From: Natronomonas marina
Lineage (GTDB): Archaea; Halobacteriota; Halobacteria; Halobacteriales; Haloarculaceae
Direction of reading: 5' to 3'
Length of the DNA: 64,000 bases
Assembly: GCF_024298905.1 (NCBI RefSeq)
Contig: NZ_CP101154.1
Span: forward strand, 1,054,001 to 1,118,000
Below are positions 1 to 64,000 of this stretch, piece by piece. Under the pieces are notes generated by a model. That model made no database searches. It was not told where the DNA came from and worked only from the letters and a program-made list of their open reading frames with translations. Each line of letters begins with the position of its first letter. The first letter of the stretch is position 1. Made by a program: the position numbers and the translations under genes.

Positions 1-339
1 ATTTGGAGGGACGCCAGCAAGGAGGGCTAACTTGCAATTGTACCCGTAACCTGCCCCGACATCTAAAAAATGACTCTCCGAATCCAGTAATTCGATTAAT
101 CGGTCGACTAAGCCGGGTTCGTAGAGACAGGGACTCCGCTCCGATATTAGCCCTGCAGACTTTGGAACTTCAAGCGTAAAATCGCCATAATCGCTGCAGA
201 ACGAGAGTGTTTCCAAGCGGGTGTATTTGCCCCGGTATCGCTGTACGGGTTCGCTGTAGTATATTTGACCAATATGTGTGCGCTTTAGTCTATATCTAAG
301 CGAATGGGGCAAAGTTCTTCTGACTTTATCAATCATCAT
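1..339 (-). CDS. FkbM-like SAM methyltransferase (N-terminal part)
   Basis: An open frame on the minus strand runs from ATG at 337-339 (a second ATG at 334-336 is possible) off the left edge of the window, giving 113 codons. A TGA at 346-348 closes the frame upstream. Near residue 95 it reads SHFLDVGAGYGYN, a good match to methyltransferase motif I (the SAM-binding glycine loop). About 90 residues precede this motif, which is usual for FkbM-type sugar O-methyltransferases. It lies 60 bases downstream of a glycosyltransferase on the same strand and may share its transcript. The likely role is methylation of a sugar in a surface glycan. The methyltransferase assignment is good; the FkbM subfamily is inference because the C-terminal half is outside the window. 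Confidence 0.72.
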   Translation of the reverse strand, partial: MMIDKVRRTLPHSLRYRLKRTHIGQIYYSEPVQRYRGKYTRLETLSFCSDYGDFTLEVPKSAGLISERSPCLYEPGLVDRLIELLDSESHFLDVGAGYGYNCKLALLAGVPPN

Positions 340-399
340 AGTCAATCAAAAAGAGCACTTGCACATTTACTTATCGGGATCGTGTTTACGAGGACATAT

Positions 400-1230
400 T
401 TATTTCAACTTGGATAGTTGCTCCAGAACTCCTTTGACTACTCCGGTGATTCCTTCGTTTTTATACCGAGTTCTAATTTTATTTGCGTACGTTCTGCTGT
501 GGATAACATTGTAACCCCCGGTTCCATTGGGCGCAAATGAACGAGCAATAGTTTGATTGTTTAGGGTGTTTCGTGCTTCTTCAATAGAGTATTGTTCGAC
601 AGCACCTTCAGAACTGACGTCTAATATTCTACCATGGAAACAAATGATTTGCCCTACCGCCAATCCAGGATACCTAAATTTGCAATTATATTCGGGAGGT
701 AATGTAGCGACTCGCAAGTCACTATGATATAGGGTATGTCTGAAACTTGGCTGATCACCTGGCCGAAGATTTGTCCGTTCCTGATACGTTCTTTTCCACC
801 GGTCAATAAATGATTTAACATTAAGTGACTTTTTGAATGCTATAATCCCTGTATTGTATTCCGGGAAGGTTTTGGGTACATCTGGATTTTCATAAGCCAT
901 CCGGCTGTAATTATCATGGTTATGAACAGCAGCTATATCAAATTGATCTAGGATTTCGAACACCGGGTCTAAATCGCCATCAACCCAAATATCTGTATCC
1001 ATGTACAAAGATCGATCAAATGGCAACTCCAACGCGCCCGGTTTATCAGCGAAGGAACCCGATAAGGAAGTTTCGATACTCAAATCAAACACATCTGATA
1101 CTTCAGAAGTGTCATCGGTTATAATTCCAATAGTAAGATCTGGGTTTGATTCTCGAACAGAATAAGCTGAGAGCTCAGCTTCGGCAAGTAATTGGTCTGC
1201 TGCACAGATATATACAACTCCTCGGGTCAT
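400..1230 (-). CDS. GT8-like glycosyltransferase (GT-A fold)
   Basis: This 276-residue protein starts at ATG 1228-1230. It opens with a Rossmann-like strand (GVVYICAAD). Near residue 97 it has MDTDIWV, which fits the metal-binding DxD motif of GT-A enzymes in a hydrophobic context. Further on are EYNTGIIAFKK and GDQPSFRHTLY, resembling the acceptor-side region of GT8 or nucleotide-diphospho-sugar transferases, and a late histidine in ICFHGRILD that could contact the diphosphate. No signal peptide is visible, so it should act on the cytoplasmic side on a lipid-linked or nucleotide-sugar substrate. The gene is AT-rich like its neighbours. The donor sugar cannot be read from sequence. Confidence 0.7.
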   Translation of the reverse strand: MTRGVVYICAADQLLAEAELSAYSVRESNPDLTIGIITDDTSEVSDVFDLSIETSLSGSFADKPGALELPFDRSLYMDTDIWVDGDLDPVFEILDQFDIAAVHNHDNYSRMAYENPDVPKTFPEYNTGIIAFKKSLNVKSFIDRWKRTYQERTNLRPGDQPSFRHTLYHSDLRVATLPPEYNCKFRYPGLAVGQIICFHGRILDVSSEGAVEQYSIEEARNTLNNQTIARSFAPNGTGGYNVIHSRTYANKIRTRYKNEGITGVVKGVLEQLSKLK

Positions 1231-1426
1231 GTCTATATTAGAGGGTGCATTGATAATGAGTGTTCACTAATCATAGAAGCGCAGTTTGCAGATATATTCA
1301 ACAGACAACAACAGTCGAATCGTTATTTTACCAGTAGCGTTGTAGCGCAAAACACAGGCAAACACGAAATCATAATAATGATAAATGATAACAGTCTACG
1401 ATGACAACAATAGATACTAATCTGCC

Positions 1427-2260
1427 ATGAAATTAGCTGTCCGGGACGATGATACCTGTTTCTACACCTCACCATCAACTCTACGGGAAGTATATGAAGA
1501 ATTTTGGGATGACATTCCAATCACGTTAGCCTGTGTCCCGAATGTGGCGGCAGATGCGGATGTAGTGATCGATATTGAAGATACAGAAACAAATCGAAAA
1601 ATTACAGAAAACCGAAGTCTAGTTGAATTTATACAACACCAAATTAAATGCGGCAGGTTCGAAGTTGCACTTCATGGGTACCATCATAATACACCAAATG
1701 ATAAACCTGAATACGTTAGTGGTGGAAAACTAAAAGAAAAAACCGCACATGGTGTAGAAATTCTTAGTGACGGATTTGATATAGAGATAGACGTATTTGT
1801 CCCTCCACACGTTAGGCTCTCAAATAGAGGCCTGAAAGCTATTGCACATGAGGGACTTAATGTGGCAAGAGGACGGGGACCACGCCCAAGAGAATTACAG
1901 ATGAGTCCTCAGTGGATTACTACGTACGGACAACTTCTTAGTTTCTATCTACAGAAGGGCCGTCAATACCGATACCCATTCCCTCTCGACTATGGGACTC
2001 ATCAAGAAGTTTACTGTCACAGAATAAATGAAAATTCAAATATGAAAGAAATAAAGAAATCGTTTGATTATGTTTATAAAAACGATGGGGTATTCTGTGT
2101 TTCAGCTCATGCAGCAGCACTTTCAAAGGAAGGACGTAAGAAGCTAAGGCAGGTACTCAGGTACGCGATCGATCACGAAGTAGAGCCAGTATCAATAAGA
2201 GAATTGTTGAACACCTCTCAGTCAAGTATGCAATTGAAGAGTTTTATTACTGGTAAATAA
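1427..2260 (+). CDS. Polysaccharide deacetylase-like protein
   Basis: This 277-residue protein starts at ATG 1427. The N-terminus has VRDDDTCFY, where the acidic cluster matches the metal-binding Asp pair of NodB-fold carbohydrate esterases. Around residue 86, ALHGYHHN supplies the HxxxH metal ligands, and FVPPHVRLS resembles the later substrate-groove motif. The order and spacing fit polysaccharide deacetylase or DUF2334-type proteins. No signal peptide is visible, so an intracellular lipid-linked or nucleotide-bound sugar is the more likely substrate. The next gene (2275) begins 14 bases downstream on the same strand, suggesting co-transcription. A second deacetylase-like gene lies at 6762-7703 with different base composition. 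Confidence 0.72.
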   Translation: MKLAVRDDDTCFYTSPSTLREVYEEFWDDIPITLACVPNVAADADVVIDIEDTETNRKITENRSLVEFIQHQIKCGRFEVALHGYHHNTPNDKPEYVSGGKLKEKTAHGVEILSDGFDIEIDVFVPPHVRLSNRGLKAIAHEGLNVARGRGPRPRELQMSPQWITTYGQLLSFYLQKGRQYRYPFPLDYGTHQEVYCHRINENSNMKEIKKSFDYVYKNDGVFCVSAHAAALSKEGRKKLRQVLRYAIDHEVEPVSIRELLNTSQSSMQLKSFITGK

Positions 2261-2274
2261 TTGGACATTTAACT

Positions 2275-3183
2275 ATGTATAATCCGTCTCAGATGTTGCA
2301 AGCGGCTAAAAATCCGAAAAAGATTGCAAGAGAGCTCAACAGGATAGGTCACACCAGAGGCTATCTTCGTAATTGCCACCCAAAATCAATTAATATCATA
2401 GAAGAAGATTGGGACAATTTGATAATTCTGGACGCCTGTCGGTATGACAAATTTAAGAAAATTAACGACATTAATGCAAATTGTACCTATAAGTACTCAA
2501 ATTCGTCAACAACCCGTGATTTCATTAGGAACAATTTTTTTGGGAAAAAAATGCTTGATACAGTCTATATCGGTGCCAATAGCTGGTACTTAAAATTGAA
2601 AGGGCAAATTAATTCAGAAATATACAAGTTTGTGAATTTGCAAGGAGATAGCAGGGATATAGATTACGCATTTGATGATCTGAAAGTAGCCAATCCTTCT
2701 ACAGTTACACGCTATGCCAAGCAAAATTCAAACAAACACCCTCAAAAAAGACTCATTATACACTACCTTCAGCCACATCATCCGTTTCTCGGGGAGACAG
2801 GGAAACAACTGAATCAGACCTCATCCTCAATCAGCACGGTCATGTCCGACTCGTCTGTTAGTCGGAACACATTAATGAATGCTTATGAAGAAAATTTATC
2901 AATTGTTCTTGAGGAAGTTAAAAATCTCTTATCATTCTTGCAGGGAAAGACAGTTGTAACAGCTGATCATGGCGAAATGCTTGGAGAACGTCATGATTAC
3001 ATCCCCCTTCGAGACTATGGACACCACAGCCATATTTTCAACAAACCAACAATAAAGATACCCTGGTTAAAAATAAACAACGGAGCTAGAAAAGAGATCA
3101 CCTCAGCTGGGTGTAGTATGAATGAAGGGTACGACGATAAAGAAATTAAATCTAATCTAAAAGACTTGGGATATACATTTTAA
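2275..3183 (+). CDS. Alkaline-phosphatase-fold (sulfatase-like) hydrolase
   Basis: This 302-residue protein starts at ATG 2275. NLIILDACRYD near residue 48 gives the first metal-binding Asp (D53). A Ser/Thr cluster at residues 77-80 sits where sulfatases carry their nucleophile. HYLQPHHPF and VVTADHGEMLGERHDY give the later His/Asp metal ligands. The sulfatase formylglycine motif (C/S-x-P-S-R) is absent, so a phosphodiesterase or phosphotransferase role is as likely as sulfatase activity. No signal peptide is visible. The protein ends LKDLGYTF, the same terminal signature as four other enzymes in this window. It probably forms a pair with the upstream deacetylase. The chemistry is unresolved. 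Confidence 0.7.
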   Translation: MYNPSQMLQAAKNPKKIARELNRIGHTRGYLRNCHPKSINIIEEDWDNLIILDACRYDKFKKINDINANCTYKYSNSSTTRDFIRNNFFGKKMLDTVYIGANSWYLKLKGQINSEIYKFVNLQGDSRDIDYAFDDLKVANPSTVTRYAKQNSNKHPQKRLIIHYLQPHHPFLGETGKQLNQTSSSISTVMSDSSVSRNTLMNAYEENLSIVLEEVKNLLSFLQGKTVVTADHGEMLGERHDYIPLRDYGHHSHIFNKPTIKIPWLKINNGARKEITSAGCSMNEGYDDKEIKSNLKDLGYTF

Positions 3184-3219
3184 ATGATTAGCTTATTTTC
3201 AAAATTTTATAACCATCTA

Positions 3220-4452
3220 CTATTCAGTGTGGCTCAAATCTCTAATCACGTCTACCACTCGGTTCGAGTGCCGTTTCCACGAATACCTTTCTGCAGTTTC
3301 GATTGCAGAATCCCCCATTCGTTTGCAAATTTCGGGATTATTTTTCAAATATCTAATCTTATTAGCTAAGAGTTCAGGGTCTCTTGGCGGTATAACAAAT
3401 CCTTCTTCTCCATCAGTAATAACATCGTTAATTCCAGAATTAGTCGTAACGATAACCGGAAGACCTGCTGCCATCGCCTCTAGCGGAGCCTTTGGGAACC
3501 CTTCAGATAAACTCGGAAATACGAACACATTAGCTTCTGATAAGTACTCACGCGGGTCAACATGTCCCGGCATGACCACATCCTTCGGGGGGTTCTCAAT
3601 GACTTTCTTAATATTATCCGATATATTTCCACATAAAAGTAATTTACTATTATCCAGCTCTAATTTATCCCATGCGATTAACAAATACCGTATTCCCTTG
3701 AGCAAGTTTATACTACCCACATAGATAGCCGAGAATTCTCCGGATTTGGGTTCACATTTCTCGGGATAATCATCAACATTTACACCTTGCGGGATTACAG
3801 ATATTTTCTTTTTATCTATACCTGCCTGTACATATGACCTCTTTACGAAATTTGATAGTGCTATTATATGATCAGCCTTACTTAATGTTTGTCTACGATG
3901 CTCAGCCCGTCGGTGGGAGCAGAGTTCAGTAGATAACTCTATCCCGGCCCGCTCCGCTTCGTTAATTCGCCGTTTGAGACTTGAACTTACCAGTTCAGTT
4001 GGTCCTCGTACAATAACCCGGGTTTTCGAGGCGGTGTTTGATTCGACTGTCCTGATCAGTCCGGGCTGGTAATGAAAGTGTAAATCGGCAAAGTCATTTT
4101 TAGCCAGAACAGAAGAGAAATAATCGAATATAGTCTCTGAAACATATCTGTCTGGAAAGCCTGACGAAAGCCGTCCTATACCACTAAGTGCTCGAGGGAT
4201 TTTTCTCCCGCCAATTATGGGTTTAGATACATTATATTCCACCGACTTCTCAATTCCACGAGCGTAAACGGTATTTAATATGCCAGCCGAATCTAGTTCC
4301 CGTCCAAGATATGTTAGGGGCTGGCCAGGCTGCGAACCAATATCAGCATAGCCGAATACGCTCACCTCCATAAGAGTATGAGAGAGTAGATCATCGATAA
4401 CTCTATTGGTACGAACCGATACATTACCAACATTGTAGCCGACAATAATCAA
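3220..4452 (-). CDS. GT4-family glycosyltransferase (TTG start)
   Basis: This 410-residue GT-B enzyme has a C-terminal donor domain with AIYVGSINLLKGI and FVFPSLSEGFPKAPLE, the E-x7-E signature of the GT4 family, followed by AMAAGLPVIVT. The longest frame begins with TTG at 4450-4452, giving MIIVGYNVGN, which suits the first strand of a GT-B domain. The next ATG is at 4371 and would remove that strand, so TTG is preferred. Its start lies only two bases from the divergent start at 4455, so the two promoters must lie within each other's coding sequence or one start is wrong. Likely role: elongation of a lipid-linked surface glycan in the cytoplasm. AT-rich like its neighbours. Confidence 0.82.
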   Translation of the reverse strand: MIIVGYNVGNVSVRTNRVIDDLLSHTLMEVSVFGYADIGSQPGQPLTYLGRELDSAGILNTVYARGIEKSVEYNVSKPIIGGRKIPRALSGIGRLSSGFPDRYVSETIFDYFSSVLAKNDFADLHFHYQPGLIRTVESNTASKTRVIVRGPTELVSSSLKRRINEAERAGIELSTELCSHRRAEHRRQTLSKADHIIALSNFVKRSYVQAGIDKKKISVIPQGVNVDDYPEKCEPKSGEFSAIYVGSINLLKGIRYLLIAWDKLELDNSKLLLCGNISDNIKKVIENPPKDVVMPGHVDPREYLSEANVFVFPSLSEGFPKAPLEAMAAGLPVIVTTNSGINDVITDGEEGFVIPPRDPELLANKIRYLKNNPEICKRMGDSAIETAERYSWKRHSNRVVDVIRDLSHTE

Positions 4453-4454
4453 AA

Positions 4455-5576
4455 ATGGACAAAAATTTAGAAATCTGCTTTATTGCGCCATATTTATATA
4501 AATATCTGGACGAGAAAGAGAACAAACCAGCAGGAGGAGCGCAAAGACAGCAATACTTGCTAGCGTCAGAATTGAAAAACAGAGGATATTCAATCAAGCT
4601 TTTGGTCGAAGATGTTGGGCAGGATAAAGAGCAGTCCATCGAGGATATGTTAGTTGTTTCCGGATGCCCTACCAATATTTCTTCATTTTTCAAAATTCCC
4701 CAGCAGATCTGTTTACTGTGGCATGCTATTTATACCATTGATGCAGATATTTATTATGTTAGAGGGGCGCCCCGTCTGACGATCGCAGTCGGCATAGGAT
4801 GTAAGCTACTTGGTAAAAATTTTGTTTTTTGCGCCGCAAACGATTCAGACATTTTCAAGAGTCATCTTCAGGAAAAATATACAAAGCCAGTTAGAAAAGC
4901 ATATTTTTGGACGATACGGAATGCTGATACCGTGATTTCACAGACAAACCGACAACGATCACAAATGGAGTCAGATTTTAATATCGATAGTGTACGTATT
5001 CCGAATGGTTATACAATTCCTGACTCAAAGTGTTTGCTTCACCACGAGGAGCGACAATTCGTTTTGTGGGTAGGAAGCAGTGATCCTAATCAGAAGCGCC
5101 CTGAGAAATTCCTCAAGTTGGCAAAAAGTCTCCCTGAAGAAGATTTTGTAATGATATCAAAGCCCCACCCAGGAAGAGAAAAATATCACGATGAGCTAAA
5201 AAACAGAGCAGAAAATATAGATAACATTTATTTCTTAGGTACAACGCCACCAGACTTAGTCCATGAGTACCACAGGCGTGCTAAGGTTTTTATAAATACC
5301 TCCGCATATGAAGGCTTCCCAAATACCTTTCTCGAAGCGTGGCGTTTTGCTACGCCGATCGTCTCACTATCGTTTGATGTTGATCAAATACTTAGGACGA
5401 AAGAAGTCGGGATGCACTCGGGTAGTCAAGCACAGTTAGAAGAAGATACGGAGTTACTTCTCTCCGCTCCTGAACGCCGAAATCAGATGGGTCAAAATGG
5501 CAGGGAATTGTTGAAGGAGAAGTATTCACTCTCATCCGTTACTGACAGGTATGAAGAGGTGTTCAAATGTATTTAG
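4455..5576 (+). CDS. GT4-family glycosyltransferase
   Basis: This 373-residue GT-B enzyme starts at ATG 4455. The N-terminal half has ICFIAPYLYKY and KPAGGAQRQQYLLA, a typical acceptor-domain opening with the GGA loop. The C-terminal half has VLWVGSSDPNQKRPEKFL and VFINTSAYEGFPNTFLE, containing the E-x7-E signature, then ATPIVSL. It should transfer a sugar from a nucleotide donor to a growing glycan at the inner membrane face. It is transcribed divergently from the GT4 gene at 3220-4452. The following membrane-protein gene at 5619 is 42 bases downstream on the same strand. Donor and acceptor are not predictable. Confidence 0.84.
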   Translation: MDKNLEICFIAPYLYKYLDEKENKPAGGAQRQQYLLASELKNRGYSIKLLVEDVGQDKEQSIEDMLVVSGCPTNISSFFKIPQQICLLWHAIYTIDADIYYVRGAPRLTIAVGIGCKLLGKNFVFCAANDSDIFKSHLQEKYTKPVRKAYFWTIRNADTVISQTNRQRSQMESDFNIDSVRIPNGYTIPDSKCLLHHEERQFVLWVGSSDPNQKRPEKFLKLAKSLPEEDFVMISKPHPGREKYHDELKNRAENIDNIYFLGTTPPDLVHEYHRRAKVFINTSAYEGFPNTFLEAWRFATPIVSLSFDVDQILRTKEVGMHSGSQAQLEEDTELLLSAPERRNQMGQNGRELLKEKYSLSSVTDRYEEVFKCI

Positions 5577-5618
5577 TAGATACTGGAATTCCGGACCCAC
5601 CTGATAATTGGATGAAAC

Positions 5619-6728
5619 ATGAATACCCAATATAAAGCATATCTGGTATGCATTTTATGTTATATATCAACACGAACGTTCGGTGTTGCACTAACGACGC
5701 TAACGGATTTAAACACGTACGCCCAAGCAGATGTTGAACAATTCTGGAAGGCATCCTACTTCATATTTGAGAGTCTAGCCCGGGGCAGCTATTCCACTTC
5801 ACCGGAATTTTCTGGAATCGATAATATCTGGGGATCGTTCCTTGCCCCTTTCTGGTTTTTGCCTGGCCCCAATCGCGTCTATGCACGTATTGGCATGGCT
5901 CTACTTGCAGGTGTTGCAGTATACAATGTCTACATCATAACACGTGCATACGGATCACATAGAGCAGCGGTTTACGCTGTTACCCCGCCTATATTTTATC
6001 CGAGTTTCATTCTCATACACAGTACGGTCCTCCGAGAGGCGGCTGTTCTTTTCGGACTCACCACAGGAGCGCGCTTTTTCATCGCCCCTTCAGATAGGTT
6101 GACACTGCCAACAAACTACCTCCTCGCGGTCTCCTTTTTATTGCTATCAGCATTGCTCCGTTCAGAAAACCTGCCGGTGATTGCCATATTACTGGGTATT
6201 GCCCTCACACTCAAGTATCGAGGTGTTATAACAGATTCCACAGCTAGATACTTACTCGTACCTATTGGCTCTGCTGCAGCCGTTATATCTTATTCGCGAA
6301 TCAAAATATTACTCCAATCGCTAGCAACACTCCGTCGGAAGAGAGCCCGTGGACGGACCGAGTACTTGGGACATGTGTTTCCTGAAACCGTACCTGCAGC
6401 GGTCGCTTTCAGCTGGGTCGGAGCAGTGTATTTCCTTTTTACTCCGTTTCCCTGGATGGTTGAGGAAATAACTGGATTCGTTGCTCTCTTTGAGGCGGTT
6501 GGAAACGTGGTCTACGCACTCTTTGGTATTGTCGGAGCACGAACGCTCTGGAGGCGTAATCTCGCTGTCGGAGTTACACTAACTATGGGTGTACTCCTCG
6601 GAGCCATTCTCTATGGCTTGGGGACTGCGAATGTCGGGACGGCTATTCGGCATCGGCAAATGATACTCTGGGCGCTGTTTATATTAGGCGGAATAGGCAT
6701 ATCCGAAACGGTTCAGCTGAAGGCCTGA
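5619..6728 (+). CDS. Polytopic membrane protein, possibly glycan-related
   Basis: This 369-residue protein starts at ATG 5619 and has roughly eight to ten hydrophobic segments, with short loops and a central basic stretch near residues 225-245 (LRRKRARGRTEYLG). I do not recognise a diagnostic motif. Its composition and position beside two glycosyltransferases would suit a polysaccharide polymerase, an integral-membrane glycosyltransferase or an EpsG/Wzy-like protein, but that is inference from context. It is the last gene of the AT-rich island. Just after its stop the base composition rises sharply to the level of the rest of the chromosome. Confidence 0.6.
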   Translation: MNTQYKAYLVCILCYISTRTFGVALTTLTDLNTYAQADVEQFWKASYFIFESLARGSYSTSPEFSGIDNIWGSFLAPFWFLPGPNRVYARIGMALLAGVAVYNVYIITRAYGSHRAAVYAVTPPIFYPSFILIHSTVLREAAVLFGLTTGARFFIAPSDRLTLPTNYLLAVSFLLLSALLRSENLPVIAILLGIALTLKYRGVITDSTARYLLVPIGSAAAVISYSRIKILLQSLATLRRKRARGRTEYLGHVFPETVPAAVAFSWVGAVYFLFTPFPWMVEEITGFVALFEAVGNVVYALFGIVGARTLWRRNLAVGVTLTMGVLLGAILYGLGTANVGTAIRHRQMILWALFILGGIGISETVQLKA

Positions 6729-6761
6729 AGGATAGCCAAATGAAATATTTCATTTCGCATT

Positions 6762-7703
6762 TCAGAATTTCATCGACGCGACTTCTTCCATCGGCCGAAC
6801 AACGAGACGCCCGTCGGAGACCAGTTCCCTCGCCGTTTCCAGCACCCGCTCGAATCGACGAAGCTCCGCGTCGGGGTCACCAGCGAGGTTGAACGGGTGA
6901 AACCACAGGTGGAACACCTTCCCGGTCCGGGCCGCGCGTCGCAGGCCGCGCTTCGCGCGAGCGACACTACTCCCCGGCGGTGTGTATTTCCAGCCGCCCC
7001 GTCTCGGCCGGAAGGGCTGTGAGCCGGGAAGATTCACGAGGTCGCCCGCCGACCTCGGTTCGACGACCGGCGGGGTCCGGCGGGTCGCCTCATCGACGAA
7101 TCGCAGCGGCGGTTTCACCGCCTCGGGCGTCGGCGGATGCTCGTACCAGCGTGCGTCCACGCCGCGGTAGACGCGGATACCATATTCGGCGAGCACGTCG
7201 AGATGTCCGACATCGTTCCGCGGGAAGACGAAGCTCTCGGGGGACACACCAAACCCTTCGAGCGTCTCGACGGCCGCCTCGAGTTCCTCCACCGCATTCT
7301 GTCTCGAACAGCCCTCGGCACCGAGTTGCATGTGCGTCGCCCCGTGGAGCCCGATCTCCTGATCGGTCTCGCAGGACCGTATCCGGTCGACGAGCCAGGG
7401 GGCGGACCACAACTCCCGGTCGAGACCGCTCGAACAGGGCAAGGAGCCGAACCAGTCGTCGACCCCCGGCAGCGATGGGGGATTTCGGTCGCCGTGGTCG
7501 CCGTCGCAATCGACCAGGAGGTGAGAGACGACCGCCCACGTCGCCGGAATCCGGTACTCGTCGAGCAGCGCACAGAGCCGGTCGATGACCTCGGGCGTCC
7601 GCCGGTAGGCCGCCTCGTACCGCTCGACGCGCTCGACGTCGAAGGTACCCCACGCCAGTTCCGTGTCCAGCGAGAGCGTGAACACGCCCCTGTCTTCGTC
7701 CAT
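6762..7703 (-). CDS. Polysaccharide deacetylase family protein
   Basis: This 313-residue protein starts at ATG 7701-7703. FTLSLDTELAWG at the N-terminus supplies the catalytic Asp and metal Asp of the NodB fold. EIGLHGATHMQLG near residue 118 gives the HxxxH ligands, and SFVFPRNDVGHLD matches the following arginine-containing motif. The stop codon of the upstream gene at 7705 is one base away, so the pair is almost certainly co-transcribed. It is the distal gene of a minus-strand operon reaching back to about 12.9 kb. Expected role: removal of N-acetyl or O-acetyl groups from a glycan intermediate. No export signal is visible. Confidence 0.82.
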   Translation of the reverse strand: MDEDRGVFTLSLDTELAWGTFDVERVERYEAAYRRTPEVIDRLCALLDEYRIPATWAVVSHLLVDCDGDHGDRNPPSLPGVDDWFGSLPCSSGLDRELWSAPWLVDRIRSCETDQEIGLHGATHMQLGAEGCSRQNAVEELEAAVETLEGFGVSPESFVFPRNDVGHLDVLAEYGIRVYRGVDARWYEHPPTPEAVKPPLRFVDEATRRTPPVVEPRSAGDLVNLPGSQPFRPRRGGWKYTPPGSSVARAKRGLRRAARTGKVFHLWFHPFNLAGDPDAELRRFERVLETARELVSDGRLVVRPMEEVASMKF

Positions 7704-7704
7704 G

Positions 7705-9258
7705 TTACTCCATGTATCCCAGGTCGGTCAGGCGGTCGGTCACGTCGCTGTCGGTCGACTCCGCCGTCGCGCGCTCGAGGTCTGCTAGTTCCGTCCGGGA
7801 CACCGCCCGTTCGGCCGGTGCCGACCCCGACTCGAAGAGGCCACGCCGGACCGTTCCGTCCATTCGCTCGGGGACAGCGTTGCCGTGAAGATGTAGCAGC
7901 GTCGGCGCGATATCGAGGATGTGCATACCGTCGAGCGTGGCGCTCGCATCGATGTCGGGGCCGTAGCCGACGAACAGTCCCGTATCCTTGTTCTCGCCGC
8001 GCCACGTCTCCGGACTGCCGAACACGTCTTCGACCCCGATTTTCCCCTCGATGTGGACGCCGGGAGCCTGGTCGAGGACGATATCCGGCCCGCGTTCGAC
8101 GTACTCGCCGATGTATACCTCCTCACCTCTGAGGACTTGATCGAACACGGGAGCACCGGATAGGTCTGTCAACCCCTCCAGGTCCGACACGAGTTCCGCG
8201 GCGATTCGCTTCCGCTCGACGGGATCGTCGGCGAGAACGTACAGAGGCCCCTGGCCGCTGGCGACCGCCTGGGAACGCCTCCAGTCGACGACGCTTTCCT
8301 TCGCGCTCTTGTCCACCGACCCCTCCTCGTCGGGGAGATACATCTGGATGCGCTCCGGCAGCAGCCTGCGGGCAAGCCACTCGATTTCCAGCCGCGCCAG
8401 AACCGGCCGGACGCGTTCCCGAGTGAGTCCCACGGCGTGGAGGTAGTCGCTGATACTCGACCGAGTTTGCAGGTATCCGTTCTGCGCAAGCCAGGCGTTG
8501 ATTCGGACCGTCGTCCGTATCTCGTTTGCGCCGTGGTCGGACATGACGAAGAGATGCTCTAACGCTTCCATCGACAGGAGTCGACCGACCCGTTCGTCGA
8601 TTCGCTCCCAGGCTCGCCTGACCACATCCATGTCCCAGTAGAAGTGCTGGAGGACGTTCAGATAGAACACTGTCACATGAACGAACTCGTGCTCTCCGTC
8701 GGTCAGCAGGTCTTCGAGAACGTCGAAACGCGTGTCGATCAATTCGTATATCTCGTCTACGCACTCGTTATCGGAAGCTTCCTCCGACAGCAACGACATC
8801 CGCTCGGGGTGGACCGCGTAGTCGTACTCCCGCTCCAGTTCCGCCTCGAGTGAGTCCGGATACGTGTATCCGGTCTGCTCTGCGCCCGGTCCGCCAGCGA
8901 CGTGAATCCCTTCGGTACAGGACGGGGGATACGACGTAGGGAGGTTGATAACAGCCGGCTCGTCCTCCAGCAGGCGCCAGAAGTAGACGCCGTCGAAGTC
9001 GTCCGACCGGCTCCGGTTTTCGATGCGCTCGGCCGCCCGGTCGACGGACTCCCACCAGAACACGCCCAGCTTCCCGGGATTCGTCCCCGTCGCGTAACAC
9101 TGCCAGTTCGGACACGTCACCGGCGGGAGACAGCTCTGCATGTCGGCCGCTGTTCCCTCGGTCACGAGCGTCGAGAAGTTGGGGAGACGCCCCTCGTCGA
9201 GCCACGGCTGGATTAGCTCGAAAGAGCCCCCGTCGAGTCCGAGAACGACCGTCGTCAT
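7705..9258 (-). CDS. Alkaline-phosphatase-fold phosphodiesterase-like protein (NPP type)
   Basis: This 517-residue protein starts at ATG 9256-9258 and overlaps the upstream glycosyltransferase by four bases. VVLGLDGGSFE gives the metal ligand D9. PPVTCPNWQCYATG places Thr48 at the nucleophile position of nucleotide pyrophosphatase/phosphodiesterases. FVMSDHGANEI supplies the later Asp-His ligands. It lacks a Cys-type sulfatase motif. The length fits the haloarchaeal branch of this family. It ends LTDLGYME, the shared signature. Co-transcription with a glycosyltransferase and a deacetylase points to a glycan or polyprenyl-phosphate substrate, possibly a phosphodiester-linked modification; that is inference. 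Confidence 0.78.
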   Translation of the reverse strand: MTTVVLGLDGGSFELIQPWLDEGRLPNFSTLVTEGTAADMQSCLPPVTCPNWQCYATGTNPGKLGVFWWESVDRAAERIENRSRSDDFDGVYFWRLLEDEPAVINLPTSYPPSCTEGIHVAGGPGAEQTGYTYPDSLEAELEREYDYAVHPERMSLLSEEASDNECVDEIYELIDTRFDVLEDLLTDGEHEFVHVTVFYLNVLQHFYWDMDVVRRAWERIDERVGRLLSMEALEHLFVMSDHGANEIRTTVRINAWLAQNGYLQTRSSISDYLHAVGLTRERVRPVLARLEIEWLARRLLPERIQMYLPDEEGSVDKSAKESVVDWRRSQAVASGQGPLYVLADDPVERKRIAAELVSDLEGLTDLSGAPVFDQVLRGEEVYIGEYVERGPDIVLDQAPGVHIEGKIGVEDVFGSPETWRGENKDTGLFVGYGPDIDASATLDGMHILDIAPTLLHLHGNAVPERMDGTVRRGLFESGSAPAERAVSRTELADLERATAESTDSDVTDRLTDLGYME

Positions 9259-10409
9259 CTCCTGATACCTCCGGACGGGTGTACCACCTCGTCCTCACAA
9301 ATCAACCCTTCGTATAGCCCGTCCAGTTCCGCGAGCATCGTCTCGACCGAGAACTGCTCCGCCCGTTTCGCGCCGTGCTCTCCCATTCGTTCTCGAAGGT
9401 CCGGGTTGGCCAGTATTTCTTCGAGCCGTGCAGCCAGTGCGGTCGAGTCGCCCGTCGGTATCAGATACCCGGACTCCCCGTCGGCCACCTGCTCGGGAAT
9501 CCCCGCAATATCCGTCGCAACGACCGGCAGTCCGCTCGCCATCGCCTCGGTAATCACGCGCGGCGTTCCCTCGCGGAACGACGGCAACACCAGCACGTCG
9601 CTGGCGGCGAGCACGCGCGGTACGTCCTCTCGATACCCGACGAGGAAGACGCTGTCGCCGAGCCCACGCTCGTCTATCTCGGCTTCGATCGAGTCCCGAA
9701 GCGGCCCCTCGCCGACGATACACACCGACGCATTCCCGTCACACACCTTCGCCGCGGCGTCGAGAAGCACCTCGAATCCCTTTCCGTCGACGAGGCGGCT
9801 CACCATCACGACGCGTGGGCGGCCTCCGGGGAGGTCATCGGCTGGTACCGGGTCCCGAAACTCGTCCAGGTCGACGCCGCTGTAGATGGTCGTGTACTGC
9901 TCACGCCTCCCGATTCCGCGCTCGAGGTACTCCTCGGCGATGACATCCGCGTTCGTAACGAGACGGTCGGTGTGTTTTGCTGCCCGGCGTTCACACGCCA
10001 GTACGAACCGGTTCAGGACGGCGTTTCTATCTTCGGTGAACGGCACGCCGTGGACGGTGTGGACGACGTTGTCGACGCCCGCGGCCGCCGCAGCGAACCG
10101 GCCGATGATACCCGCTTCCGTGCTGTGGGTGTGGACGATGTCGTAGTCCTCCCGTCGAAGGTGCCGTGCGACCGACGCGACAGCGGGGACCGCAGTAACC
10201 GGATTGTAGTGCCGAACGAGCGGGAACCGTCGCGTCTCGACGCCGTTCTCCCCGAGCCGAGCGACCTGTGTCTCGTCGCAAGCGGCCCCGTGGCCGACAG
10301 TGAAGTCGTAGCCGTCGAGACCGAGGACCGTATCGAGCGTCTTCGCCTCGGCGCCGCCCCGCAACAGTCGTGTGATGAGATGGAAGACCTCGGGACGCTC
10401 CCGACTCAT
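9255..10409 (-). CDS. GT4-family glycosyltransferase
   Basis: This 384-residue enzyme is taken from ATG 10407-10409 (sequence [20 protein letters not shown]). A longer frame exists upstream, but its extra residues are antisense to the next gene, and this ATG gives the classic four-base overlap with that gene's stop. The acceptor domain has RLLRGGAEAKTLD and VHTVHGVPF. The donor domain has VVMVSRLVDGKGFEVLL and EGTPRVITE, the E-x7-E motif. It sits between the sugar-phosphate transferase and the phosphodiesterase-like gene in one operon. It probably adds an early sugar after the priming transferase has loaded the lipid carrier. Confidence 0.87.
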   Translation of the reverse strand: MSRERPEVFHLITRLLRGGAEAKTLDTVLGLDGYDFTVGHGAACDETQVARLGENGVETRRFPLVRHYNPVTAVPAVASVARHLRREDYDIVHTHSTEAGIIGRFAAAAAGVDNVVHTVHGVPFTEDRNAVLNRFVLACERRAAKHTDRLVTNADVIAEEYLERGIGRREQYTTIYSGVDLDEFRDPVPADDLPGGRPRVVMVSRLVDGKGFEVLLDAAAKVCDGNASVCIVGEGPLRDSIEAEIDERGLGDSVFLVGYREDVPRVLAASDVLVLPSFREGTPRVITEAMASGLPVVATDIAGIPEQVADGESGYLIPTGDSTALAARLEEILANPDLRERMGEHGAKRAEQFSVETMLAELDGLYEGLICEDEVVHPSGGIRR

Positions 10410-11836
10410 CGCTCTTCGAGGGTCGATTTCACGTCGTAGAGGACGTTCCACAGCTGCCGAACCACGATCTTCGAATCGAACCACACCGACTGCCGACGGA
10501 TGTACTCGACGTCGTAGCGCAACTTCTCCTCCGGGCTGTGGCCGGTGATGTCGTTGATCTGTGCCAGTCCGGTCAGGCCGGGCTTGACGAACCACCGGCT
10601 CCGCCACTCGCCGACGTCTCGCTGCATGTCGGTGTCGAGTTCGGGCCGTTCGGGCCGGGGACCGACGACGCTCATCCGGCCGGCCAGTATCGACGCCAGT
10701 TGTGGAATCTCGTCGAGGTGCGTCGACCGCAGAACGCCGCCGATCCGCGTCACCCGTGGGTCGGACCGGCCCTCGTCCTCGGCGCTGATGACGGCCGTGT
10801 CAGCTTCGGCACCCTCTCGCATCGTCCGGAACTTGTAGACGCTGAAGGTGTCGCCGAACGCCGCCGTCCGCTCCTGTTCGTACAGAACCGAACCCCCATC
10901 ATCCAACTTGATCGCAATGGCGATGCCGACCGCGAGCGGCGCCGACACCAGCAATCCGACGCCCGCGAAGACCACGTCGAACACCCGCTTGACGACGCGG
11001 TCCAGCGGATCCCACGGCTCCAGGTCCACGTCGACCAGCTCCTCGCTCCCGAAGCCGGTCGTCAGGACGCTGTCGGCGTGTTCTCGGTGGACCTTCGCGG
11101 TCACGCCGTACTCGTGGCAGGCGCCGAGCGTGCCGAAGAACTCCGCGCGGTCGGGCGCAGCGAACGCCAGGACGACGGTGTCGACGTCGTGTTCGACGAG
11201 AACGCTCTCGAGGCGGGAGATGCCGCCGAGACAGGGGAGCGCGTCGAGGCGGTCGGTGTGGCCGCCGTCCGCGCGAGCGGGCCGGGCCGGCGTCGACCGC
11301 CCGCCCGCGGGCTGGGCGGAGGGCGGCGAGACGTAGCCGACGAGGCGCCCCTCGACGGCCGCGAGAACGTCGCCCATCGTGTCGGGGTCGTCGCCGACGA
11401 CGAGGGTGCGGCCGTTCTCGGCGCGGGGCGGCCGTCGGATGGCGACGAACCAGACGGGAACGGCGACGAGCGTGAGCGCGCCGACGACAAGCAGCGTCGC
11501 CCGCGGGAGCCGGTAGGAGTAGTCGAAGTAGCCGACGGCGGCCAGCGCGATGCAGGCGAGCGCGACCCGGCGGACGGCCAACTCGGCGATGTCGAGGATG
11601 CGTCGCGGCCGGGGGCGATACAGCGGCGCCAGGGCGACGACGAAGGCGACGGCGGCCGTGGCGGCCTCGATGGCGAATTCGGCGCCGACGGCGGAATCGA
11701 AGGGAAGGTGGCCGACGACGGGCAGCGCCCGAAACGCCGCCTGGACGGGCGGACGGTTGGCAACGAGGACGGCGAGGACGGCGATGGTCGCGGCTCCGAG
11801 GACGGCCCCCACCCGGTAGCGCCAGCCGTCGTTCAT
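10406..11836 (-). CDS. Polyprenyl-phosphate sugar-1-phosphate transferase (priming enzyme)
   Basis: This 476-residue membrane protein starts at ATG 11834-11836. Four or five N-terminal membrane segments are followed by a CoA-binding-like region, then the bacterial sugar transferase domain (PF02397 type): [18 protein letters not shown] membrane helix, [39 protein letters not shown] and [11 protein letters not shown]. These are the signature blocks of enzymes such as WbaP or WcaJ, which move a sugar 1-phosphate from a nucleotide sugar to a polyprenyl phosphate. In archaea the acceptor should be dolichyl phosphate. A start 40 codons further upstream is possible but gives a non-conserved basic stretch. 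It starts the glycan assembly encoded by this operon. Confidence 0.88.
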
Positions 11837-11904
11837 CGAGGGTTCATCCACGGGCGACGGAAATAAACGTGCTGTCTCCCTCGAACGCTGTGCCGGGGCC
11901 GGCG

Positions 11905-12894
11905 TCAGGACGACAGCACGAGCGGTTCGTACCACTCGCGGTTGGCGCGGTACCACTCCACGAACTCTGCGACGCCCTCGCGGATGGTGTGGTCGGGGGC
12001 GTAGTCGAGCAGTTCCTCGGCCTTCGTGGTGTCGGCGTGGGTGTGCTCGGCGTCGGCGTCGTACCGCTCGGCGAACTCGATGTCGAGGTCCGGCGCGAGC
12101 TGATCGCGGATCTCGCGGGCAAGCGTCCGTATCTCGATGTTGTCCGTCGAGCCGACGTTGACGGCCTCGCCGTCGGCGGCGTCGGACGACAGCAGCGTCC
12201 GGTTGGCGTCCAGCACGTCGTCGACGTAGGTGAAGTCGCGCGTCTGGGTGCCGTCGCCGTACACCACCGGCGGCTCGTCGTTCAGACAGCGGGAGACGAA
12301 GTTCGAGATGGCCATGTTCGGCCGCATCCGGGGCCCGTAGACGGTGAAGTACCGCAGGGCGACGGTCGGGAGGTCGTACACCTCGTGGTAGGCACAGGCG
12401 TAGCGCTCGGCGGCGAGTTTCGAGGCGCCGTACGGCGAGACCGGCATCGTCGGGTCCGTCTCCGAGAAGGGAACGTACGCCTCGCGGCCGCCGTACACCG
12501 ACGACGAGGAGGCGACGACGAACCGCTCGATGTCGGTCTCGCGGGCCGCATCGAGCAGGTTCAGCGTGCCGTCGACGTTGACCTCGTCGTACTCGCGCGG
12601 CGCCTCGACGCTGGGTCGGACGCCAGCCTTGGCGGCCTGGTGGTAGACGTAGTCGGCGTCGGCGACCAGTTCGGCGACGAGGTCGGCGTCCCGGACGTCG
12701 CCCTCGACGAACTCGTAATCGACGCCCTCGGCGTCGGCCGTCTCGCGGTGGACGTCGAGCGTGTGTTCCTTGATGCCCAGATCGTAGAAGGGGTCCATCG
12801 CGTCGAGGACGGTCACGTCGTGGCCGTCGGCGAGGAACGCCTCCGCGAGGTGGCCGCCGATGAAGCCGGCGCCCCCAGTGACGAGTACGCGCAT
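11905..12894 (-). CDS. NAD-dependent nucleotide-sugar epimerase/dehydratase (extended SDR)
   Basis: This 329-residue protein starts at ATG 12892-12894. It begins MRVLVTGGAGFIGGHLAEAF, the NAD-binding GxxGxxG of extended SDR enzymes. Catalytic residues are seen in SSSSVYGG and SPYGASKLAAERYA (Ser and YxxxK). ALRYFTVYGPRMRPNM matches UDP-glucose or UDP-glucuronate 4-epimerases, and RDFTYVDDV is the usual later motif. Length is typical. It lies 68 bases upstream of the priming transferase on the same strand and probably provides its sugar nucleotide. The exact substrate (UDP-glucose, UDP-GlcNAc or UDP-glucuronate) is not certain. Confidence 0.86.
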   Translation of the reverse strand: MRVLVTGGAGFIGGHLAEAFLADGHDVTVLDAMDPFYDLGIKEHTLDVHRETADAEGVDYEFVEGDVRDADLVAELVADADYVYHQAAKAGVRPSVEAPREYDEVNVDGTLNLLDAARETDIERFVVASSSSVYGGREAYVPFSETDPTMPVSPYGASKLAAERYACAYHEVYDLPTVALRYFTVYGPRMRPNMAISNFVSRCLNDEPPVVYGDGTQTRDFTYVDDVLDANRTLLSSDAADGEAVNVGSTDNIEIRTLAREIRDQLAPDLDIEFAERYDADAEHTHADTTKAEELLDYAPDHTIREGVAEFVEWYRANREWYEPLVLSS

Positions 12895-12951
12895 ACTGCC
12901 GCTGTCAGCGTGAGGGGACAAAAGTACGACGAACCGCCGGTGCGGTCGGGG

Positions 12952-13386
12952 TTAGTCGGGAGCGTACGGATCGGTCGTCGTTTCGAGCCGGGTGAGCCCA
13001 TCGAGCCCGTCGAAGCCGCCATCGAAACCGTACAGATACTCGAGATCGTGTTCGCGGCAGTACGTCGCTATCAGGCCGTCGGCGAGCGAGAGACGGTCGA
13101 CCGACCGGAACCGGTCGACGCCAGCGCTCCAGACGGCGTCGGAGATACGCACGAGGTCGAATCCGCCGCTGGTCTCGAGTCGGCCCAGCATATCGGTCGC
13201 CGTGCCGGGACCGACGTCTCGCGTGAGTCCGTTCATCGTCTCGACGAGAACGACATCGGGGACGTGGAGCGTCGGGAGGGCGCTACGGTCCGCTGCCCGA
13301 ACGATTCCCAGCGCCCGGTCGTGCTGCTTGCTGTTCCGGTTGCCCGCAGCGTACAGGACGGTCGTGTCGACGACGGCCGCGGGCAT
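12952..13386 (-). CDS. PIN-domain ribonuclease toxin (VapC-like)
   Basis: This 144-residue protein starts at ATG 13384-13386, which overlaps the stop codon of the upstream antitoxin-like gene by one base. The PIN acidic residues are present in order: VVDTTVLYA (Asp6), VVLVETMNGL (Glu), LSLADGLIATYC (Asp) and YLYGFDGGFD (Asp). VapC toxins are metal-dependent RNases that cleave tRNA or rRNA sites and are held inactive by a co-encoded antitoxin. Gene order and tight coupling fit a type II module. A longer upstream frame of 189 codons is a read-through of the antitoxin's antisense and is not used. Confidence 0.82.
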   Translation of the reverse strand: MPAAVVDTTVLYAAGNRNSKQHDRALGIVRAADRSALPTLHVPDVVLVETMNGLTRDVGPGTATDMLGRLETSGGFDLVRISDAVWSAGVDRFRSVDRLSLADGLIATYCREHDLEYLYGFDGGFDGLDGLTRLETTTDPYAPD

Positions 13387-13628
13387 CAGTCGGTCCCGAA
13401 GGCGTCGTGTTCCTCGACGGCGTCGACGGGGTCGTCGGATGCCCCGGGCTCGAAGTCGTCGAACGCCCGCCGTTCGGTCGGCACCACGGAGACTCTGAGT
13501 TCGTCCCCGACGACCCGCCACCTGAGCGTGTCGCCGTCCTCGATACCGAGTTCGCGTCGGATGTGGGCCGGTATCGATGCCTGGTTGCCCGACACCTTCC
13601 CTTCGCCGACGCGGTCGCCGTCGCTCAT
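13386..13628 (-). CDS. AbrB/SpoVT-type antitoxin
   Basis: This 80-residue protein is taken from ATG 13626-13628 (MSDGDRVGEGKVSGN); an ATG nine codons earlier at 13653-13655 is possible. It contains the swapped-hairpin AbrB core: QASIPAHIRRELGIEDGD followed by RWRVVGDELRVSV. The C-terminal tail is acidic and would be the part that wraps the toxin. Antitoxins of this kind also bind their own promoter, so the module is expected to be autoregulated through DNA just upstream of 13628. It is directly followed by the PIN gene. Confidence 0.82.
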   Translation of the reverse strand: MSDGDRVGEGKVSGNQASIPAHIRRELGIEDGDTLRWRVVGDELRVSVVPTERRAFDDFEPGASDDPVDAVEEHDAFGTD

Positions 13629-13690
13629 GGCCGGCCGTACGGCCCGCTCGTTCAAAAGGCTAGTGTGATTTCACACTACCACGTCGGCAG

Positions 13691-14455
13691 TTACTCCGAG
13701 GCCGCGGACGCTTCCTCGCCGCCCTCGTCGGCGTCGGCGTCGTACCCCTCCTGGAGGCGCCGTTCGGCCTCGTCGCGGTCCTCGGGGTAGCCGACGTCGA
13801 TGCGCCACCCCTCCATCCGGATGGCGTCGATGGTCCGCCCGGACTTGATGAGCAGGTCGATGGCGTCGCTGATCTCGTACTCGTCGCGGCCCGACGGCTG
13901 GACGAGGTGGCAGGCGTGGAAGATGGCCGGCGTGAACGTGTAGAAGCCCGTCATCACGAGGTTGCTGGGCGGGTCGTCGGGTTTCTCGACGACGTCGACG
14001 ATCTCGCCGTAGTCGTTGGTGTCGCAGACGCCGTACCGGGAGGCCTCCTCCCACGGCACCTCCTCGACGAGGAAGGCGGCGTCGGCGCGCTCCTCCTGCT
14101 GGCGGTTGACGACGTCCTGGAGGTTCGCCTCGAAGATGTTGTCCCCGAGCATCATCATGAAGTCGTCGTCGATGTGCTCCTCGGCGGTCAACAGCGCGTG
14201 GGCGATGCCCAGCGGCTCACGCTGGTGACAGTAGGTGATGGGAACGCCCTCGTAGGTGTCGCCGTAGTGGCTGATGATCTGCTCCTTCCGGTAGCCGACC
14301 ACGACCAGCAGCTCCTCGGCGTCGAGTTCGACGAGGCGGTCGAAACAGTGCGTCAGGATGGGTTCGCCGTCCACCTCGACGAGCCCCTTCGGCTTGTCCT
14401 CGGTCAGCGGGCGAAGCCGCGTTCCCTCGCCCGCCGCGATGACGACTCCTTTCAT
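13691..14455 (-). CDS. aglF: Sugar-1-phosphate nucleotidyltransferase (AglF-like)
   Basis: This 254-residue protein starts at ATG 14453-14455. It opens MKGVVIAAGEGTRLRPLTED followed by KPKGLVEVDG, the nucleotide-binding loop and Lys of glucose-1-phosphate uridylyl/thymidylyltransferases. LGDNIFEAN supplies the metal-binding Asp, and VEKPDDPPSNLVMTGFYTF matches the family. Length fits Haloferax AglF, which makes UDP-glucose for N-glycosylation. It is divergent from the GT2 gene at 14587, with 131 bases between them. The aglF name is by similarity in sequence type and neighbourhood; the sugar is not proven. Confidence 0.8.
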   Translation of the reverse strand: MKGVVIAAGEGTRLRPLTEDKPKGLVEVDGEPILTHCFDRLVELDAEELLVVVGYRKEQIISHYGDTYEGVPITYCHQREPLGIAHALLTAEEHIDDDFMMMLGDNIFEANLQDVVNRQQEERADAAFLVEEVPWEEASRYGVCDTNDYGEIVDVVEKPDDPPSNLVMTGFYTFTPAIFHACHLVQPSGRDEYEISDAIDLLIKSGRTIDAIRMEGWRIDVGYPEDRDEAERRLQEGYDADADEGGEEASAASE

Positions 14456-14554
14456 ACGCTCACACTGTCGGCTACGGCACAAATGCCTTCGGGCTTCCGT
14501 CGGCGAGGAAGAAGACGGCTCTCACAGCGGGGCGTTCGACGGTAGACGAAAACC

Positions 14555-14560
14555 CTTATC
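14555..14560 (+). promoter_or_regulatory. TATA-like element for the GT2 gene
   Basis: CTTATC lies about 28 bases before the ATG at 14587, the spacing expected when transcription begins at or next to the start codon. Confidence 0.5.
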
Positions 14561-14586
14561 GGCCGCTCGGGGGTACGCTCCCGGCA

Positions 14587-15504
14587 ATGAAGGTCTCCGT
14601 CGTCATCTGTACGTACTCCGAGGAGATGTACGAGCACTTCGAGGACTGTCTGGAGAGCATCCGCGCACAGACCTACGACGATATCGAAATCGTCGTCGTC
14701 GTCGACGGCAACGACGACCTGCACGACCGCATCGAGGCCGAGTACGGCGACCTCGAGGGCCTGAAACTCCACTGCAACGAGGAGAACGTCGGGCTGTCGG
14801 CCAGCCGGAACAACGCCCTCGAGTTCGTCACCGGCGACGTGGTGGCGCTCATCGACGACGACGCCGTCGCCGACGAGCGGTGGGTCGAGGAACTCGTCTC
14901 GGTGTACGAGGACGGCGACGCCATCGCCGCCGGCGGGAAGATGACGCCCATCTGGGTCGCCGGCAAGCCCGAGTTCCTCCCCGAGGAGTTCTACTGGCTG
15001 GTCGGCGTCACCCACCGCGGCTTCGCCGAACCCGGCGAGGAGGTCCGCAACACCTTCGGCTCGAACATCTCCTTCCGGACGGAGGTGCTGCGGGAACTGG
15101 GTGGCTTCGCCACCGAGGTCGGTCGCCAGGGCGAGAAGAACCTCCAGGCCCACGAGACGGAGCTGTGCGCCCGGATGCGCGAGGAGTTCGGCCGCGGCGT
15201 CGTCTACAACCCCGACGCCGAAGTGGGTCACAAGGTGTTCGAGTGGCGGACCGACAAGCGCTGGCTGCTGGAGCGGTCCTTCTGGCAGGGCTACTCGAAG
15301 CGCGCGATGGAGACGCTGGTCTCCGAGGAGTCCAGCCAGGAGGAGTCGGAGTTCCTCGAGCAACTGCTGACCGAGTTCGTCCCCTCGCGGGTGACGTCGC
15401 TCGTCACCGACCCCGACACGACGAAGGCGGCCCAGCTCGTCACGCTGTTCGTGCTGACGGGCACCATCGGCGCGGGCTACCTCTACGGCCTGCTGAAGTG
15501 GTAG
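14587..15504 (+). CDS. GT2-family glycosyltransferase (AglG-like)
   Basis: This 305-residue protein starts at ATG 14587. It has the GT2 opening KVSVVICTYSEEMYEHF, then ENVGLSASRNNALEF, a DDDA metal site in VVALIDDDAVADERW, and GSNISFRTEVLRELGGF in the acceptor region. A hydrophobic C-terminal segment (LVTLFVLTGTIGAGYLYGLL) could anchor it to the membrane. Length and motif pattern resemble AglG and AglI of Haloferax, which add hexuronic acids to dolichol-linked glycans. The next gene on this strand makes a UDP-uronic acid, in keeping with that role. Which of the two Agl enzymes it matches better needs alignment. Confidence 0.83.
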   Translation: MKVSVVICTYSEEMYEHFEDCLESIRAQTYDDIEIVVVVDGNDDLHDRIEAEYGDLEGLKLHCNEENVGLSASRNNALEFVTGDVVALIDDDAVADERWVEELVSVYEDGDAIAAGGKMTPIWVAGKPEFLPEEFYWLVGVTHRGFAEPGEEVRNTFGSNISFRTEVLRELGGFATEVGRQGEKNLQAHETELCARMREEFGRGVVYNPDAEVGHKVFEWRTDKRWLLERSFWQGYSKRAMETLVSEESSQEESEFLEQLLTEFVPSRVTSLVTDPDTTKAAQLVTLFVLTGTIGAGYLYGLLKW

Positions 15505-15598
15505 GGGCGGCCACGACAGGACCGGCGCCGGGATGGAGACGCAGCGACCGCGCGGGAGCCGATGGACTGAAACCTCCGAGGGTCCTCGCCCGTAGTAC

Positions 15599-16873
15599 AT
15601 GACAACGCAGTCGACCCGCGTCGGCGTCGTCGGCCTGGGCTACGTCGGCCTGCCGCTGGCGCTTGCGATGCACAACGCCGGCTACGAGGTGGTCGGCGTC
15701 GACGTCGACCCCGACACCGTCGAACGGCTCCGCGGCGGCGAGTCGACGGTCAACGACGTCTCCGACGCCGAGGTGACCGACGCGGTCGCCGAGGGCCTCC
15801 GCTTTACCACCGACTACGCCGAACTCGCGGACGTCGACGGCGTCTCGGTCTGCGTGCCGACGCCGCTGCGGAAGACCGACACGCCCGACCTCTCCTTCGT
15901 CGTCGACGCCGCCGAACGGCTGGCCGACGTCGTCCCCGCCGGCGCGACGGTCGTCCTGGAGTCGACGGTCTACCCCGGCGCCACGAAAGAGGTCGTGGGC
16001 GAAACCCTCGCGGACAACGGCGCCGAACTCGGCGAGGACATCCACCTCGCCTTCTCGCCGGAGCGCATCGACCCCGGCAACGAGGAGTACGGGCCGACGG
16101 AGATTCCGAAGGTGCTCGGCGGCGTGACCGAGGCCTGCGGCGACCGCGCGGAGGCGCTGTACGACCCCGTCTTCGAGGAGGTCGTCCGCGTCGACTCCGC
16201 GACGGAGGCCGAACTCGTCAAACTGCTGGAGAACACGTTCCGCGCGGTCAACATCGGTCTCATCAACGAACTCGCACAGGTCGCCCACGAACTCGACGTC
16301 GACATCTGGAACGCCATCGACGCCGCCGAGACGAAGCCGTTCGGCTACATGGCCTTCTATCCCGGGCCGGGGCTGGGCGGCCACTGCATCCCCGTCGACC
16401 CCTTCTACCTCTCTTGGAAGGCCAACGAGCACGGCATCGACACGCGGTTCATCGAACTCGCGGATACCGTCAACCGCGAGATGCCCGACCACGTCGTCCG
16501 GCGCGTCGTCGAGCGGCTCAACGACCGCGGCGTCCCGCTGCCGGAGGCCGAGGTACTGGTCGTCGGCGCGGCCTACAAGCCGGACGTTTCCGACACGCGC
16601 GAGTCGCCGACGGTCGACATCGTCGACGGCCTCGCGGAGTGGCACGCCGACGTCGCCTACCACGACCCCCACGTCCCGACGCTCTCGGTTGGCGAGCGGA
16701 CCTACGAGTCCGTCCCGCTGACCGACGACCGGCTCGATTCGGCCGACTGCGTGGTGATCGTCACCGACCACTCGGCGCTGGACGTCGAGCGCATCGTCGA
16801 GCGGGCGTCGCTGGTCTTCGACACGCGGAACGCGACCGCCGGCATCGAGGCCGACGGGGTCGTCCGCCTGTAA
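15599..16873 (+). CDS. UDP-N-acetylhexosamine-type dehydrogenase (WecC/WbpA class)
   Basis: This 424-residue protein starts at ATG 15599. RVGVVGLGYVGLPLALAM is the N-terminal NAD-binding loop. FAFSPERIDPGN-like residues (LAFSPERIDPGNEEYG) and PGPGLGGHCIPVDPFYLSW contain the catalytic Cys of nucleotide-sugar 6-dehydrogenases. VLVVGAAYKPDVSDTRESP starts the C-terminal UDP-binding domain. The GGHCIPVDP form is typical of enzymes acting on UDP-ManNAc or UDP-GlcNAc rather than UDP-glucose. It oxidises C6 twice to give a uronic acid. It is followed 63 bases later by a WbpP-like epimerase, so the pair could make a UDP-N-acetylhexuronic acid. A second dehydrogenase of different type lies at 29378. 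Confidence 0.85.
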   Translation: MTTQSTRVGVVGLGYVGLPLALAMHNAGYEVVGVDVDPDTVERLRGGESTVNDVSDAEVTDAVAEGLRFTTDYAELADVDGVSVCVPTPLRKTDTPDLSFVVDAAERLADVVPAGATVVLESTVYPGATKEVVGETLADNGAELGEDIHLAFSPERIDPGNEEYGPTEIPKVLGGVTEACGDRAEALYDPVFEEVVRVDSATEAELVKLLENTFRAVNIGLINELAQVAHELDVDIWNAIDAAETKPFGYMAFYPGPGLGGHCIPVDPFYLSWKANEHGIDTRFIELADTVNREMPDHVVRRVVERLNDRGVPLPEAEVLVVGAAYKPDVSDTRESPTVDIVDGLAEWHADVAYHDPHVPTLSVGERTYESVPLTDDRLDSADCVVIVTDHSALDVERIVERASLVFDTRNATAGIEADGVVRL

Positions 16874-16936
16874 TCTCGTCGCCCCACGCCCGACGAAGCC
16901 GACACACTAAACCGCCCGCCGTGAGGAGAGGACGGT

Positions 16937-17866
16937 ATGCCGACCGCACTCGTCACCGGCGCCGCCGGCTTCATCGGGTCGAACCTCGCCGAGGCGCTGC
17001 TCGACCGCGGGTACGAGGTCCGCGGCGTCGACAACTTCGCAACCGGCCGGTCCAGCAACCTCGAACCGCTCGAATCCCGCGAGGACTTCGAGTTCCACGA
17101 GGCCGACATCCGGGACGGCGACGCGATGGCCGACGCAGTCTCCGGCGTCGACTACCTCTTCCACCAGGCGGCCGTCGCCTCCGTCCCCCGCAGCGTCGAG
17201 GACCCCGTCACGTCGACGGGCGCCAACTGCACCGGAACGGCGACGGTGCTTGACGCCGCCCGCCGGGCCGACGTCGACACCGCCGTCGTCGCCTCCTCGT
17301 CGTCGGTGTACGGCTCCAGCGAGCAGTTGCCGAAGGTCGAGACGATGGAGGTCACTCCCGAATCGCCGTACGCCCTCTCGAAGTACTTCACCGAGGAACT
17401 GGCCCTGGAGTTCAGCGACTTCTACGACATCGACACCGTCGCGCTGCGGTACTTCAACATCTTCGGGCCGCGCCAGGACCCCGAGGGCCAGTACGCCGCC
17501 GTCATCCCGAAGTTCATCGACCTGATGCTCGACGACGAACGACCGGTCATCTTCGGCGACGGCGAGCAGTCCCGCGACTTCACCTACATCGACAACGCCG
17601 TGGAGGCGAACGTGTTGGCCGCGGAGGGCGACGTGACCGGCGAGGCGTTCAACGTCGGCACCGGCGGCCGCGTCACCGTCAACGGACTGGTCGACGCGCT
17701 GAACGAGCAACTCGGGACGGACATCGACCCCGTCCACGACGACCCCCGCCCGGGCGACGTGCGACACTCCCACGCCGACATCTCGAAGGCCGAGGAGCTA
17801 CTGGGGTACGACCCCGAGGTGGGCTTCGAGGAGGGTCTCGAGCGGACCATCGAGTACTATCGGTAG
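16937..17866 (+). CDS. UDP-N-acetylglucosamine 4-epimerase-like (WbpP type, extended SDR)
   Basis: This 309-residue protein starts at ATG 16937. ALVTGAAGFIGSNLAEAL binds NAD. The catalytic Ser and YxxxK are seen in SSSSVYGSS and SPYALSKYFTEELA. ASVPRSVEDPV and ALRYFNIFGPRQDPEGQY are hallmarks of the group containing WbpP, which interconverts UDP-GlcNAc and UDP-GalNAc (or their uronic acids). It is followed by a convergent flippase gene 14 bases downstream. Likely partner of the dehydrogenase at 15599. Substrate preference is inferred from motif similarity only. Confidence 0.84.
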   Translation: MPTALVTGAAGFIGSNLAEALLDRGYEVRGVDNFATGRSSNLEPLESREDFEFHEADIRDGDAMADAVSGVDYLFHQAAVASVPRSVEDPVTSTGANCTGTATVLDAARRADVDTAVVASSSSVYGSSEQLPKVETMEVTPESPYALSKYFTEELALEFSDFYDIDTVALRYFNIFGPRQDPEGQYAAVIPKFIDLMLDDERPVIFGDGEQSRDFTYIDNAVEANVLAAEGDVTGEAFNVGTGGRVTVNGLVDALNEQLGTDIDPVHDDPRPGDVRHSHADISKAEELLGYDPEVGFEEGLERTIEYYR

Positions 17867-17880
17867 GTCGCGGCAGGGAT

Positions 17881-19335
17881 TCAGGGCCGGACGCTCGCCG
17901 GGAGGTTCGAGAGGACCGTCGCGCGGAACTGCGCGGACAGCCCCAAGAGCGAGAGGAAGTAGGCGGCCGCCCCGAGGACGACGAGTGCGCCGACGGTGAC
18001 GGCGTTGGCGGTGACGACCGGCAGGAACTCGACGCTGGGGTCCAGCGCGGCCGCCACCCGCCGGCCGAGGGCGACGACGACGCCCATCGCGGCCGCAGCG
18101 GCGACCTGCCGGCCGATTTCGCCGACCGGGACGCGGAACGAGGCCAGCGAGCGCAACGCGAGATACGACAGCGTCAGCCCGAGGGTCGCCGAAATCGCGG
18201 TGGCGATGGCCGCGCCGAGGAAGCCGATTGCGACCACCAGAACGACGTTCAGCAGGACGTTCGAGACGATGAAGACGAGGTTGACGCGGAAGGCGATGTC
18301 CGGCCGGTCCAGCGCGTTCAGCGCGTACATCAACTGCTCCTGGTAGCCGTAGACGAGCGCGGCCAGCACCAGCACCCACAGCACCGTGGCCCCCTGGACG
18401 AACTCGGGGCCGTAGATTCGGAGCAGCCCGCGACCGATGAGCGCGCTCCCGACGAGACCGGGGATGATGAGCAGGCCGTTGTAGGTCAGGGCGTCGGTGA
18501 CGAGCGTCGAGACGGTCTCCTCGCTGCCCTCGGCGTCGGCGCGGCTCAACTCGGGGAACATCGTCGAACTGATGGCCGACCCGAACAGCGTGAGGAACTT
18601 CGTGACCCGCCAGGCCACGTAGTAGACGCCGACGAGTCCGGACGGGACCAGCGCCGTCAACACGAGGACGTCGACGTCGTTGAACGACCGGGCCTGTAGC
18701 TTCCCGAGCCAGGAGAACTTGGCGAAGTCGACGAGGCTCTCGACGTGGCGGCGTTCGGGCCGGGCAATCCCGACGGAGACGACGGTGAGACCGGCGACGC
18801 CGACGAGGACGCCGCCCACCGCGTAGCCGACCAGCATGCCGGTGAGTCCGAGGCCGGCGACGACCAGGCCGATCTGGACGAGGCTGCGGACGCCGATCTT
18901 CAGCGGCGACAGCAGGCCGGCGACGTGGACGAGGCGTTCGCCCTCCAGGGCCGCGATGGTCGACAGCCGGAACAGTTCCGTCAGGACGAGCAGTGCGACG
19001 AAGGCGGCGACCGGCCGGCCGACGTAGTCGTCGACGAGGCCGCCCGCCAGCAGCACCGCGGCGGCGATGGCCGTCGCCAGGGCGCCGACGAGCGCAAAGC
19101 CCGCAACGAGGTAGGCGGCGGGCTCGTCGCCCTCGCTGATGCGTTTTCGCATCGCCGACCCGACGCCGAAGTCGCCGGCCAGCCGAAGCCACGCCACCAG
19201 CGCCAGCACGGCGGCGTAGTAGCCCAGCACCTCCGACCCGAGGACGTTGGCGAAGTAGATGGTGGCGACGAAGCCGAGCGCCGAGCCCAGGAACTTCGAG
19301 ACGAAGACGACGAACGATTTCTGGCCGATTCTCAT
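17881..19335 (-). CDS. Oligosaccharide flippase (Wzx/AglR-like, MATE-fold)
   Basis: This 484-residue protein is taken from ATG 19333-19335 (MRIGQKSFVVFVSKFLGSAL), rejecting a non-conserved basic extension. It has about fourteen membrane segments with the spacing of the polysaccharide biosynthesis (Wzx/RfbX) family, including GVYYVAWRVTKFLTLFGSAI and MFPELSRADAEG, which match the conserved cytoplasmic loop after TM8. It should move the dolichol-linked glycan from the cytoplasmic to the outer face. In Haloferax, AglR is proposed for this step. It is convergent with the epimerase and divergent from the alkaline-phosphatase-fold gene at 19518. Confidence 0.85.
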   Translation of the reverse strand: MRIGQKSFVVFVSKFLGSALGFVATIYFANVLGSEVLGYYAAVLALVAWLRLAGDFGVGSAMRKRISEGDEPAAYLVAGFALVGALATAIAAAVLLAGGLVDDYVGRPVAAFVALLVLTELFRLSTIAALEGERLVHVAGLLSPLKIGVRSLVQIGLVVAGLGLTGMLVGYAVGGVLVGVAGLTVVSVGIARPERRHVESLVDFAKFSWLGKLQARSFNDVDVLVLTALVPSGLVGVYYVAWRVTKFLTLFGSAISSTMFPELSRADAEGSEETVSTLVTDALTYNGLLIIPGLVGSALIGRGLLRIYGPEFVQGATVLWVLVLAALVYGYQEQLMYALNALDRPDIAFRVNLVFIVSNVLLNVVLVVAIGFLGAAIATAISATLGLTLSYLALRSLASFRVPVGEIGRQVAAAAAMGVVVALGRRVAAALDPSVEFLPVVTANAVTVGALVVLGAAAYFLSLLGLSAQFRATVLSNLPASVRP

Positions 19336-19412
19336 TGGCGAACACCGGAGCGTCGCCGTCCCCGCGTCGGCCGCCGGGACGGCGTCGTGACAGTCGGCAC
19401 CTTTCGGCCGAC

Positions 19413-19421
19413 GTATATAAA
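19413..19421 (-). promoter_or_regulatory. Strong TATA-like site upstream of flippase
   Basis: GTATATAAA on the plus strand reads TTTATATAC on the minus strand, about 79 bases before the flippase ATG. If used, it leaves a 5' leader of about 50 bases. It could also serve the plus strand, but a closer site exists there. Confidence 0.4.
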
Positions 19422-19485
19422 CCCTCCAGAAGCGCGCCGGGCGGAGAGCGTAGGTCACGAACGGGACGGCGCCGCGACACGGTTC

Positions 19486-19492
19486 GTTTATG
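19486..19492 (+). promoter_or_regulatory. TATA-like element for the gene at 19518
   Basis: GTTTATG lies about 28 bases before the ATG at 19518, fitting a leaderless transcript and supporting that start over the longer open frame. Confidence 0.45.
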
Positions 19493-19517
19493 CCGCCCGG
19501 CCGGGAAGGAGCCGCCA

Positions 19518-20972
19518 ATGGCCGCCGAACCGAACGTCCTGCTCGTGGTCCTCGACAGCGTTCGCGCGAAGAACGCCGGCCTCTACGGCCACGCCCGCGA
19601 GACGACGCCGTTCCTCGCGGAGTTCGCCGAGGAGGCCACCGTCTACGAGGGTGCACGGACCCCCGGCGCCCGCAGCATCACCGGCCACGCGAGCCTCTTC
19701 ACCGGCCGGACCGTCGAGGGCCACGGCCTGACCAGCGCCGACCGGCGACTCCGGCCAGGGACGACGGTGTTCGAGACGCTGCAATCGGCGGGCTACGAGA
19801 CGGCCGTCTTCTCGGAGAACGTCTGGATAACCGATGTCGACATCGGTCTCCGGCGGGGATTCGACACCGTCGTCGGCCCGCAGAACGTCCCGTTCCCGGA
19901 GGCGCTGGACGCCCGCCGGTTCGTCGCCGAGGCGGGTCGCGGCAACTACGCGGAGTTCCTCCGGGCGGCCGCAGAAAGCGGCCGGCCGCTCCGGTCGCTG
20001 GCCAACGGCGCCGCGACGAAACTCGCCGCCGACTACCCCCGGCTGAACCCCTTCGATAGCTCGCCGCCGGGCGACGTCTACCTCGACCGCTTCCTCGAGT
20101 GGCACGACGACCGCGACGGCCCGTGGGCGGCCTGTCTGAACCTCATGGACGCCCACCGGCCCTACGAGCCGCGGCCCGAACACGACGTGTGGGGCGACGA
20201 CGAACTGCGCTCGCTGCAGGAGCGGGTGCCGAACGACTGGCAACTGCTCTCGCGGCCGGAGGGGTGGTGGAAACTGTTCGCCGTCGAGTCGCTGTACGAC
20301 GGCGCCATCCGGCAGGCCGACGCGCTCGTCGAACGGCTGGTTGCGACGCTGCGGCGCCGCGGCGAGTTGGAGGAGACGCTGCTCGTGATAACGAGCGACC
20401 ACGGCGAGGGGTTCGGCGAACCCAGTCGCGTCCGCCCCGGCATCCGGGTGGCGGGCCACAACACTGCCCTCCACGAGGTCATCCTCCACGTTCCGCTGGT
20501 CGTCCGGTTCCCCGGCGAGGGCGACGGCGAGCGCGTGTCCGGCCTCGCCTCCGTCGCGGAGTTCCCCGCGGCCGTCGCCGACGCCCGCGAGGGGGCGGCC
20601 GGTCCCGACTCGTTCCGGACGGACACCGCCTACGCCACCTCCTACGGCCTCCTGATGGACGACCAGTTGCGGTCGCGCGCCGAGCGCTACGGGAATCCCG
20701 ACGAACTGGAGGGGTTCAACGACCGCCTCCGGGCGGTCTACGAGGACGACGGCGACACGGTTCGCAAGCACGTCGCCTGGGGCGACCGGCGGGCGGTGAC
20801 GGTCCGAATCCGGGACGCCACCACCGCCTACGTCGAGCGGGAAATCGACCCCGCCGAGGTCGACGAGCGGTTCGAGGCCGTCGACGACGCCGGCCTCGTC
20901 GAGGAGGGTGCCGGCATCGACGCCGTCGACGAGGGTACCCAGAAGCGACTCGAGGACCTCGGCTACATGTAG
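19518..20972 (+). CDS. Sulfatase-like alkaline-phosphatase-fold enzyme
   Basis: This 484-residue protein is taken from ATG 19518. VLLVVLDSVRAKNAGLYGH supplies metal ligand D13. SITGHASLFTG aligns with the sulfatase signature, but the nucleophile position is Ser53 and the following residues lack the P-S-R needed for formylglycine formation. CLNLMDAHRPYEPR and VITSDHGEGFGEP give the later His and Asp ligands. It ends LEDLGYM. There is no signal peptide or C-terminal anchor. It closes the glycan cluster and directly precedes the accessory insert, whose left inverted repeat begins six bases after the stop. It could modify glycan sulfate or phosphate groups, or act as a phosphotransferase. Confidence 0.78.
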   Translation: MAAEPNVLLVVLDSVRAKNAGLYGHARETTPFLAEFAEEATVYEGARTPGARSITGHASLFTGRTVEGHGLTSADRRLRPGTTVFETLQSAGYETAVFSENVWITDVDIGLRRGFDTVVGPQNVPFPEALDARRFVAEAGRGNYAEFLRAAAESGRPLRSLANGAATKLAADYPRLNPFDSSPPGDVYLDRFLEWHDDRDGPWAACLNLMDAHRPYEPRPEHDVWGDDELRSLQERVPNDWQLLSRPEGWWKLFAVESLYDGAIRQADALVERLVATLRRRGELEETLLVITSDHGEGFGEPSRVRPGIRVAGHNTALHEVILHVPLVVRFPGEGDGERVSGLASVAEFPAAVADAREGAAGPDSFRTDTAYATSYGLLMDDQLRSRAERYGNPDELEGFNDRLRAVYEDDGDTVRKHVAWGDRRAVTVRIRDATTAYVEREIDPAEVDERFEAVDDAGLVEEGAGIDAVDEGTQKRLEDLGYM

Positions 20973-20977
20973 TCAGG

Positions 20978-20988
20978 GAAGTTGAGAC
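20978..20988 (+). repeat. Left arm of 11-bp inverted repeat bounding the insert
   Basis: GAAGTTGAGAC is repeated in inverted orientation at 25504-25514. The two copies frame the stretch holding the insertion-sequence remnants. Confidence 0.5.
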
Positions 20989-21165
20989 TACAGTGGGTTT
21001 AGCGAGGCTGTGATGCGTGAATTTGACCAATGCGATCGTAGAAACTACCTCAGATCACTCTCCAAGCGGCCATTCTTGTCACACTTCCGATCGTATGGGT
21101 GAATATTCGAGACTTCCAATAGTGTAGCCACTCAGACGGCGCGCTAACCCAGACAGAGTGCCTAT

Positions 21166-21333
21166 CTACCCGATTCCAGTCTCCTTCTTCAGCAGCGTCA
21201 GCGTATTGTCGGCCGTCACGATCGGCGAATGTTCATATTCACCGGTCAACTCAACCTGCACCAACAAATCGAGTGTTCGCCAGATCGAGTACGCCAACCG
21301 AACACCCTTGAGGTAATGGTCCGTACATTCACG
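21166..21333 (-). pseudogene. C-terminal remnant of an IS transposase
   Basis: The minus strand reads YLKGVRLAYSIWRTLDLL, then a short linker and HSPIVTADNTLTLLKKETG before the stop at 21166-21168. This looks like the C-terminus of a haloarchaeal IS4/ISH-type transposase (helical LAYSIWR...DLL followed by a short tail). The catalytic part is missing, cut off where the NmrA-like gene begins at 21335. The stretch from 20973 to 21165 holds no gene I can support; it may be the rest of the element's end. The family name is from memory of such C-termini and needs a search. Confidence 0.55.
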
Positions 21334-21334
21334 A

Positions 21335-22219
21335 ATGCGTGTCCTCGTTGTTGGAGCGACCGGGTTCGTTGGCGGCCGGCTCGTCGAGTCGCTGCGCTCG
21401 GCCGGCCATGAGGTCGTCGCCTTCTCCCGGAGCGCGAGCCAGTCGAGATTCCCGGACGATGTCGAGATATTCGAAGGCGACCTCGGCGATCCGGCCTCGC
21501 TGGAGGGGCTCTGTGAGGAGATCGACGTGGCCTACTACCTGATCCACTCGCTGACGGCCGAGAATTTCGCGGAGCTCGACCGCACCTACGCCCGCCGGTT
21601 CCGGGAGCTGGCGTCGGCAGCCGGCGTCGACAGGGTGGTCTACATGAGTGGCATCAGCGGCGACGAGCGGGACCTCTCGCCACACCTCGCCTCCCGCCGG
21701 GAGGTCGAGTCAGTACTCGAGGCCGGAAGCTTCGATCTGACCGTCCTCCGGGCGGCGATCATCATCGGTGCCGGCAGCGCGAGCTTCCGCATCATCGACG
21801 ACCTCACCGACCGGCTGCCCGTGATGGCGGTTCCGAAGTGGGTGCGGACGCCGTGTCAACCGATCGGCATCGACGACGCTGTCGCCTACCTCGTCGGCGT
21901 CCTCGACGTCGAAGAGACCCGGGGCGGCATCTACGACATCGGCGCACCGACAGTGTGGTCCTACGAGTCCCTGCTGAAGTTGACCGCCAAGGAGAAGGGA
22001 AAGCGTATCCTGATCGTGCCGGTACCGGTGATGTCCCCGGGACTCTCTTCGCACTGGCTCCGACTGACAACGGACGTCCAGTACGCCATCGCCCGGCCGT
22101 TGGCCGAGAGTATGCGAAACCCCGTGACGGTCGACCCCGAGCGGGACCTGCAGTCGGTCGTTCCCATCGAGCAGACGTCGGTCGAGGTGGCGATCCAGCA
22201 GGCGCTTGCGGAGGGGTGA
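21335..22219 (+). CDS. NAD(P)H-binding atypical SDR (NmrA/NDUFA9-like)
   Basis: This 294-residue protein starts at ATG 21335. It begins MRVLVVGATGFVGGRLVESL, the GxxGxxG loop of atypical SDRs. VDRVVYMSGISGDE replaces the usual Ser-Tyr-Lys catalytic pattern, and no YxxxK is visible, as in NmrA-like or complex I 39-kDa-subunit-like proteins. Such proteins often bind quinone- or lipid-linked substrates or act as redox sensors. The C-terminal helical part (LSSHWLRLTTDVQYAIAR) could touch a membrane. It lies within the accessory insert between a transposase remnant and a TnpB element. Precise function is unknown. Confidence 0.7.
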   Translation: MRVLVVGATGFVGGRLVESLRSAGHEVVAFSRSASQSRFPDDVEIFEGDLGDPASLEGLCEEIDVAYYLIHSLTAENFAELDRTYARRFRELASAAGVDRVVYMSGISGDERDLSPHLASRREVESVLEAGSFDLTVLRAAIIIGAGSASFRIIDDLTDRLPVMAVPKWVRTPCQPIGIDDAVAYLVGVLDVEETRGGIYDIGAPTVWSYESLLKLTAKEKGKRILIVPVPVMSPGLSSHWLRLTTDVQYAIARPLAESMRNPVTVDPERDLQSVVPIEQTSVEVAIQQALAEG

Positions 22220-22453
22220 TCAAGGCTCTTCGGTGGATATTGCACGGTCACCTCCGATGAGTTGTACGAGGTCCTCGCCGGCGCCAGCGCCGGCGGGACC
22301 TCGATCAATCACAGCGGTAACAGCGCGGAAGCCCACGGCTTCAGCCGTGGGAGGAAGCGCGTACGCTCCGAGCGGCAAACCACCGACAGCGACAGGGCTG
22401 ACTCCCCAACACCATTCAAAAATATTAATAAAGAGTAGCTACTACTGTGAGGT

Positions 22454-23746
22454 ATGGCGTGGGAGGTAACTCGAACGGTTCAGGTTCGCCTTGACGTGCC
22501 CGACGACCGCAAGAGCGACCTCCACGCCACCAACAGCAAGTTCCAGTATTGTGCCAACCGTACCGCAGACTGGGCGTGGCGCTATCCCGACGAGGACTGT
22601 GTAACCAGCAAGAGCGAAGCCGAAGCCGCCATCTACGACGAACTCCGCCACGAGACGGACGGCCTTCACGCGAACCTCGTGCAGAAAGCCATCAAACGCG
22701 CCACCGACGACATCGACAACTGCGTTGACCGGCTTGCTGACGGCGAGAATACCAGCAAGCCCGAATACGACACGTTCAGCATCGTCTACGACAAGCGAGC
22801 CGCCACCTACTACCGCGACACGGTGAGTCTCGCCACCGTCAACGGGCGCGTTGAGTGCGAGTACGACCTGCCCGACGATCCCGAAGGCACACCACACGGC
22901 AAGTACCTGCTGAACGAGGACTACTCGTTTTCGACCAGTACCGTCCACTACGACAGCGGAGTCGACGAGTTCTACCTGCACGCGGCGATGGAACGCGAAC
23001 TCGACGTTGCCAGTCCTGAGAAAGCCGAGGATTCGAGAGTCCTGGGCGTGGACTGCAACGTTGACGACCACATCGCCGTGACTTCGACAGGACGGTTCGT
23101 CGGCAACGCCGACTACCTCAACCACCAGCGCCGCGAGTTTGAGAAACGCCGTGCTAGCCTGCAACAGACCGGCACGCGAAGCGCCCACCTGACCTACCAC
23201 CGCATCGGTGACAGATTCGGACGGTGGAGCGAAGACTACCTGCATCGGTGTTCCAAAGAAATTGTCGCAGAGGCCGACCGCCACGGCTGTACGCACATCG
23301 CGTTCGAGGACTTGGAGCAGATCCGAGAGCGCATCAGCGACGGCAAGAAGTTCCAGCAGTGGGCGTTCAACGAGTTACAGCGACAGGTCGCGTACAAAGC
23401 CGACGAACACGGCAGCGTGGTTGAGACAGTCGGCCCGTCTTACACCAGCCAGCAGTGCTCAAAGTGTGGCTGTACGCTCGAAGAAAACCGCGACGGGCAA
23501 CGCTTCGCCTGTTTAGACTGTTCGTACTCGGTGAACGCCGACTACAACGCGGCGAAAAACGTGGCCCGGAAACTCGCGTTGAAACTCCAGCGAGGGCAGA
23601 AGTCCCCCGCTGGAGGGGCGTTCTGTCAGTACGCCCTGAAGTCGGGGGTGATGACCGTGAACGCTACTGACGTGGCGTCCGACGCTTACGTGTCGGCAGA
23701 ACGGGAGTCCACCGACAAGCCCACCGCTTCAGCGGTGGGTAGCTGA
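22454..23746 (+). CDS. tnpB: RNA-guided endonuclease TnpB
   Basis: This 430-residue protein starts at ATG 22454. The RuvC-like catalytic residues are all present: D200 in VLGVDCNVDDHIAV, E285 in HIAFEDLEQIRE and D363 in NADYNAAKNVA. A zinc ribbon is formed by C335, C338, C353 and C356. TnpB uses an RNA made from the right end of its element to cut DNA that matches the flank and carries a short adjacent motif, which favours retention of the element. The reading frame continues through the right-end hairpin. It looks intact, so activity is plausible. An AT-rich stretch (AATATTAATAAAG near 22421-22433) may carry the promoter. Confidence 0.93.
   Translation: MAWEVTRTVQVRLDVPDDRKSDLHATNSKFQYCANRTADWAWRYPDEDCVTSKSEAEAAIYDELRHETDGLHANLVQKAIKRATDDIDNCVDRLADGENTSKPEYDTFSIVYDKRAATYYRDTVSLATVNGRVECEYDLPDDPEGTPHGKYLLNEDYSFSTSTVHYDSGVDEFYLHAAMERELDVASPEKAEDSRVLGVDCNVDDHIAVTSTGRFVGNADYLNHQRREFEKRRASLQQTGTRSAHLTYHRIGDRFGRWSEDYLHRCSKEIVAEADRHGCTHIAFEDLEQIRERISDGKKFQQWAFNELQRQVAYKADEHGSVVETVGPSYTSQQCSKCGCTLEENRDGQRFACLDCSYSVNADYNAAKNVARKLALKLQRGQKSPAGGAFCQYALKSGVMTVNATDVASDAYVSAERESTDKPTASAVGS
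23600..23746 (+). ncRNA. Probable omega RNA (TnpB guide scaffold)
   Basis: In studied TnpB systems the guide scaffold is transcribed from the 3' end of tnpB through the right end, with the guide taken from DNA just outside. Here that region includes the terminal hairpin at 23720-23739 and a GC-rich stem-forming stretch before it. Borders are approximate. No transcription evidence is available from sequence. Confidence 0.4.
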
Positions 23747-23877
23747 CCGATTCCGGTGTTGGCGGTCCGGAGGCACAACCCTGAGACAGGACATATCGAG
23801 CCCTCGCTCCGTGGATCAGCTCGTCCCGGTGAGCGAGATGACGGAATTCTTGATACCACGGGGAATAGCCCTACGAA

Positions 23878-24960
23878 ATGAATGGTCTCGAACTAACGCT
23901 CCGCCTACTGAGCGGTGTTTTGCTTATCCTCGCAAACGGATTCTTCGTCGCGATCGAGTTCGCACTCACTCGCGTGCGACAGTACCCCAAGTCCGAGTTC
24001 GACGTCCCGGGACTCGAGCGAGCCTGGGAGATGACACAGGATCTCGAAATCTATCTCACGAGTTGTCAGGTCGGCATCTCTGCGACGAGTATCGCCGTCG
24101 GCATCGTCGCGGAACCCGCCCTGGCTTCGTTGATCGATCCAGTGTTCGAGAACACACTGCTCACGTCGATTGGGGCGGGTGGCATCCTTGCGTTCGTCAT
24201 CATCAATCTGCTCCACCTGACCCACGGCGAACAGACACCCACGTATCTCGGGGTCGAGCGGACGAAGTTCGTCGCTCGGTACGGCGCGACACCGCTGTAC
24301 TGGTTTGCCAAGCTGCTCTATCCGGTCATCGTGCTCGGAGACAGCGTCGCCAAATGGACGCTCGGGCTGTTCGGTGTTGAGATGACCGGTGCCTGGCTAG
24401 AAACCGAAACCGACCGGGTCGAATCCCGGGCGGACCTCCGCCACCGGCTCGGGACTTTGCTCGACCAAGGGAATCTTTCTGAGGAACGGCAAGAAGAGAT
24501 CCTGAACGCCTTCACTGTCGGCGAACAGCCCGTCAGCGATATCATGACCGATCGTGAGGACATTATTTTTCTCTCGACAGCCGTCTCTGCGCAAGAAAAT
24601 TTCGATCGAATCGGAACAAGCCCGCACACGCGATTTCCCTTGATTGGTGACGATCCAGCCGACTATCGAGGGGTTGTCTACGTTCCTGCAGTTGTTGATC
24701 AGATCGACGAACTCCGGCATGGCGAGGTCACGTTCGAGGATGTCGCTGCTCCACCGATGACGCTCCGAGCAGACACGCTCATCAGCGATGCCGTCGACCA
24801 GTTTCAGGACGAACATCAAGAACTCGCGCTCGTGTATGAAGAGGACGAGGAGAACGTCGTGGGACTGATCACTGCGACAGACGCCCTCGAAGCAGTGATG
24901 GGTGAGATCGAAGACCCCCTCGACATCAAACTCAAGGAACAGAAAAGCGTCCCCCAGTGA
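23878..24960 (+). CDS. CNNM/CorC-type membrane protein with CBS domains
   Basis: This 360-residue protein starts at ATG 23878. It opens with a membrane helix (LLSGVLLILANGFFVAIEFA), then the conserved CNNM core with LTSCQVGISATSIAVG and two further membrane segments to about residue 175. ERQEEILNAFTVGEQPVSDI and MTDREDIIFLS begin a pair of CBS domains ending near residue 350 (VVGLITATDALEAVMGEIED). The family handles Mg2+ or Co2+ efflux, or is annotated as hemolysin-like. The C-terminal transporter-associated domain seen in longer members is missing. It lies inside the accessory insert between two TnpB-related sequences. Confidence 0.85.
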   Translation: MNGLELTLRLLSGVLLILANGFFVAIEFALTRVRQYPKSEFDVPGLERAWEMTQDLEIYLTSCQVGISATSIAVGIVAEPALASLIDPVFENTLLTSIGAGGILAFVIINLLHLTHGEQTPTYLGVERTKFVARYGATPLYWFAKLLYPVIVLGDSVAKWTLGLFGVEMTGAWLETETDRVESRADLRHRLGTLLDQGNLSEERQEEILNAFTVGEQPVSDIMTDREDIIFLSTAVSAQENFDRIGTSPHTRFPLIGDDPADYRGVVYVPAVVDQIDELRHGEVTFEDVAAPPMTLRADTLISDAVDQFQDEHQELALVYEEDEENVVGLITATDALEAVMGEIEDPLDIKLKEQKSVPQ

Positions 24961-25085
24961 ACTGGCTGTACGAGTCCAAAGCCGACAGAATCTCCACGCG
25001 CTCCTATTCAGAGCAATACTTTTCAACTTACTGATTAATAACGTACATTCTCAAACGCTCTATTCGTCCGGCTACAATCACGGAT

Positions 25086-25202
25086 ATGGAATTTGATTTC
25101 ACGCGCTCAGTGGTTCCGCTCGCCGCAATCGTCGCCGTCGCAACAGTCGCGCTCACGTCCGCAATGGCTCCCTCAACGGTCTTCATGATGGTTCTGCCCT
25201 CA
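25086..25202 (+). pseudogene. Truncated small haloarchaeal membrane protein (DUF7333-like)
   Basis: From ATG 25086 the frame encodes MEFDFTRSVVPLAAIVAVA followed by a second hydrophobic part ending STVFMMVLPS at about 25202. Then the sequence changes abruptly to NYPTLLAHG, which is the right end of a TnpB element read on the wrong strand. Intact homologues as I remember them continue with one more membrane helix and a short HGEYR-type tail. The 144-codon open frame that continues to 25520 is therefore a chimera. The DUF assignment is from memory. Confidence 0.5.
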
Positions 25203-25460
25203 GTAAACTACCCCACCCTACTCGCTCACGGCTTCTTCTCGCGGGCCGAAGGCCCGCTCGAATGGTCCGCGGAACTTCGTTCCGCGCTATCGCCGTTCGC
25301 TTCGTTGAGGGTGGGGCTTTCGCGTGGACTCCTGTTCTGGCCGCCCTCGGCGGCAGGCGAATACTCGCCGTTCACGTTCAACGTCCCGCGATTCAAGCGC
25401 ACGTTTACGGGTGCGCCTCCGCCCGACGACTCGAGATGGCGGAATAGGGAGAACTACTGT
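25203..25460 (-). mobile_element. Right-end remnant of a second TnpB element
   Basis: On the minus strand from about 25437 to the stop at 25226-25228 the sequence reads [20 protein letters not shown] and [11 protein letters not shown], typical of TnpB C-terminal tails. It is structured: outer stem CCCCACCCT (25211-25219) with AGGGTGGGG (25308-25316), and inner hairpins at 25241-25257 (7 bp, GAA loop) and 25268-25286 (8 bp, TTC loop). An in-frame stop just upstream and the missing catalytic domain show it is a fragment. It interrupts the small membrane gene at 25086. From 25461 to 25639 I see no gene, only a 7-bp hairpin (25460-25487), the right inverted-repeat arm and the next promoter. Confidence 0.6.
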
Positions 25461-25503
25461 AGGTGGTCAGACAAACTCTGCCACCTATACATTGAGAACC
25501 CTG

Positions 25504-25514
25504 GTCTCAACTTC
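25504..25514 (-). repeat. Right arm of 11-bp inverted repeat bounding the insert
   Basis: GTCTCAACTTC is the exact reverse complement of 20978-20988. It lies about 125 bases before the next glycan-cluster gene. Confidence 0.5.
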
Positions 25515-25639
25515 TGGTAGTCGGCGACGCCGGGCGCTCGGGGCGTCCCGGGTGGGGTCCGCTCGTGGCGCCCCGAGGCGCGGTCGACCGCGACACCGAG
25601 ACGGGAAGGTTTTGTAGCTGCCGGTGCCCCTTCCGGTCG

Positions 25640-27025
25640 ATGGACCCGAACGTCGTCTGGGTGACGCTCGACAGCGTCCGGGCCGACCACACCACGATGG
25701 GCGGCTACCACCGGGACACGACGCCGAACCTCGCACGTATCGCCGACGGCGAGGACGGCGCCGCCTTCCAGCACTGCATCTCCTCGGGGACGGGCACGCC
25801 CTACTCGTCGGCGTCGATACTGAGCGGGACCTATCCGACCAGACACGGCGTGAAAATCGACAACGAGTACCTGCCCGAGCGCCTGGAGACGCTGCCGGAG
25901 ACCCTCGGGCGGGCCGGCTACCGGACGGCCTGTCTGTCGCGGAACTCCTACGTCAGCCCCGGCACGGGCCTGGACCGCGGCTTCGACCGCTTCTCGTGGG
26001 TCTCCGGGTCGACCATCCTCGACGCCGTCCCCCTGCGGACGCTCGTCAAGTACTTCTTCAACCTCCGGCGTCACTCGGCGGGGCTGGCCCGCGACACCGC
26101 CAAGTACGCCACGCCGTACGTGATGAACGACACCGCCAAACGGTGGCTCGACGACCTCCGGGCGGCGGAGCCGTTCTTCTTTTACCTTCACTACAACGAG
26201 CCGCACCGACCCTACTACCCGCCGCTGCCGTGGATGGACACCTACACCGACGACATCGAGATGTCCGCCTCGGAAGCCGCCGAGTTCGCCATCGAGGTCC
26301 ACCGGACGCTCGACGAGCGCATCGCGGAGGGACTCGACTTCACCGACGAGGAGTGGGCCGCCCTCCACGCGATGTACGACGCCGAGATACGCTACACCGA
26401 CGAGATGATCGGCCGGCTGTTCGATCACGTCCAGTCGCTGGACCTCGGACCGACGATATTCGTCGTGACGGCCGACCACGGCGAACTGTTCGGCGAGCGC
26501 GGCCTCCTGTCGCACAAGGTGGCCGTCGACGACGCGCTGACGCACGTCCCGCTCGTCACCCACGGGTTCGGGGACATCGAGGGGCAGGCCGACGAACTCG
26601 TCCAGCACGTCGACCTCACGACGACGCTTTCGGCGATGGTCGGGGAGGGGATCGACCAGCACCAGGGCGTCGACCTCCGGGAGACGACCCGAGAGCACGC
26701 CTTCGTCCAGCGGGGCCCCTTCGACTTCGACCTCTTCACCGACGTCAACCCCGACTTCGACACCTCGCGGTTCCACCACGGGCCGGTCCACGGGATCCGG
26801 ACCAAGGAGTTCCGCTACGAGCGCAGCGACTCGATGGAGCGACTGTACGAACTCCCCGACGAGGAGACCGACGTCCGCCAGCAGTACCCCGAGGTGACCG
26901 AGGACCTGTCGGCGACGCTCGAGGCGTGGGTCGAGGCCAACGCCGACCCCATCGAGGCCGAGAGCGACTCCCAACTCGACGAGTCCATGCGACGACAGCT
27001 CCGGGACCTCGGCTACGTGGAGTGA
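25640..27025 (+). CDS. Sulfatase-like alkaline-phosphatase-fold enzyme
   Basis: This 461-residue protein is taken from ATG 25640. TTTTGTA at 25610-25616 is a plausible TATA element about 28 bases upstream. VVWVTLDSVRADHTTMGGY gives D11. TPYSSASILSG places Thr53 at the nucleophile position; there is no formylglycine motif. FYLHYNEPHRPYYPP and FVVTADHGELFGERGLLSH supply the remaining metal ligands. It ends LRDLGYVE. No signal peptide is visible. Neighbours are another alkaline-phosphatase-fold gene (convergent, 27059) and, across the accessory insert, the one at 19518. The substrate is probably a glycan-linked sulfate or phosphate ester; that is inference. Confidence 0.78.
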   Translation: MDPNVVWVTLDSVRADHTTMGGYHRDTTPNLARIADGEDGAAFQHCISSGTGTPYSSASILSGTYPTRHGVKIDNEYLPERLETLPETLGRAGYRTACLSRNSYVSPGTGLDRGFDRFSWVSGSTILDAVPLRTLVKYFFNLRRHSAGLARDTAKYATPYVMNDTAKRWLDDLRAAEPFFFYLHYNEPHRPYYPPLPWMDTYTDDIEMSASEAAEFAIEVHRTLDERIAEGLDFTDEEWAALHAMYDAEIRYTDEMIGRLFDHVQSLDLGPTIFVVTADHGELFGERGLLSHKVAVDDALTHVPLVTHGFGDIEGQADELVQHVDLTTTLSAMVGEGIDQHQGVDLRETTREHAFVQRGPFDFDLFTDVNPDFDTSRFHHGPVHGIRTKEFRYERSDSMERLYELPDEETDVRQQYPEVTEDLSATLEAWVEANADPIEAESDSQLDESMRRQLRDLGYVE

Positions 27026-27058
27026 GCGGCAGAGTGGGCGGCCCGGCCGCCGTCCGGG

Positions 27059-28033
27059 TTACATGTACCCCAGGTCCTCGAGCTGTTCCCGGACCGCCTC
27101 GGAATCGCCCGCACCCTCGTCGTCGTCCCAGCGCGGCTCGGGGACGTGAGCACCGTCGGCCAGTGCGGCGTCGACCGCGTCGGAGACGTCGAGGACGCTT
27201 TCGATTCGCTCGACGGTGCCGGGGTCGGTGCCGGCGACCATCGCCTCCTCGGTGTGGAGGCCGTCCTGGAGGCCGTGATCGCTGACGAGCAGCAGTTCGT
27301 CGTCGTCCCCGAGGTCGCCGCGGAGTTCGCCGACGAACTCGTCGAGTTCGTCGTAGGCGCCCGCCTGGAGTTCCGGCCGGGAGTGGCTGACGTGGCCGAT
27401 GAGGTCCAACCCGCTGGTGTAGCCGAAAACGAGCTCGTACTCGCGGCTCCGCAGCGCCCGGCGGGTTCGGGCGATTCGGATCATCGCCATCTCGAGACAC
27501 TGCTCGTAGAAGGCGACGGGGTCCGCGGAGCGGTGGCCGCCGGTGGCGCCGGGGTCGCGCTCGAACAACTCGCCCATCTGGCGGCGGAGCTGGTGTTCGC
27601 GGTCCTCGGTGTCGGGGTCGACGACGTAGTTCGGGACGCCGATGGCCGTCGCTTCGCGGCCGTCGAACACCGTCTCGATGCCCTCCTCGGCGTAGTAGGT
27701 GGCCGGCACGCGGAAGGCGTCCGCGTCGGTGTTCGTCAGGAGCCACGCGCCGAGGCGGGTCTGGAGGCCGTCCGGAACCGCGTAGTCGGCGACCGAACTC
27801 AGGGCCGCGAGGAGCGGGTTCTCCCAGGCGACGCCGTCGTCGAGTTCCAGGCCGTGCTCGGCCGGCGGCAGGCCGGTGATGATGGTCGGCCACAGTTCGT
27901 GCGTGCTCGGCTCGCCGCTCGAGGAGACGATGGTGTCGATGGCGCGGTGGGCCGCAAGCGTCAGGTTCGGGTGGGCGTCCGGGTCGACGAGGTCGGGGTC
28001 CAGGGCGTCGATCCCGAGGACGACCAGGGTCAT
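27059..28033 (-). CDS. Alkaline-phosphatase-fold phosphodiesterase-like protein
   Basis: This 324-residue protein is taken from ATG 28031-28033. VVLGIDALDPD gives D9. EPSTHELWPTIITG places Thr44 at the nucleophile position of the nucleotide pyrophosphatase/phosphodiesterase branch. LVSDHGLQDGLHT carries the later Asp-His ligands. It is shorter than the related protein at 7705. It ends LEDLGYM. It lies 82 bases downstream of a glycosyltransferase on the same strand and is convergent with the enzyme at 25640. Likely role: hydrolysis or transfer of a phosphodiester in glycan or lipid-carrier metabolism. Uncertain. Confidence 0.75.
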   Translation of the reverse strand: MTLVVLGIDALDPDLVDPDAHPNLTLAAHRAIDTIVSSSGEPSTHELWPTIITGLPPAEHGLELDDGVAWENPLLAALSSVADYAVPDGLQTRLGAWLLTNTDADAFRVPATYYAEEGIETVFDGREATAIGVPNYVVDPDTEDREHQLRRQMGELFERDPGATGGHRSADPVAFYEQCLEMAMIRIARTRRALRSREYELVFGYTSGLDLIGHVSHSRPELQAGAYDELDEFVGELRGDLGDDDELLLVSDHGLQDGLHTEEAMVAGTDPGTVERIESVLDVSDAVDAALADGAHVPEPRWDDDEGAGDSEAVREQLEDLGYM

Positions 28034-28115
28034 GGCCCAACGTCGGCCGGGTGGACAGTTGAATCGTTCGGTGCCGCCCGGTCGGTCGGGACTGCCGGCC
28101 ACCGTGCCCGCGGCC

Positions 28116-29261
28116 TCAGTCCGCCGCCGAGAGCGCCCCGAGGATGGCCCGGTACCGCTCGACGGCGGCCTCGAAACTGTACTCGTCCTCGACGAGTCCC
28201 CGCCCGTTGCGGCTGATCTCGGGGAGGTCCCCCCGGTCGAGAATCCGCTCGACGTCCCGCGTGATGGCGTCGGCCTCGAGTTCGTCCATCAGGAATCCCG
28301 TCTCGCCGTTCCGGACCACGTCGGGAACGCCCGAGACCGGCGACGCGTACACCGGCGTGCCGCAGGCGAGCGCCTCCAGGATGACCGTCGGGAGGCCCTC
28401 GGTCGGCTGGGAGGGCATGATCAGCAGTCGGAACCGGTTCAGTTCCGCCGGCACCTCGGCGTGGTCGACCCAGCCGGCCACCTCGACGTCGCCGGCCGCT
28501 ATCCCGTCGGACAGTTCCTCGCGGAGCCACTCCTCGAGGCCGCCGCCGCCGACGAACCGGAACCGGACGCCGTCGGGCAACCGCCGCGAGACCTCCGCGA
28601 GCGTCCGGATGCCCTTCTCCTCGTCGAGCCGTCCGAGGAAGCCGACCACCGGGTCGCGCTCCTCGTAGGGCGTCGTCGGGGCGAACCGCTCGGTGTCGAC
28701 GTAGCGGGCGCCGTTGGGGTAGAGCTTCGCCTCGAAGCGGTCCAGTCCGAGTTCCTCGGCCATCGACGGCGTGTAGGTGACGATGCCGTCGGCCAGCGCG
28801 TAGCCGGCCCACTCCAGCAGCCGAAGCGCCCCGGCCAGCGCCCGCGCGACCGGGTCCGGCACCCGCCGTTTCCAGTACAGTTCCAGCGTCAGCGGTACGT
28901 CCCCGCGAGGTTCGAGGACGACCGTCTTGCCCGCCAGTTTCGCCACGAGGATCGGGACCAGATACGAGGTCGCACCGTAGAACAGCGCCACCTCCTCGTC
29001 GCGGTCGGCGAGCACCCGCGCCATCCGAATCTGGTTGGCGAGAAACCGGACGGCCGCCGTCGGTATCGAGTCGCCCTCGTCGCGTTCGGAGACCTCGACC
29101 ACCTCGTGGTCGTCCCGCACCGGCGAGTCCGCCGGCAGGTTCGCGGTGACGAGCGAGACGGCCGTCACCTCCGCGAGGATGGCGAGGAACGTCCGGGTGG
29201 CCGTCTCGCCCGCGCCGCTCAGCGGGTGGGTCACGACGCAGACGTCGTCGGGGTCGCCCAT
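28116..29261 (-). CDS. GT4-family glycosyltransferase
   Basis: This 381-residue enzyme starts at ATG 29259-29261. The acceptor domain begins VCVVTHPLSGAGETATRTFL. The donor domain has VGFLGRLDEEKGIRTLAEV and EGLPTVILE, the E-x7-E motif, then ALACGTPVYASPVSG. It is divergent from the UDP-glucose dehydrogenase at 29378, with 116 bases between the starts. It probably uses a uronic acid or hexose donor for the surface glycan. Donor specificity cannot be told. Confidence 0.86.
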   Translation of the reverse strand: MGDPDDVCVVTHPLSGAGETATRTFLAILAEVTAVSLVTANLPADSPVRDDHEVVEVSERDEGDSIPTAAVRFLANQIRMARVLADRDEEVALFYGATSYLVPILVAKLAGKTVVLEPRGDVPLTLELYWKRRVPDPVARALAGALRLLEWAGYALADGIVTYTPSMAEELGLDRFEAKLYPNGARYVDTERFAPTTPYEERDPVVGFLGRLDEEKGIRTLAEVSRRLPDGVRFRFVGGGGLEEWLREELSDGIAAGDVEVAGWVDHAEVPAELNRFRLLIMPSQPTEGLPTVILEALACGTPVYASPVSGVPDVVRNGETGFLMDELEADAITRDVERILDRGDLPEISRNGRGLVEDEYSFEAAVERYRAILGALSAAD

Positions 29262-29377
29262 CCTTGGTCGGGATTGTTGGGGTCGGCGTTTGACTCCACC
29301 GATACCCGCTGACTGCCGGCCGTCCCGTCGCGCCGGAGAGCCGAACCCTCAAATCCCCGCCGGTGGTACGGACGAGT

Positions 29378-30673
29378 ATGAACGCAAGCGTCGTCGGCAG
29401 CGGCTACGTCGGCACGACCCTCGCGGCGTGTCTCGCCGACCTGGGTCACGACGTCACCGCCGTCGATATCGACCAGTCGGTCGTCGACCGCCTCAACGCC
29501 GGCGAGACGGCCATCCACGAACCCGGTCTCGACCCGCTGGTGTCGGCGTACGCCGGCGGCCGCCTCCGGGCGACCACCGACCACGCCGCCGTCGCCGACA
29601 CCGACCTCACCTTCCTCGCCGTCGAGACGCCCGCCCGCGAGGACGGCTCCATCGACCCCTCGGCCCTGCTCGCGGCCGCCGAGGACGTCGGCGAGGCCCT
29701 CGCCGACAAGGACGGCTACCACCTCGTCGTCGTCAAGTCGACCGTCCTCCCCGACGTGATCGAGGAGGAACTCGTCCCGCTCGTGGAGTCGGCCTCGGGC
29801 AAGACCGACGGCGAGGAAATCGGCGTCGCCGTCAACCCCGAGTTCCAGCGGGAGGGCAGCGCCGTCGACGACTTCATGGACCCGGACAAGATCGTCCTGG
29901 GCACCGACGGCGACGAGCGGGCGCTGGACCTGCTCGCGGAACTGTACCAGCCACTGGTCAGCGACTGGGAGGTGCCCGTCGTCGAGACCGGCCGCCGGGA
30001 GGCCGCGATGATAAAGTACGCCAACAACACGTTCCTCGCGGCGAAGGTCAGCCTCATCAACGACCTCGGGAACGTCTGCAAGGAGTTCGGCGTCGACGCC
30101 TACGAGGTGGCCGACGCCATCGGAATGGACGACCGCATCGGCGAGCGGTTCCTCCGCTCGGGTGTCGGGTGGGGGGGCTCGTGTTTCGGGAAGGACACCG
30201 CCGCGCTCGCCTCGGCCGCCCGCGAAGCCGGCTACGACCCCGCGATGGTCGAGGCGGCCCGCGAGGTCAACGACCACCAGCCCGAACGCCTGCTGGAGTT
30301 GCTCGACGCCCACGTCGACGTCTCGGGAAAGCGCGTGGCCGTCCTCGGACTCGCGTTCAAGCCCGGCACCGACGACGTCCGGGGGTCGCGGGCCAAGCCG
30401 GTCATCGAGGGGCTGGAAGCCCGCGGCGCCGACGTTGTCGCCTACGACCCGATGGCCACGGAGGAAATGGCCGCCGAGTACCCCGACGTGGAGTACGTCG
30501 ACTCGGCGGCGGCGGCACTGGAGGGCGCCCACGGCGCCTGCGTCGTCACCGACTGGCCCGAGTTCGCCGACCTCGATGCGGAGTTCGACGCGATGGCGAA
30601 TCCCGTCGTCGTCGACGGCCGCCGCATCGTCGAGCGCCGCGAGGGACTCACCTACGAGGGGCTGACCTGGTAG
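29378..30673 (+). CDS. aglM: UDP-glucose 6-dehydrogenase (AglM-like)
   Basis: This 431-residue protein is taken from ATG 29378, which gives [20 protein letters not shown] as the NAD-binding start. [37 protein letters not shown] and [10 protein letters not shown] (catalytic Cys) are hallmarks of UDP-glucose dehydrogenases. [20 protein letters not shown] begins the C-terminal domain. It makes UDP-glucuronate with two rounds of NAD reduction; Haloferax AglM does this for N-glycans. It differs in class from the enzyme at 15599 (GGSC against GGHC), so the strain can probably make two different uronic acid donors. Confidence 0.88.
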
Positions 30674-30743
30674 CCGCCCGCCCCGGTGCCCCCGGAGCCG
30701 TCGAAACGAAGGGCTCATTGCCGCGCCCGCCCCCGTCGGGGGT

Positions 30744-31355
30744 ATGCGCGAGTTCGTCGTCGTCGGCCACGAGGCGCCGACGACACCGGAGTTCTCGCTG
30801 GACGACCTCCCGGGCGCCGGCCGCCTGGACATCCTCGCCCGCTGTGTCACGAGCGCGTTCTGTCTCTCCCACGACCTCCGCGAGGACGTCCGGGTCCGTC
30901 TCGTGCTCGCCGACGAGTACGTCGTCCGCTTCGAGGGAAGCGAACTCCGGCACCTCCACCCGGACGAGCGGTCGGCGGCCTCGCTGATCCGGGGCGCCCT
31001 GGCGGCCCGCGACGGCGCCATCGGCGCGATGGAGGCCAACCCCTCCCCCGGCGTCTACGTCGGGAAGGGCGACTTCGCCGGCACCGTCCAAGACCTCGCC
31101 GAATCCGCCACACTCGTCGAACTCCACGCCGAGGGCGACCCCGTCGCCGACCTCGACCCACCGACCGACCCCGCGTTCGTCCTCTCGGACCACCGCGAGT
31201 TCACCGACGCGGAGGCCGAGACGCTGGCGGCGGCCGCCGACCACCGCGTCTCGGTGGGTCCCGAGGCGCTGCACGCCGACCACGCCGTCACCGTCGCCCA
31301 CAACTACCTCGACACCGACGGCTTCGCATCGTACGGCGACTCTAGCCGGTTCTAG
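30744..31355 (+). CDS. trmY: tRNA pseudouridine(54) N1-methyltransferase
   Basis: This 203-residue protein starts at ATG 30744 with MREFVVVGHEAPTTPEFSLD. It has the SPOUT-type fold order of TrmY, with RLDILARCVTSAFCLS, LHPDERSAASLIRGAL and ending FVLSDHREFTDAE and SVGPEALHADHAVTVAHNYL, which form the knotted SAM site. TrmY methylates pseudouridine 54 of the T-loop to m1-pseudouridine in archaeal tRNA. Length matches the family. It lies between the UDP-glucose dehydrogenase and a membrane protein, with no sign of transfer. Confidence 0.93.
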   Translation: MREFVVVGHEAPTTPEFSLDDLPGAGRLDILARCVTSAFCLSHDLREDVRVRLVLADEYVVRFEGSELRHLHPDERSAASLIRGALAARDGAIGAMEANPSPGVYVGKGDFAGTVQDLAESATLVELHAEGDPVADLDPPTDPAFVLSDHREFTDAEAETLAAAADHRVSVGPEALHADHAVTVAHNYLDTDGFASYGDSSRF

Positions 31356-31362
31356 GCGGGGA

Positions 31363-31369
31363 TTTATAA
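31363..31369 (+). promoter_or_regulatory. TATA-like element for the membrane gene at 31393
   Basis: TTTATAA lies about 28 bases before ATG 31393, fitting a leaderless start. Confidence 0.5.
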
Positions 31370-31392
31370 CCCGCCGCCCGCAAGCGCCGGAC

Positions 31393-32151
31393 ATGTCCCT
31401 CCAGATCGGCGACGCGATAGGCGACGGTGTGCGTCGGGCGTTCACGTACAGCGGCGGCGTGTTGATGGCGCTACTGTTCGTCTACCAGCTCGTTTTCGTG
31501 GGGGCGGTGAACACGCTCGTGGCCGAGTCGCTCCCGCCGGAGGCCCAGCAGGGGAGCCTGGGGCTCGCGCTCCCGGTCCCGGTCGCCGTGGCCGGGGCGC
31601 TGGCCGTCGTCGGACTGCTGTTCGGTGTCGTCCTGTATCTCGTGGCGACGCGGGCGCTGACCCGTGAACACTCCGAGTTGGGTTCGCTACCCGCCGAACT
31701 GTTCACCCGACGCATCGGGCGGGCGACGGTCTCGGCGGTCGTCACCAACATCGTCGTCTTTGTGGCCGTCTCCGTCGGGTTCGTCTTCCTGTTCGTGCCC
31801 GGCATATTCCTCGCGCTCAGCTTCGTCTTCGTCGTCTTCGCCATCGGCGTCGAGGACGAACGGGCCATCGACGCCCTGGGGCGGAGCTGGGAACTGGCCA
31901 GCGGCGACCGCTGGTCGCTGCTCGCGCTGGGTCTCATCGTCGGCGTCGTCACGGCGGTCGGGAGCGGCCTGGGGTCGGTGCTGTCGGTTGTCTCCCCCCT
32001 CGCCGGCCAGGTCACGAGCCTCGCGCTGGCGTCTATCTTCGCCGTCGTCAGCTACGGCATCCTCGCCGACGCGTACCTCCAGCTTTCCGACGCGAAGCCG
32101 CGCGAACCCGACGCCGGGAGCCCGACTCCCGAGGCGGATCCGATGGCCTGA
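31393..32151 (+). CDS. Haloarchaeal multi-pass membrane protein (DUF7847-like)
   Basis: This 252-residue protein starts at ATG 31393. It begins with an amphipathic stretch (LQIGDAIGDGVRRAFTYSGG) and has about six membrane helices. The pattern RIGRATVSAVVTNIVVF, then FLFVPGIFLALSFVF and ELASGDRWSLLALGLIVGVV resembles the membrane domain found beside glycerophosphodiester phosphodiesterases and annotated in haloarchaea as DUF7847. No enzymatic domain is attached. A charged tail (KPREPDAGSPTPEAD) ends it. Function unknown. Confidence 0.65.
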   Translation: MSLQIGDAIGDGVRRAFTYSGGVLMALLFVYQLVFVGAVNTLVAESLPPEAQQGSLGLALPVPVAVAGALAVVGLLFGVVLYLVATRALTREHSELGSLPAELFTRRIGRATVSAVVTNIVVFVAVSVGFVFLFVPGIFLALSFVFVVFAIGVEDERAIDALGRSWELASGDRWSLLALGLIVGVVTAVGSGLGSVLSVVSPLAGQVTSLALASIFAVVSYGILADAYLQLSDAKPREPDAGSPTPEADPMA

Positions 32152-32201
32152 ACGGGGCGGATCACAACCCTTAAAGTCGGCCACGGCGTCGTTTCGCGTG
32201 C

Positions 32202-32274
32202 GGGCCGGTGGGGTAGCTTGGTATCCTTCGGCCTTCGGGTGGCCGTAACCACGATTCAAATTCGTGCCGGCCCA
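32202..32274 (+). tRNA. tRNA-Pro (anticodon CGG)
   Basis: A cloverleaf can be drawn by hand: acceptor GGGCCGG with CCGGCCC, anticodon stem CGGCC/GGCCG around loop TTCGGGT (U33 then CGG), T-arm CACGA/TCGTG around TTCAAAT, and discriminator A at 32274. No intron and no encoded CCA. TTAAAG at 32171-32176, about 30 bases upstream, is a likely TATA element. Confidence 0.93.
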
Positions 32275-32438
32275 CTTCTTCCCGCAGTCGACGACCGCCA
32301 GCCGGGGCTTCGCCTGCCGGGGGCCCGAACGGAACGACCACGAGGAGTGTCGGCTCGAAGACACCTCCGTCGACCGTCTCGAATCAGTTCTCGAAACGCT
32401 ACGCGCGTTTATACGGTTTTGCTCCCTACCGGCGAGCG

Positions 32439-32633
32439 ATGAGAGGACCGTTCGAGTCCATCGCCGGCGCGTTCGGGGCCCTTCTGGCGTGGATAGTCAT
32501 CACTGCTGCGGTGACGTTCGTGGGTATCGACCCGCTTTTGGGTGTGCTCGCGGCCACCGTCGTCGCGTTCGACGTGGTCTACTACCACCGTCTGACCAGG
32601 GTCACGTCGGCACCGTCCTCCGGAAGTCAGTGA
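32439..32633 (+). CDS. Small two-helix membrane protein
   Basis: This 64-residue protein starts at ATG 32439. It has two hydrophobic helices (AFGALLAWIVITAAVTFVG and LLGVLAATVVAFDVVYY) and a short polar C-terminus. GTTTATAC about 30 bases upstream suits a leaderless promoter and supports the gene. I do not recognise a family. It lies between tRNA-Pro and the convergent HPP-Usp gene. Confidence 0.6.
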   Translation: MRGPFESIAGAFGALLAWIVITAAVTFVGIDPLLGVLAATVVAFDVVYYHRLTRVTSAPSSGSQ

Positions 32634-32678
32634 GCCGGTCGTTGTAGGGTGTATGAGAGACGATGACGGCGCTGTATC

Positions 32679-32741
32679 CTCGCCCTACTGCGCTACTCGG
32701 TCACTTCGCTCCCTGCGTTGCTCCTTGAGAACGGGGCTTTA
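32679..32741. repeat. Possible TnpB right-end fragment
   Basis: The stretch has CCCTACT near its left side and TTGAGAACGGGGCTTT at 32725-32740, resembling the arrangement at 25211-25320 (CCCTACTCGCT ... TTGAGGGTGGGGCTTT). It is short and diverged. It may be a decayed insertion-sequence end lying 16 bases from the stop of the next gene. Confidence 0.3.
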
Positions 32742-32756
32742 GCGCTTGATTTTAGG

Positions 32757-34247
32757 TCACTCCCGGGCGACGATGGCCACGTCGGTCTCGACGTCGTGGA
32801 TCCCCTCGAACGTCGGCGGCGAGACGATGCGTGAGACGAGGCCCCGCTCCTGGCTCGCACCGATCACGAGGAGGTCGTTGGCTCTGGCTGCACGCCGGAG
32901 GAAGGTCCGGATGTCGGTGTTCTGGACCCGGGTCTCGATGGTCCCGTCGAACGTCTCGACGAGGTCGGCCAGCATTCGGTCGGCGACCCGCCGTTCGGTC
33001 TCGTCGCCGATACAGTGGGCGACGCTGACGCGGCCGTCCGGTTCGACGATTCGGAGCGCGAAGTCGAGCATGTTGTGGGCGGTGTCGCCGGCCTTCCTGA
33101 CCGGGACGGTAATGTGGGACCATCTAGTTCGGTCGCCGTAGCTTCGGTGGACGACGACGTCGCCGGCGGTCTCGAGCAGGCGCGTGACGTAGGCCGATAG
33201 CTCGCCGTCCTCGCCCTCGTAGGGGACGACCGTCAGGTCGCAGTTCGTCTCCACCCGCACCCGCCGGACCGCCTCGACGGGAGAACCACCGCCCGCGGCG
33301 ACGACCACCTCGCAGGGCACGTCGAGTTCAGTCTCGATGCGGTCGGCCAGCGACTTCAACTCGGAGACGGCCATCGCCGCAGCAGGGTCGGCCGCGGCGG
33401 TGGCGCCGTCGGATTCCTCGGCGGTATCGGTGGCATCGGCGGCGCCCTGCCCCGCGACGGCGGCTGCCGGTTCGCTTTCGAGGTCCGTCCGCAGCAGTCG
33501 CCGCTCGACAGCGGCGGCCCGTTCGCCCGCGACCACGTCGAGCAGGACGACCTTGCCGGCGTCGTGGGCGGCGGCCAGTCGGCCGCCGAGCATGGCCGTC
33601 GAGCCGTCGATGACGTCCCGCATCGGGACGAGGACGTGGTCGTCGCCCCGCGTCGATTCGTAGAAGTACTGCGCGCGCCGCTCGTAGACGAACTCCCGCC
33701 AGGCGGTGAAGACCGCCGCGACGATGGCGGAAGTTACGAGGACGCTGCCCACGAAGGCGGGCTGGCGGGCCGGCGGGATCAACAGCCCGAGCAGCGCCAT
33801 GGAGAACGCCGCCGCCTCCTCGACGTCGACGGTCCAGGTGACCAGCCCGGTCAACAGGACGGCGAAGGCCGCCCCTGGGGCGTCGACCTCCAGCGCCGTC
33901 GGCGGCAGCTCGGGATAGACGAACCTGACGGCGACCCAGACGGCCACCGAGGCGCAGGCGGCGCCAGCGGTAAGCCCCGTGACGAACCGGACCGGCGAGG
34001 CGTACTCGCTTTCCGGGTTCGCAAACAGCGCGTACGTGCCGGCCGCAAGCGGCGGGAAGATGAAAAACGAGAGGAAGGAGAGCCGGTTCGACAGGTAGGT
34101 CAACAGTCCCACCGAGAACGGGACGAAGACGAGAATGGAGACGTGGACGAGCACCGAGGTGTACTCCAGACGGCGGCGAATCTCACGAACCGAGCGGCGG
34201 ACGAGGCTCCGGGCCGCACCGCCGATCCCTCGCAAGCGGTCGAGCAT
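32757..34247 (-). CDS. HPP-type membrane protein fused to universal stress domains
   Basis: This 496-residue protein is taken from ATG 34245-34247; an ATG seven codons upstream is possible. Residues about 30-195 form four to six membrane helices of the HPP type, with FFIFPPLAAGTYALFANP as the conserved core. Residues about 205-330 and 360-496 look like two universal stress protein domains; the second has VIGASQERGLVSRIVSP, similar to the ATP-binding glycine motif. HPP proteins have been linked to nitrite transport in plastids and cyanobacteria, while Usp domains sense nucleotides or stress. The combination suggests a regulated membrane protein. Substrate unknown. Confidence 0.75.
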   Translation of the reverse strand: MLDRLRGIGGAARSLVRRSVREIRRRLEYTSVLVHVSILVFVPFSVGLLTYLSNRLSFLSFFIFPPLAAGTYALFANPESEYASPVRFVTGLTAGAACASVAVWVAVRFVYPELPPTALEVDAPGAAFAVLLTGLVTWTVDVEEAAAFSMALLGLLIPPARQPAFVGSVLVTSAIVAAVFTAWREFVYERRAQYFYESTRGDDHVLVPMRDVIDGSTAMLGGRLAAAHDAGKVVLLDVVAGERAAAVERRLLRTDLESEPAAAVAGQGAADATDTAEESDGATAAADPAAAMAVSELKSLADRIETELDVPCEVVVAAGGGSPVEAVRRVRVETNCDLTVVPYEGEDGELSAYVTRLLETAGDVVVHRSYGDRTRWSHITVPVRKAGDTAHNMLDFALRIVEPDGRVSVAHCIGDETERRVADRMLADLVETFDGTIETRVQNTDIRTFLRRAARANDLLVIGASQERGLVSRIVSPPTFEGIHDVETDVAIVARE

Positions 34248-34383
34248 ACCTACCCGGACTCCCTGCACCGAAGTAAAGCCGACGACGACACGGGCGCGGC
34301 CGACCCGTCGTTCGCCGACGAAGCGGCGGACGTCGACGTCGAGTGACTGGACGCCGACGACTAGGTCGCCGTTTTCCCGCCGG

Positions 34384-34689
34384 TTACCCCAGCTTCGACA
34401 ACAGCCGCGACAGCAGGCCGCCCGCCGGCGATTCCTGACCCTCGTCGCCGTACTCCCGGTAGAGGTAGGCGACGATGTCGTCGCTTTCGGCCATCCCGTC
34501 GACGCCGTTCTCCTCGTCGACCAGCACCGGCACCCCGTACTGGCCGCTGACCTCGTAGACCTCCTCGCGGGTCCGGCGCGCTCGGCTCACCGAGTGGGTC
34601 TCGTACTCCAGGCCGAGATCCGCCAGGGCGCGCCGGACCTTCGCACAGTAGGGACAGCCGCGCAGGTCGTACAGTTCGATGCTCGCCAT
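34384..34689 (-). CDS. Glutaredoxin-like thiol protein (CPYC)
   Basis: This 101-residue protein starts at ATG 34687-34689. It has a thioredoxin-fold opening IELYDLRGCPYCAKVRRAL with a CPYC redox pair at residues 12-15, then YGVPVLVDEE containing the cis-proline, and a GST N-terminal-like end (MAESDDIVAYL). It probably reduces disulfides in the cytoplasm or takes part in thiol transfer with gamma-glutamylcysteine, the usual haloarchaeal thiol; the partner is inferred. The TAA-like stop is followed by a convergent-free gap to the HPP gene. Confidence 0.85.
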   Translation of the reverse strand: MASIELYDLRGCPYCAKVRRALADLGLEYETHSVSRARRTREEVYEVSGQYGVPVLVDEENGVDGMAESDDIVAYLYREYGDEGQESPAGGLLSRLLSKLG

Positions 34690-34787
34690 ACGAGCGGGTC
34701 GCTCCCGACGACCCTAAGCTACCCTCGCGGTTGCGGCCGGCGCACACGACCGACGGCGCCCGCCGAAGCGAAGTCGCCGTCCGCCGG

Positions 34788-34988
34788 TCACTCCGTCGCG
34801 TAGAACCGGACCAGCCCGCAGTCCTCACAGAGGTACGCCTCGAGGTAGGCCTTGCCCCCGATGCCGAGCGGCCCGCCCTTCCGCGGGTCGTCGATGCGCA
34901 CCCGGGACGTACTGCCCGCCGAACCGTCGGTGGAGTACTCCACCTGCTCCATCTCCACCTCACAGTCCGGACAGACGCGACTGGGCAT
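34788..34988 (-). CDS. Small zinc-ribbon protein
   Basis: This 66-residue protein is taken from ATG 34986-34988 (MPSRVCPDCEVEMEQVEY). Two Cys pairs, CPDC at 6-9 and CEDC near 54-57, can bind one zinc. A TATA-like ATTTATTA lies about 27 bases upstream on the minus strand, supporting this start over the longer frame. Divergent from the membrane gene at 35089. Likely a nucleic-acid- or protein-binding ribbon; function unknown. Confidence 0.72.
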   Translation of the reverse strand: MPSRVCPDCEVEMEQVEYSTDGSAGSTSRVRIDDPRKGGPLGIGGKAYLEAYLCEDCGLVRFYATE

Positions 34989-35088
34989 ATCACCGACCGG
35001 CGCTCGCGGGTAATAAATCTCCGGCATCGCTCCGGCGCCCGGACGCCGACGACCAACATTTATTGTCGATCCTCGCAGGTATCGGCCC

Positions 35089-35838
35089 ATGACGGCGACC
35101 CTTCGCGGGACGGTCGTGGGGATGGCGGACCGTGCGAACCCGGCCTTCGCGGCCGGCGCCGTGGCGATACCGACGCTGGCGCTCGCGTACGTGCTCACGG
35201 TGGGAACCACGCCCCAGCACATCTACGTCCACGTCATGGCCGGCGTGCTGTGGACGGGCATCGACCTGTTCATGGCGCTCGTTCTCGGTCCGGTGCTCGG
35301 CGGGCTGGCGGTCGAACAGCGTGCGAGCGTCTTCCGGCGCTTCACCCCGAAGATGACGTTCCTGATGCCGACGCTGGCGGTCGTCACCATCGCCGGCGGT
35401 ATCGCGCTCGCGCTCCGGCTCGGCGTCTTCCCCAACGCCGGGCCGTGGCTAGCGCTTTTCACCGCCGCATCGCTTTTGCCCGCCCTCGCGTCGGTCGGCT
35501 GGCAGTTCGACGCACTCCGTGATCCCCGGTGGTTCGTGCCGTTCGGTCTCACGACCGTCGGCTCCGCAGCGTACCTCGCCGTCACGCTGCCCGACTTCGC
35601 GATGACCTCTCCGGCCATCGCGCTCGCGCTCGCCATCGTCGCCGTCCTGAGCGTCCTCGGGTTCGGCGTCCTGCTGCCCGGCGAGGTCCGCATCTACCTC
35701 GAGATGGGGTCGGAGACCCCCGACGACGACCTCATCAGCGAGATCGGGATGCGGAACGCGAAGCTCAGCGGCGTCCAGGGGTTCTTCCAGCTCGCCGTCG
35801 TCCTCGTGATGGTGTGGCTCCGGTGGGGGAGTCTCTGA
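35089..35838 (+). CDS. Multi-pass membrane protein (CopD/DUF2269-like)
   Basis: This 249-residue protein starts at ATG 35089. CATTTATTG about 30 bases upstream is a likely TATA element. Around six or seven helices are present. HIYVHVMAGVLWTGIDLFMA resembles the conserved His-containing helix of CopD/DUF2269 proteins, with a further RFTPKMTFLMPTLAVVTIAG segment. A cytoplasmic loop (EMGSETPDDDLISEIGMRN) precedes the last helix. Members have been proposed to bind copper or heme, but this one shows no extra metal-binding cluster. Function unknown. Confidence 0.62.
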   Translation: MTATLRGTVVGMADRANPAFAAGAVAIPTLALAYVLTVGTTPQHIYVHVMAGVLWTGIDLFMALVLGPVLGGLAVEQRASVFRRFTPKMTFLMPTLAVVTIAGGIALALRLGVFPNAGPWLALFTAASLLPALASVGWQFDALRDPRWFVPFGLTTVGSAAYLAVTLPDFAMTSPAIALALAIVAVLSVLGFGVLLPGEVRIYLEMGSETPDDDLISEIGMRNAKLSGVQGFFQLAVVLVMVWLRWGSL

Positions 35839-35877
35839 TGGCGTGCGGTTTTTGTCGGTGCGAGGGCTAGCCCGACC

Positions 35878-36225
35878 GTGCAGGTTCACGGCCACGAGGT
35901 TCGCGGCGTCGACGTCGACGACGAGACGCGGTGTGCCCACTACGGGACCGAGCGGGACGTCGTCGCCATCCGCTTTGTCTGCTGTGACACCTACTACCCC
36001 TGTTTCCGGTGTCACGTCGAGGTCGCCGACCACGACGCCGAGCGGTGGCCGATACAGCGCCGCGACGAGGCCGCGGTGCTGTGTGGCGCCTGCGGCACCG
36101 AGTTGGCCGTCCAGGAGTACCTCGGCGTGGACGCCTGCCCCGAGTGCGGGGCGGCGTTCAACCCCGCCTGCGCCGACCACTACGACCGCTACTTCGAGAC
36201 GACGGCCGCGACCGACGACGCCTGA
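35878..36225 (+). CDS. CHY-type zinc finger protein (GTG start)
   Basis: This 115-residue protein starts at GTG 35878, 39 bases after the stop of the membrane gene. It has the CHY zinc-finger arrangement: CAHYGTERDVVAIRFVCC, YYPCFRCHVEVADH, LCGACGTELAVQEYL and CPECGAAFNPACADHY. About ten Cys and several His ligands could bind three zinc ions. Bacterial and archaeal members are free-standing and of unknown role; eukaryotic relatives are found in RCHY1 ubiquitin ligases and mitochondrial Hot13. No export signal. Confidence 0.85.
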   Translation: MQVHGHEVRGVDVDDETRCAHYGTERDVVAIRFVCCDTYYPCFRCHVEVADHDAERWPIQRRDEAAVLCGACGTELAVQEYLGVDACPECGAAFNPACADHYDRYFETTAATDDA

Positions 36226-36269
36226 GTCCGAACGCGTAGCGTTTTCACCGACCGGTGCCGAGGGCGGGT

Positions 36270-36833
36270 ATGGACGACGCGGACGCCGACGACGGCCTCG
36301 CCTGGGAGACGCTCGCCTCCGAAACCGACTACACCTGCCCCGGATTCGACGTCGTGCGCGACGACGTCCGTCTGCCGGACGGCACCGAGACCGACTTCCA
36401 CTACGTCTCCGAACCGCCCTCCGTCGTCGTGCTGCCCTTCACGCCGGACGGCGACGTCGTCGTCATCGAGGAGTGGCGACAGGCCGTCGACCGGGTCAAC
36501 TACGGGCTGCCGGCCGGCGGCCTCGAGAGCGAGGACGCCGACCTGCGCTCGGCGGCCCGCCGCGAGCTGGCCGAGGAGACCGGCTACGAGGCCGGCGCCG
36601 TCGAGGCCCTCGCGACCTACGAGCCCACGAACGGCCTCTTCGACTCGGTGTTCCACTACGTCGTCGCCCGCGGCTGTGAGCCGACCGGCCAGCAGGACCT
36701 CGACCACAACGAGTCCATCCGGGTCGGCACGACGACGTTCCCCGCCCTGCGGGAGCGAGCCGTGGCCGGCGAGTTGCGGGACGGCCGCTCGGCGCTCGGA
36801 ATCCTCCAGTACGCGCTGTCCCGCGGCGACTAG
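36270..36833 (+). CDS. Nudix hydrolase (ADP-ribose pyrophosphatase-like)
   Basis: This 187-residue protein is taken from ATG 36270; a GTG five codons earlier is possible. The Nudix box spans GGLESEDADLRSAARREL and AEETGY (G-x5-E-x7-REL-x-EE-x-GY), complete in all metal-binding Glu residues. VVVIEEWRQAVDRVNYGLPAG before it is typical of ADP-ribose pyrophosphatases, which hydrolyse ADP-ribose or related nucleotide sugars. It is convergent with the SDR gene at 36946; an inverted repeat fills the gap. Confidence 0.87.
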   Translation: MDDADADDGLAWETLASETDYTCPGFDVVRDDVRLPDGTETDFHYVSEPPSVVVLPFTPDGDVVVIEEWRQAVDRVNYGLPAGGLESEDADLRSAARRELAEETGYEAGAVEALATYEPTNGLFDSVFHYVVARGCEPTGQQDLDHNESIRVGTTTFPALRERAVAGELRDGRSALGILQYALSRGD

Positions 36834-36836
36834 CTC

Positions 36837-36946
36837 ATACTGCCGGCTGTAACTATCTAAGCCAGTGGTGGCGGAAACCCGACTGTACAGAACGGCTACT
36901 GTCGAACATCACGAAACGGCCTTCACGTAATTACAGCCGGCAGTAT
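36837..36946. repeat. 16-bp inverted repeat between convergent stops
   Basis: ATACTGCCGGCTGTAA at 36837-36852 and its exact reverse complement at 36931-36946 are separated by 78 bases. The left arm begins three bases after the Nudix stop; the right arm ends on the first base of the SDR stop. The enclosed stretch has no open frame. It could be a two-way terminator, a small non-autonomous element or a regulator-binding repeat. Confidence 0.75.
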
Positions 36947-38043
36947 CACGTCATCGCGGCGTCGTCGATTTCGGGGTGCTCGCGGTAGAACTCGACGAGG
37001 TTCTCGGCGTACTCCTCGAACCGCGGGCACTCGATGCCGGAGCCCTCCAGATCCTCGAGGGCGTTCGAGCAGTCGAAACTGGCCCCCCAGGTCTGGAACT
37101 CGAAGCCGCCGCTCTTGACCAGTTCGTGCTCGGGGTCCAGCGACTCCAGTAGCCCGCGGACGATTCCCTTCGGGTACGGCGGGACGAAGGTGTGTTTCTT
37201 GCCCGCCGCCTCCCCGAGCGTCTTGATGAGTTCGACCGTCGAGGGCGGGTCGGGGTCCGCGAGGTGGTACACCTTCCCCTCGGATTCGTCGATGCCGCTC
37301 AGGTAGCCGATGGCGTCGACCACGTAGTCGCGGGGGACGACGTTGAACTCCGCGTCGCCCGCGCCGCGCGGCGCCGGCACGACGGCGTAGTCGCCCTGGT
37401 CGAGCAGGGTCTCGACGAAGGCGTAAGGACCGTCGTACTTCTGTGTCTCGCCGGTCTCGCTGTCGCCGACGGCGGCGCCCGGCCGGTAGATGGTGGTCGG
37501 TATCTCGTCCATCCGCTCCTGGACGAGTACCTCCGCGCCGTGCTTCGTCGACTCGTAGTAGTTGCCGAACTTCTGGCCCTCCAGCAGCATCTCCTCGGTG
37601 AACCGGCCCTCGTAGAGACCGGAGACGACGACGGTGCTGACGTAGTGCAAGCGGTCGACGTCGGCGCCCTCGGCGAAGTCGAGGACGTGTCGCGTCCCCT
37701 CGATGTTGACCTGCTTGCCCGGTTCCCGGTCCATCGTCAGGTCGTAGATGGCCGCCAGGTGGTAGACCTCGAGGCTGTCGGCCTGCAACTCGTCGTAGGC
37801 GTCGCCGAGACCGAGGTCGCCCTCGGTGATGTCGCCCTCGACCAGTCGGACGCGGTCGGCCACCGCCTCGTCGTCGCCCTCGGCGTCGGCCGCTATCTCG
37901 TCGACTCGCGTCTCGGCCTCCTCGCGGTACTTCGACTGTATCAGACACGTCACCGTCGTCTCGGCGTCGTGCCGTTCGAGGAGTCGCTCGACCAGCGCCG
38001 AACCGAGGAACCCGGGGAACCCGGTGAGGAACACCGTCGTCAT
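36946..38043 (-). CDS. Extended SDR, fatty acyl-CoA/thioester reductase-like
   Basis: This 365-residue protein is taken from ATG 38041-38043 (MTTVFLTGFPGFLGSALVER). The NAD(P) loop is GFPGFLG. VYHLAAIYDLTMD, VNIEGTRHVLDFA and YYESTKHGAEVLVQE (YxxxK) follow the pattern of the male-sterility/NAD-binding-4 group, which contains fatty acyl-CoA reductases and thioester reductase domains. TTIYRPGAAVGDSETGETQK agrees. It may reduce an acyl thioester or act on an isoprenoid-linked substrate. Specificity unknown. Confidence 0.78.
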   Translation of the reverse strand: MTTVFLTGFPGFLGSALVERLLERHDAETTVTCLIQSKYREEAETRVDEIAADAEGDDEAVADRVRLVEGDITEGDLGLGDAYDELQADSLEVYHLAAIYDLTMDREPGKQVNIEGTRHVLDFAEGADVDRLHYVSTVVVSGLYEGRFTEEMLLEGQKFGNYYESTKHGAEVLVQERMDEIPTTIYRPGAAVGDSETGETQKYDGPYAFVETLLDQGDYAVVPAPRGAGDAEFNVVPRDYVVDAIGYLSGIDESEGKVYHLADPDPPSTVELIKTLGEAAGKKHTFVPPYPKGIVRGLLESLDPEHELVKSGGFEFQTWGASFDCSNALEDLEGSGIECPRFEEYAENLVEFYREHPEIDDAAMT

Positions 38044-38165
38044 GCGAACCGACAACACTCCCCGGCGACGTATACGTTGTGCCCCTGTTTCGAGGGGGCG
38101 TTAATACGGCCCCGGCGCTACCGGGACGGGAACCGATTTACGCCGGGCGGTCGATGAATCGAGGC

Positions 38166-40064
38166 ATGTCATCCGAGACGGACGCCCTGGAGGAACTGGC
38201 CGCCCTGCCCACGCTGGCGCACCCGACCGTCTCGCCGGACGGCGAGCGGGTCGCCTACTACTACGACGTCACCGGCCGCAACGAACTCCACGTCCTCGAT
38301 ATCGAGACCGGGGAAACCGAGCGGTGGAGCGACGGCGAGGTGCCGCGGAACGCACGCTGGTTCCTCCGGTGGAGCGCCGACGGCGAGCGCGTCTTCTTCC
38401 ACGACGACGAGGCCGGCGACGAGCAGAACGACGTCCGCGCCATCGACGCCGACGGGACCGTCGAGACGGTCGTCGAGTCCGAGGGGCAGAACAGCCTCCG
38501 CGACGTCGACCCCGGCGGCGAGTTCGTCGTCGTCGGCTCCTCCCGCGACGGCCAGATGAACTGCTACCGGCACGCCGTCGACGGCGAGTCGGTGGCAAAA
38601 CTCACCGACTACGACCGCGCTGTCTGGCAACCGACGCTGTCGCCCGACGGCGAGCGACTCGCCTACAGCACGAACGAGACCGACGACTACGACAACCGGG
38701 ACGTCTACGTCGCAAGCGTCGAGTCGCTTTCGACCGACGGACCCGCCGGCGGTCCCGACGACGCGTCGGACGCCCGCAACCTCGAAATCGGCGAGGTCGG
38801 CGCCGAGGCCGTCGTCGTCGACTGGGACCCCGACGGCGAGCGCCTGCTCGTCTCGGACAACACCGACGACCTGAGTCGGTGTGGCGTCTACGACCTGACG
38901 GACGACTCGGTGACGTGGCTGGGCGACGGCGGGGCCGAAGAGCACCCGGAGTGCTTCGGCGCCGACGGCGACCGCGTCGTCGCCACCCGGACCCGCCGCG
39001 CGGCGACCGTGCCGGTCGTCTACGACCTGGCAACCGGCGAAGGGCGGGAACTGGACCTGCCGGAGGGCGTCGCCGACTTCGGCATGGCCGGCCGGTCGGT
39101 CATCGACGCCGACCGCATCCTCCTGACCCACACGACGCCGACCCGTCGACCCGACCTCCTTGCCTACGACCTGGCCGACGACGAGACGGAGACACTCGTG
39201 GCGGCCGAGTACGGTCCCTTCTCGCCCGACGACTTCGCCGACGCCGAGTACTTCACGTTCGACTCGAACGGTATCCCCGAGACCGACGCCGAGGCCGTCG
39301 CCCACGACCCCTACGAGACGCTGGAGATCGGTGCGCTGCTGTACGATTCCGGCGAGCGACCGTCGCCGCTGGTCGTCACGCCCCACGGCGGGCCCCGCGC
39401 CCGCGACAGCAAGGCGTTCGACCTCTACACGCAGGTGCTCGTCCAGCAGGGGTACGCCGTGCTGCAGGTCAACTACCGCGGGTCGACCGGCCGCGGGCGC
39501 GAGTTCGTCGAGGAACTGTACGACGACTGGGGCGGCGCCGAGCAGGGCGACGTCGCCGTCGGCCTCGAGACCGTCCTCGCCGACCGCGAGTGGGTCGACG
39601 ACGACCGCGTCGCCGTCTTCGGCGGGTCCTACGGCGGCTACTCGGCGTACTGGCAACTCGTCCAGTACCCGTCGCTGTACGACGCCGGCGTCGCCTGGAT
39701 CGGTCTCACCGACCTCGAGGCGATGTACGAGGAGACGATGCCGCACTTCCGGACGGAGTTGATGGAGAAGTACCTCGGGACGCCCGAGGAGAACCCGGAC
39801 CTGTACCGCGAGCGCTCGCCGATCACCCACGCCGACAACCTCGCGGCGCCGCTTTTCGTCCTGCACGGCGTCAACGACCGCCGGGTGCCGGTCTCGCAGG
39901 CGCGACTGTTCCGCGACCGACTGACGGAACTGGGCTACGAGGAGGGCGAAGGCGCCGACTTCGAGTACCGCGAACTCGGCGAGGAGGGCCACGCCTCCTC
40001 GGACATCGACCAGAAGAAACGGACCTTCCGCCTGCTCGTGGATTTCCTCGACCGGCGGGTCTGA
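38166..40064 (+). CDS. S9-family prolyl oligopeptidase-like serine peptidase
   Basis: This 632-residue protein is taken from ATG 38166 (MSSETDALEELAALPTLAHP); an ATG four codons earlier also fits. The N-terminal 350 residues form a beta-propeller with repeated SPDGER-type blades (TVSPDGERVAYY, TLSPDGERLAY). The C-terminal alpha/beta-hydrolase has the triad Ser488 (FGGSYGGYS), Asp571 (HGVNDRRVP) and His609 (EEGHASS). GGPRARDSKAFDLYTQVL is the usual oxyanion region. It should cleave short peptides or acylated peptides in the cytoplasm; no signal peptide is seen. Confidence 0.9.
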   Translation: MSSETDALEELAALPTLAHPTVSPDGERVAYYYDVTGRNELHVLDIETGETERWSDGEVPRNARWFLRWSADGERVFFHDDEAGDEQNDVRAIDADGTVETVVESEGQNSLRDVDPGGEFVVVGSSRDGQMNCYRHAVDGESVAKLTDYDRAVWQPTLSPDGERLAYSTNETDDYDNRDVYVASVESLSTDGPAGGPDDASDARNLEIGEVGAEAVVVDWDPDGERLLVSDNTDDLSRCGVYDLTDDSVTWLGDGGAEEHPECFGADGDRVVATRTRRAATVPVVYDLATGEGRELDLPEGVADFGMAGRSVIDADRILLTHTTPTRRPDLLAYDLADDETETLVAAEYGPFSPDDFADAEYFTFDSNGIPETDAEAVAHDPYETLEIGALLYDSGERPSPLVVTPHGGPRARDSKAFDLYTQVLVQQGYAVLQVNYRGSTGRGREFVEELYDDWGGAEQGDVAVGLETVLADREWVDDDRVAVFGGSYGGYSAYWQLVQYPSLYDAGVAWIGLTDLEAMYEETMPHFRTELMEKYLGTPEENPDLYRERSPITHADNLAAPLFVLHGVNDRRVPVSQARLFRDRLTELGYEEGEGADFEYRELGEEGHASSDIDQKKRTFRLLVDFLDRRV

Positions 40065-40318
40065 GGCTCCGCGTCGGTCGTCTCGTTGTCTCGGCTGCCC
40101 TCTCGCCGGGTCGGTCGTCCTGACTCGCGCGAACACGCCTGGCGACCGCGTTCCGAACGCGCCGCGCGGTTGCCGTCGCGGTGCCGTCCCTGGTGGAATC
40201 GAAGGGCGGGGGCTGCGTGGCGGCGGAGCCGCCAGCCGCCCGAGGGCTTCGCAGGTAGAGCAGTCGGAGGAAACGGCGACCGCGAGCCAGTCGGCGGAGC
40301 GTTTCGAGGGAGTCGGCG

Positions 40319-40867
40319 TTACTCGTCGACGTGGACGGACTCGATGGCGACCTCCTCGCGGGGCTGGTCGTTGCGGTCCGTCGGCAGCGAGCCGATCTCC
40401 TCGACGACGTCCATGCCGTCGACGACCTCGCCGAAGACGGCGTGGCGGCCGTCCAGATGGGACTGGGCGTCCAGGGTGATGAAGAACTGGCTGCCGTTAG
40501 TGTCCGGCCCGGAGTTGGCCATCGAGAGGACTCCGGGACCGTCGTGGGTGAGATCGTCGTGGAACTCGTCGTCGAACTCGTAGCCGGGACCGCCGCGGCC
40601 GGTGCCGGTCGGGTCCCCGCCCTGGATCATGAACCCCTCGATGATCCGGTGGAACACCGCGCCCTCGTACAGCGAGTCGCCGCGAGTTTCGCCGCTCTCG
40701 GGGTCCTCCCAGGTGTTCGTGTCCGGCGCGGGGTCGGCGTCGGCGGCGGGGTCGTGCCGGGCCAGTCCGAGGAAGTTCTCGACGGTGCGGGGCGCTCGGT
40801 CGGCGAACAGTTCGATAGTGACCTCGCCGTGGGTCGTCCCCAGCGTGACGGTCGGGTTGTCGCTCAT
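40319..40867 (-). CDS. Cyclophilin-type peptidyl-prolyl isomerase
   Basis: This 182-residue protein is taken from ATG 40865-40867 ([20 protein letters not shown]). The active-site blocks are present: [42 protein letters not shown] 40-residue insert between the first strands ([19 protein letters not shown]) is acidic. A 627-codon open frame that extends far upstream is a read-through of antisense sequence of the monooxygenase gene. The 254 bases between this gene and the S9 peptidase hold only GC-rich sequence with a short palindrome and no supportable gene. Confidence 0.92.
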
Positions 40868-41050
40868 ACCCGACGGGAGGCGTGGGCGCCGCAAAAGGCT
40901 GCCGACTGCGTCCGTCCGCCGACGGCCGCTGCCCGCGGGCACCGCCCGACCGTCCCTGCCCGTCGGCTCCGCCCCCCACGTCGTTTCGCCTCGCTTACGA
41001 GGTAGCAGATTCACGGTGACGTGGAACCGACGACGGGACGGTGACAACCC

Positions 41051-42730
41051 GTGTCTGAGGAGGTCGACCGGACCGAAGCGACCGCGGCGGAGACGCCCGC
41101 CGACGCCGACTACGACGCCGTCGTCGTCGGAGCGGGCTTTTCGGGGCTGTACATGCTGCATCGGCTCCGGGAACTGGGGCTTTCGGTGCGCGTCTACGAG
41201 AAGGGCGACGGCGTCGGCGGGACGTGGTACTGGAACCGCTACCCCGGCGCCCGCTGCGACAGTGAGAGCCACATCTACTGTTACTCCTTCTCCGAAGAGC
41301 TCTACGAGGAGTGGGAGTGGACCGAGCGCTACCCCGAACAGCCCGAGATTCTGGAGTACCTCGAGTTCGCCGCCGACCGACTCGACCTCCGGGACGACAT
41401 CGCCTTCGGGACTGAGGTCACCCGGGCGAGCTACGACGAGGACTCGGCGACGTGGACCGTCGAGACGGCCGACGGCGACCGCGTCGAGACGCGCTTTTTC
41501 GTCAGCGCCGTCGGCTGTCTCTCCGAACCGTTCAAACCCGACTTCGACGGTCTCGAAACCTTCGAGGGTGAGTGGTACCACACCGCCCGGTGGCCCCACG
41601 AGGGCGTCGAACTCGACGGCAAGCGCGTCGGCGTCGTCGGCACGGGTTCGACCGGCATCCAGTTCATCTCGGCCAGCGCCTCGCGTGCCGGCCACCTGAC
41701 CGTCTTCCAGCGGACGCCGAACTACGCCGTCCCCGCGCGGAACCGCCCGCTCGACGACGAGGAGTACGACGAGATACGCGACCGCTACGACGACATCTGG
41801 GAGCGGGCCCGCAACTCCCGGCTCGGGATGCCGTTCGAACCGGACCGAAACTCCGCCCGTGGACTCTCCGACGACGAGATACGGGACCTCCTGGAGGAAC
41901 GCTGGCAGCAGGGCGGCTTCCGGTTCCTCCACGCCTTCGAACCCGGTCACGTACTGTCGAACGCCGAGACCAACGAGGTCATCTCGGAGTTCATCCGCGA
42001 AAGGATCCGCGAGCGGGTCGACGACCCCGAAACCGCCGAGAAACTGGTCCCGACCGACCACCCCTACGGCGCCAAGCGCCCGCCGATGGACTACGGCGAC
42101 TACTACGGGACCTACAACCGCGAGGACGTCTCGCTGGTCGACGTCGACGCGAACCCGATAGCGGAAGTCACGCCCGACGGCGTCCGGACGACGGCCGACC
42201 ACTACGACCTCGACGTGCTGGTCTTTGCGACGGGGTTCGACGCGATGACCGGCGCACTGTTAGCGATGGACATCCGGGGGCGAGACGGCCTGCCGCTCGA
42301 ATCGAAGTGGGAGGGCGGTCCCACGACGTACCTCGGTCTCGGCGTCCACGGCTTCCCGAACCTCTTCACCATCACCGGGCCACAGAGCCCCTCCGTGCTG
42401 ACGAACATGCCGATGTCCATCGAACAGCACGTCGAGTGGATAGCCGACTGCATCGCCTACATGGACCGGAACGGCTACGACCGCATCGAACCGACCGAAA
42501 CGGCCGAACGGCAGTGGGTCTCCCAGACCAACATGCTGGCCGACAACATGCTGTTCTCGGAGGCCGACTCGTGGTACCGCGGCGAGAACGTCCCCGACAA
42601 GCCGAACGTCTTCACGCCGTTCCCCGGCGGACTGGAGATGTACCGCGGCATCTGCGAACGGGTCGCCGAGGACGACTACGACGGCTTCGAACTCCGGCGG
42701 GCCGCCGACGCACCGGCGGTCGAACGGTAG
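41051..42730 (+). CDS. Flavin-containing monooxygenase, Baeyer-Villiger type (GTG start)
   Basis: This 559-residue protein starts at GTG 41051. The FAD loop GAGFSG is at 27-32, NADPH loop GTGSTG near 197-202, and between them the Baeyer-Villiger fingerprint [12 protein letters not shown] at 171-182. [20 protein letters not shown] and [13 protein letters not shown] are also typical of cyclohexanone or phenylacetone monooxygenase relatives. It would insert oxygen into a ketone using NADPH and O2. Substrate unknown. It is divergent from the cyclophilin gene with 183 bases between them and convergent with the TrpD-like gene. Confidence 0.9.
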
Positions 42731-42739
42731 CCGGGCGGT

Positions 42740-43804
42740 TCAGAACGACCGCAACGCCTCGAGTCGCTCCGCGGCCGCACCGCTCTCGAGGACCTCGCGG
42801 GCCTGCCGGAGACCGCCGCGAACGTCGTCGGCGTCGCCGCCCGCGTAGACCCGGAGCGCGGCGTTGACCGCGACGGCGTCGGCGAAGCGGTCCTCCCGCT
42901 CGCCTTCGAGCACCGCCTCGGTGATTTCGGCGGAGTCGGCGGCCACGTCCTCGACAGCGAGGTCCTCGCTCTCGAAGTCCATCCCGTACTCGGGGGTCTC
43001 GATGTCGAAGTCGTCCATCTCCTCGCCCTCGTTCCAGACGGCCACCTTCGTCGACCCCGGCCGGACGTCGTCGTACCCCTCCATGCCCTGGAACATGACG
43101 ACGCGGTCGACGGTGGCCGTCTCGCTCTCCCCGAAGGTGTCGATGATGCGCTTGGCATAGGGGAGGTGATAGAAGGAGCCCAGATGCGTCGACGCCTCGG
43201 CGGGGTTGGCCAGCGTCTCGATGGTGTTGACGAACGTGCGGACGCCCATCTTCTCGCGGCGCTCCGCGAGGGCGTCGATTGCGGGCGCGAAGTTGGGCTG
43301 GTAGTAGAAGCCAAAGCCCACCTCGTCGGTCATCGCGGCGGATTCGGCGGGCGCCAGGTCCGTCCGGACGCCGAGTTCCTCGAGGACGTGCTTGTAGGCG
43401 TCCTGTTTCTGTGTCGGGACGCGGTCCCCGGAGTGGGCGACGACGGGCGTGCCGGCCGCGGCGGCGACGAGACCGGCCGCGACGCCGAAGATGGCGCTGC
43501 GGCCCTTTCCGTCGTAGTTGGCGCCGCAGTCGACGGGGTCGCAGTCCGGCGACGCCGTCTCGACGTCCTCGCTCATCACGTTGACGAAGGCGCCCAGTTC
43601 CTCGGGCGTGTTTCGCTTCCAGCGGTTCGCCAGCCAGAAGGCCCCCAGCGTCGTCGGGTCCGGCACCCCGTCGACGATGCGTCGGAACGCCTCGGCGGCC
43701 TGCTCGCGGGTCATGTCGTCGGCGGACTTGTGCCCGGAGCCGACGACCTCCGTCATCAGCCGTTGCAGCGGCCACTCGCCGTACTTCTCTGTCGCTTTCG
43801 CCAT
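42740..43804 (-). CDS. Anthranilate phosphoribosyltransferase-like protein (TrpD2-like)
   Basis: This 354-residue protein starts at ATG 43802-43804. The N-terminal helical domain (MTREQAAEAFRRIVDGVPDP, LGAFWLANRWKRNTPEELGA) and YYQPNFAPAIDALAERREKMG with RTFVNTIETLANPA match the glycosyltransferase family 3 fold of TrpD. The canonical PRPP-binding GTGGD loop is changed: the corresponding place reads DCGANYDGKGRSAIFG. This fits the TrpD2/YbiB-type paralogues, some of which bind nucleic acid rather than make tryptophan. No other trp genes are nearby. A role outside tryptophan synthesis is likely. Confidence 0.75.
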   Translation of the reverse strand: MAKATEKYGEWPLQRLMTEVVGSGHKSADDMTREQAAEAFRRIVDGVPDPTTLGAFWLANRWKRNTPEELGAFVNVMSEDVETASPDCDPVDCGANYDGKGRSAIFGVAAGLVAAAAGTPVVAHSGDRVPTQKQDAYKHVLEELGVRTDLAPAESAAMTDEVGFGFYYQPNFAPAIDALAERREKMGVRTFVNTIETLANPAEASTHLGSFYHLPYAKRIIDTFGESETATVDRVVMFQGMEGYDDVRPGSTKVAVWNEGEEMDDFDIETPEYGMDFESEDLAVEDVAADSAEITEAVLEGEREDRFADAVAVNAALRVYAGGDADDVRGGLRQAREVLESGAAAERLEALRSF

Positions 43805-43858
43805 GTCGGGCGTTGGGGCTACCGCGCCAAAAACGTCCCTCTTTCGGCGACCGAACGG

Positions 43859-45151
43859 TCAGTCCTCGACCTCGTCGGTTCGCCGGCGGAGCGCCGCCAG
43901 TGTCGCGGCGACGCCCGCCAGGACCGCCGTGACGACTCCCATTCCTGGCTGTGGCTCGGGACCGTCGTTCGTCGGCGCCGCAGGCGTGTCGGTCCCACCG
44001 GTCGGCGTCGCCGTCGGCGAGGTCCCCGACGTGGCGGTCGGCGTCGCCGTGGCCGTCGGCGGAACCGACAGCGACCCGACGACGCCGGCGTGGTCGGAGG
44101 GCCACACACGGACCGTCTCGCCGTCGGTCTCGGCGGCGACGCGGTCGGCGGGCGTTTCGCCGACGCGGTCGATGCCCGTCGGCCGGGCGCCGCCCCGGTA
44201 GAGGACGGCGTCGACACGGCGGGAGAGCGTCGAGGACTCGGTGCGGAGGTCCGCGCCGTGACAGCAGGTGGGCCCCGCCGCGTCCGGCCGCAGGGTCGCG
44301 TGGGCGTCCTCGAAGGACTCCCGGAGCAGTTCGTAGGCGCCGGGACCGCTTCCGGGACCGCTGTTGAAGTCGCCCGCCAGCACGACCGGGCGGTCGCCGG
44401 GGAGGCGGTCGACGAGCGCCCCCGCCTGCGCGTTGCGGATACCCGCCGACAGCGCCGCCAGGTGGGTCGTGGCGACGGTGGCCGGGCGGCCCTCGACCGC
44501 GACATCGACGCCGGCGAACCCGCGCTCGATGGCGAGGTCGATTCCCTCCAGCGGCACCGGGACGGCGGCCGCGAAGCGGTCGCCGCGCGTGCCGGTCACC
44601 GTCACGTCCTCGCGGGTGAGGACCGCGATCCGGTTCGTCAACCGGAGGTCGACGGTCCCGTCGCCGGTGTCGGCGGGCACCTCCACGTCGTTCGTGACGA
44701 GTTCGGTCTCGACGCCGTAGTCGAGTCCGCGGGCGGCGAGCCGTTCGGAGAGAAGCCCGAGCAGGTCGACGACGACCTCCGAGGCGCCGGGGTCGTGGTC
44801 ACCGTCGAACCGACTCGGCGCCCGCGTCCGGACCAGCGCCGCCTCCTGGACGCAGACGACATCGGGCTCCGTCGACGCTATCTCGCCGGCGACGGCCCCG
44901 GCCCTGGCGGCGTAGGGATGGGCCTCGACGTCGGCGAGCAACTCGCCGGCGACGGCGCGCAACTGCTCGAAGTCACCGGCCTCGAAGAGTCGGAACAGGT
45001 CGACCCCGACGTAGAGGTTGCGCGTCATCACCGACAGCGTCGGTGCCTCGGCCGCCGCGGGCGCCGACAGGACGCCGCCCGAGGCGGCGAGGGCGGCGGC
45101 ACCGGAGAGCAGTCGGCGACGCGAGACGCGGGCGGCGTCGTGCGGAACCAT
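43859..45151 (-). CDS. Tat-exported endonuclease/exonuclease/phosphatase-family protein with sorting tail
   Basis: This 430-residue protein is taken from ATG 45149-45151. The N-terminus has SRRRLLSGAAALAASGG, a twin-arginine signal, cleaved near AEAP. The EEP fold follows: LSVMTRNLYVGVD (Asn), VVCVQEAAL (Glu), VVLAGDFNSGPG (Asp, Asn) and WPSDHAGVVG (Asp-His). After a Thr/Pro linker likely to be glycosylated comes PGMGVVTAVLAGVAATLAAL then RRR, an archaeosortase-type PGF-CTERM-like signal with Met in place of Phe. It is probably a cell-surface, lipid-anchored nuclease or phosphoesterase. Divergent from the siroheme decarboxylase gene. Confidence 0.84.
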   Translation of the reverse strand: MVPHDAARVSRRRLLSGAAALAASGGVLSAPAAAEAPTLSVMTRNLYVGVDLFRLFEAGDFEQLRAVAGELLADVEAHPYAARAGAVAGEIASTEPDVVCVQEAALVRTRAPSRFDGDHDPGASEVVVDLLGLLSERLAARGLDYGVETELVTNDVEVPADTGDGTVDLRLTNRIAVLTREDVTVTGTRGDRFAAAVPVPLEGIDLAIERGFAGVDVAVEGRPATVATTHLAALSAGIRNAQAGALVDRLPGDRPVVLAGDFNSGPGSGPGAYELLRESFEDAHATLRPDAAGPTCCHGADLRTESSTLSRRVDAVLYRGGARPTGIDRVGETPADRVAAETDGETVRVWPSDHAGVVGSLSVPPTATATPTATSGTSPTATPTGGTDTPAAPTNDGPEPQPGMGVVTAVLAGVAATLAALRRRTDEVED

Positions 45152-45282
45152 TCCGGGGCTGTCTTCGCGTGGCGGCGGTATGAGCTTCGTGGTGGGACCG
45201 ATAGGGGAGCGTCGCCGGAACGAGCGGGCCGCCCGATTCCGGAACCGACGGACCCTAATCCCCGCGGTCCCTACGGCGGACA

Positions 45283-46332
45283 ATGAGTTCGCCAGCGGCC
45301 GACGGCGACGACTGGCGAAAGGGACTCGACGGGGTGGACGCGGCGCTCGTCGATGGCTACCAGTCGGGATTCCCGGTCGAGGAGCGGCCGTTCCGGCGCG
45401 TCGGCGAGGCGCTCGGCGTCGACGAGTACGAGGCGCTGGAACGCGTCGAACGCCTCCGCGAGACGGGTGTCTTCCGTCGGTTCGGGGCCGTCCTCAACCC
45501 GCCCGTCATCGGCGCCTCGACGCTGGCGGCGGTGCAGGCCCCCGAGGACCGCTTCGAGGCGGTCGCCGAGGTGATCAACGGCTACCGGCAGGTGAACCAC
45601 AACTACCGCCGGGACCACGAGTGGAACATGTGGTTCGTCGTCACGGCGGGGTCGCTCTCGAGACGGGACGAGATACTGGCCGACATCGAGACCGAGACCG
45701 GCTGTGAGGTGCTGAACCTCCCGATGCTGACCGACTTCTACATCGACCTGGAGTTCCCGGTGGTCAACGACGACAGTTTCGCCCGCGAGTCCGTCGCCGA
45801 GACGTCGGTATCGGCGACGCGTATCGCCGAGACGGCGGCGGCCGACCTCTCGGCGCTGGACCGGGACCTCCTCCTGGAGATTCAGGACGGCTTCCCGCTG
45901 TCGGCGACCCCGTACCGGGACGTCGCCGAGGCCGTCGACGCGCCCGTCGAGGACGTGCTGGCCGCCATCGAGTCGCTCCGCGAGGCCGGGTGCATCAAGC
46001 GGATCGGCTGCGTCGTCAACCACGTCGTCACGGGGTTCGACGCCAACTGCATGGTCGTCTGGGACGTCCCCGACGACGAACTCGACGCCCGCGGGGAGGC
46101 CGTCGGCGCGCTCCCGTACGTGACGCTGTGCTATCACCGCCCGCGGCGGCCCGAGCAGGGGTGGCGGTACAACCTCTTTACCATGATTCACGGCCGCGAC
46201 GCGGCGGCGGTCGATTCGAAGATAGACGAACTCGCCGCCGAGCACCTGCCCGTCGAGCACGAGCGGCTCTACTCGACGGAGACGCTGAAACAGACCGGCG
46301 CCCGGTACGATGAGATCGTCGGCGACGGGTAG
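45283..46332 (+). CDS. Siroheme decarboxylase, fused AhbA-AhbB halves
   Basis: This 349-residue protein starts at ATG 45283. It contains two related Lrp/AsnC-like units. Each has a winged-helix segment (FRRVGEALGVDEYEALERV; YRDVAEAVDAPVEDVLAAI) and a decarboxylase half with the conserved heme-pathway block: NHNYRRDHEWNMWFVV in the first and CYHRPRRPEQGWRYNLFTMI in the second. In most archaea AhbA and AhbB are separate subunits that turn siroheme into 12,18-didecarboxysiroheme on the way to heme. Here one polypeptide carries both. No other heme genes are adjacent. Confidence 0.88.
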   Translation: MSSPAADGDDWRKGLDGVDAALVDGYQSGFPVEERPFRRVGEALGVDEYEALERVERLRETGVFRRFGAVLNPPVIGASTLAAVQAPEDRFEAVAEVINGYRQVNHNYRRDHEWNMWFVVTAGSLSRRDEILADIETETGCEVLNLPMLTDFYIDLEFPVVNDDSFARESVAETSVSATRIAETAAADLSALDRDLLLEIQDGFPLSATPYRDVAEAVDAPVEDVLAAIESLREAGCIKRIGCVVNHVVTGFDANCMVVWDVPDDELDARGEAVGALPYVTLCYHRPRRPEQGWRYNLFTMIHGRDAAAVDSKIDELAAEHLPVEHERLYSTETLKQTGARYDEIVGDG

Positions 46333-46412
46333 AGGAGAGGTGGGGTGACGGCGGTCCCGGACGTACGACGAACGGACAGTGACGGCCGGGCGGTGGTCGG
46401 GGGAACGACGGG

Positions 46413-46670
46413 TCAGTCCTCGGCGGCGATGAAGACAACGGGACCGACGACGATGAGGCCGAGCCCGAGATACTGGAAGTACATCGGGTGCGTGCTGATG
46501 GGTGTCAGGAAGAAGACGAGCCCGAACAGCGTGAACTGCAGCCCCGTGAGCTTCAGCGACTTCTTGACGAATCCCGCCAGAACCCCGAAGACGAACAGGA
46601 TGAGGATGACGTGCGCGACGCTGTATTGGCGCAGAATGTCGTCGACCACCTGCAGGGGGAACTCGAACAT
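46413..46670 (-). CDS. Small three-helix membrane protein
   Basis: This 85-residue protein starts at ATG 46668-46670. It has hydrophobic helices at SVAHVILILFVFGVLAGFV, GLQFTLFGLVFFLTPI and FQYLGLGLIVVGPVVFI. CATTAAGAC about 30 bases upstream may be its TATA box. No family is recognised. Followed on the same strand by nothing and preceded by another small membrane gene. Confidence 0.62.
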   Translation of the reverse strand: MFEFPLQVVDDILRQYSVAHVILILFVFGVLAGFVKKSLKLTGLQFTLFGLVFFLTPISTHPMYFQYLGLGLIVVGPVVFIAAED

Positions 46671-46731
46671 CCGTATCGGGTATCGCGCTGTTTCGGTCTT
46701 AATGGTTCCGTTAGCCGTCGACCGGGGTAGC

Positions 46732-46947
46732 TCAGCCGTCGACCGGGCCGGTCAACTCGATGTCCCGTAGCCAGACCGTCCAGACGACGAGCAGCGCCCC
46801 GGCGTAACAGGCGGCCCAGACGTAGGTCCCGAGGAACTCGTAGCCGGAGTTCGACAGGAAGTAGTCGGCGACGCCGGCGGTCGCTATCGTCCCGGCGAGC
46901 AGGAGGACGCCCGCGGCCCAGCCGGGGAGCCTCGAATCGGTCGACAT
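46732..46947 (-). CDS. Small two-helix membrane protein
   Basis: This 71-residue protein starts at ATG 46945-46947. Helices are at WAAGVLLLAGTIATAGVADY and YVWAACYAGALLVVWTVWL. It lies between the small membrane gene at 46413 and the winged-helix gene at 46993, all on the minus strand with short gaps, so the three may be one unit. Not recognised. Confidence 0.6.
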   Translation of the reverse strand: MSTDSRLPGWAAGVLLLAGTIATAGVADYFLSNSGYEFLGTYVWAACYAGALLVVWTVWLRDIELTGPVDG

Positions 46948-46992
46948 ACCCGCCGGTAGGGAGTCGAAGGATTCGAGCGTTCCGGTTTCGCC

Positions 46993-47283
46993 TCAGTTTT
47001 CGGAGATTCGAAGCGAGCCGACGCGCTCGATGAGGTGGTCGATGCCGCCGTTTATTTCCTCGATGCGAGCCTCGACGTCGTCGGCCGGCACGGCACCGTT
47101 CGGCGTCGGCTCGACGAGACCGTCGTTCTCCAGCATGCGCAGCGAGTAGCGAGCCTTGTGTTCGTCGACGCCCGTTTCGCTGGCGACGCGGGTGATCCCG
47201 ATGGGGTGGTGCTCCAGCACCGCCTCCAGCACCAGAAGGTCCCGCTCTTCCTTCCGTAGCTGTCGCGCCAGCCGTTCTATCAT
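46993..47283 (-). CDS. Winged-helix DNA-binding protein
   Basis: This 96-residue protein starts at ATG 47281-47283. LLVLEAVLEHHPIGITRVAS, then TGVDEHKARYSLRMLENDGL and VEPTPNGAVPADD form a winged helix. A C-terminal helix with a heptad-like pattern (VEARIEEINGGIDHLIERVG) could dimerise. Likely a small transcription regulator. It may control the two downstream membrane genes on the same strand; that is inference. Confidence 0.78.
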   Translation of the reverse strand: MIERLARQLRKEERDLLVLEAVLEHHPIGITRVASETGVDEHKARYSLRMLENDGLVEPTPNGAVPADDVEARIEEINGGIDHLIERVGSLRISEN

Positions 47284-47397
47284 CCAGCATACGTACCGAG
47301 CGCACGGCCAAAACGCTACCGCTCCGCGGCCGACGCCACTTCAAAGACGGGACGACACCGGCGACACGGCTACCCCGGCCGAGTCGAAGGGGACGAT

Positions 47398-47796
47398 ATG
47401 GAACGGGAGATAGGGGCGAACTGGCACGTCGGCACGGGGAAGGTCCGCGAGTACTGGTCGTGGACGGGCGGCGCGCTGTACCTCCTGTTCTCGCTCGATC
47501 TGTTGACGACGCTGTACGCGGCGGCGCTGTACGGGGTCGGAGCCGAGGCCAACCCCTTCGTTCGGCAGGCGCTTTCACGGGGCGTACCGCGCCTCCTCGC
47601 GCTCAACCTGGCCGGGGTCGTCGTCACCGTCGCGCTGCTGGCGGCGTACATACGCCTGCTCGAGCGAACGCGCGGCGTCGAGGCGTGGGTGATGGCCCGG
47701 AGCTTCGAGCTGTGGGTCGGCGGCCTGCTGGCGGCCGGGCTGTTCGTCTTCGCCAACAACCTCTCGGTCATCGTCCTCGGCGGGTCGCTCGTGTGA
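47398..47796 (+). CDS. Membrane protein (DUF5658-like)
   Basis: This 132-residue protein starts at ATG 47398. Four hydrophobic segments are visible, the first reading YLLFSLDLLTTLYAAALYG and followed by GAEANPFVRQAL, an arrangement (helix, D-L-x-T-T, then AN-P) found in the DUF5658 type. The final helices end SFELWVGGLLAAGLFVFANN. Function unknown. It is convergent with the histidine kinase gene, with 20 bases between the stops. Confidence 0.6.
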   Translation: MEREIGANWHVGTGKVREYWSWTGGALYLLFSLDLLTTLYAAALYGVGAEANPFVRQALSRGVPRLLALNLAGVVVTVALLAAYIRLLERTRGVEAWVMARSFELWVGGLLAAGLFVFANNLSVIVLGGSLV

Positions 47797-47816
47797 GCCG
47801 GGCCGCTCGACGGCCC

Positions 47817-49640
47817 TCAGGTGGCGGTGTCGACGCCCGTGACCTCGAACCGCGCGCCGCCCGCCGCGCTCTCGGTCACGGTCAGCTCCCAGCCGTGGGC
47901 CTCGGCTATCTCCCGGGCGATGGTGAGGCCGAAGCCGGTCCCCTCCTCGGCGGTCGAGAAGCCGCTCTCGAAGACCCGCTCGCGCTCGTCTGCGGGGATG
48001 CCGGTTCCGTCGTCGGCGACGTAGAAGCCCGCATCGTCCCCGAGATCGCCGACCGTTATCGTCACCGAATCGTCCTCGGCCGACGGCGGACCGCTCGTTG
48101 CGCCGTGTTCGATCGCGTTCCGAAAGAGGTTCTCGAACAGCTGCTGGAGTCGGCTCTCGTCGGCCCGTACCGTCGCGGTGGTGTCGGCGACGAGCGTGGC
48201 CGCCTCGGTGTCGACGTTGCCGTAGCAGTCCTCGGCGACCGATGCGAGATCGACCGTCTCCAGGTCGTCGACCTGCTGGCCGCTGCGCGCCAGCGCCAGG
48301 AGGTCCTCGATGAGCGTCTCCATGCGCTCGTGGGCCTCGGCGACGGCTTCGAGGTCCTCGTCCGCCCCGTCCTCTTCGGTCCGGGCCAGTTCGAGGCGGC
48401 CCTTGGCGACGGTCAGGGGGTTCCGCAGGTCGTGGCTGACGACCGAGGCGAACGCCTCGAGTCGCTCGTTCTGTCGCCGGAGTTCCCGCTCGCGCTCCTT
48501 GCGCTCGGTGATGTCCTCGATTGCACCGCGGAGGGCGACGACTTCACCGTCGTCGGTGACCGGTTCGCCGCCGACCCGGATCCACCGCCGTCGGCCGTCG
48601 CGCGGCAATAGCCGCAGTTCCTCGGTCGACGGCTCCTCGCCTTGGGGGATGCTCGCGATGGTCCGCTGTATCCGGTCTCGATCCTCGGGATGGTACAGCT
48701 CGAGAATCGACGACAGCGTCGGTTCGAAATCCGAGTCGGAGTCGACGCCGTGGACGGCGTAGGCGCCGTCGGTCCAGTGGACTTCGCGGGTCTCGACGTC
48801 GAGTTCCCAGCCGCCGGTGCCGGCGAGTCGCTCGGTGTGACGGAGCAGATCGAGGCTCCGTTTGAGTTGCCGTTCGCGTGCGTCCCGGTCGGTAACGTCG
48901 CTGTAGATGGCGAATCCGCCCGACCCGTCCGAGTAGGCGGCGTTCTGCAGGAGGAACTCCCGCTCGCCGTCGGCGGTCAGGCGGGTCACCGCCTCGGATT
49001 CGAGCCGCCCGCCCTCGCGGACCCGGTCGTTGATCGCCTCGGCTTCCTCCCGGTACTCCTCGGGGACGATGTAGGCGTCCAGCGACTCCCCGACGACGTC
49101 GTCTTCGGCGTACCCGAACGTCTCCTCGAAGGCCGGATTCACCCGCCGGACGACCGGCTCTCCGCCCTCGTACTCGACCTCGACGGTCGGCTGGGACAGC
49201 CGCTCGAACAGCAACTGGAACCGGCGCCGTTCGGCCGCGAGCTGTCGTTCGCTCCGGGCCTGCGAGACCGCGTTCGTGATGCGGTTGGCAAGCAGTTCGA
49301 ACTGTTCGGTGCCGGCGCCCTTCTGGAGGTAGTCGGTCACGCCCGCCGAGATGGCCTCGCTCGCCACCGCCTCGCTGCCCTTGCCGGTGAAGAGCACGAA
49401 CGGCAGTTCGGGGTACTCCTCGCGGACCGCCTCGAGGAACTCGATGCCGTCGGTGCCCGGCATCTCGTAGTCGGAGACCACGCAGTCGAACTCGCCGTCG
49501 GTCAGCCGCTCGATGCCCGCCTCGGCGTCCGAGACGCACTCGACAGTCAGCCGCTCGTCCTCGCGTTTCAGGAACTTCCTGGCCAGTTCGGGCACGGCCG
49601 GGTCGTCGTCGACGTGGAGTACCCAAATCCCCCTCTCCAT
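47817..49640 (-). CDS. Hybrid sensor histidine kinase (receiver-PAS-PAS-kinase)
   Basis: This 607-residue protein is taken from ATG 49638-49640 (MERGIWVLHVDDDPAVPELA). Domains in order: receiver (acid pocket D11-D13, phospho-acceptor D57 in VVSDYEMPGTDG) to about 120; PAS about 140-260 (VVRRVNPAFEETFGYAEDD); PAS about 265-385 (VHWTDGAYAVHG); HisKA with phospho-His near 403 (ASVVSHDLRNPL); HATPase with NAIEHG, DDGTGIP and GTGFGL boxes. No membrane helix or obvious sensor-ligand residue is seen, so it should sense an internal signal. ACTTATCC about 28 bases upstream may be the TATA box. No partner regulator is adjacent. Confidence 0.92.
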   Translation of the reverse strand: MERGIWVLHVDDDPAVPELARKFLKREDERLTVECVSDAEAGIERLTDGEFDCVVSDYEMPGTDGIEFLEAVREEYPELPFVLFTGKGSEAVASEAISAGVTDYLQKGAGTEQFELLANRITNAVSQARSERQLAAERRRFQLLFERLSQPTVEVEYEGGEPVVRRVNPAFEETFGYAEDDVVGESLDAYIVPEEYREEAEAINDRVREGGRLESEAVTRLTADGEREFLLQNAAYSDGSGGFAIYSDVTDRDARERQLKRSLDLLRHTERLAGTGGWELDVETREVHWTDGAYAVHGVDSDSDFEPTLSSILELYHPEDRDRIQRTIASIPQGEEPSTEELRLLPRDGRRRWIRVGGEPVTDDGEVVALRGAIEDITERKERERELRRQNERLEAFASVVSHDLRNPLTVAKGRLELARTEEDGADEDLEAVAEAHERMETLIEDLLALARSGQQVDDLETVDLASVAEDCYGNVDTEAATLVADTTATVRADESRLQQLFENLFRNAIEHGATSGPPSAEDDSVTITVGDLGDDAGFYVADDGTGIPADERERVFESGFSTAEEGTGFGLTIAREIAEAHGWELTVTESAAGGARFEVTGVDTAT

Positions 49641-49887
49641 GGGCGTATTAAACGGCTCCGCCGGATAAGTGTGGTCGCCGCCCGGTGAACGTCGCCCCCG
49701 GAGCGGGCACGGAAGCGTCGACCGGCCCCCGGAGAGAAGGGTTCCGTCACTGTCCGACTCGACCCGTATCACCCCGCAGAACGAGCCGAGGCTAGTATCA
49801 CAGGAGGGCGAAGGGGACCACTAAGGAACGTATCGAATCCCTCAGAAGCACCCTTATGGGTATTTATCGCATCGCCGGAAAGTAGAC

Positions 49888-49940
49888 GCCTACGGGAGTT
49901 TGGCCCGTGATTCCGTCCGGCTAAGGACCGGGCGGAATCG
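49888..49940 (+). ncRNA. Candidate structured RNA beside tRNA-Ile
   Basis: From 49641 to 49943 no gene is supported. Its right end has tandem hairpins: ACGGG/CCCGT at 49892-49908 and a long stem at 49909-49939 (GATTCCG/CGGAATC plus CCGG/CCGG around a 7-base loop, one T-G opposed). TATTTATC at 49861-49868 could promote plus-strand transcription. On the minus strand the same DNA is the trailer of tRNA-Ile. Either reading is possible. Confidence 0.35.
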
Positions 49941-49943
49941 GGA

Positions 49944-50018
49944 TGGGCCAACTCGGATTTGAACCGAGGACCTCCCGGTTATCAGCCGAGCGCTCATACC
50001 TAGCTGAGCTATTGGCCC
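49944..50018 (-). tRNA. tRNA-Ile (anticodon GAU)
   Basis: On the minus strand, acceptor GGGCCAA with TTGGCCC, D-arm GCTC...GAGC, anticodon stem CTCGG/CCGGG around CTGATAA (U33, GAT), T-arm CTCGG/CCGAG around TTCAAAT, and discriminator A at 49944. No intron and no encoded CCA. GTTTAAAC about 35 bases upstream is a likely TATA element. Confidence 0.94.
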
Positions 50019-50098
50019 TAGGTAGGCGCAGTTCGTCGTAGCGCCGTCGTTTGTTTAAACGTTTCTTTTCGGCGGCCCCCCGGCGGGCCCTGACACGG

Positions 50099-50677
50099 TC
50101 AGCGGTCGCGGGTGTCCTCGCCGTCCCCGGCGCCACCGGCGGCGTCCGTCCCCTCGTCGACATCGGTGAACTCGTACTCGTCTTCGCCCACCTCGACGCG
50201 CTCGCGGTCGGTGTCGCCGGGGAAGCCCTGTCCGGGGAACGACTCGCCGTCGCCCTCGTTCGGAAAGCCGCCGACGTAGACGTTGCCGCTGGCGAAGCCG
50301 CCGGTCTTGGTGTCGATGTAGGGACCGACGACGTACTTCTTCGCCGCGATTCGGATGGGGTACCGCGTCGGCGGGAGGACGAGTATCAGTCCGACGAGGT
50401 CGGTGACGAGCCCCGGCGTCAACATCAGCGCACCGGCGATGAGCAACAGCCCGCCGTCCAGCAGTTCGTCGGTCGGTGGTTCGCCCTGTGCGAGTTTGTC
50501 CTGTATCCGCCCCATCGTGTGGCGGCCCTCCGCACGGGCGAGTAGCAGTCCGATGAACGCCGTCAGCACGACGATGGCGACGGTGAGAACCGGGCCGATA
50601 CGCGTCGCGATGGCGACGAGCAGCATGGCGTCCAGCAGGGGAACGAGCAGCAGGACGCCGATGACCCGCAGGTCCAT
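50099..50677 (-). CDS. fxsA: FxsA-family membrane protein
   Basis: This 192-residue protein is taken from ATG 50675-50677 (MDLRVIGVLLLVPLLDAMLL). The FxsA core is seen in ARAEGRHTMGRIQDKLAQGE, LLIAGALMLTPGLVTDLVGL and ILVLPPTRYPIR. Two to three membrane helices are followed by an acidic C-terminal tail rich in Gly, Asp and Glu. FxsA in E. coli is a membrane protein whose overproduction affects phage exclusion; its normal role is not settled. Divergent from the phosphoglycerate mutase gene. Confidence 0.85.
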   Translation of the reverse strand: MDLRVIGVLLLVPLLDAMLLVAIATRIGPVLTVAIVVLTAFIGLLLARAEGRHTMGRIQDKLAQGEPPTDELLDGGLLLIAGALMLTPGLVTDLVGLILVLPPTRYPIRIAAKKYVVGPYIDTKTGGFASGNVYVGGFPNEGDGESFPGQGFPGDTDRERVEVGEDEYEFTDVDEGTDAAGGAGDGEDTRDR

Positions 50678-50855
50678 ACCTCGGGGTACCGGCGGCCCGC
50701 GGAAAACGTTTCCGAGACGCCGCCGTCGAGGGACGCTCCGGTCCGTCACGGGCGGTTCGGAGAGCGAGGGGGGTTCGCTGGCCGGCGGCGAGTACCGGCC
50801 TGTAATCGAGGGAACACCGACACCGCCTTAGGCCGCCGTCGACTCCTCTCGGGTA

Positions 50856-52397
<1,542 letters not shown>

Positions 52398-52445
52398 TTC
52401 CGAATCAGAATGTTTATCTTACTAACACGATAGGCTACGGATGCA

Positions 52446-52685
52446 ATGAGTGACAGCAGCCTGAATCCGCTCTTGGTACTCGGCATGGTCGCCCTCGTCG
52501 CCGGCGCCATCGCCCTCGTGTACGGCCACATGGAGCTTCTGGACGCACAGCAGAACTCCGGCTTCCTCGGCATGGGCGGTGGCGGCGACGGCGAGACGAT
52601 GAAGTGGCAGATAGTCCGTCTCGGCGGCCTCGTCGTCGCGGGCGTCGGCGGCGTGCTGACGTTCTCCGGCGCCGTCAACGACTGA
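52446..52685 (+). CDS. Small two-helix membrane protein
   Basis: This 79-residue protein starts at ATG 52446. A first helix (LLVLGMVALVAGAIALVYGH) and a second (LGGLVVAGVGGVLTFSGAV) flank a Gly-rich loop. GTTTATCTT about 33 bases upstream suits a promoter. No family is recognised. Confidence 0.65.
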   Translation: MSDSSLNPLLVLGMVALVAGAIALVYGHMELLDAQQNSGFLGMGGGGDGETMKWQIVRLGGLVVAGVGGVLTFSGAVND

Positions 52686-52795
52686 CCCCGTTCTCCCCTG
52701 TCATCCACCCGTCTGCGGCGGCAGCGGAGCCGCCGACCCCTTCGATACGGCGTGCCGACGCATCGTTTATTGCGGTTCGCGCCCATCCGCCGGGC

Positions 52796-53647
52796 GTGCG
52801 CATCGGTATCACGGCACTCGGTTCGCTGCTGGGAGTCGTCGCCGTCGTCGCGCTCGCGCCCCTGGTGCCGGTCACGGTGGCGCTGGCGGCCGGCGCGACG
52901 GCGACGGCGATCGTGGTCCGCCGGGGGCGAAGCGGCCAGTACGCCCTGGGGGGCAGCCTGTTCGCGCTCGGCGTCGCCGCGTGCGTCCTCTATCTCCCCC
53001 GGTTTCCCGGGGCGTGGGCGCGGACGCCGCTGGTCGCCCTCCTCGCCTTCGGCGGACTGAGTGCCACTATCGTCGTTCTCCGGTGGCTGCTCTCGTTCGT
53101 CGGCAAGCGGGTCGTGGCGCTGTTCGTCGACCCGGACAACGCTGAGGGCGTCTGGGACGCGCTCTCGGCGTTCGGCGGGCTGCTGGTGATAACCTGGAGC
53201 GTCCTGACCGCCCACGAGAAGGCCCTCCGCACGGGCGGCATCACCGTCGTCGGCGGCAGTACCATGCTTCTCGACGCGCTGGGAGTCCGGTATCCCGTTG
53301 CGGTGCCGTACCTCCGACGGGGAATCGCGTTCTCGGTGTCGGGGTACGAGGTGGTGATCCCGTCGTGGCTCGTCCGCAACGGCGTCGACGCGCCGACGGT
53401 GCTGTTCGTCGGTTGCGTACTCGTCGGCTTCCACACCCTCGAGACGCTGCGCGCGACCTGGTCGGCGGTCGTTTCCACGGGCCGGACCGCCACCGGGACG
53501 AGCGCGGACGCGGGCGCCGGCCCGGACCCCGCGGGCACCGATACCGCCGGCGGCCGCGAGTCGAATCCCCGCCCGGAGCGGACGACCGACGCCGATGCGG
53601 CTGGCAACGACGGGCGGGGAAGCGAGGACGGCGACCACGAGGACTGA
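52796..53647 (+). CDS. Multi-pass membrane protein with disordered tail (GTG start)
   Basis: This 283-residue protein is taken from GTG 52796, with CGTTTATTG about 30 bases upstream as TATA element. The longer open frame upstream gives a non-conserved Arg-rich stretch. Six or seven helices span residues 1-215, including LLVITWSVLTAHEKALRTGG. The last 60 residues (GTSADAGAGPDPAGTDTAGG onward) are low-complexity, acidic and probably disordered. Function unknown. It ends nine bases before the convergent nadC stop. Confidence 0.65.
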   Translation: MRIGITALGSLLGVVAVVALAPLVPVTVALAAGATATAIVVRRGRSGQYALGGSLFALGVAACVLYLPRFPGAWARTPLVALLAFGGLSATIVVLRWLLSFVGKRVVALFVDPDNAEGVWDALSAFGGLLVITWSVLTAHEKALRTGGITVVGGSTMLLDALGVRYPVAVPYLRRGIAFSVSGYEVVIPSWLVRNGVDAPTVLFVGCVLVGFHTLETLRATWSAVVSTGRTATGTSADAGAGPDPAGTDTAGGRESNPRPERTTDADAAGNDGRGSEDGDHED

Positions 53648-53656
53648 GACGGGGGC

Positions 53657-54469
53657 TCAGCCCGTGCGAAACGAGAAGTCCAGTGCGGGTGCCGAGTGCG
53701 TCAGGCTTCCCAGCGAGACGACGTCGACGCCCGTGGCGGCGTAGTCCGGCACCGTCTCGACGGTGATGCCGCCGGAGGCCTCCGCGAGCGCGTCGCCGTC
53801 GATCGCCTCGACGCCTCGCTCGGTCTCGGCCGGGGTCATGTTGTCCAGCAGGACGATATCGGCGCCCGCCTCGACGGCCCGCCGGGCGTCGGCCGGGCGC
53901 TCGACCTCGACCTCGATCTTCGTCGCAAAGGAGGCCCGCTCGCGGAACCGGGCGACGGCGGCCCCCATCCCCAGTTCCGCGACGTGGTTGTCCTTCACCA
54001 TCACCATGTGCGAGAGGTCGAGCCGGTGGGTGTCGCCGCCACCGGCGGCGATGGCGCGCTTCTCGACCCCGCGGAGGCCGGGCGTCGTCTTCCGCGTGCC
54101 GGCGACCCGGACCCCGTCGTCGACGGTTCGGGCGGCGTCGACCGCCCGGCGGGTCCGCGTGGCGACGCCGGCGGCGTGGCCCGCGACGTTGACCGCGACC
54201 CGCTCGCCCCGGAGTACGTCGCTGGCGGGGCCCTCGACTTCGAGGAGAGCGTCGCCGGATTCGAGCACCTCGCCGTTCTCGAGGCGGTCGAGTACGTCGA
54301 CGTCGAGGTACTCGAAGACGGCCGCCGCGGCGTCGAGGCCGGCCGCGACGCCGGTGTCCTTGGCGACCAGACGGCCGGTCGTCGTACCGTCGACGTCGTT
54401 GGTGACGTCGTGGTGGCCGAGGTCCTCCCGGAGCCACCGCTCGATTTGCGAGCGCTCAATCGGCGTCAA
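53657..54469 (-). CDS. nadC: Nicotinate-nucleotide pyrophosphorylase (carboxylating)
   Basis: This 270-residue protein starts at ATG 54467-54469, overlapping the end of nadB by 14 bases. It has LREDLGHHDVTND, then GTRKTTPGLRGVEKRAIAAG and HRLDLSHMVMVKDNHVAELG, the quinolinate- and PRPP-binding blocks, and VEVERPADARRAVEAGADIV with ASGGITVETVPDYA in the barrel. It turns quinolinate and PRPP into nicotinate mononucleotide. It is the last gene of the nadABC operon. Confidence 0.95.
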   Translation of the reverse strand: MTPIERSQIERWLREDLGHHDVTNDVDGTTTGRLVAKDTGVAAGLDAAAAVFEYLDVDVLDRLENGEVLESGDALLEVEGPASDVLRGERVAVNVAGHAAGVATRTRRAVDAARTVDDGVRVAGTRKTTPGLRGVEKRAIAAGGGDTHRLDLSHMVMVKDNHVAELGMGAAVARFRERASFATKIEVEVERPADARRAVEAGADIVLLDNMTPAETERGVEAIDGDALAEASGGITVETVPDYAATGVDVVSLGSLTHSAPALDFSFRTG

Positions 54470-56078
54470 CGGCGGCCCCCTCCGCGATGTGGTGACAGCC
54501 CCGCGAGCGGTCGTTCTCGGCCGCGGCCCGCGCCACGAGCAGCGCGGTCACGCAGGCGCCCCGCAGTTCGTACAGCGACCGGCTCGTCCGGGTGCGCGTG
54601 TAGGCGTCGACCTCGCCCTTCAGCCGCCGCAGGACGCCCGCCGCGCGGTTCAGATCCTCGGGCGTCCGGGTGATGCCGACGTACTCGTCCATCACGCGGC
54701 GGAGCCGGACGAACTTCTCGTCGGCGAAGCCCTCGGGCATGTCGGGGTCGCTGTCCAGCATCTCGGGCGCCTCGACGCGTTCGGCCTCGAAGCCGGCCGC
54801 GGCCTCGCCCGCGCGCAGGCCCCACACGAGCGACTCCAGCAGACTCGTCGAGGCCAGCCGGTTGGCGCCGTGGACGCCGGTCCGGGCGCACTCACCGACC
54901 GCAAAGAGGCGGTCCAGCGACGCCCGGCCCTCGGTGTCGACGTCGATGCCGCCACAGAGGAAGTGCTCGGCGGGCGCGACCGGAATCCCGTCGGCCGGGT
55001 CGACGCCACGGCGCTCGCACTCGGCGGCGAGGCCCGGGAACTCGTCCGCGAAGTCCAGCGGCGAGACGTCCAGGCGAACCTCGCCGGTCCGCTCGCGTTC
55101 CCGTTTCACGGCGCGGGCGACCACGTCCCGGGGCGCGAGTTCGGCGTCCTCGTGGTAGTCGGGCATGAACCGCTCGCCGCCGGGTGAGCGGCGCTCTCCC
55201 GAGCCTCCGCTCGCGTCGCTCGCGGAGACGTCCCCGTTCCGCAGCAGGGCGCCCTCGCCGCGGACGGCCTCGCTGAGGAGGAACGTGCCGCGGCCGTCCT
55301 CGCCGCCGGTCGCGGCCGCGTCCCCGGGGGCGAACGCCGTCGGGTGAAACTGGACGTACTCCATGTCCGCGACGTCGGCGCCGGCGAGTGCGGCCATGGC
55401 GATGCCGTCGCCGGTCGCCGTCCGTGGGTTCGTCGAGCGCCGGTAGCAGGAGCCGATGCCGCCCGTCGCCAGCACCGTCGCACCGGCGAAGCAGGGCGCC
55501 CACTCGCCGTCTCGCTCCAGCAGGGCGCCGTGGACGCGGCCCTCGTGGGTGAGGAGTTCGAGGGCGGCGGTGTCCTCCAGTACCTCGATTCGGTCGTGGT
55601 CGGCGAGGTGGTTCAGGAACGGCGCGAGCAGGTGCCGGCCGGTCGAGGCGTCGACGTGGAGGATGCGCGCCTCGCTGTGGGCGGCCTCGCGGCCGTAATC
55701 GGGTGACTCCCCACCGTCGAACTCGACGTCCAGCGTCTCGACGAAGACGTCGCGGACGGCGTCGTCGGCCTCCGAGACCAGCACGTCGACCGCCTCGGGG
55801 TCCGACAGGCCGTCGCCGGCCTCGAGGATGTCGGCCTTCAGTGCCTCGGGGTCGCCGCGGGCGACGGCGACGCCGCCCTGCGCCCAGTAGGAGGTCGACT
55901 CCTCCGGGCGGGCGGCCTTCGTCGCCAGCGTCACGTCGGCGCCGGCGCGGGCGCCCGCCAGCGCCGCGGCACACCCGGCGATGCCGCTGCCGACCACGAG
56001 CAGGTCCGTCGTTCGCTCGCGGGTCGCCTCGCTCCCCGCTCGCGTCTCCGGGACGCGTGGCGTCTCGCTGTCCCCCAT
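54456..56078 (-). CDS. nadB: L-aspartate oxidase
   Basis: This 540-residue protein is taken from ATG 56076-56078, two bases from the nadA stop, with the remaining upstream frame discarded. The FAD loop is LLVVGSGIAGCAAALAGARA near residue 27. RPEESTSYWAQGGVAVARGD is the conserved flavin-contact segment, and NRLASTSLLESLVWGLRAGE is the late family motif. The C-terminal helical part (LRRVMDEYVGITRTPEDLNR) is present. It oxidises L-aspartate to iminoaspartate for the quinolinate synthase. In this halophile the electron acceptor may be oxygen or fumarate. Confidence 0.94.
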   Translation of the reverse strand: MGDSETPRVPETRAGSEATRERTTDLLVVGSGIAGCAAALAGARAGADVTLATKAARPEESTSYWAQGGVAVARGDPEALKADILEAGDGLSDPEAVDVLVSEADDAVRDVFVETLDVEFDGGESPDYGREAAHSEARILHVDASTGRHLLAPFLNHLADHDRIEVLEDTAALELLTHEGRVHGALLERDGEWAPCFAGATVLATGGIGSCYRRSTNPRTATGDGIAMAALAGADVADMEYVQFHPTAFAPGDAAATGGEDGRGTFLLSEAVRGEGALLRNGDVSASDASGGSGERRSPGGERFMPDYHEDAELAPRDVVARAVKRERERTGEVRLDVSPLDFADEFPGLAAECERRGVDPADGIPVAPAEHFLCGGIDVDTEGRASLDRLFAVGECARTGVHGANRLASTSLLESLVWGLRAGEAAAGFEAERVEAPEMLDSDPDMPEGFADEKFVRLRRVMDEYVGITRTPEDLNRAAGVLRRLKGEVDAYTRTRTSRSLYELRGACVTALLVARAAAENDRSRGCHHIAEGAAVDAD

Positions 56079-56080
56079 GC

Positions 56081-57214
56081 TCACACCTCCAGCATCCGCT
56101 CCAGCGCCAGCGCCGCCAGTTCCTTCTCGCGGGGGTCGACCTCGACGACGTTGCGCTCGGTGCCGTCGGCCAGTTCCTCCAGCACCCACGTCAGGTAGTT
56201 GGGGTCGACCTGCCGCATCGCGTTGCAGTCCATGCAGGCGTCGCCACAGAGCGGCAGCACCTCGACCTCGGGGTGCCACCGCTGCAGGTGGTTCGTGAGG
56301 TGGATCTCCGTGCCGATGGCCCACGTCTCGCCGGGGTCGGCGTTCTCGACCGTCTCGCAGATGGTCGAGGTCGAACCCGCGACGTCGGCGGCCTCGACGA
56401 CCTCGCGGCGACACTCGGGGTGGACGATGACGTTTCCGTCCGGGTGTTCGGCGCGGAACGCCTCGACGTGGCCCTCGGTGAACCGCTCGTGGACCTGGCA
56501 GTAGCCGTCCCACAGGATTATGTCGGCGTCGGCCACCTCGGTGGCGTCGGCCGCCTCGGGGTCCCAGGGGTCCCACTCGGCGGTGGCGTCGGCCATCCCG
56601 AGTCGGTGGGCCGTGTTCTCGCCGAGGTGCTTGTCGGGCAGAAAGAGCACCTTGTCGCCGCGCTCGAAGGCGTACTCGAAGGCGTCGTGGGCGTTCGAGG
56701 ACGTACAGACCAGTCCGCCCTGCTCGGCGCAGAACGCCTTCAGGTCGGCGTAGCTGTTCATGTAGGTGATGGGGACGATGTCGGCGTCGGGGGCGGCCTC
56801 GTTCAGTTCCGTCCAGGCAGCGTCGACCTGCAGCGCCTCGGCCATCCCCGCCATCGGGCAGGAGGCCTCCATCGACGGCAGGACCACCGTCTGGTCGTCG
56901 TCGGTGATGATGTCGGCGGACTCGGCCATGAACGTCACGCCGCAGAAGACCACGTAGTCGGCGTCGGCCTCGGCGGCCCGCTTGCTCAACTGGTAGGAGT
57001 CGCCGATGAAGTCGGCGTGTTCGACGATCTCGCGCCGCTGGTAGTTGTGGCCGAGGACGACGACGTCGTCGCCCAGTTCCTCGCGGGCCGCCTCGATGCG
57101 TTCGGTCCGCTCGTCTTCCTCCAGGTCGCGGTACGCCGGCGGCAACTGCTCGAGGTCGTCGTACTTGAACAGACTCAGGTCGGTTTCGAGGTCGACCGTT
57201 TCCATTTCGGGCAT
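56081..57214 (-). CDS. nadA: Quinolinate synthase (4Fe-4S)
   Basis: This 377-residue protein starts at ATG 57212-57214. VVLGHNYQRREIVEHADFIG gives the first conserved block. The three cluster-ligand Cys lie in LVCTSSNAHD, VHPECRREV and CGDACMDCNAM. LFLPDKHLGENTAHR is a further hallmark. It condenses iminoaspartate with dihydroxyacetone phosphate to quinolinate. It leads the nadA-nadB-nadC operon, with a palindrome and TATA box in front. Confidence 0.96.
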   Translation of the reverse strand: MPEMETVDLETDLSLFKYDDLEQLPPAYRDLEEDERTERIEAAREELGDDVVVLGHNYQRREIVEHADFIGDSYQLSKRAAEADADYVVFCGVTFMAESADIITDDDQTVVLPSMEASCPMAGMAEALQVDAAWTELNEAAPDADIVPITYMNSYADLKAFCAEQGGLVCTSSNAHDAFEYAFERGDKVLFLPDKHLGENTAHRLGMADATAEWDPWDPEAADATEVADADIILWDGYCQVHERFTEGHVEAFRAEHPDGNVIVHPECRREVVEAADVAGSTSTICETVENADPGETWAIGTEIHLTNHLQRWHPEVEVLPLCGDACMDCNAMRQVDPNYLTWVLEELADGTERNVVEVDPREKELAALALERMLEV

Positions 57215-57257
57215 GAGTGGTACCTCGTGGGGTTGCTCCGCCTACGAACGGGACTAT

Positions 57258-57282
57258 TGATAAAATTTCGTCTTCAAAGACG
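57258..57282 (-). promoter_or_regulatory. nadABC promoter with abutting palindrome
   Basis: On the minus strand TTTTATCA (57258-57265) is a TATA-like element about 47 bases before nadA. Directly upstream lies a perfect palindrome, CGTCTT-CA-AAGACG (57269-57282), where a repressor would block TFB/TBP binding. NAD synthesis genes are often repressed by niacin or NAD sensors, so this is a candidate operator. Confidence 0.5.
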
Positions 57283-57362
57283 GAGTCGGAGAGAAGGTAT
57301 TGCCGCTAACCGGAGAGTAGAGAGAAGAACAGTTAGTGAACCGCGCGACCGTTGGAAGACGT

Positions 57363-59216
57363 TCAGTCGTACGTCTCCCGCTCGGCGACCTGGACCTCCG
57401 TCCCGTCGGCGGTGGCGACGACCCGCTCGGTGCCGTCGACGACCCGGTTCTCCAGGCGGAGGTCGTCGACCGCGACCGACTCGTTGGTCGCCGGGAGCGG
57501 CGCCGACCCGACCGTCGACCCGTTATCGAGGACCCGGAGTTCGAAGCCGTCGGTCGTCGGCGCGAGTTCGACCCCGTGGCCGTCGATGCGGGCGCTCGCC
57601 CGGGACGGCAGCGAGCGGTACGACCGGGTCCGCTCGCCGTCGTGAGTCAGGTCGACGGCGTAGACGCTGTCGTTGCCGACGACCTCCCAGCCCGTCCGGT
57701 TGGCCTCGACGGTCGCCCGCCAGCCGACCCCGCCGACGACGACCGTCCGGTTGCCCGCGAAGGCCAGCGACTCCTCGCGGACCGCGACCGTCCACAGTTC
57801 CCGGTCGGTGCTCGTGACGACTACCCCGGAGGCGTTGGCGGCCTCGGTCTCGTTGCCGACGCCGACCAGCGAGTCTCGCTCGACGGTGACGTTCTCGGCG
57901 TAGGCGACATCGTAGTCGCGGACCTCGACCGTCTCGGCGCCGGGGACGCCCCCGTCGGTGACGACGACGAGCCCCGCCGGAACCGCGGGCGCGGCGACGA
58001 GGATGGCGGCGACGGCGACGGCTGCCGCGGCGGTCCGGCGCCGGGAGACCGGCGAGCGGACGACCGAATCGGGCAGAAGCGGCGGCAGCGCGGGCAGCGC
58101 CAGCACCGCGCCGACGAGGACGAGGATGCCGACCGAGAGCCCGACGAGTTCGCCCTCCAGAACGATTCCCGCGACGGCGCCGGCGGTGCCAACGACGACG
58201 ACGGCGAGCCACACTCCCGCGAGTTGGCGGCGGGTCGGCCGCCGGGGTAGCACGGCGAGCGGCTTGGGGAGCGGCCGCGGGCTGGCACCCGCCGCCGCGG
58301 CCACGAGCACCGAGAGCACCGACACGAGCGCGACGCCCGCGGCCCGGTACAGCACGAACGTCTCGCCCTCGAACCACACCAGGAGCCACAGCGACTGCAC
58401 GATCCCGAGCAGGAACGTGCCGGCGAAGACGCGGTCCAGCGCCGGCCGGCGCCCGCGACGCCGAAGCAGCCACGCGCCGACGGCGACGCCCACGAGGAAC
58501 CCGAGCATGTGCGCCTGGAAGGCGATGGAGGCCCACGGCGGCGGCGACGGCGCGCCGGCCTCGACGCCCGCCCGCACCACCGGATCGAGGAAGGCGGTGT
58601 AGACCGTCCGGATTGCGCTGGCGGCGACGAGCGCCAGAACCGTCGACAGCGGGTAGTTCACTACGGCCAGACCCGCGATGGCGAAGACGGCACCCGAGAA
58701 ACCCAGTCCCGGCCCGAAGGACAGCGCCGCCGTCAGGAAGGCTGCGACGAGCAGGACGCCCGGGAAGACGACGAGCGCCCGGACCGCGGGGTTTGCGAGC
58801 ACGCCCCCCGACCCGTCCCGGCCGCCGAGCCGCGTCCGGCGCCGGCGCGAGGGCGCGTAGTGGCCCCAGGCGTACTCGGCGATGGGGGCGAACGCCAGCG
58901 TCGCCGTCATGTTCCCGACGAGGTGGCCCGGCGACCCGTGGGCGATGCCGGCCGTCAGGATGCCGGTCGGGTAGAGGTACGACCACGTTACGAAGGGAAA
59001 GACGACGGGCGAGGCCCACGCCTCGAGGCCGCTCTGGGCCAGCAGGTAGAAGCCGACGACGACGGCGACCGTGACGAAGGTTCCCCACGGGACGCCGTAG
59101 ACGAGTCGGTCCGAGAGCCGCACACGCCAGCGACCGCGGCCCTCGTAGTACCAGACGACCGCGAACGCGAACACCAGAGCGACGGCGAGACCGACCCGGG
59201 AAGGCGTTGCGAGCAT
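57363..59216 (-). CDS. Rhomboid-family intramembrane serine protease with large C-terminal part
   Basis: This 617-residue protein starts at ATG 59214-59216. The rhomboid core has HGSPGHLVGNMTATLAF (His and Asn of the oxyanion region), GPGLGFSGAVFAIAGLAV with the catalytic Ser in GFSGA, and FQAHMLGFLVGVAVGAWLL with the catalytic His. About five further membrane helices follow, and then a soluble domain from about residue 430 of beta-rich character, probably outside the cell. The domain after the protease core is not recognised. Rhomboids cut membrane-spanning substrates. Haloarchaeal rhomboids have been tied to S-layer glycoprotein maturation, so a link to the glycan genes is possible. Confidence 0.85.
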   Translation of the reverse strand: MLATPSRVGLAVALVFAFAVVWYYEGRGRWRVRLSDRLVYGVPWGTFVTVAVVVGFYLLAQSGLEAWASPVVFPFVTWSYLYPTGILTAGIAHGSPGHLVGNMTATLAFAPIAEYAWGHYAPSRRRRTRLGGRDGSGGVLANPAVRALVVFPGVLLVAAFLTAALSFGPGLGFSGAVFAIAGLAVVNYPLSTVLALVAASAIRTVYTAFLDPVVRAGVEAGAPSPPPWASIAFQAHMLGFLVGVAVGAWLLRRRGRRPALDRVFAGTFLLGIVQSLWLLVWFEGETFVLYRAAGVALVSVLSVLVAAAAGASPRPLPKPLAVLPRRPTRRQLAGVWLAVVVVGTAGAVAGIVLEGELVGLSVGILVLVGAVLALPALPPLLPDSVVRSPVSRRRTAAAAVAVAAILVAAPAVPAGLVVVTDGGVPGAETVEVRDYDVAYAENVTVERDSLVGVGNETEAANASGVVVTSTDRELWTVAVREESLAFAGNRTVVVGGVGWRATVEANRTGWEVVGNDSVYAVDLTHDGERTRSYRSLPSRASARIDGHGVELAPTTDGFELRVLDNGSTVGSAPLPATNESVAVDDLRLENRVVDGTERVVATADGTEVQVAERETYD

Positions 59217-59274
59217 CGTCGCCGGGTTCGAACGCCGTCGTCAAATAACCGACTCTTTCGGGTTGCCGGCGCCC

Positions 59275-60783
59275 TCACGCCTCGTAGACGACCGCGCCGT
59301 CGACGACCGTCATCGCCACCTCGACGTCGGCGATGGCGTCGTCGTCGACCGCCCACGGCGACGACCCGAGGACGACGAAGTCCGCCCGCTTGCCCGGTTC
59401 GACGGTGCCGAACCGGTCCTCGTCGTGGCCGGCGTGGGCCGCCCCCGAGGTGTAGGCCCGCAGCGCCTCGGTGACCCCCAGTCGCTGGCGCGGGTCCGGT
59501 GCCGTCACCGTCCCCTGGACGCCGTACAGCGGGTCCATCGGCATACAATCGCTGCCGAACGCCAGCGGCACGCCCGCCTCGAGTACCTCGGCGAAGGGGT
59601 TCGAGGCCGCGGTCCGTTCCTCGCCGAGGCGCTCCTCGTAGAGACCGCCCGCCCGCGCCCACCGCAGGAAGTTCGGCTGCATCGAGGCGACGGCATGGAA
59701 CTCCTCGACGTCCCGGTCCGCCGGCAGCAGTTCGGCGTGCTCGATGCGGTGGCGCGCCTCGGGGTCGTCGGGCAGGGCGTCCAGCGCCGCACCGACCGCC
59801 TCGTCGCCGATGGCGTGGACCGCCAGTTGCATCCCCAGTTCCTCGGCCCGGTCGACCACCTCCGCGAGTTCGGCCGGCGGCACGACCCACTCGCCGGTTC
59901 CCTCGCGGTCGGCGTACGGTTCCGAGAGCTTCGCCGTCCCCGCGCCCAGCGAGCCGTCGGTGTAGGTCTTGATGCCGCCCACCTCGACGTACTCGCCGCC
60001 GTGGTTCGTCACGAGACCGGTCTCCTCGACAGCGTCGAGGTGGTCCGCCCAGTAGTAGAGCCGGACCCGAAGGTCCAGTTCGTCGTCGACGGCCAGTTCG
60101 CGGTAGGCCGCCGGCGCGTCCGAGTGTCGCACCATGTCGTGGACGCCGGTGACGCCGTGTTCGTGGGCGTAGTCGCGGGCCGCCGCGATCAGCTCCCGCG
60201 TCTCCTCGCGGTCCGGCGCCGTCTCCATGCGGAGGAACTCCGCGGCGTCCTCCCGGACCACCCCCGTCGGCTCGCCGCCCTCGCGGACGACGCCCGCCTC
60301 GGGCAACTCCTCGCCGTACCGCTCGAGGACGACGGAGTTGACCGACGCGGTGTGGAGGTCCTCCCGGAAGGCGACGACCGGCCGGTCGGCGGCGACCGAG
60401 TCCAGTTCCTCGCGGGTGAGGTACGTCCCGGCGGGCCAGGTCGACTCGTCGTAGCCGTAGCCGAGCACCCACTCCTCGCCCGCCGCCTCGCGGAGCAACT
60501 CAAGGGCCGCCTCGCGGTCGTCGGCCGCCCCGAGGTCGGCGTGGACGAGCCGCCGACCGACCACCTCCATGTGCGTGTGGGCGTCGACGAACCCCGGCAG
60601 GAGGACGCCCCCCTCGCAGTCGACCACGTCGGTCTCGACGCCGGTCAGGAACTCTATCTCGTACTCCGAATCGACCCGAACCACGCGGCCGTCCCGGACG
60701 GCGACGGCCTCCTCGACCTCGTCGGGGTCGGCCAGCGTGTGCACCTCGGCGTTCACGAACACCCGGTCGGCCGCCTCTGTCAT
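59275..60783 (-). CDS. Amidohydrolase family protein (YtcJ-like)
   Basis: This 502-residue protein is taken from ATG 60781-60783. The metal site begins LLPGFVDAHTHMEVVGRRLV (HxH). GYGYDESTWPAGTYLTREEL and YVEVGGIKTYTDGSLGAGTA are hallmarks of the YtcJ-like group. LAVHAIGDEAVGAAL and RIEHAELL carry later His ligands, and FGSDCMPMDPLYGVQ the final Asp. Such enzymes hydrolyse exocyclic amides or carbamates and related bonds. The natural substrate is unknown. It lies 58 bases upstream of the rhomboid gene on the same strand. Confidence 0.88.
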   Translation of the reverse strand: MTEAADRVFVNAEVHTLADPDEVEEAVAVRDGRVVRVDSEYEIEFLTGVETDVVDCEGGVLLPGFVDAHTHMEVVGRRLVHADLGAADDREAALELLREAAGEEWVLGYGYDESTWPAGTYLTREELDSVAADRPVVAFREDLHTASVNSVVLERYGEELPEAGVVREGGEPTGVVREDAAEFLRMETAPDREETRELIAAARDYAHEHGVTGVHDMVRHSDAPAAYRELAVDDELDLRVRLYYWADHLDAVEETGLVTNHGGEYVEVGGIKTYTDGSLGAGTAKLSEPYADREGTGEWVVPPAELAEVVDRAEELGMQLAVHAIGDEAVGAALDALPDDPEARHRIEHAELLPADRDVEEFHAVASMQPNFLRWARAGGLYEERLGEERTAASNPFAEVLEAGVPLAFGSDCMPMDPLYGVQGTVTAPDPRQRLGVTEALRAYTSGAAHAGHDEDRFGTVEPGKRADFVVLGSSPWAVDDDAIADVEVAMTVVDGAVVYEA

Positions 60784-60872
60784 ACCGGAAGCGGGGGCGC
60801 CAGCGTCTTGAAACCCGCCGGGGTCGCGGCCAGGGACGGAAGCCCTTAGTCGCCTGCCCGCGAGGCGCCGGT

Positions 60873-62081
60873 ATGGACGCAGAGGACCTCGCCGACCGGG
60901 TGCGGAACGGCGACGTGCGCCTGCACGAACTCGAACAGCACGCCGACGCCGACGTCGCCGCCGAGGCCCGCCGACTGCTCGTGGCCGCCGAAACCGGCGC
61001 CGACCTCGACGCGGTCGGCGCATACACCTTCGACGCCGCCGACGCCGACCCGAACGTGGAGAACATGCTCGGGGCGGCCCAGGTACCGATGGGCGTCGTC
61101 GGTCCCGTCCGCATCGACGGCGGCGCCGTCGAGGGGTCGAAGTACCTCCCGATGGCGACGACGGAGGGCGCGCTCGTCGCCTCGGTCAACCGCGGCTGTG
61201 CGGCCCTCCGGGCTGCGGACGGTGCCACCGCTCGCGTCCTGAAGAACGCGATGACGCGGGCCCCCGTCTTCCGGGTCGGTGACGTCGGTGAGGCCGGCGA
61301 AGTCGCGTCGTGGGTCCGGGCCAACGCCGAGCGACTGGCGGAGGCCGCCGAGTCGACGACGAGCCACGGCCGGTTGCGCGACGTGACGCCCTACGTCGTC
61401 GGCGACAGCGTCTTCCTCCGGTTCGCCTACGACACCAAGGACGCCATGGGGATGAACATGGCCACCATCGCCACGGAGGCCGCCTGCGACATCGTCGAGT
61501 CCGAGACGCCGGCCGAACTGGTCGCGCTGTCGGGCAACCTCTGTTCGGACAAGAAACCCGCCGCCATAAACAGCGTCGAGGGTCGCGGCCGGACCGTCGC
61601 CGCCGACGTCGAACTGCCGCGGGAGGTCGTCGAGGGCTACTTCGACACCACGCCGGAGGCCATCGTCGAGGCCAACACCCGGAAGAACCTCGTCGGGTCG
61701 GCGAAGGCCGGGTCGCTGGGGTTCAACGCCCACGCCGCCAACACCGTCGCCGCCGCGTTCCTGGCGACCGGCCAGGACGTCGCCCAGGTCGTCGAGGGAG
61801 CCAACGCCATCACGACCGCCGACGTGCGGGGAGATGACCTCTACGCCAGCCTGACGCTGGCCTCGCTGGAGGTCGGCACCGTCGGCGGCGGGACGAAGCT
61901 CCCGACGCAGGCCGAGTCCCTCGACGTCGTCGGGGTCCGGGGCGGCGGCGACCCCGCCGGCTCGAACGCCGACGCCCTCGCGGAGGTCATCGCGGCCGCC
62001 GCCCTCGGCGGCGAACTGTCGCTGCTCGGCGCGCTCGCCTCCGACAACCTCGCTAGCGCCCACGAGGAACTGGGCCGGTAG
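60873..62081 (+). CDS. hmgA: HMG-CoA reductase (class I)
   Basis: This 402-residue protein starts at ATG 60873. Catalytic residues of class I enzymes are present: E98 in MATTEGALVASVNRG, K227 in CSDKKPAAINS, D302 in TGQDVAQVVEG and H397 in the C-terminal ASAHEELGR. It makes mevalonate from HMG-CoA with NADPH, the committed step to archaeal isoprenoid lipids and dolichol. It is soluble, with no membrane anchor. Divergent from the amidohydrolase with 89 bases between starts. Confidence 0.96.
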   Translation: MDAEDLADRVRNGDVRLHELEQHADADVAAEARRLLVAAETGADLDAVGAYTFDAADADPNVENMLGAAQVPMGVVGPVRIDGGAVEGSKYLPMATTEGALVASVNRGCAALRAADGATARVLKNAMTRAPVFRVGDVGEAGEVASWVRANAERLAEAAESTTSHGRLRDVTPYVVGDSVFLRFAYDTKDAMGMNMATIATEAACDIVESETPAELVALSGNLCSDKKPAAINSVEGRGRTVAADVELPREVVEGYFDTTPEAIVEANTRKNLVGSAKAGSLGFNAHAANTVAAAFLATGQDVAQVVEGANAITTADVRGDDLYASLTLASLEVGTVGGGTKLPTQAESLDVVGVRGGGDPAGSNADALAEVIAAAALGGELSLLGALASDNLASAHEELGR

Positions 62082-62123
62082 GGAGCGGTCGCTCGCCCGG
62101 CGAGTGCGGTCCGGCAGGCCCCG

Positions 62124-62444
62124 TCAGGTCGCGGCGTCGATGCGCTGGCTCACCTGCAGCGCGAGGCCGGCCACGAGCAGCGAGCCGATCCCGAGGAGAG
62201 CGACCGGACCGGAGCCGACGTCGACGACGCCGAAGAAGGCGAGCGCGAGCGCGAAGAACCCCCAGCCGGCGGCGGCACGATGCTCGTCGCCGACGAAGTG
62301 GACGACCGCCGCCCCGAGGAGGACGGTGGCGCCGACGCCGACGAAGAGGGCGTTCGGGATGTCGAACGCGATGTCGCCGAAGAGGACGACGCCCAGGCCG
62401 CCGAAGACGAGCGGACGGCTGTACGTCGTCGGTTCTCGTTCCAT
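62124..62444 (-). CDS. Small multi-pass membrane protein
   Basis: This 106-residue protein starts at ATG 62442-62444. It has four hydrophobic segments (LVFGGLGVVLFGDIAF, LFVGVGATVLLGAAVVHFV, WGFFALALAFFGVVDVG and LLGIGSLLVAGLALQVS). No family is recognised. Convergent with hmgA and separated from the next minus-strand gene by 87 bases. Confidence 0.66.
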   Translation of the reverse strand: MEREPTTYSRPLVFGGLGVVLFGDIAFDIPNALFVGVGATVLLGAAVVHFVGDEHRAAAGWGFFALALAFFGVVDVGSGPVALLGIGSLLVAGLALQVSQRIDAAT

Positions 62445-62531
62445 ACGCGCACATGGGCCGACCGCTACAAATCCTCGTCGGAGTCGGTCGCCCGTCGAGC
62501 GCCGTCCGGCGCGACCGCGCCCGGAGGGAGT

Positions 62532-62951
62532 TCACAGTTTCCGGGTCTCGGCGACCAGAAACAGCGCCCCGCCGAGGACGACCGCCAGTCCGAGCGCCAC
62601 CAGCCCCGGACTGCCGACCCCCGCCGCGAGGAACAGCGCGCCGAAGCCGACGGCACCGATAGCGTGCGCCAGGCCGCGGAGCCGAAAGCCCCGCAGGAGG
62701 TAGACCGGCGCGCCGACGGCGAACCCGAACGACAGCACGCCCGCCGAGAGCACGAACGTCGGCATCCGGGTCCCGAGAACCGAGACCGTCCGGACGGTCG
62801 GCGCGATGACGAGCAGAAAGCCCGCGAGACCGACGAGCGTGCCGACGACCGCGGAGGCAGGGTCGACCGCCGAGAGCGACGGCCGACCGCCCGACCCCGA
62901 CGCCCCCGGGTCGTCCCACGCCTCGTCGGGTTCCCACTCGTCGTCGCTCAC
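62532..62951 (-). CDS. Membrane protein (GTG start overlapping upstream stop)
   Basis: This 139-residue protein is taken from GTG 62949-62951 (encoding MSDDEWEPDEAWDD), whose last bases overlap the TGA of the upstream gene in a GTGA arrangement. An ATG five codons earlier is possible but would lie further inside that gene. An acidic, Gly/Ser-rich N-terminus of about 30 residues is followed by four or five helices (SAVVGTLVGLAGFLLVIAP onward). Function unknown. Translational coupling to the DUF5817-like gene is likely. Confidence 0.68.
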   Translation of the reverse strand: MSDDEWEPDEAWDDPGASGSGGRPSLSAVDPASAVVGTLVGLAGFLLVIAPTVRTVSVLGTRMPTFVLSAGVLSFGFAVGAPVYLLRGFRLRGLAHAIGAVGFGALFLAAGVGSPGLVALGLAVVLGGALFLVAETRKL

Positions 62952-63445
62952 AGCAGTCGGTAGCACCCGCCGGTCTCGGTGACCTCGCCCCGGCGGCGGA
63001 GTTTCTCGAGGGCCCGCTCGACGTACTCGCGGTCGACGCCGTGCTCGGCGGCGCGGGCGGCCACCTCCTCGGCGGTCGGCTCCTCGAGTTCACGGAGCGC
63101 CGCCCGGACCGCCTCCTGCCGGGAGGGCGAGGCAGCCGTCGCCCGCTCGCCGGCGTCGCTCACCGTCTCGGCGTCCAGCCCCGAGGCCGCGAGGAACTCC
63201 CCGTCGCTCATGCCGACCGAATCGGGGTCGATCTCGTCGGGGTCGACGAACTCGCCGTCGTCGGCCCGGTCGGCGAGCATCGAACTCCGGACGCGGGCGG
63301 CCGCCTCGGAGCTGTCGGTCTCGGCGAATGCCTTCAGCTTCTCGAAGCGGTGCCGCGTCCGACACCGGGAACACTGCGTCGTCTCCGGGCGCCCCTCGAC
63401 GACCCACAGGTTCCGACACTCCGAACAGCCGACCACGGAGTACAT
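62948..63445 (-). CDS. Zinc-ribbon protein with winged-helix end (DUF5817-like)
   Basis: This 165-residue protein starts at ATG 63443-63445. The N-terminus has a four-Cys ribbon, SVVGCSECRNLWVVEG with QCSRCRTRHRFEKLKAF. The middle is acidic. The C-terminal 65 residues form a winged helix (PTAEEVAARAAEHGVDREYV, ALEKLRRRGEVTETGG). The layout matches the haloarchaeal DUF5817 family. It probably binds DNA or RNA and may be a chromatin- or replication-linked factor; that is inference. Coupled to the membrane gene at 62532. Confidence 0.78.
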   Translation of the reverse strand: MYSVVGCSECRNLWVVEGRPETTQCSRCRTRHRFEKLKAFAETDSSEAAARVRSSMLADRADDGEFVDPDEIDPDSVGMSDGEFLAASGLDAETVSDAGERATAASPSRQEAVRAALRELEEPTAEEVAARAAEHGVDREYVERALEKLRRRGEVTETGGCYRLL

Positions 63446-63524
63446 GGCTGCAACTGGGGCGCCACCGCCTTTGAATCTGCTGACCGGGGAACACCGTCAA
63501 GGTGCTCGGACGCCACGGACGAGT

Positions 63525-63863
63525 ATGGAACGCGTCGGACTCTCCGAGCGGGAGACCGTCGAGGCGGTCGAACAGGTCCACCTCACACAGCTGGCGGCGG
63601 GTGAACGGACGAGCGTCCAGGGCTTCGAGATAGAGCCGGGCGCGACCGTCCCCGAGCACAGCCACCACCACGAACAGACCGGCTTCGTCTACGAGGGCGC
63701 GCTGACCTTTCTGGTCGACGGCGACGCGATCACGGTGAGCGCCGGCGACTCGTTCACCATCCCGGGCAAGGAGCCACACGCCGCCGAGAACCGGGGCGAG
63801 GTCGCCGTCCGCGGCGTCGACATCTTCGCGCCGCCGCGACCGAACCCCGACTGGGCGGAGTGA
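63525..63863 (+). CDS. Cupin-domain protein
   Basis: This 112-residue protein is taken from ATG 63525. The cupin motif 1 is PEHSHHHEQTGFVYEG (G-x5-HxH-x4-E type with three clustered His) and motif 2 is PGKEPHAAENRG. One metal should bind to the His and Glu ligands in a small beta-barrel. Members act as isomerases, dioxygenases or regulators, so no single function can be named. The longer frame upstream is antisense to the DUF5817-like gene. Confidence 0.86.
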   Translation: MERVGLSERETVEAVEQVHLTQLAAGERTSVQGFEIEPGATVPEHSHHHEQTGFVYEGALTFLVDGDAITVSAGDSFTIPGKEPHAAENRGEVAVRGVDIFAPPRPNPDWAE

Positions 63864-63865
63864 GG

Positions 63866-64000
63866 ATGCGCCGACGGCGGTACCTCGCCGGCCTCGCGGG
63901 GACCGCGAGCCTGCTGGCGGGCTGTTCGACCGGGGACGACGCCGAGGAGGCCGATGAGACGGTGACGCCGGCGCCGGTCCCCGGGGAGGCACCGGCGACT
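63866..64000 (+). CDS. Putative Tat lipoprotein (N-terminal part)
   Basis: ATG 63866 lies two bases after the cupin stop and opens a frame that leaves the window after 45 codons. It begins MRRRRYLAGLAGTASLLAGC, a twin-arginine-type signal with a lipobox ending in LLAGC. The mature part begins with an acidic, Thr/Pro-rich spacer. It is probably a lipid-anchored secreted protein. The folded domain is outside the window. Confidence 0.72.
   Translation, partial: MRRRRYLAGLAGTASLLAGCSTGDDAEEADETVTPAPVPGEAPAT

Follow-up and report, generated by a model that had tools for sequence, protein, structure and literature searches.

The closest published haloarchaeal elements that we found are the small mobile repeats (SMRs) of Haloquadratum walsbyi. 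The SMRs are described as being about 110 bp long (SMR-A) or down to 80 bp, with terminal inverted repeats (TIRs) unlike those of known transposons and no target duplication; SMR-A is stated to prefer PATE and IS605-type targets (PMC3119063). Searching the open-access literature for MITEs inserted at stop codons, or for related repeats of haloarchaea, we obtained nothing relevant besides that paper (PMC3119063). A literature search by sequence gave only unrelated papers among the matches listed. Prokaryotic MITEs are short and non-coding, possess TIRs, duplicate their target, and occur in several copies with empty sites in relatives; the repeat described here is alike in all these respects. 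A 3-bp TNA target duplication is known from the IS1031 group of the IS5 family.

We analyzed a stretch of 64,000 nucleotides from Natronomonas marina (contig NZ_CP101154.1, positions 1,054,001 to 1,118,000), hereafter called the window. Two 16-base arms ATACTGCCGGCTGTAA, at 36837-36852 on the plus strand and at 36931-36946 on the minus strand, are exact complements. Allowing up to three mismatches, the ATACTGCCGGCTGTAA pattern has two sites only in the window, and not one of 100 shuffles matched it twice. When the window was scanned for inverted repeats of 14 nt or more within 250 bp, 15 pairs came up, the 36837/36946 pair being the first listed. The inverted repeat reported in the initial annotation is thus real and not a product of chance. 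We conclude with high confidence that it is a non-autonomous, MITE-like transposable element inserted at TNA with a 3-bp duplication; movement itself was not observed. The wording "MITE-like" is kept because the search for a parent was limited.

The length of the repeat, given earlier as 16 bp, needed a small correction. Fifteen base pairs are the TIR of the element. The sixteenth, an outermost A/T pair, was contributed by the duplicated TCA target and matches because the targets are TNA. Since the N of the flanking triplets matches directly, the triplet is the duplicated target, so the element is bounded at 36838-36945 and its target is TCA. The features of the locus are as follows.

36255..36833, plus strand: NUDIX-domain gene (ORF; Pfam PF00293, E 2e-13), its TAG one base before the target
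36835..36837, no strand: left target-duplication copy TCA, from the sequence and the family-wide TNA rule
36838..36945, no strand: very probable MITE-like element of 108 bp, with 15-bp TIRs inside TNA direct repeats and four further two-armed copies elsewhere in the genome
36838..36852, plus strand: left terminal inverted repeat TACTGCCGGCTGTAA, fully complementary to the right arm
36853..36930, no strand: interior of 78 bp, its own folding unremarkable (z +0.45 and +0.98)
36931..36945, minus strand: right terminal inverted repeat, complement of the left arm
36946..36948, no strand: right target-duplication copy TCA, the stop TGA of the minus-strand gene (end of ORF 36946..38058, minus)
36946..38058, minus strand: convergent NAD-binding epimerase/reductase-like gene (ORF; Pfam PF07993, E 1.1e-46, and PF01370, E 2.9e-15)

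The placement of the repeat between two convergent stops had been described correctly. The arm at 36837 begins three bases past the NUDIX stop TAG (36831-36833), and the last base of the right arm, 36946, is the lowest-numbered position of the minus-strand gene's stop (36946-36948, TCA on the plus strand). The 108-bp element has no transposase gene, as no ORF of at least 60 aa is confined within it. The spacer (36853-36930) had been said to contain no open frame. This holds for five of the six frames, each of which has a stop, and fails for one stop-free plus-strand frame; nothing there suggests coding. An Rfam search of 36700-37100 returned no match.

Searching the 4.0-Mb genome for the 16-mer, we found eight exact and two one-mismatch occurrences, which make five pairs. 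The sequence is not unique to this place, and the refuting condition set in the initial annotation, a unique 16-mer, therefore fails. The five two-armed copies lie at C1:426706, C1:1090837 (the window copy), C1:1971879, C1:2542147, and C1:3352797. The copy at C1:1971879 has shrunk to 42 bp, and the three other long copies are 91-97% identical to the window copy over the whole element. Partial matches occur at C1:400501 and C1:3743302.

The 15-mer TACTGCCGGCTGTAA also stands at the ends of elements in other genera. Of 146 genomes in the same family, 45 matched an 18-base end pattern (at most one mismatch). This is an undercount: genome G097 had no match there yet gave 50 in a class-wide search for TNA plus the 15-mer. 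In the class-wide draw, TNA plus the exact 15-mer was present in 37 of 391 genomes, 30 of those 37 belonging to the same family. Among viral contigs, 34 have the exact 15-mer and none has a two-armed element of 40-130 bp; phage records gave no match. Plasmid records yielded no hit to a 116-base query from the window and 12 hits to a 78-bp element query.

We assembled 192 distinct elements, each with two arms (at most five mismatches in total), a length of 40-130 bp, and flanks of 60 bp or more, with duplicates removed by flank comparison. These copies are uneven in origin and not independent; they include 97 supplied by the genome-contig scan and 36 by the single genome G001. Within the 40-130 bp bound, which limits any statement on length, 139 copies are 78 bp long, 21 are 77 bp, and 12 are 108 bp. 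A scan extended to 4500 bp, requiring TNA duplication and made without de-duplication, peaked again at 78, 77, and 108 bp. The window interior has an identity of 0.40-0.60 to other 108-bp subfamilies. Across these subfamilies, interiors have diverged to 0.31-0.60 identity (shuffled mean 0.29) with the length unchanged.

We also observed a second small repeat family of about 78 bp with ends TACGGTCGGTTGTA, often with TNA duplication (L021 1486-1645; L113 77-155; L098 2345-2423). A related set with TACGGTCGGTTGTA ends comprises 28 rows, which include main-family copies; of the 28, 21 are 77-79 bp long and 18 have matched TNA. In the L021 copy of the TACGGTCGGTTGTA family, a main-family element is nested inside at TAA. 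Separately, a one-armed remnant on the plasmid pLC1Hm-01 (159322-159339; L391 12323-12340) has its right end adjoining the stop of a minus-strand gene, and its left arm was not recognised.

Identical 3-bp flanks are present at 160 of the 192 elements, and at 159 the flanks are TNA in direct orientation with matching N (TGA 69, TCA 62, TAA 14, TTA 14), leaving 33 elements without a matched TNA pair. TNA duplication at 159 of 192 copies is a signature of transposition. TNA, in all four of its forms, is a stop codon on one strand. One duplicate has decayed in 20 elements. Ten of these elements lie where a gene ends, and each of the ten has kept the stop copy intact. Because of this 10/10 retention, the gene is seen to use the duplicate as its stop, under selection on the stop copy.

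Empty sites were found in relatives at the window locus and at two other loci. In the congener G117, the NUDIX and epimerase genes meet end to end and no element lies between them; the window flanks are adjacent in this one of 19 congeners, and adjacency was not found in the other 18. At the C1:3352797 copy, the flanks lie 5-10 bp apart in the congeners G124, G127, G129, and G133, and the empty site was confirmed base by base in G124, G127, and G129. By alignment, the empty-site stop in G117, G124, and G127 is TAG, and the pre-insertion TGA at these sites is presumed. The third case comes from Haloarcula plasmids. In H. hispanica pHH400, the element directly follows the TGA of an M48 protease gene, and H. 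marismortui pNG700 and H. sinaiiensis pHsi388 have the same TGA without the element, reading ...CCTGA followed by ACG. The same TGA is visible in the empty site in this Haloarcula case only, with the right-hand intergenic sequence diverged. Further empty-site searches gave nothing usable. In summary, the similar-interior copies, the family-wide TNA repeats, and the empty sites together bear out the earlier suggestion of a small non-autonomous element that settled in a safe place.

The M48 protease stop is occupied differently in CBA1115 (96% identical over the matched stretch), where a clearly different element follows the TGA; the stop may have been hit twice, or the local sequence replaced. 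Two Haloarcula plasmids with closely similar flanking genes (L350 and L387) thus have strongly different elements at this stop, possibly through repeated insertion. At the L148 and L397 junctions, the TAG stops of the convergent genes in congeners seem to meet or to share a CTAG, and the window's genome has TGA and an insertion there.

The relation to stop codons was tested on 142 insertions at reconstructed empty sites, after leaving out the 33 elements without identical TNA and 17 with less than 500 bp of flank. Exactly on the stop of a called gene lie 61 of the 142 copies, compared with 181 of 2316 non-coding control TNA; the training loci of the gene-calling codon model included a few bacterial contigs with chance matches. 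A test free of the gene caller placed 59/142 copies at stops versus 78/1812 TNA within 250 bp (odds ratio 15.8), and by class 51/132 of the 78-bp and 8/10 of the 108-bp elements, the latter being the class of the window copy. In the window's own genome, all five copies are at gene stops as judged by ORFs, one of which is only 70 aa long. In RefSeq annotation, the stop is the duplication at four of five named plasmid loci (the exception is H. mukohataei JP60), and on the Halomicrobium plasmid pLC1Hm-01, whose gene table is incomplete, three of eight two-armed elements abut an annotated stop. Sites holding copies are strongly enriched in stop codons. The remaining 81 of the 142 testable copies are not at stops, and 15 were called inside coding sequence.

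This excess may reflect targeting, selection, or both. If insertion occurred at any TNA, most of which lie in genes or promoters, and the survivors gathered at harmless places, selection only could produce the association, and we give this explanation an even chance. It agrees with the coding share, since 5017 of 7354 control TNA lie inside called coding sequence as against 15/142 insertions, and with the selection visible on the stop copy in the decayed pairs. However, the excess persists between convergent genes, where 28/39 copies and 85/335 controls are at the stop (odds ratio 7.5, p 1.7e-8), and also when the CTNAG context is matched (26/49 versus 20/102). It also persists against TNA lying 1-30 bp downstream: 61 copies are at the stop and 13 downstream, with 181 and 192 for the non-coding controls. 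This downstream comparison leans toward more than gene avoidance.

For the MITE-like element, we propose the following route of insertion. A putative transposase acting in trans would recognise the TACTGCCGGCTGTAA ends and insert the element through a 3-bp staggered cut in TNA, the cut being presumed and the 3-bp duplication observed, so that one TNA copy would be left on each side. In the window, the target was TCA, which is the TGA stop of the minus-strand gene and is separated by one base from the NUDIX TAG. The duplication restored a complete minus-strand stop at the right edge of the element, so that neither reading frame was damaged. The placement between stops follows from the target, TNA being a stop codon on one strand. 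A simple target rule in this way accounts for a placement that seemed designed, and the 3′ end of a gene is a low-cost place for insertion, since the duplicated 3-bp target is itself a stop codon. The family offers a testable case of how mobile DNA reaches safe sites in gene-dense genomes. It also alters the sequence after the stop of many haloarchaeal genes, which bears on 3′-UTR and terminator mapping and on annotation. A bolder idea, which we hold to be rather unlikely, is that the copies represent a haloarchaeal transposon superfamily with a novel transposase and lengths of about 78 and 108 bp, for which the TNA target would make stop codons natural places to land and whose transposition complex would be directed to gene ends beyond the effect of selection, regenerating stops. 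If this were true, the 78- and 108-bp lengths, approximately three helical turns apart, would be held despite diverged interiors.

The repeat could also have been kept as a bidirectional transcription terminator or an RNA-processing hairpin between convergent genes. Folded as RNA, the whole element forms a stem that is strong on both strands (z -3.9 and -4.3), as this explanation would have it, but the stem is owing to the ends, and a long stem is expected from terminal repeats anyway. Covariation in the central hairpin of the 78-bp class also speaks for a folded function: among 46 cluster representatives, with relatedness only partly controlled, 40 both-change cells were counted against a shuffle mean of 8.9, slid controls gave 4-8, and none of 500 shuffles reached 40. 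The interiors of the 108-bp class, in contrast, fold like shuffles in six of seven members folded singly, including the window copy on both strands, the seventh being L167 (z -2.5). Moreover, relatives lack the element at the same sites, and 25 of 142 copies (22 by another classing) have divergent neighbours, an arrangement that calls for no terminator. The terminator reading thus finds little support, and we regard it as improbable. As an observation in its own right, the covarying central hairpin across 78-bp subfamilies (e.g. L101 4135-4212) suggests selection on the palindrome, or homogenisation.

A protein-bound boundary, raised in the initial annotation, or an operator with a regulator dyad would be compatible with the conserved 15-bp inverted motif. 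Against it stand the direct TNA duplications, the similar interiors, the empty sites, and the occurrence of copies where unrelated genes end. Divergent and tandem intergenic regions hold copies as well, and relatives manage without the element. We consider such a boundary or operator barely credible.

Returning to the MITE-like element, we looked for an autonomous partner with matching ends and found none in the sequence and families covered by this limited search. PF13359 was absent from all 146 genomes. The only perfectly ended large element (G001:C1:2844057-2845547, corresponding to L101 2058-3548; 1491 bp) was rejected as a partner, as it is an IS inside a 78-bp copy. It holds an IS4-family transposase (NCBIfam), and the IS, which we take to be ISH8-type, is bounded by ends of its own and a 10-bp duplication CTTTACGAAC, thereby mimicking a large autonomous copy. 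With IS ends that differ from the element ends, the element does not qualify as an ISH8-type IS4 derivative; the 92% relative of the G001 IS in the window's genome is another such IS only. Scanning 2.0 Mb for TAC-ended pairs 700-2600 bp apart inside TNA duplications, we obtained seven rows, one being the G001 IS4. The other six were discarded as parents: their longest frames are acetyltransferase, PIN-domain, or FAD-binding, or have no Pfam match (L136 and L299, two L299 rows sharing one frame). Arm-like sites 1.9 kb apart at S-layer gene ends in pHH400, and a similar pair in a CBA1115 plasmid, were taken as chance.

Comparing with the known systems, the IS1031 group is alike in its TNA duplication and unlike in its domain: PF13586, presumably the domain of that group, was found in none of 11 element-bearing genomes, the window's genome included. 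The SMRs resemble the present family in length, TIRs, and haloarchaeal host, and, as described, are set apart by the TNA duplication and the gene-end or intergenic sites seen here (PMC3119063). With respect to the SMR target preference, 61 of 142 copies in our set are at gene stops, and a few nested copies exist. The traits of a MITE are found at the window locus, namely 15-bp perfect TIRs, a TCA/TCA duplication, dispersed similar copies, and no transposase gene of its own. Unlike the described prokaryotic MITEs, the family came without a detected parent transposon with the same ends, and many of its duplications double as stop codons. In summary, MITEs as a kind are already known; what is unusual in this family is the missing parent, the narrow lengths, and a target that regenerates the stop codon.
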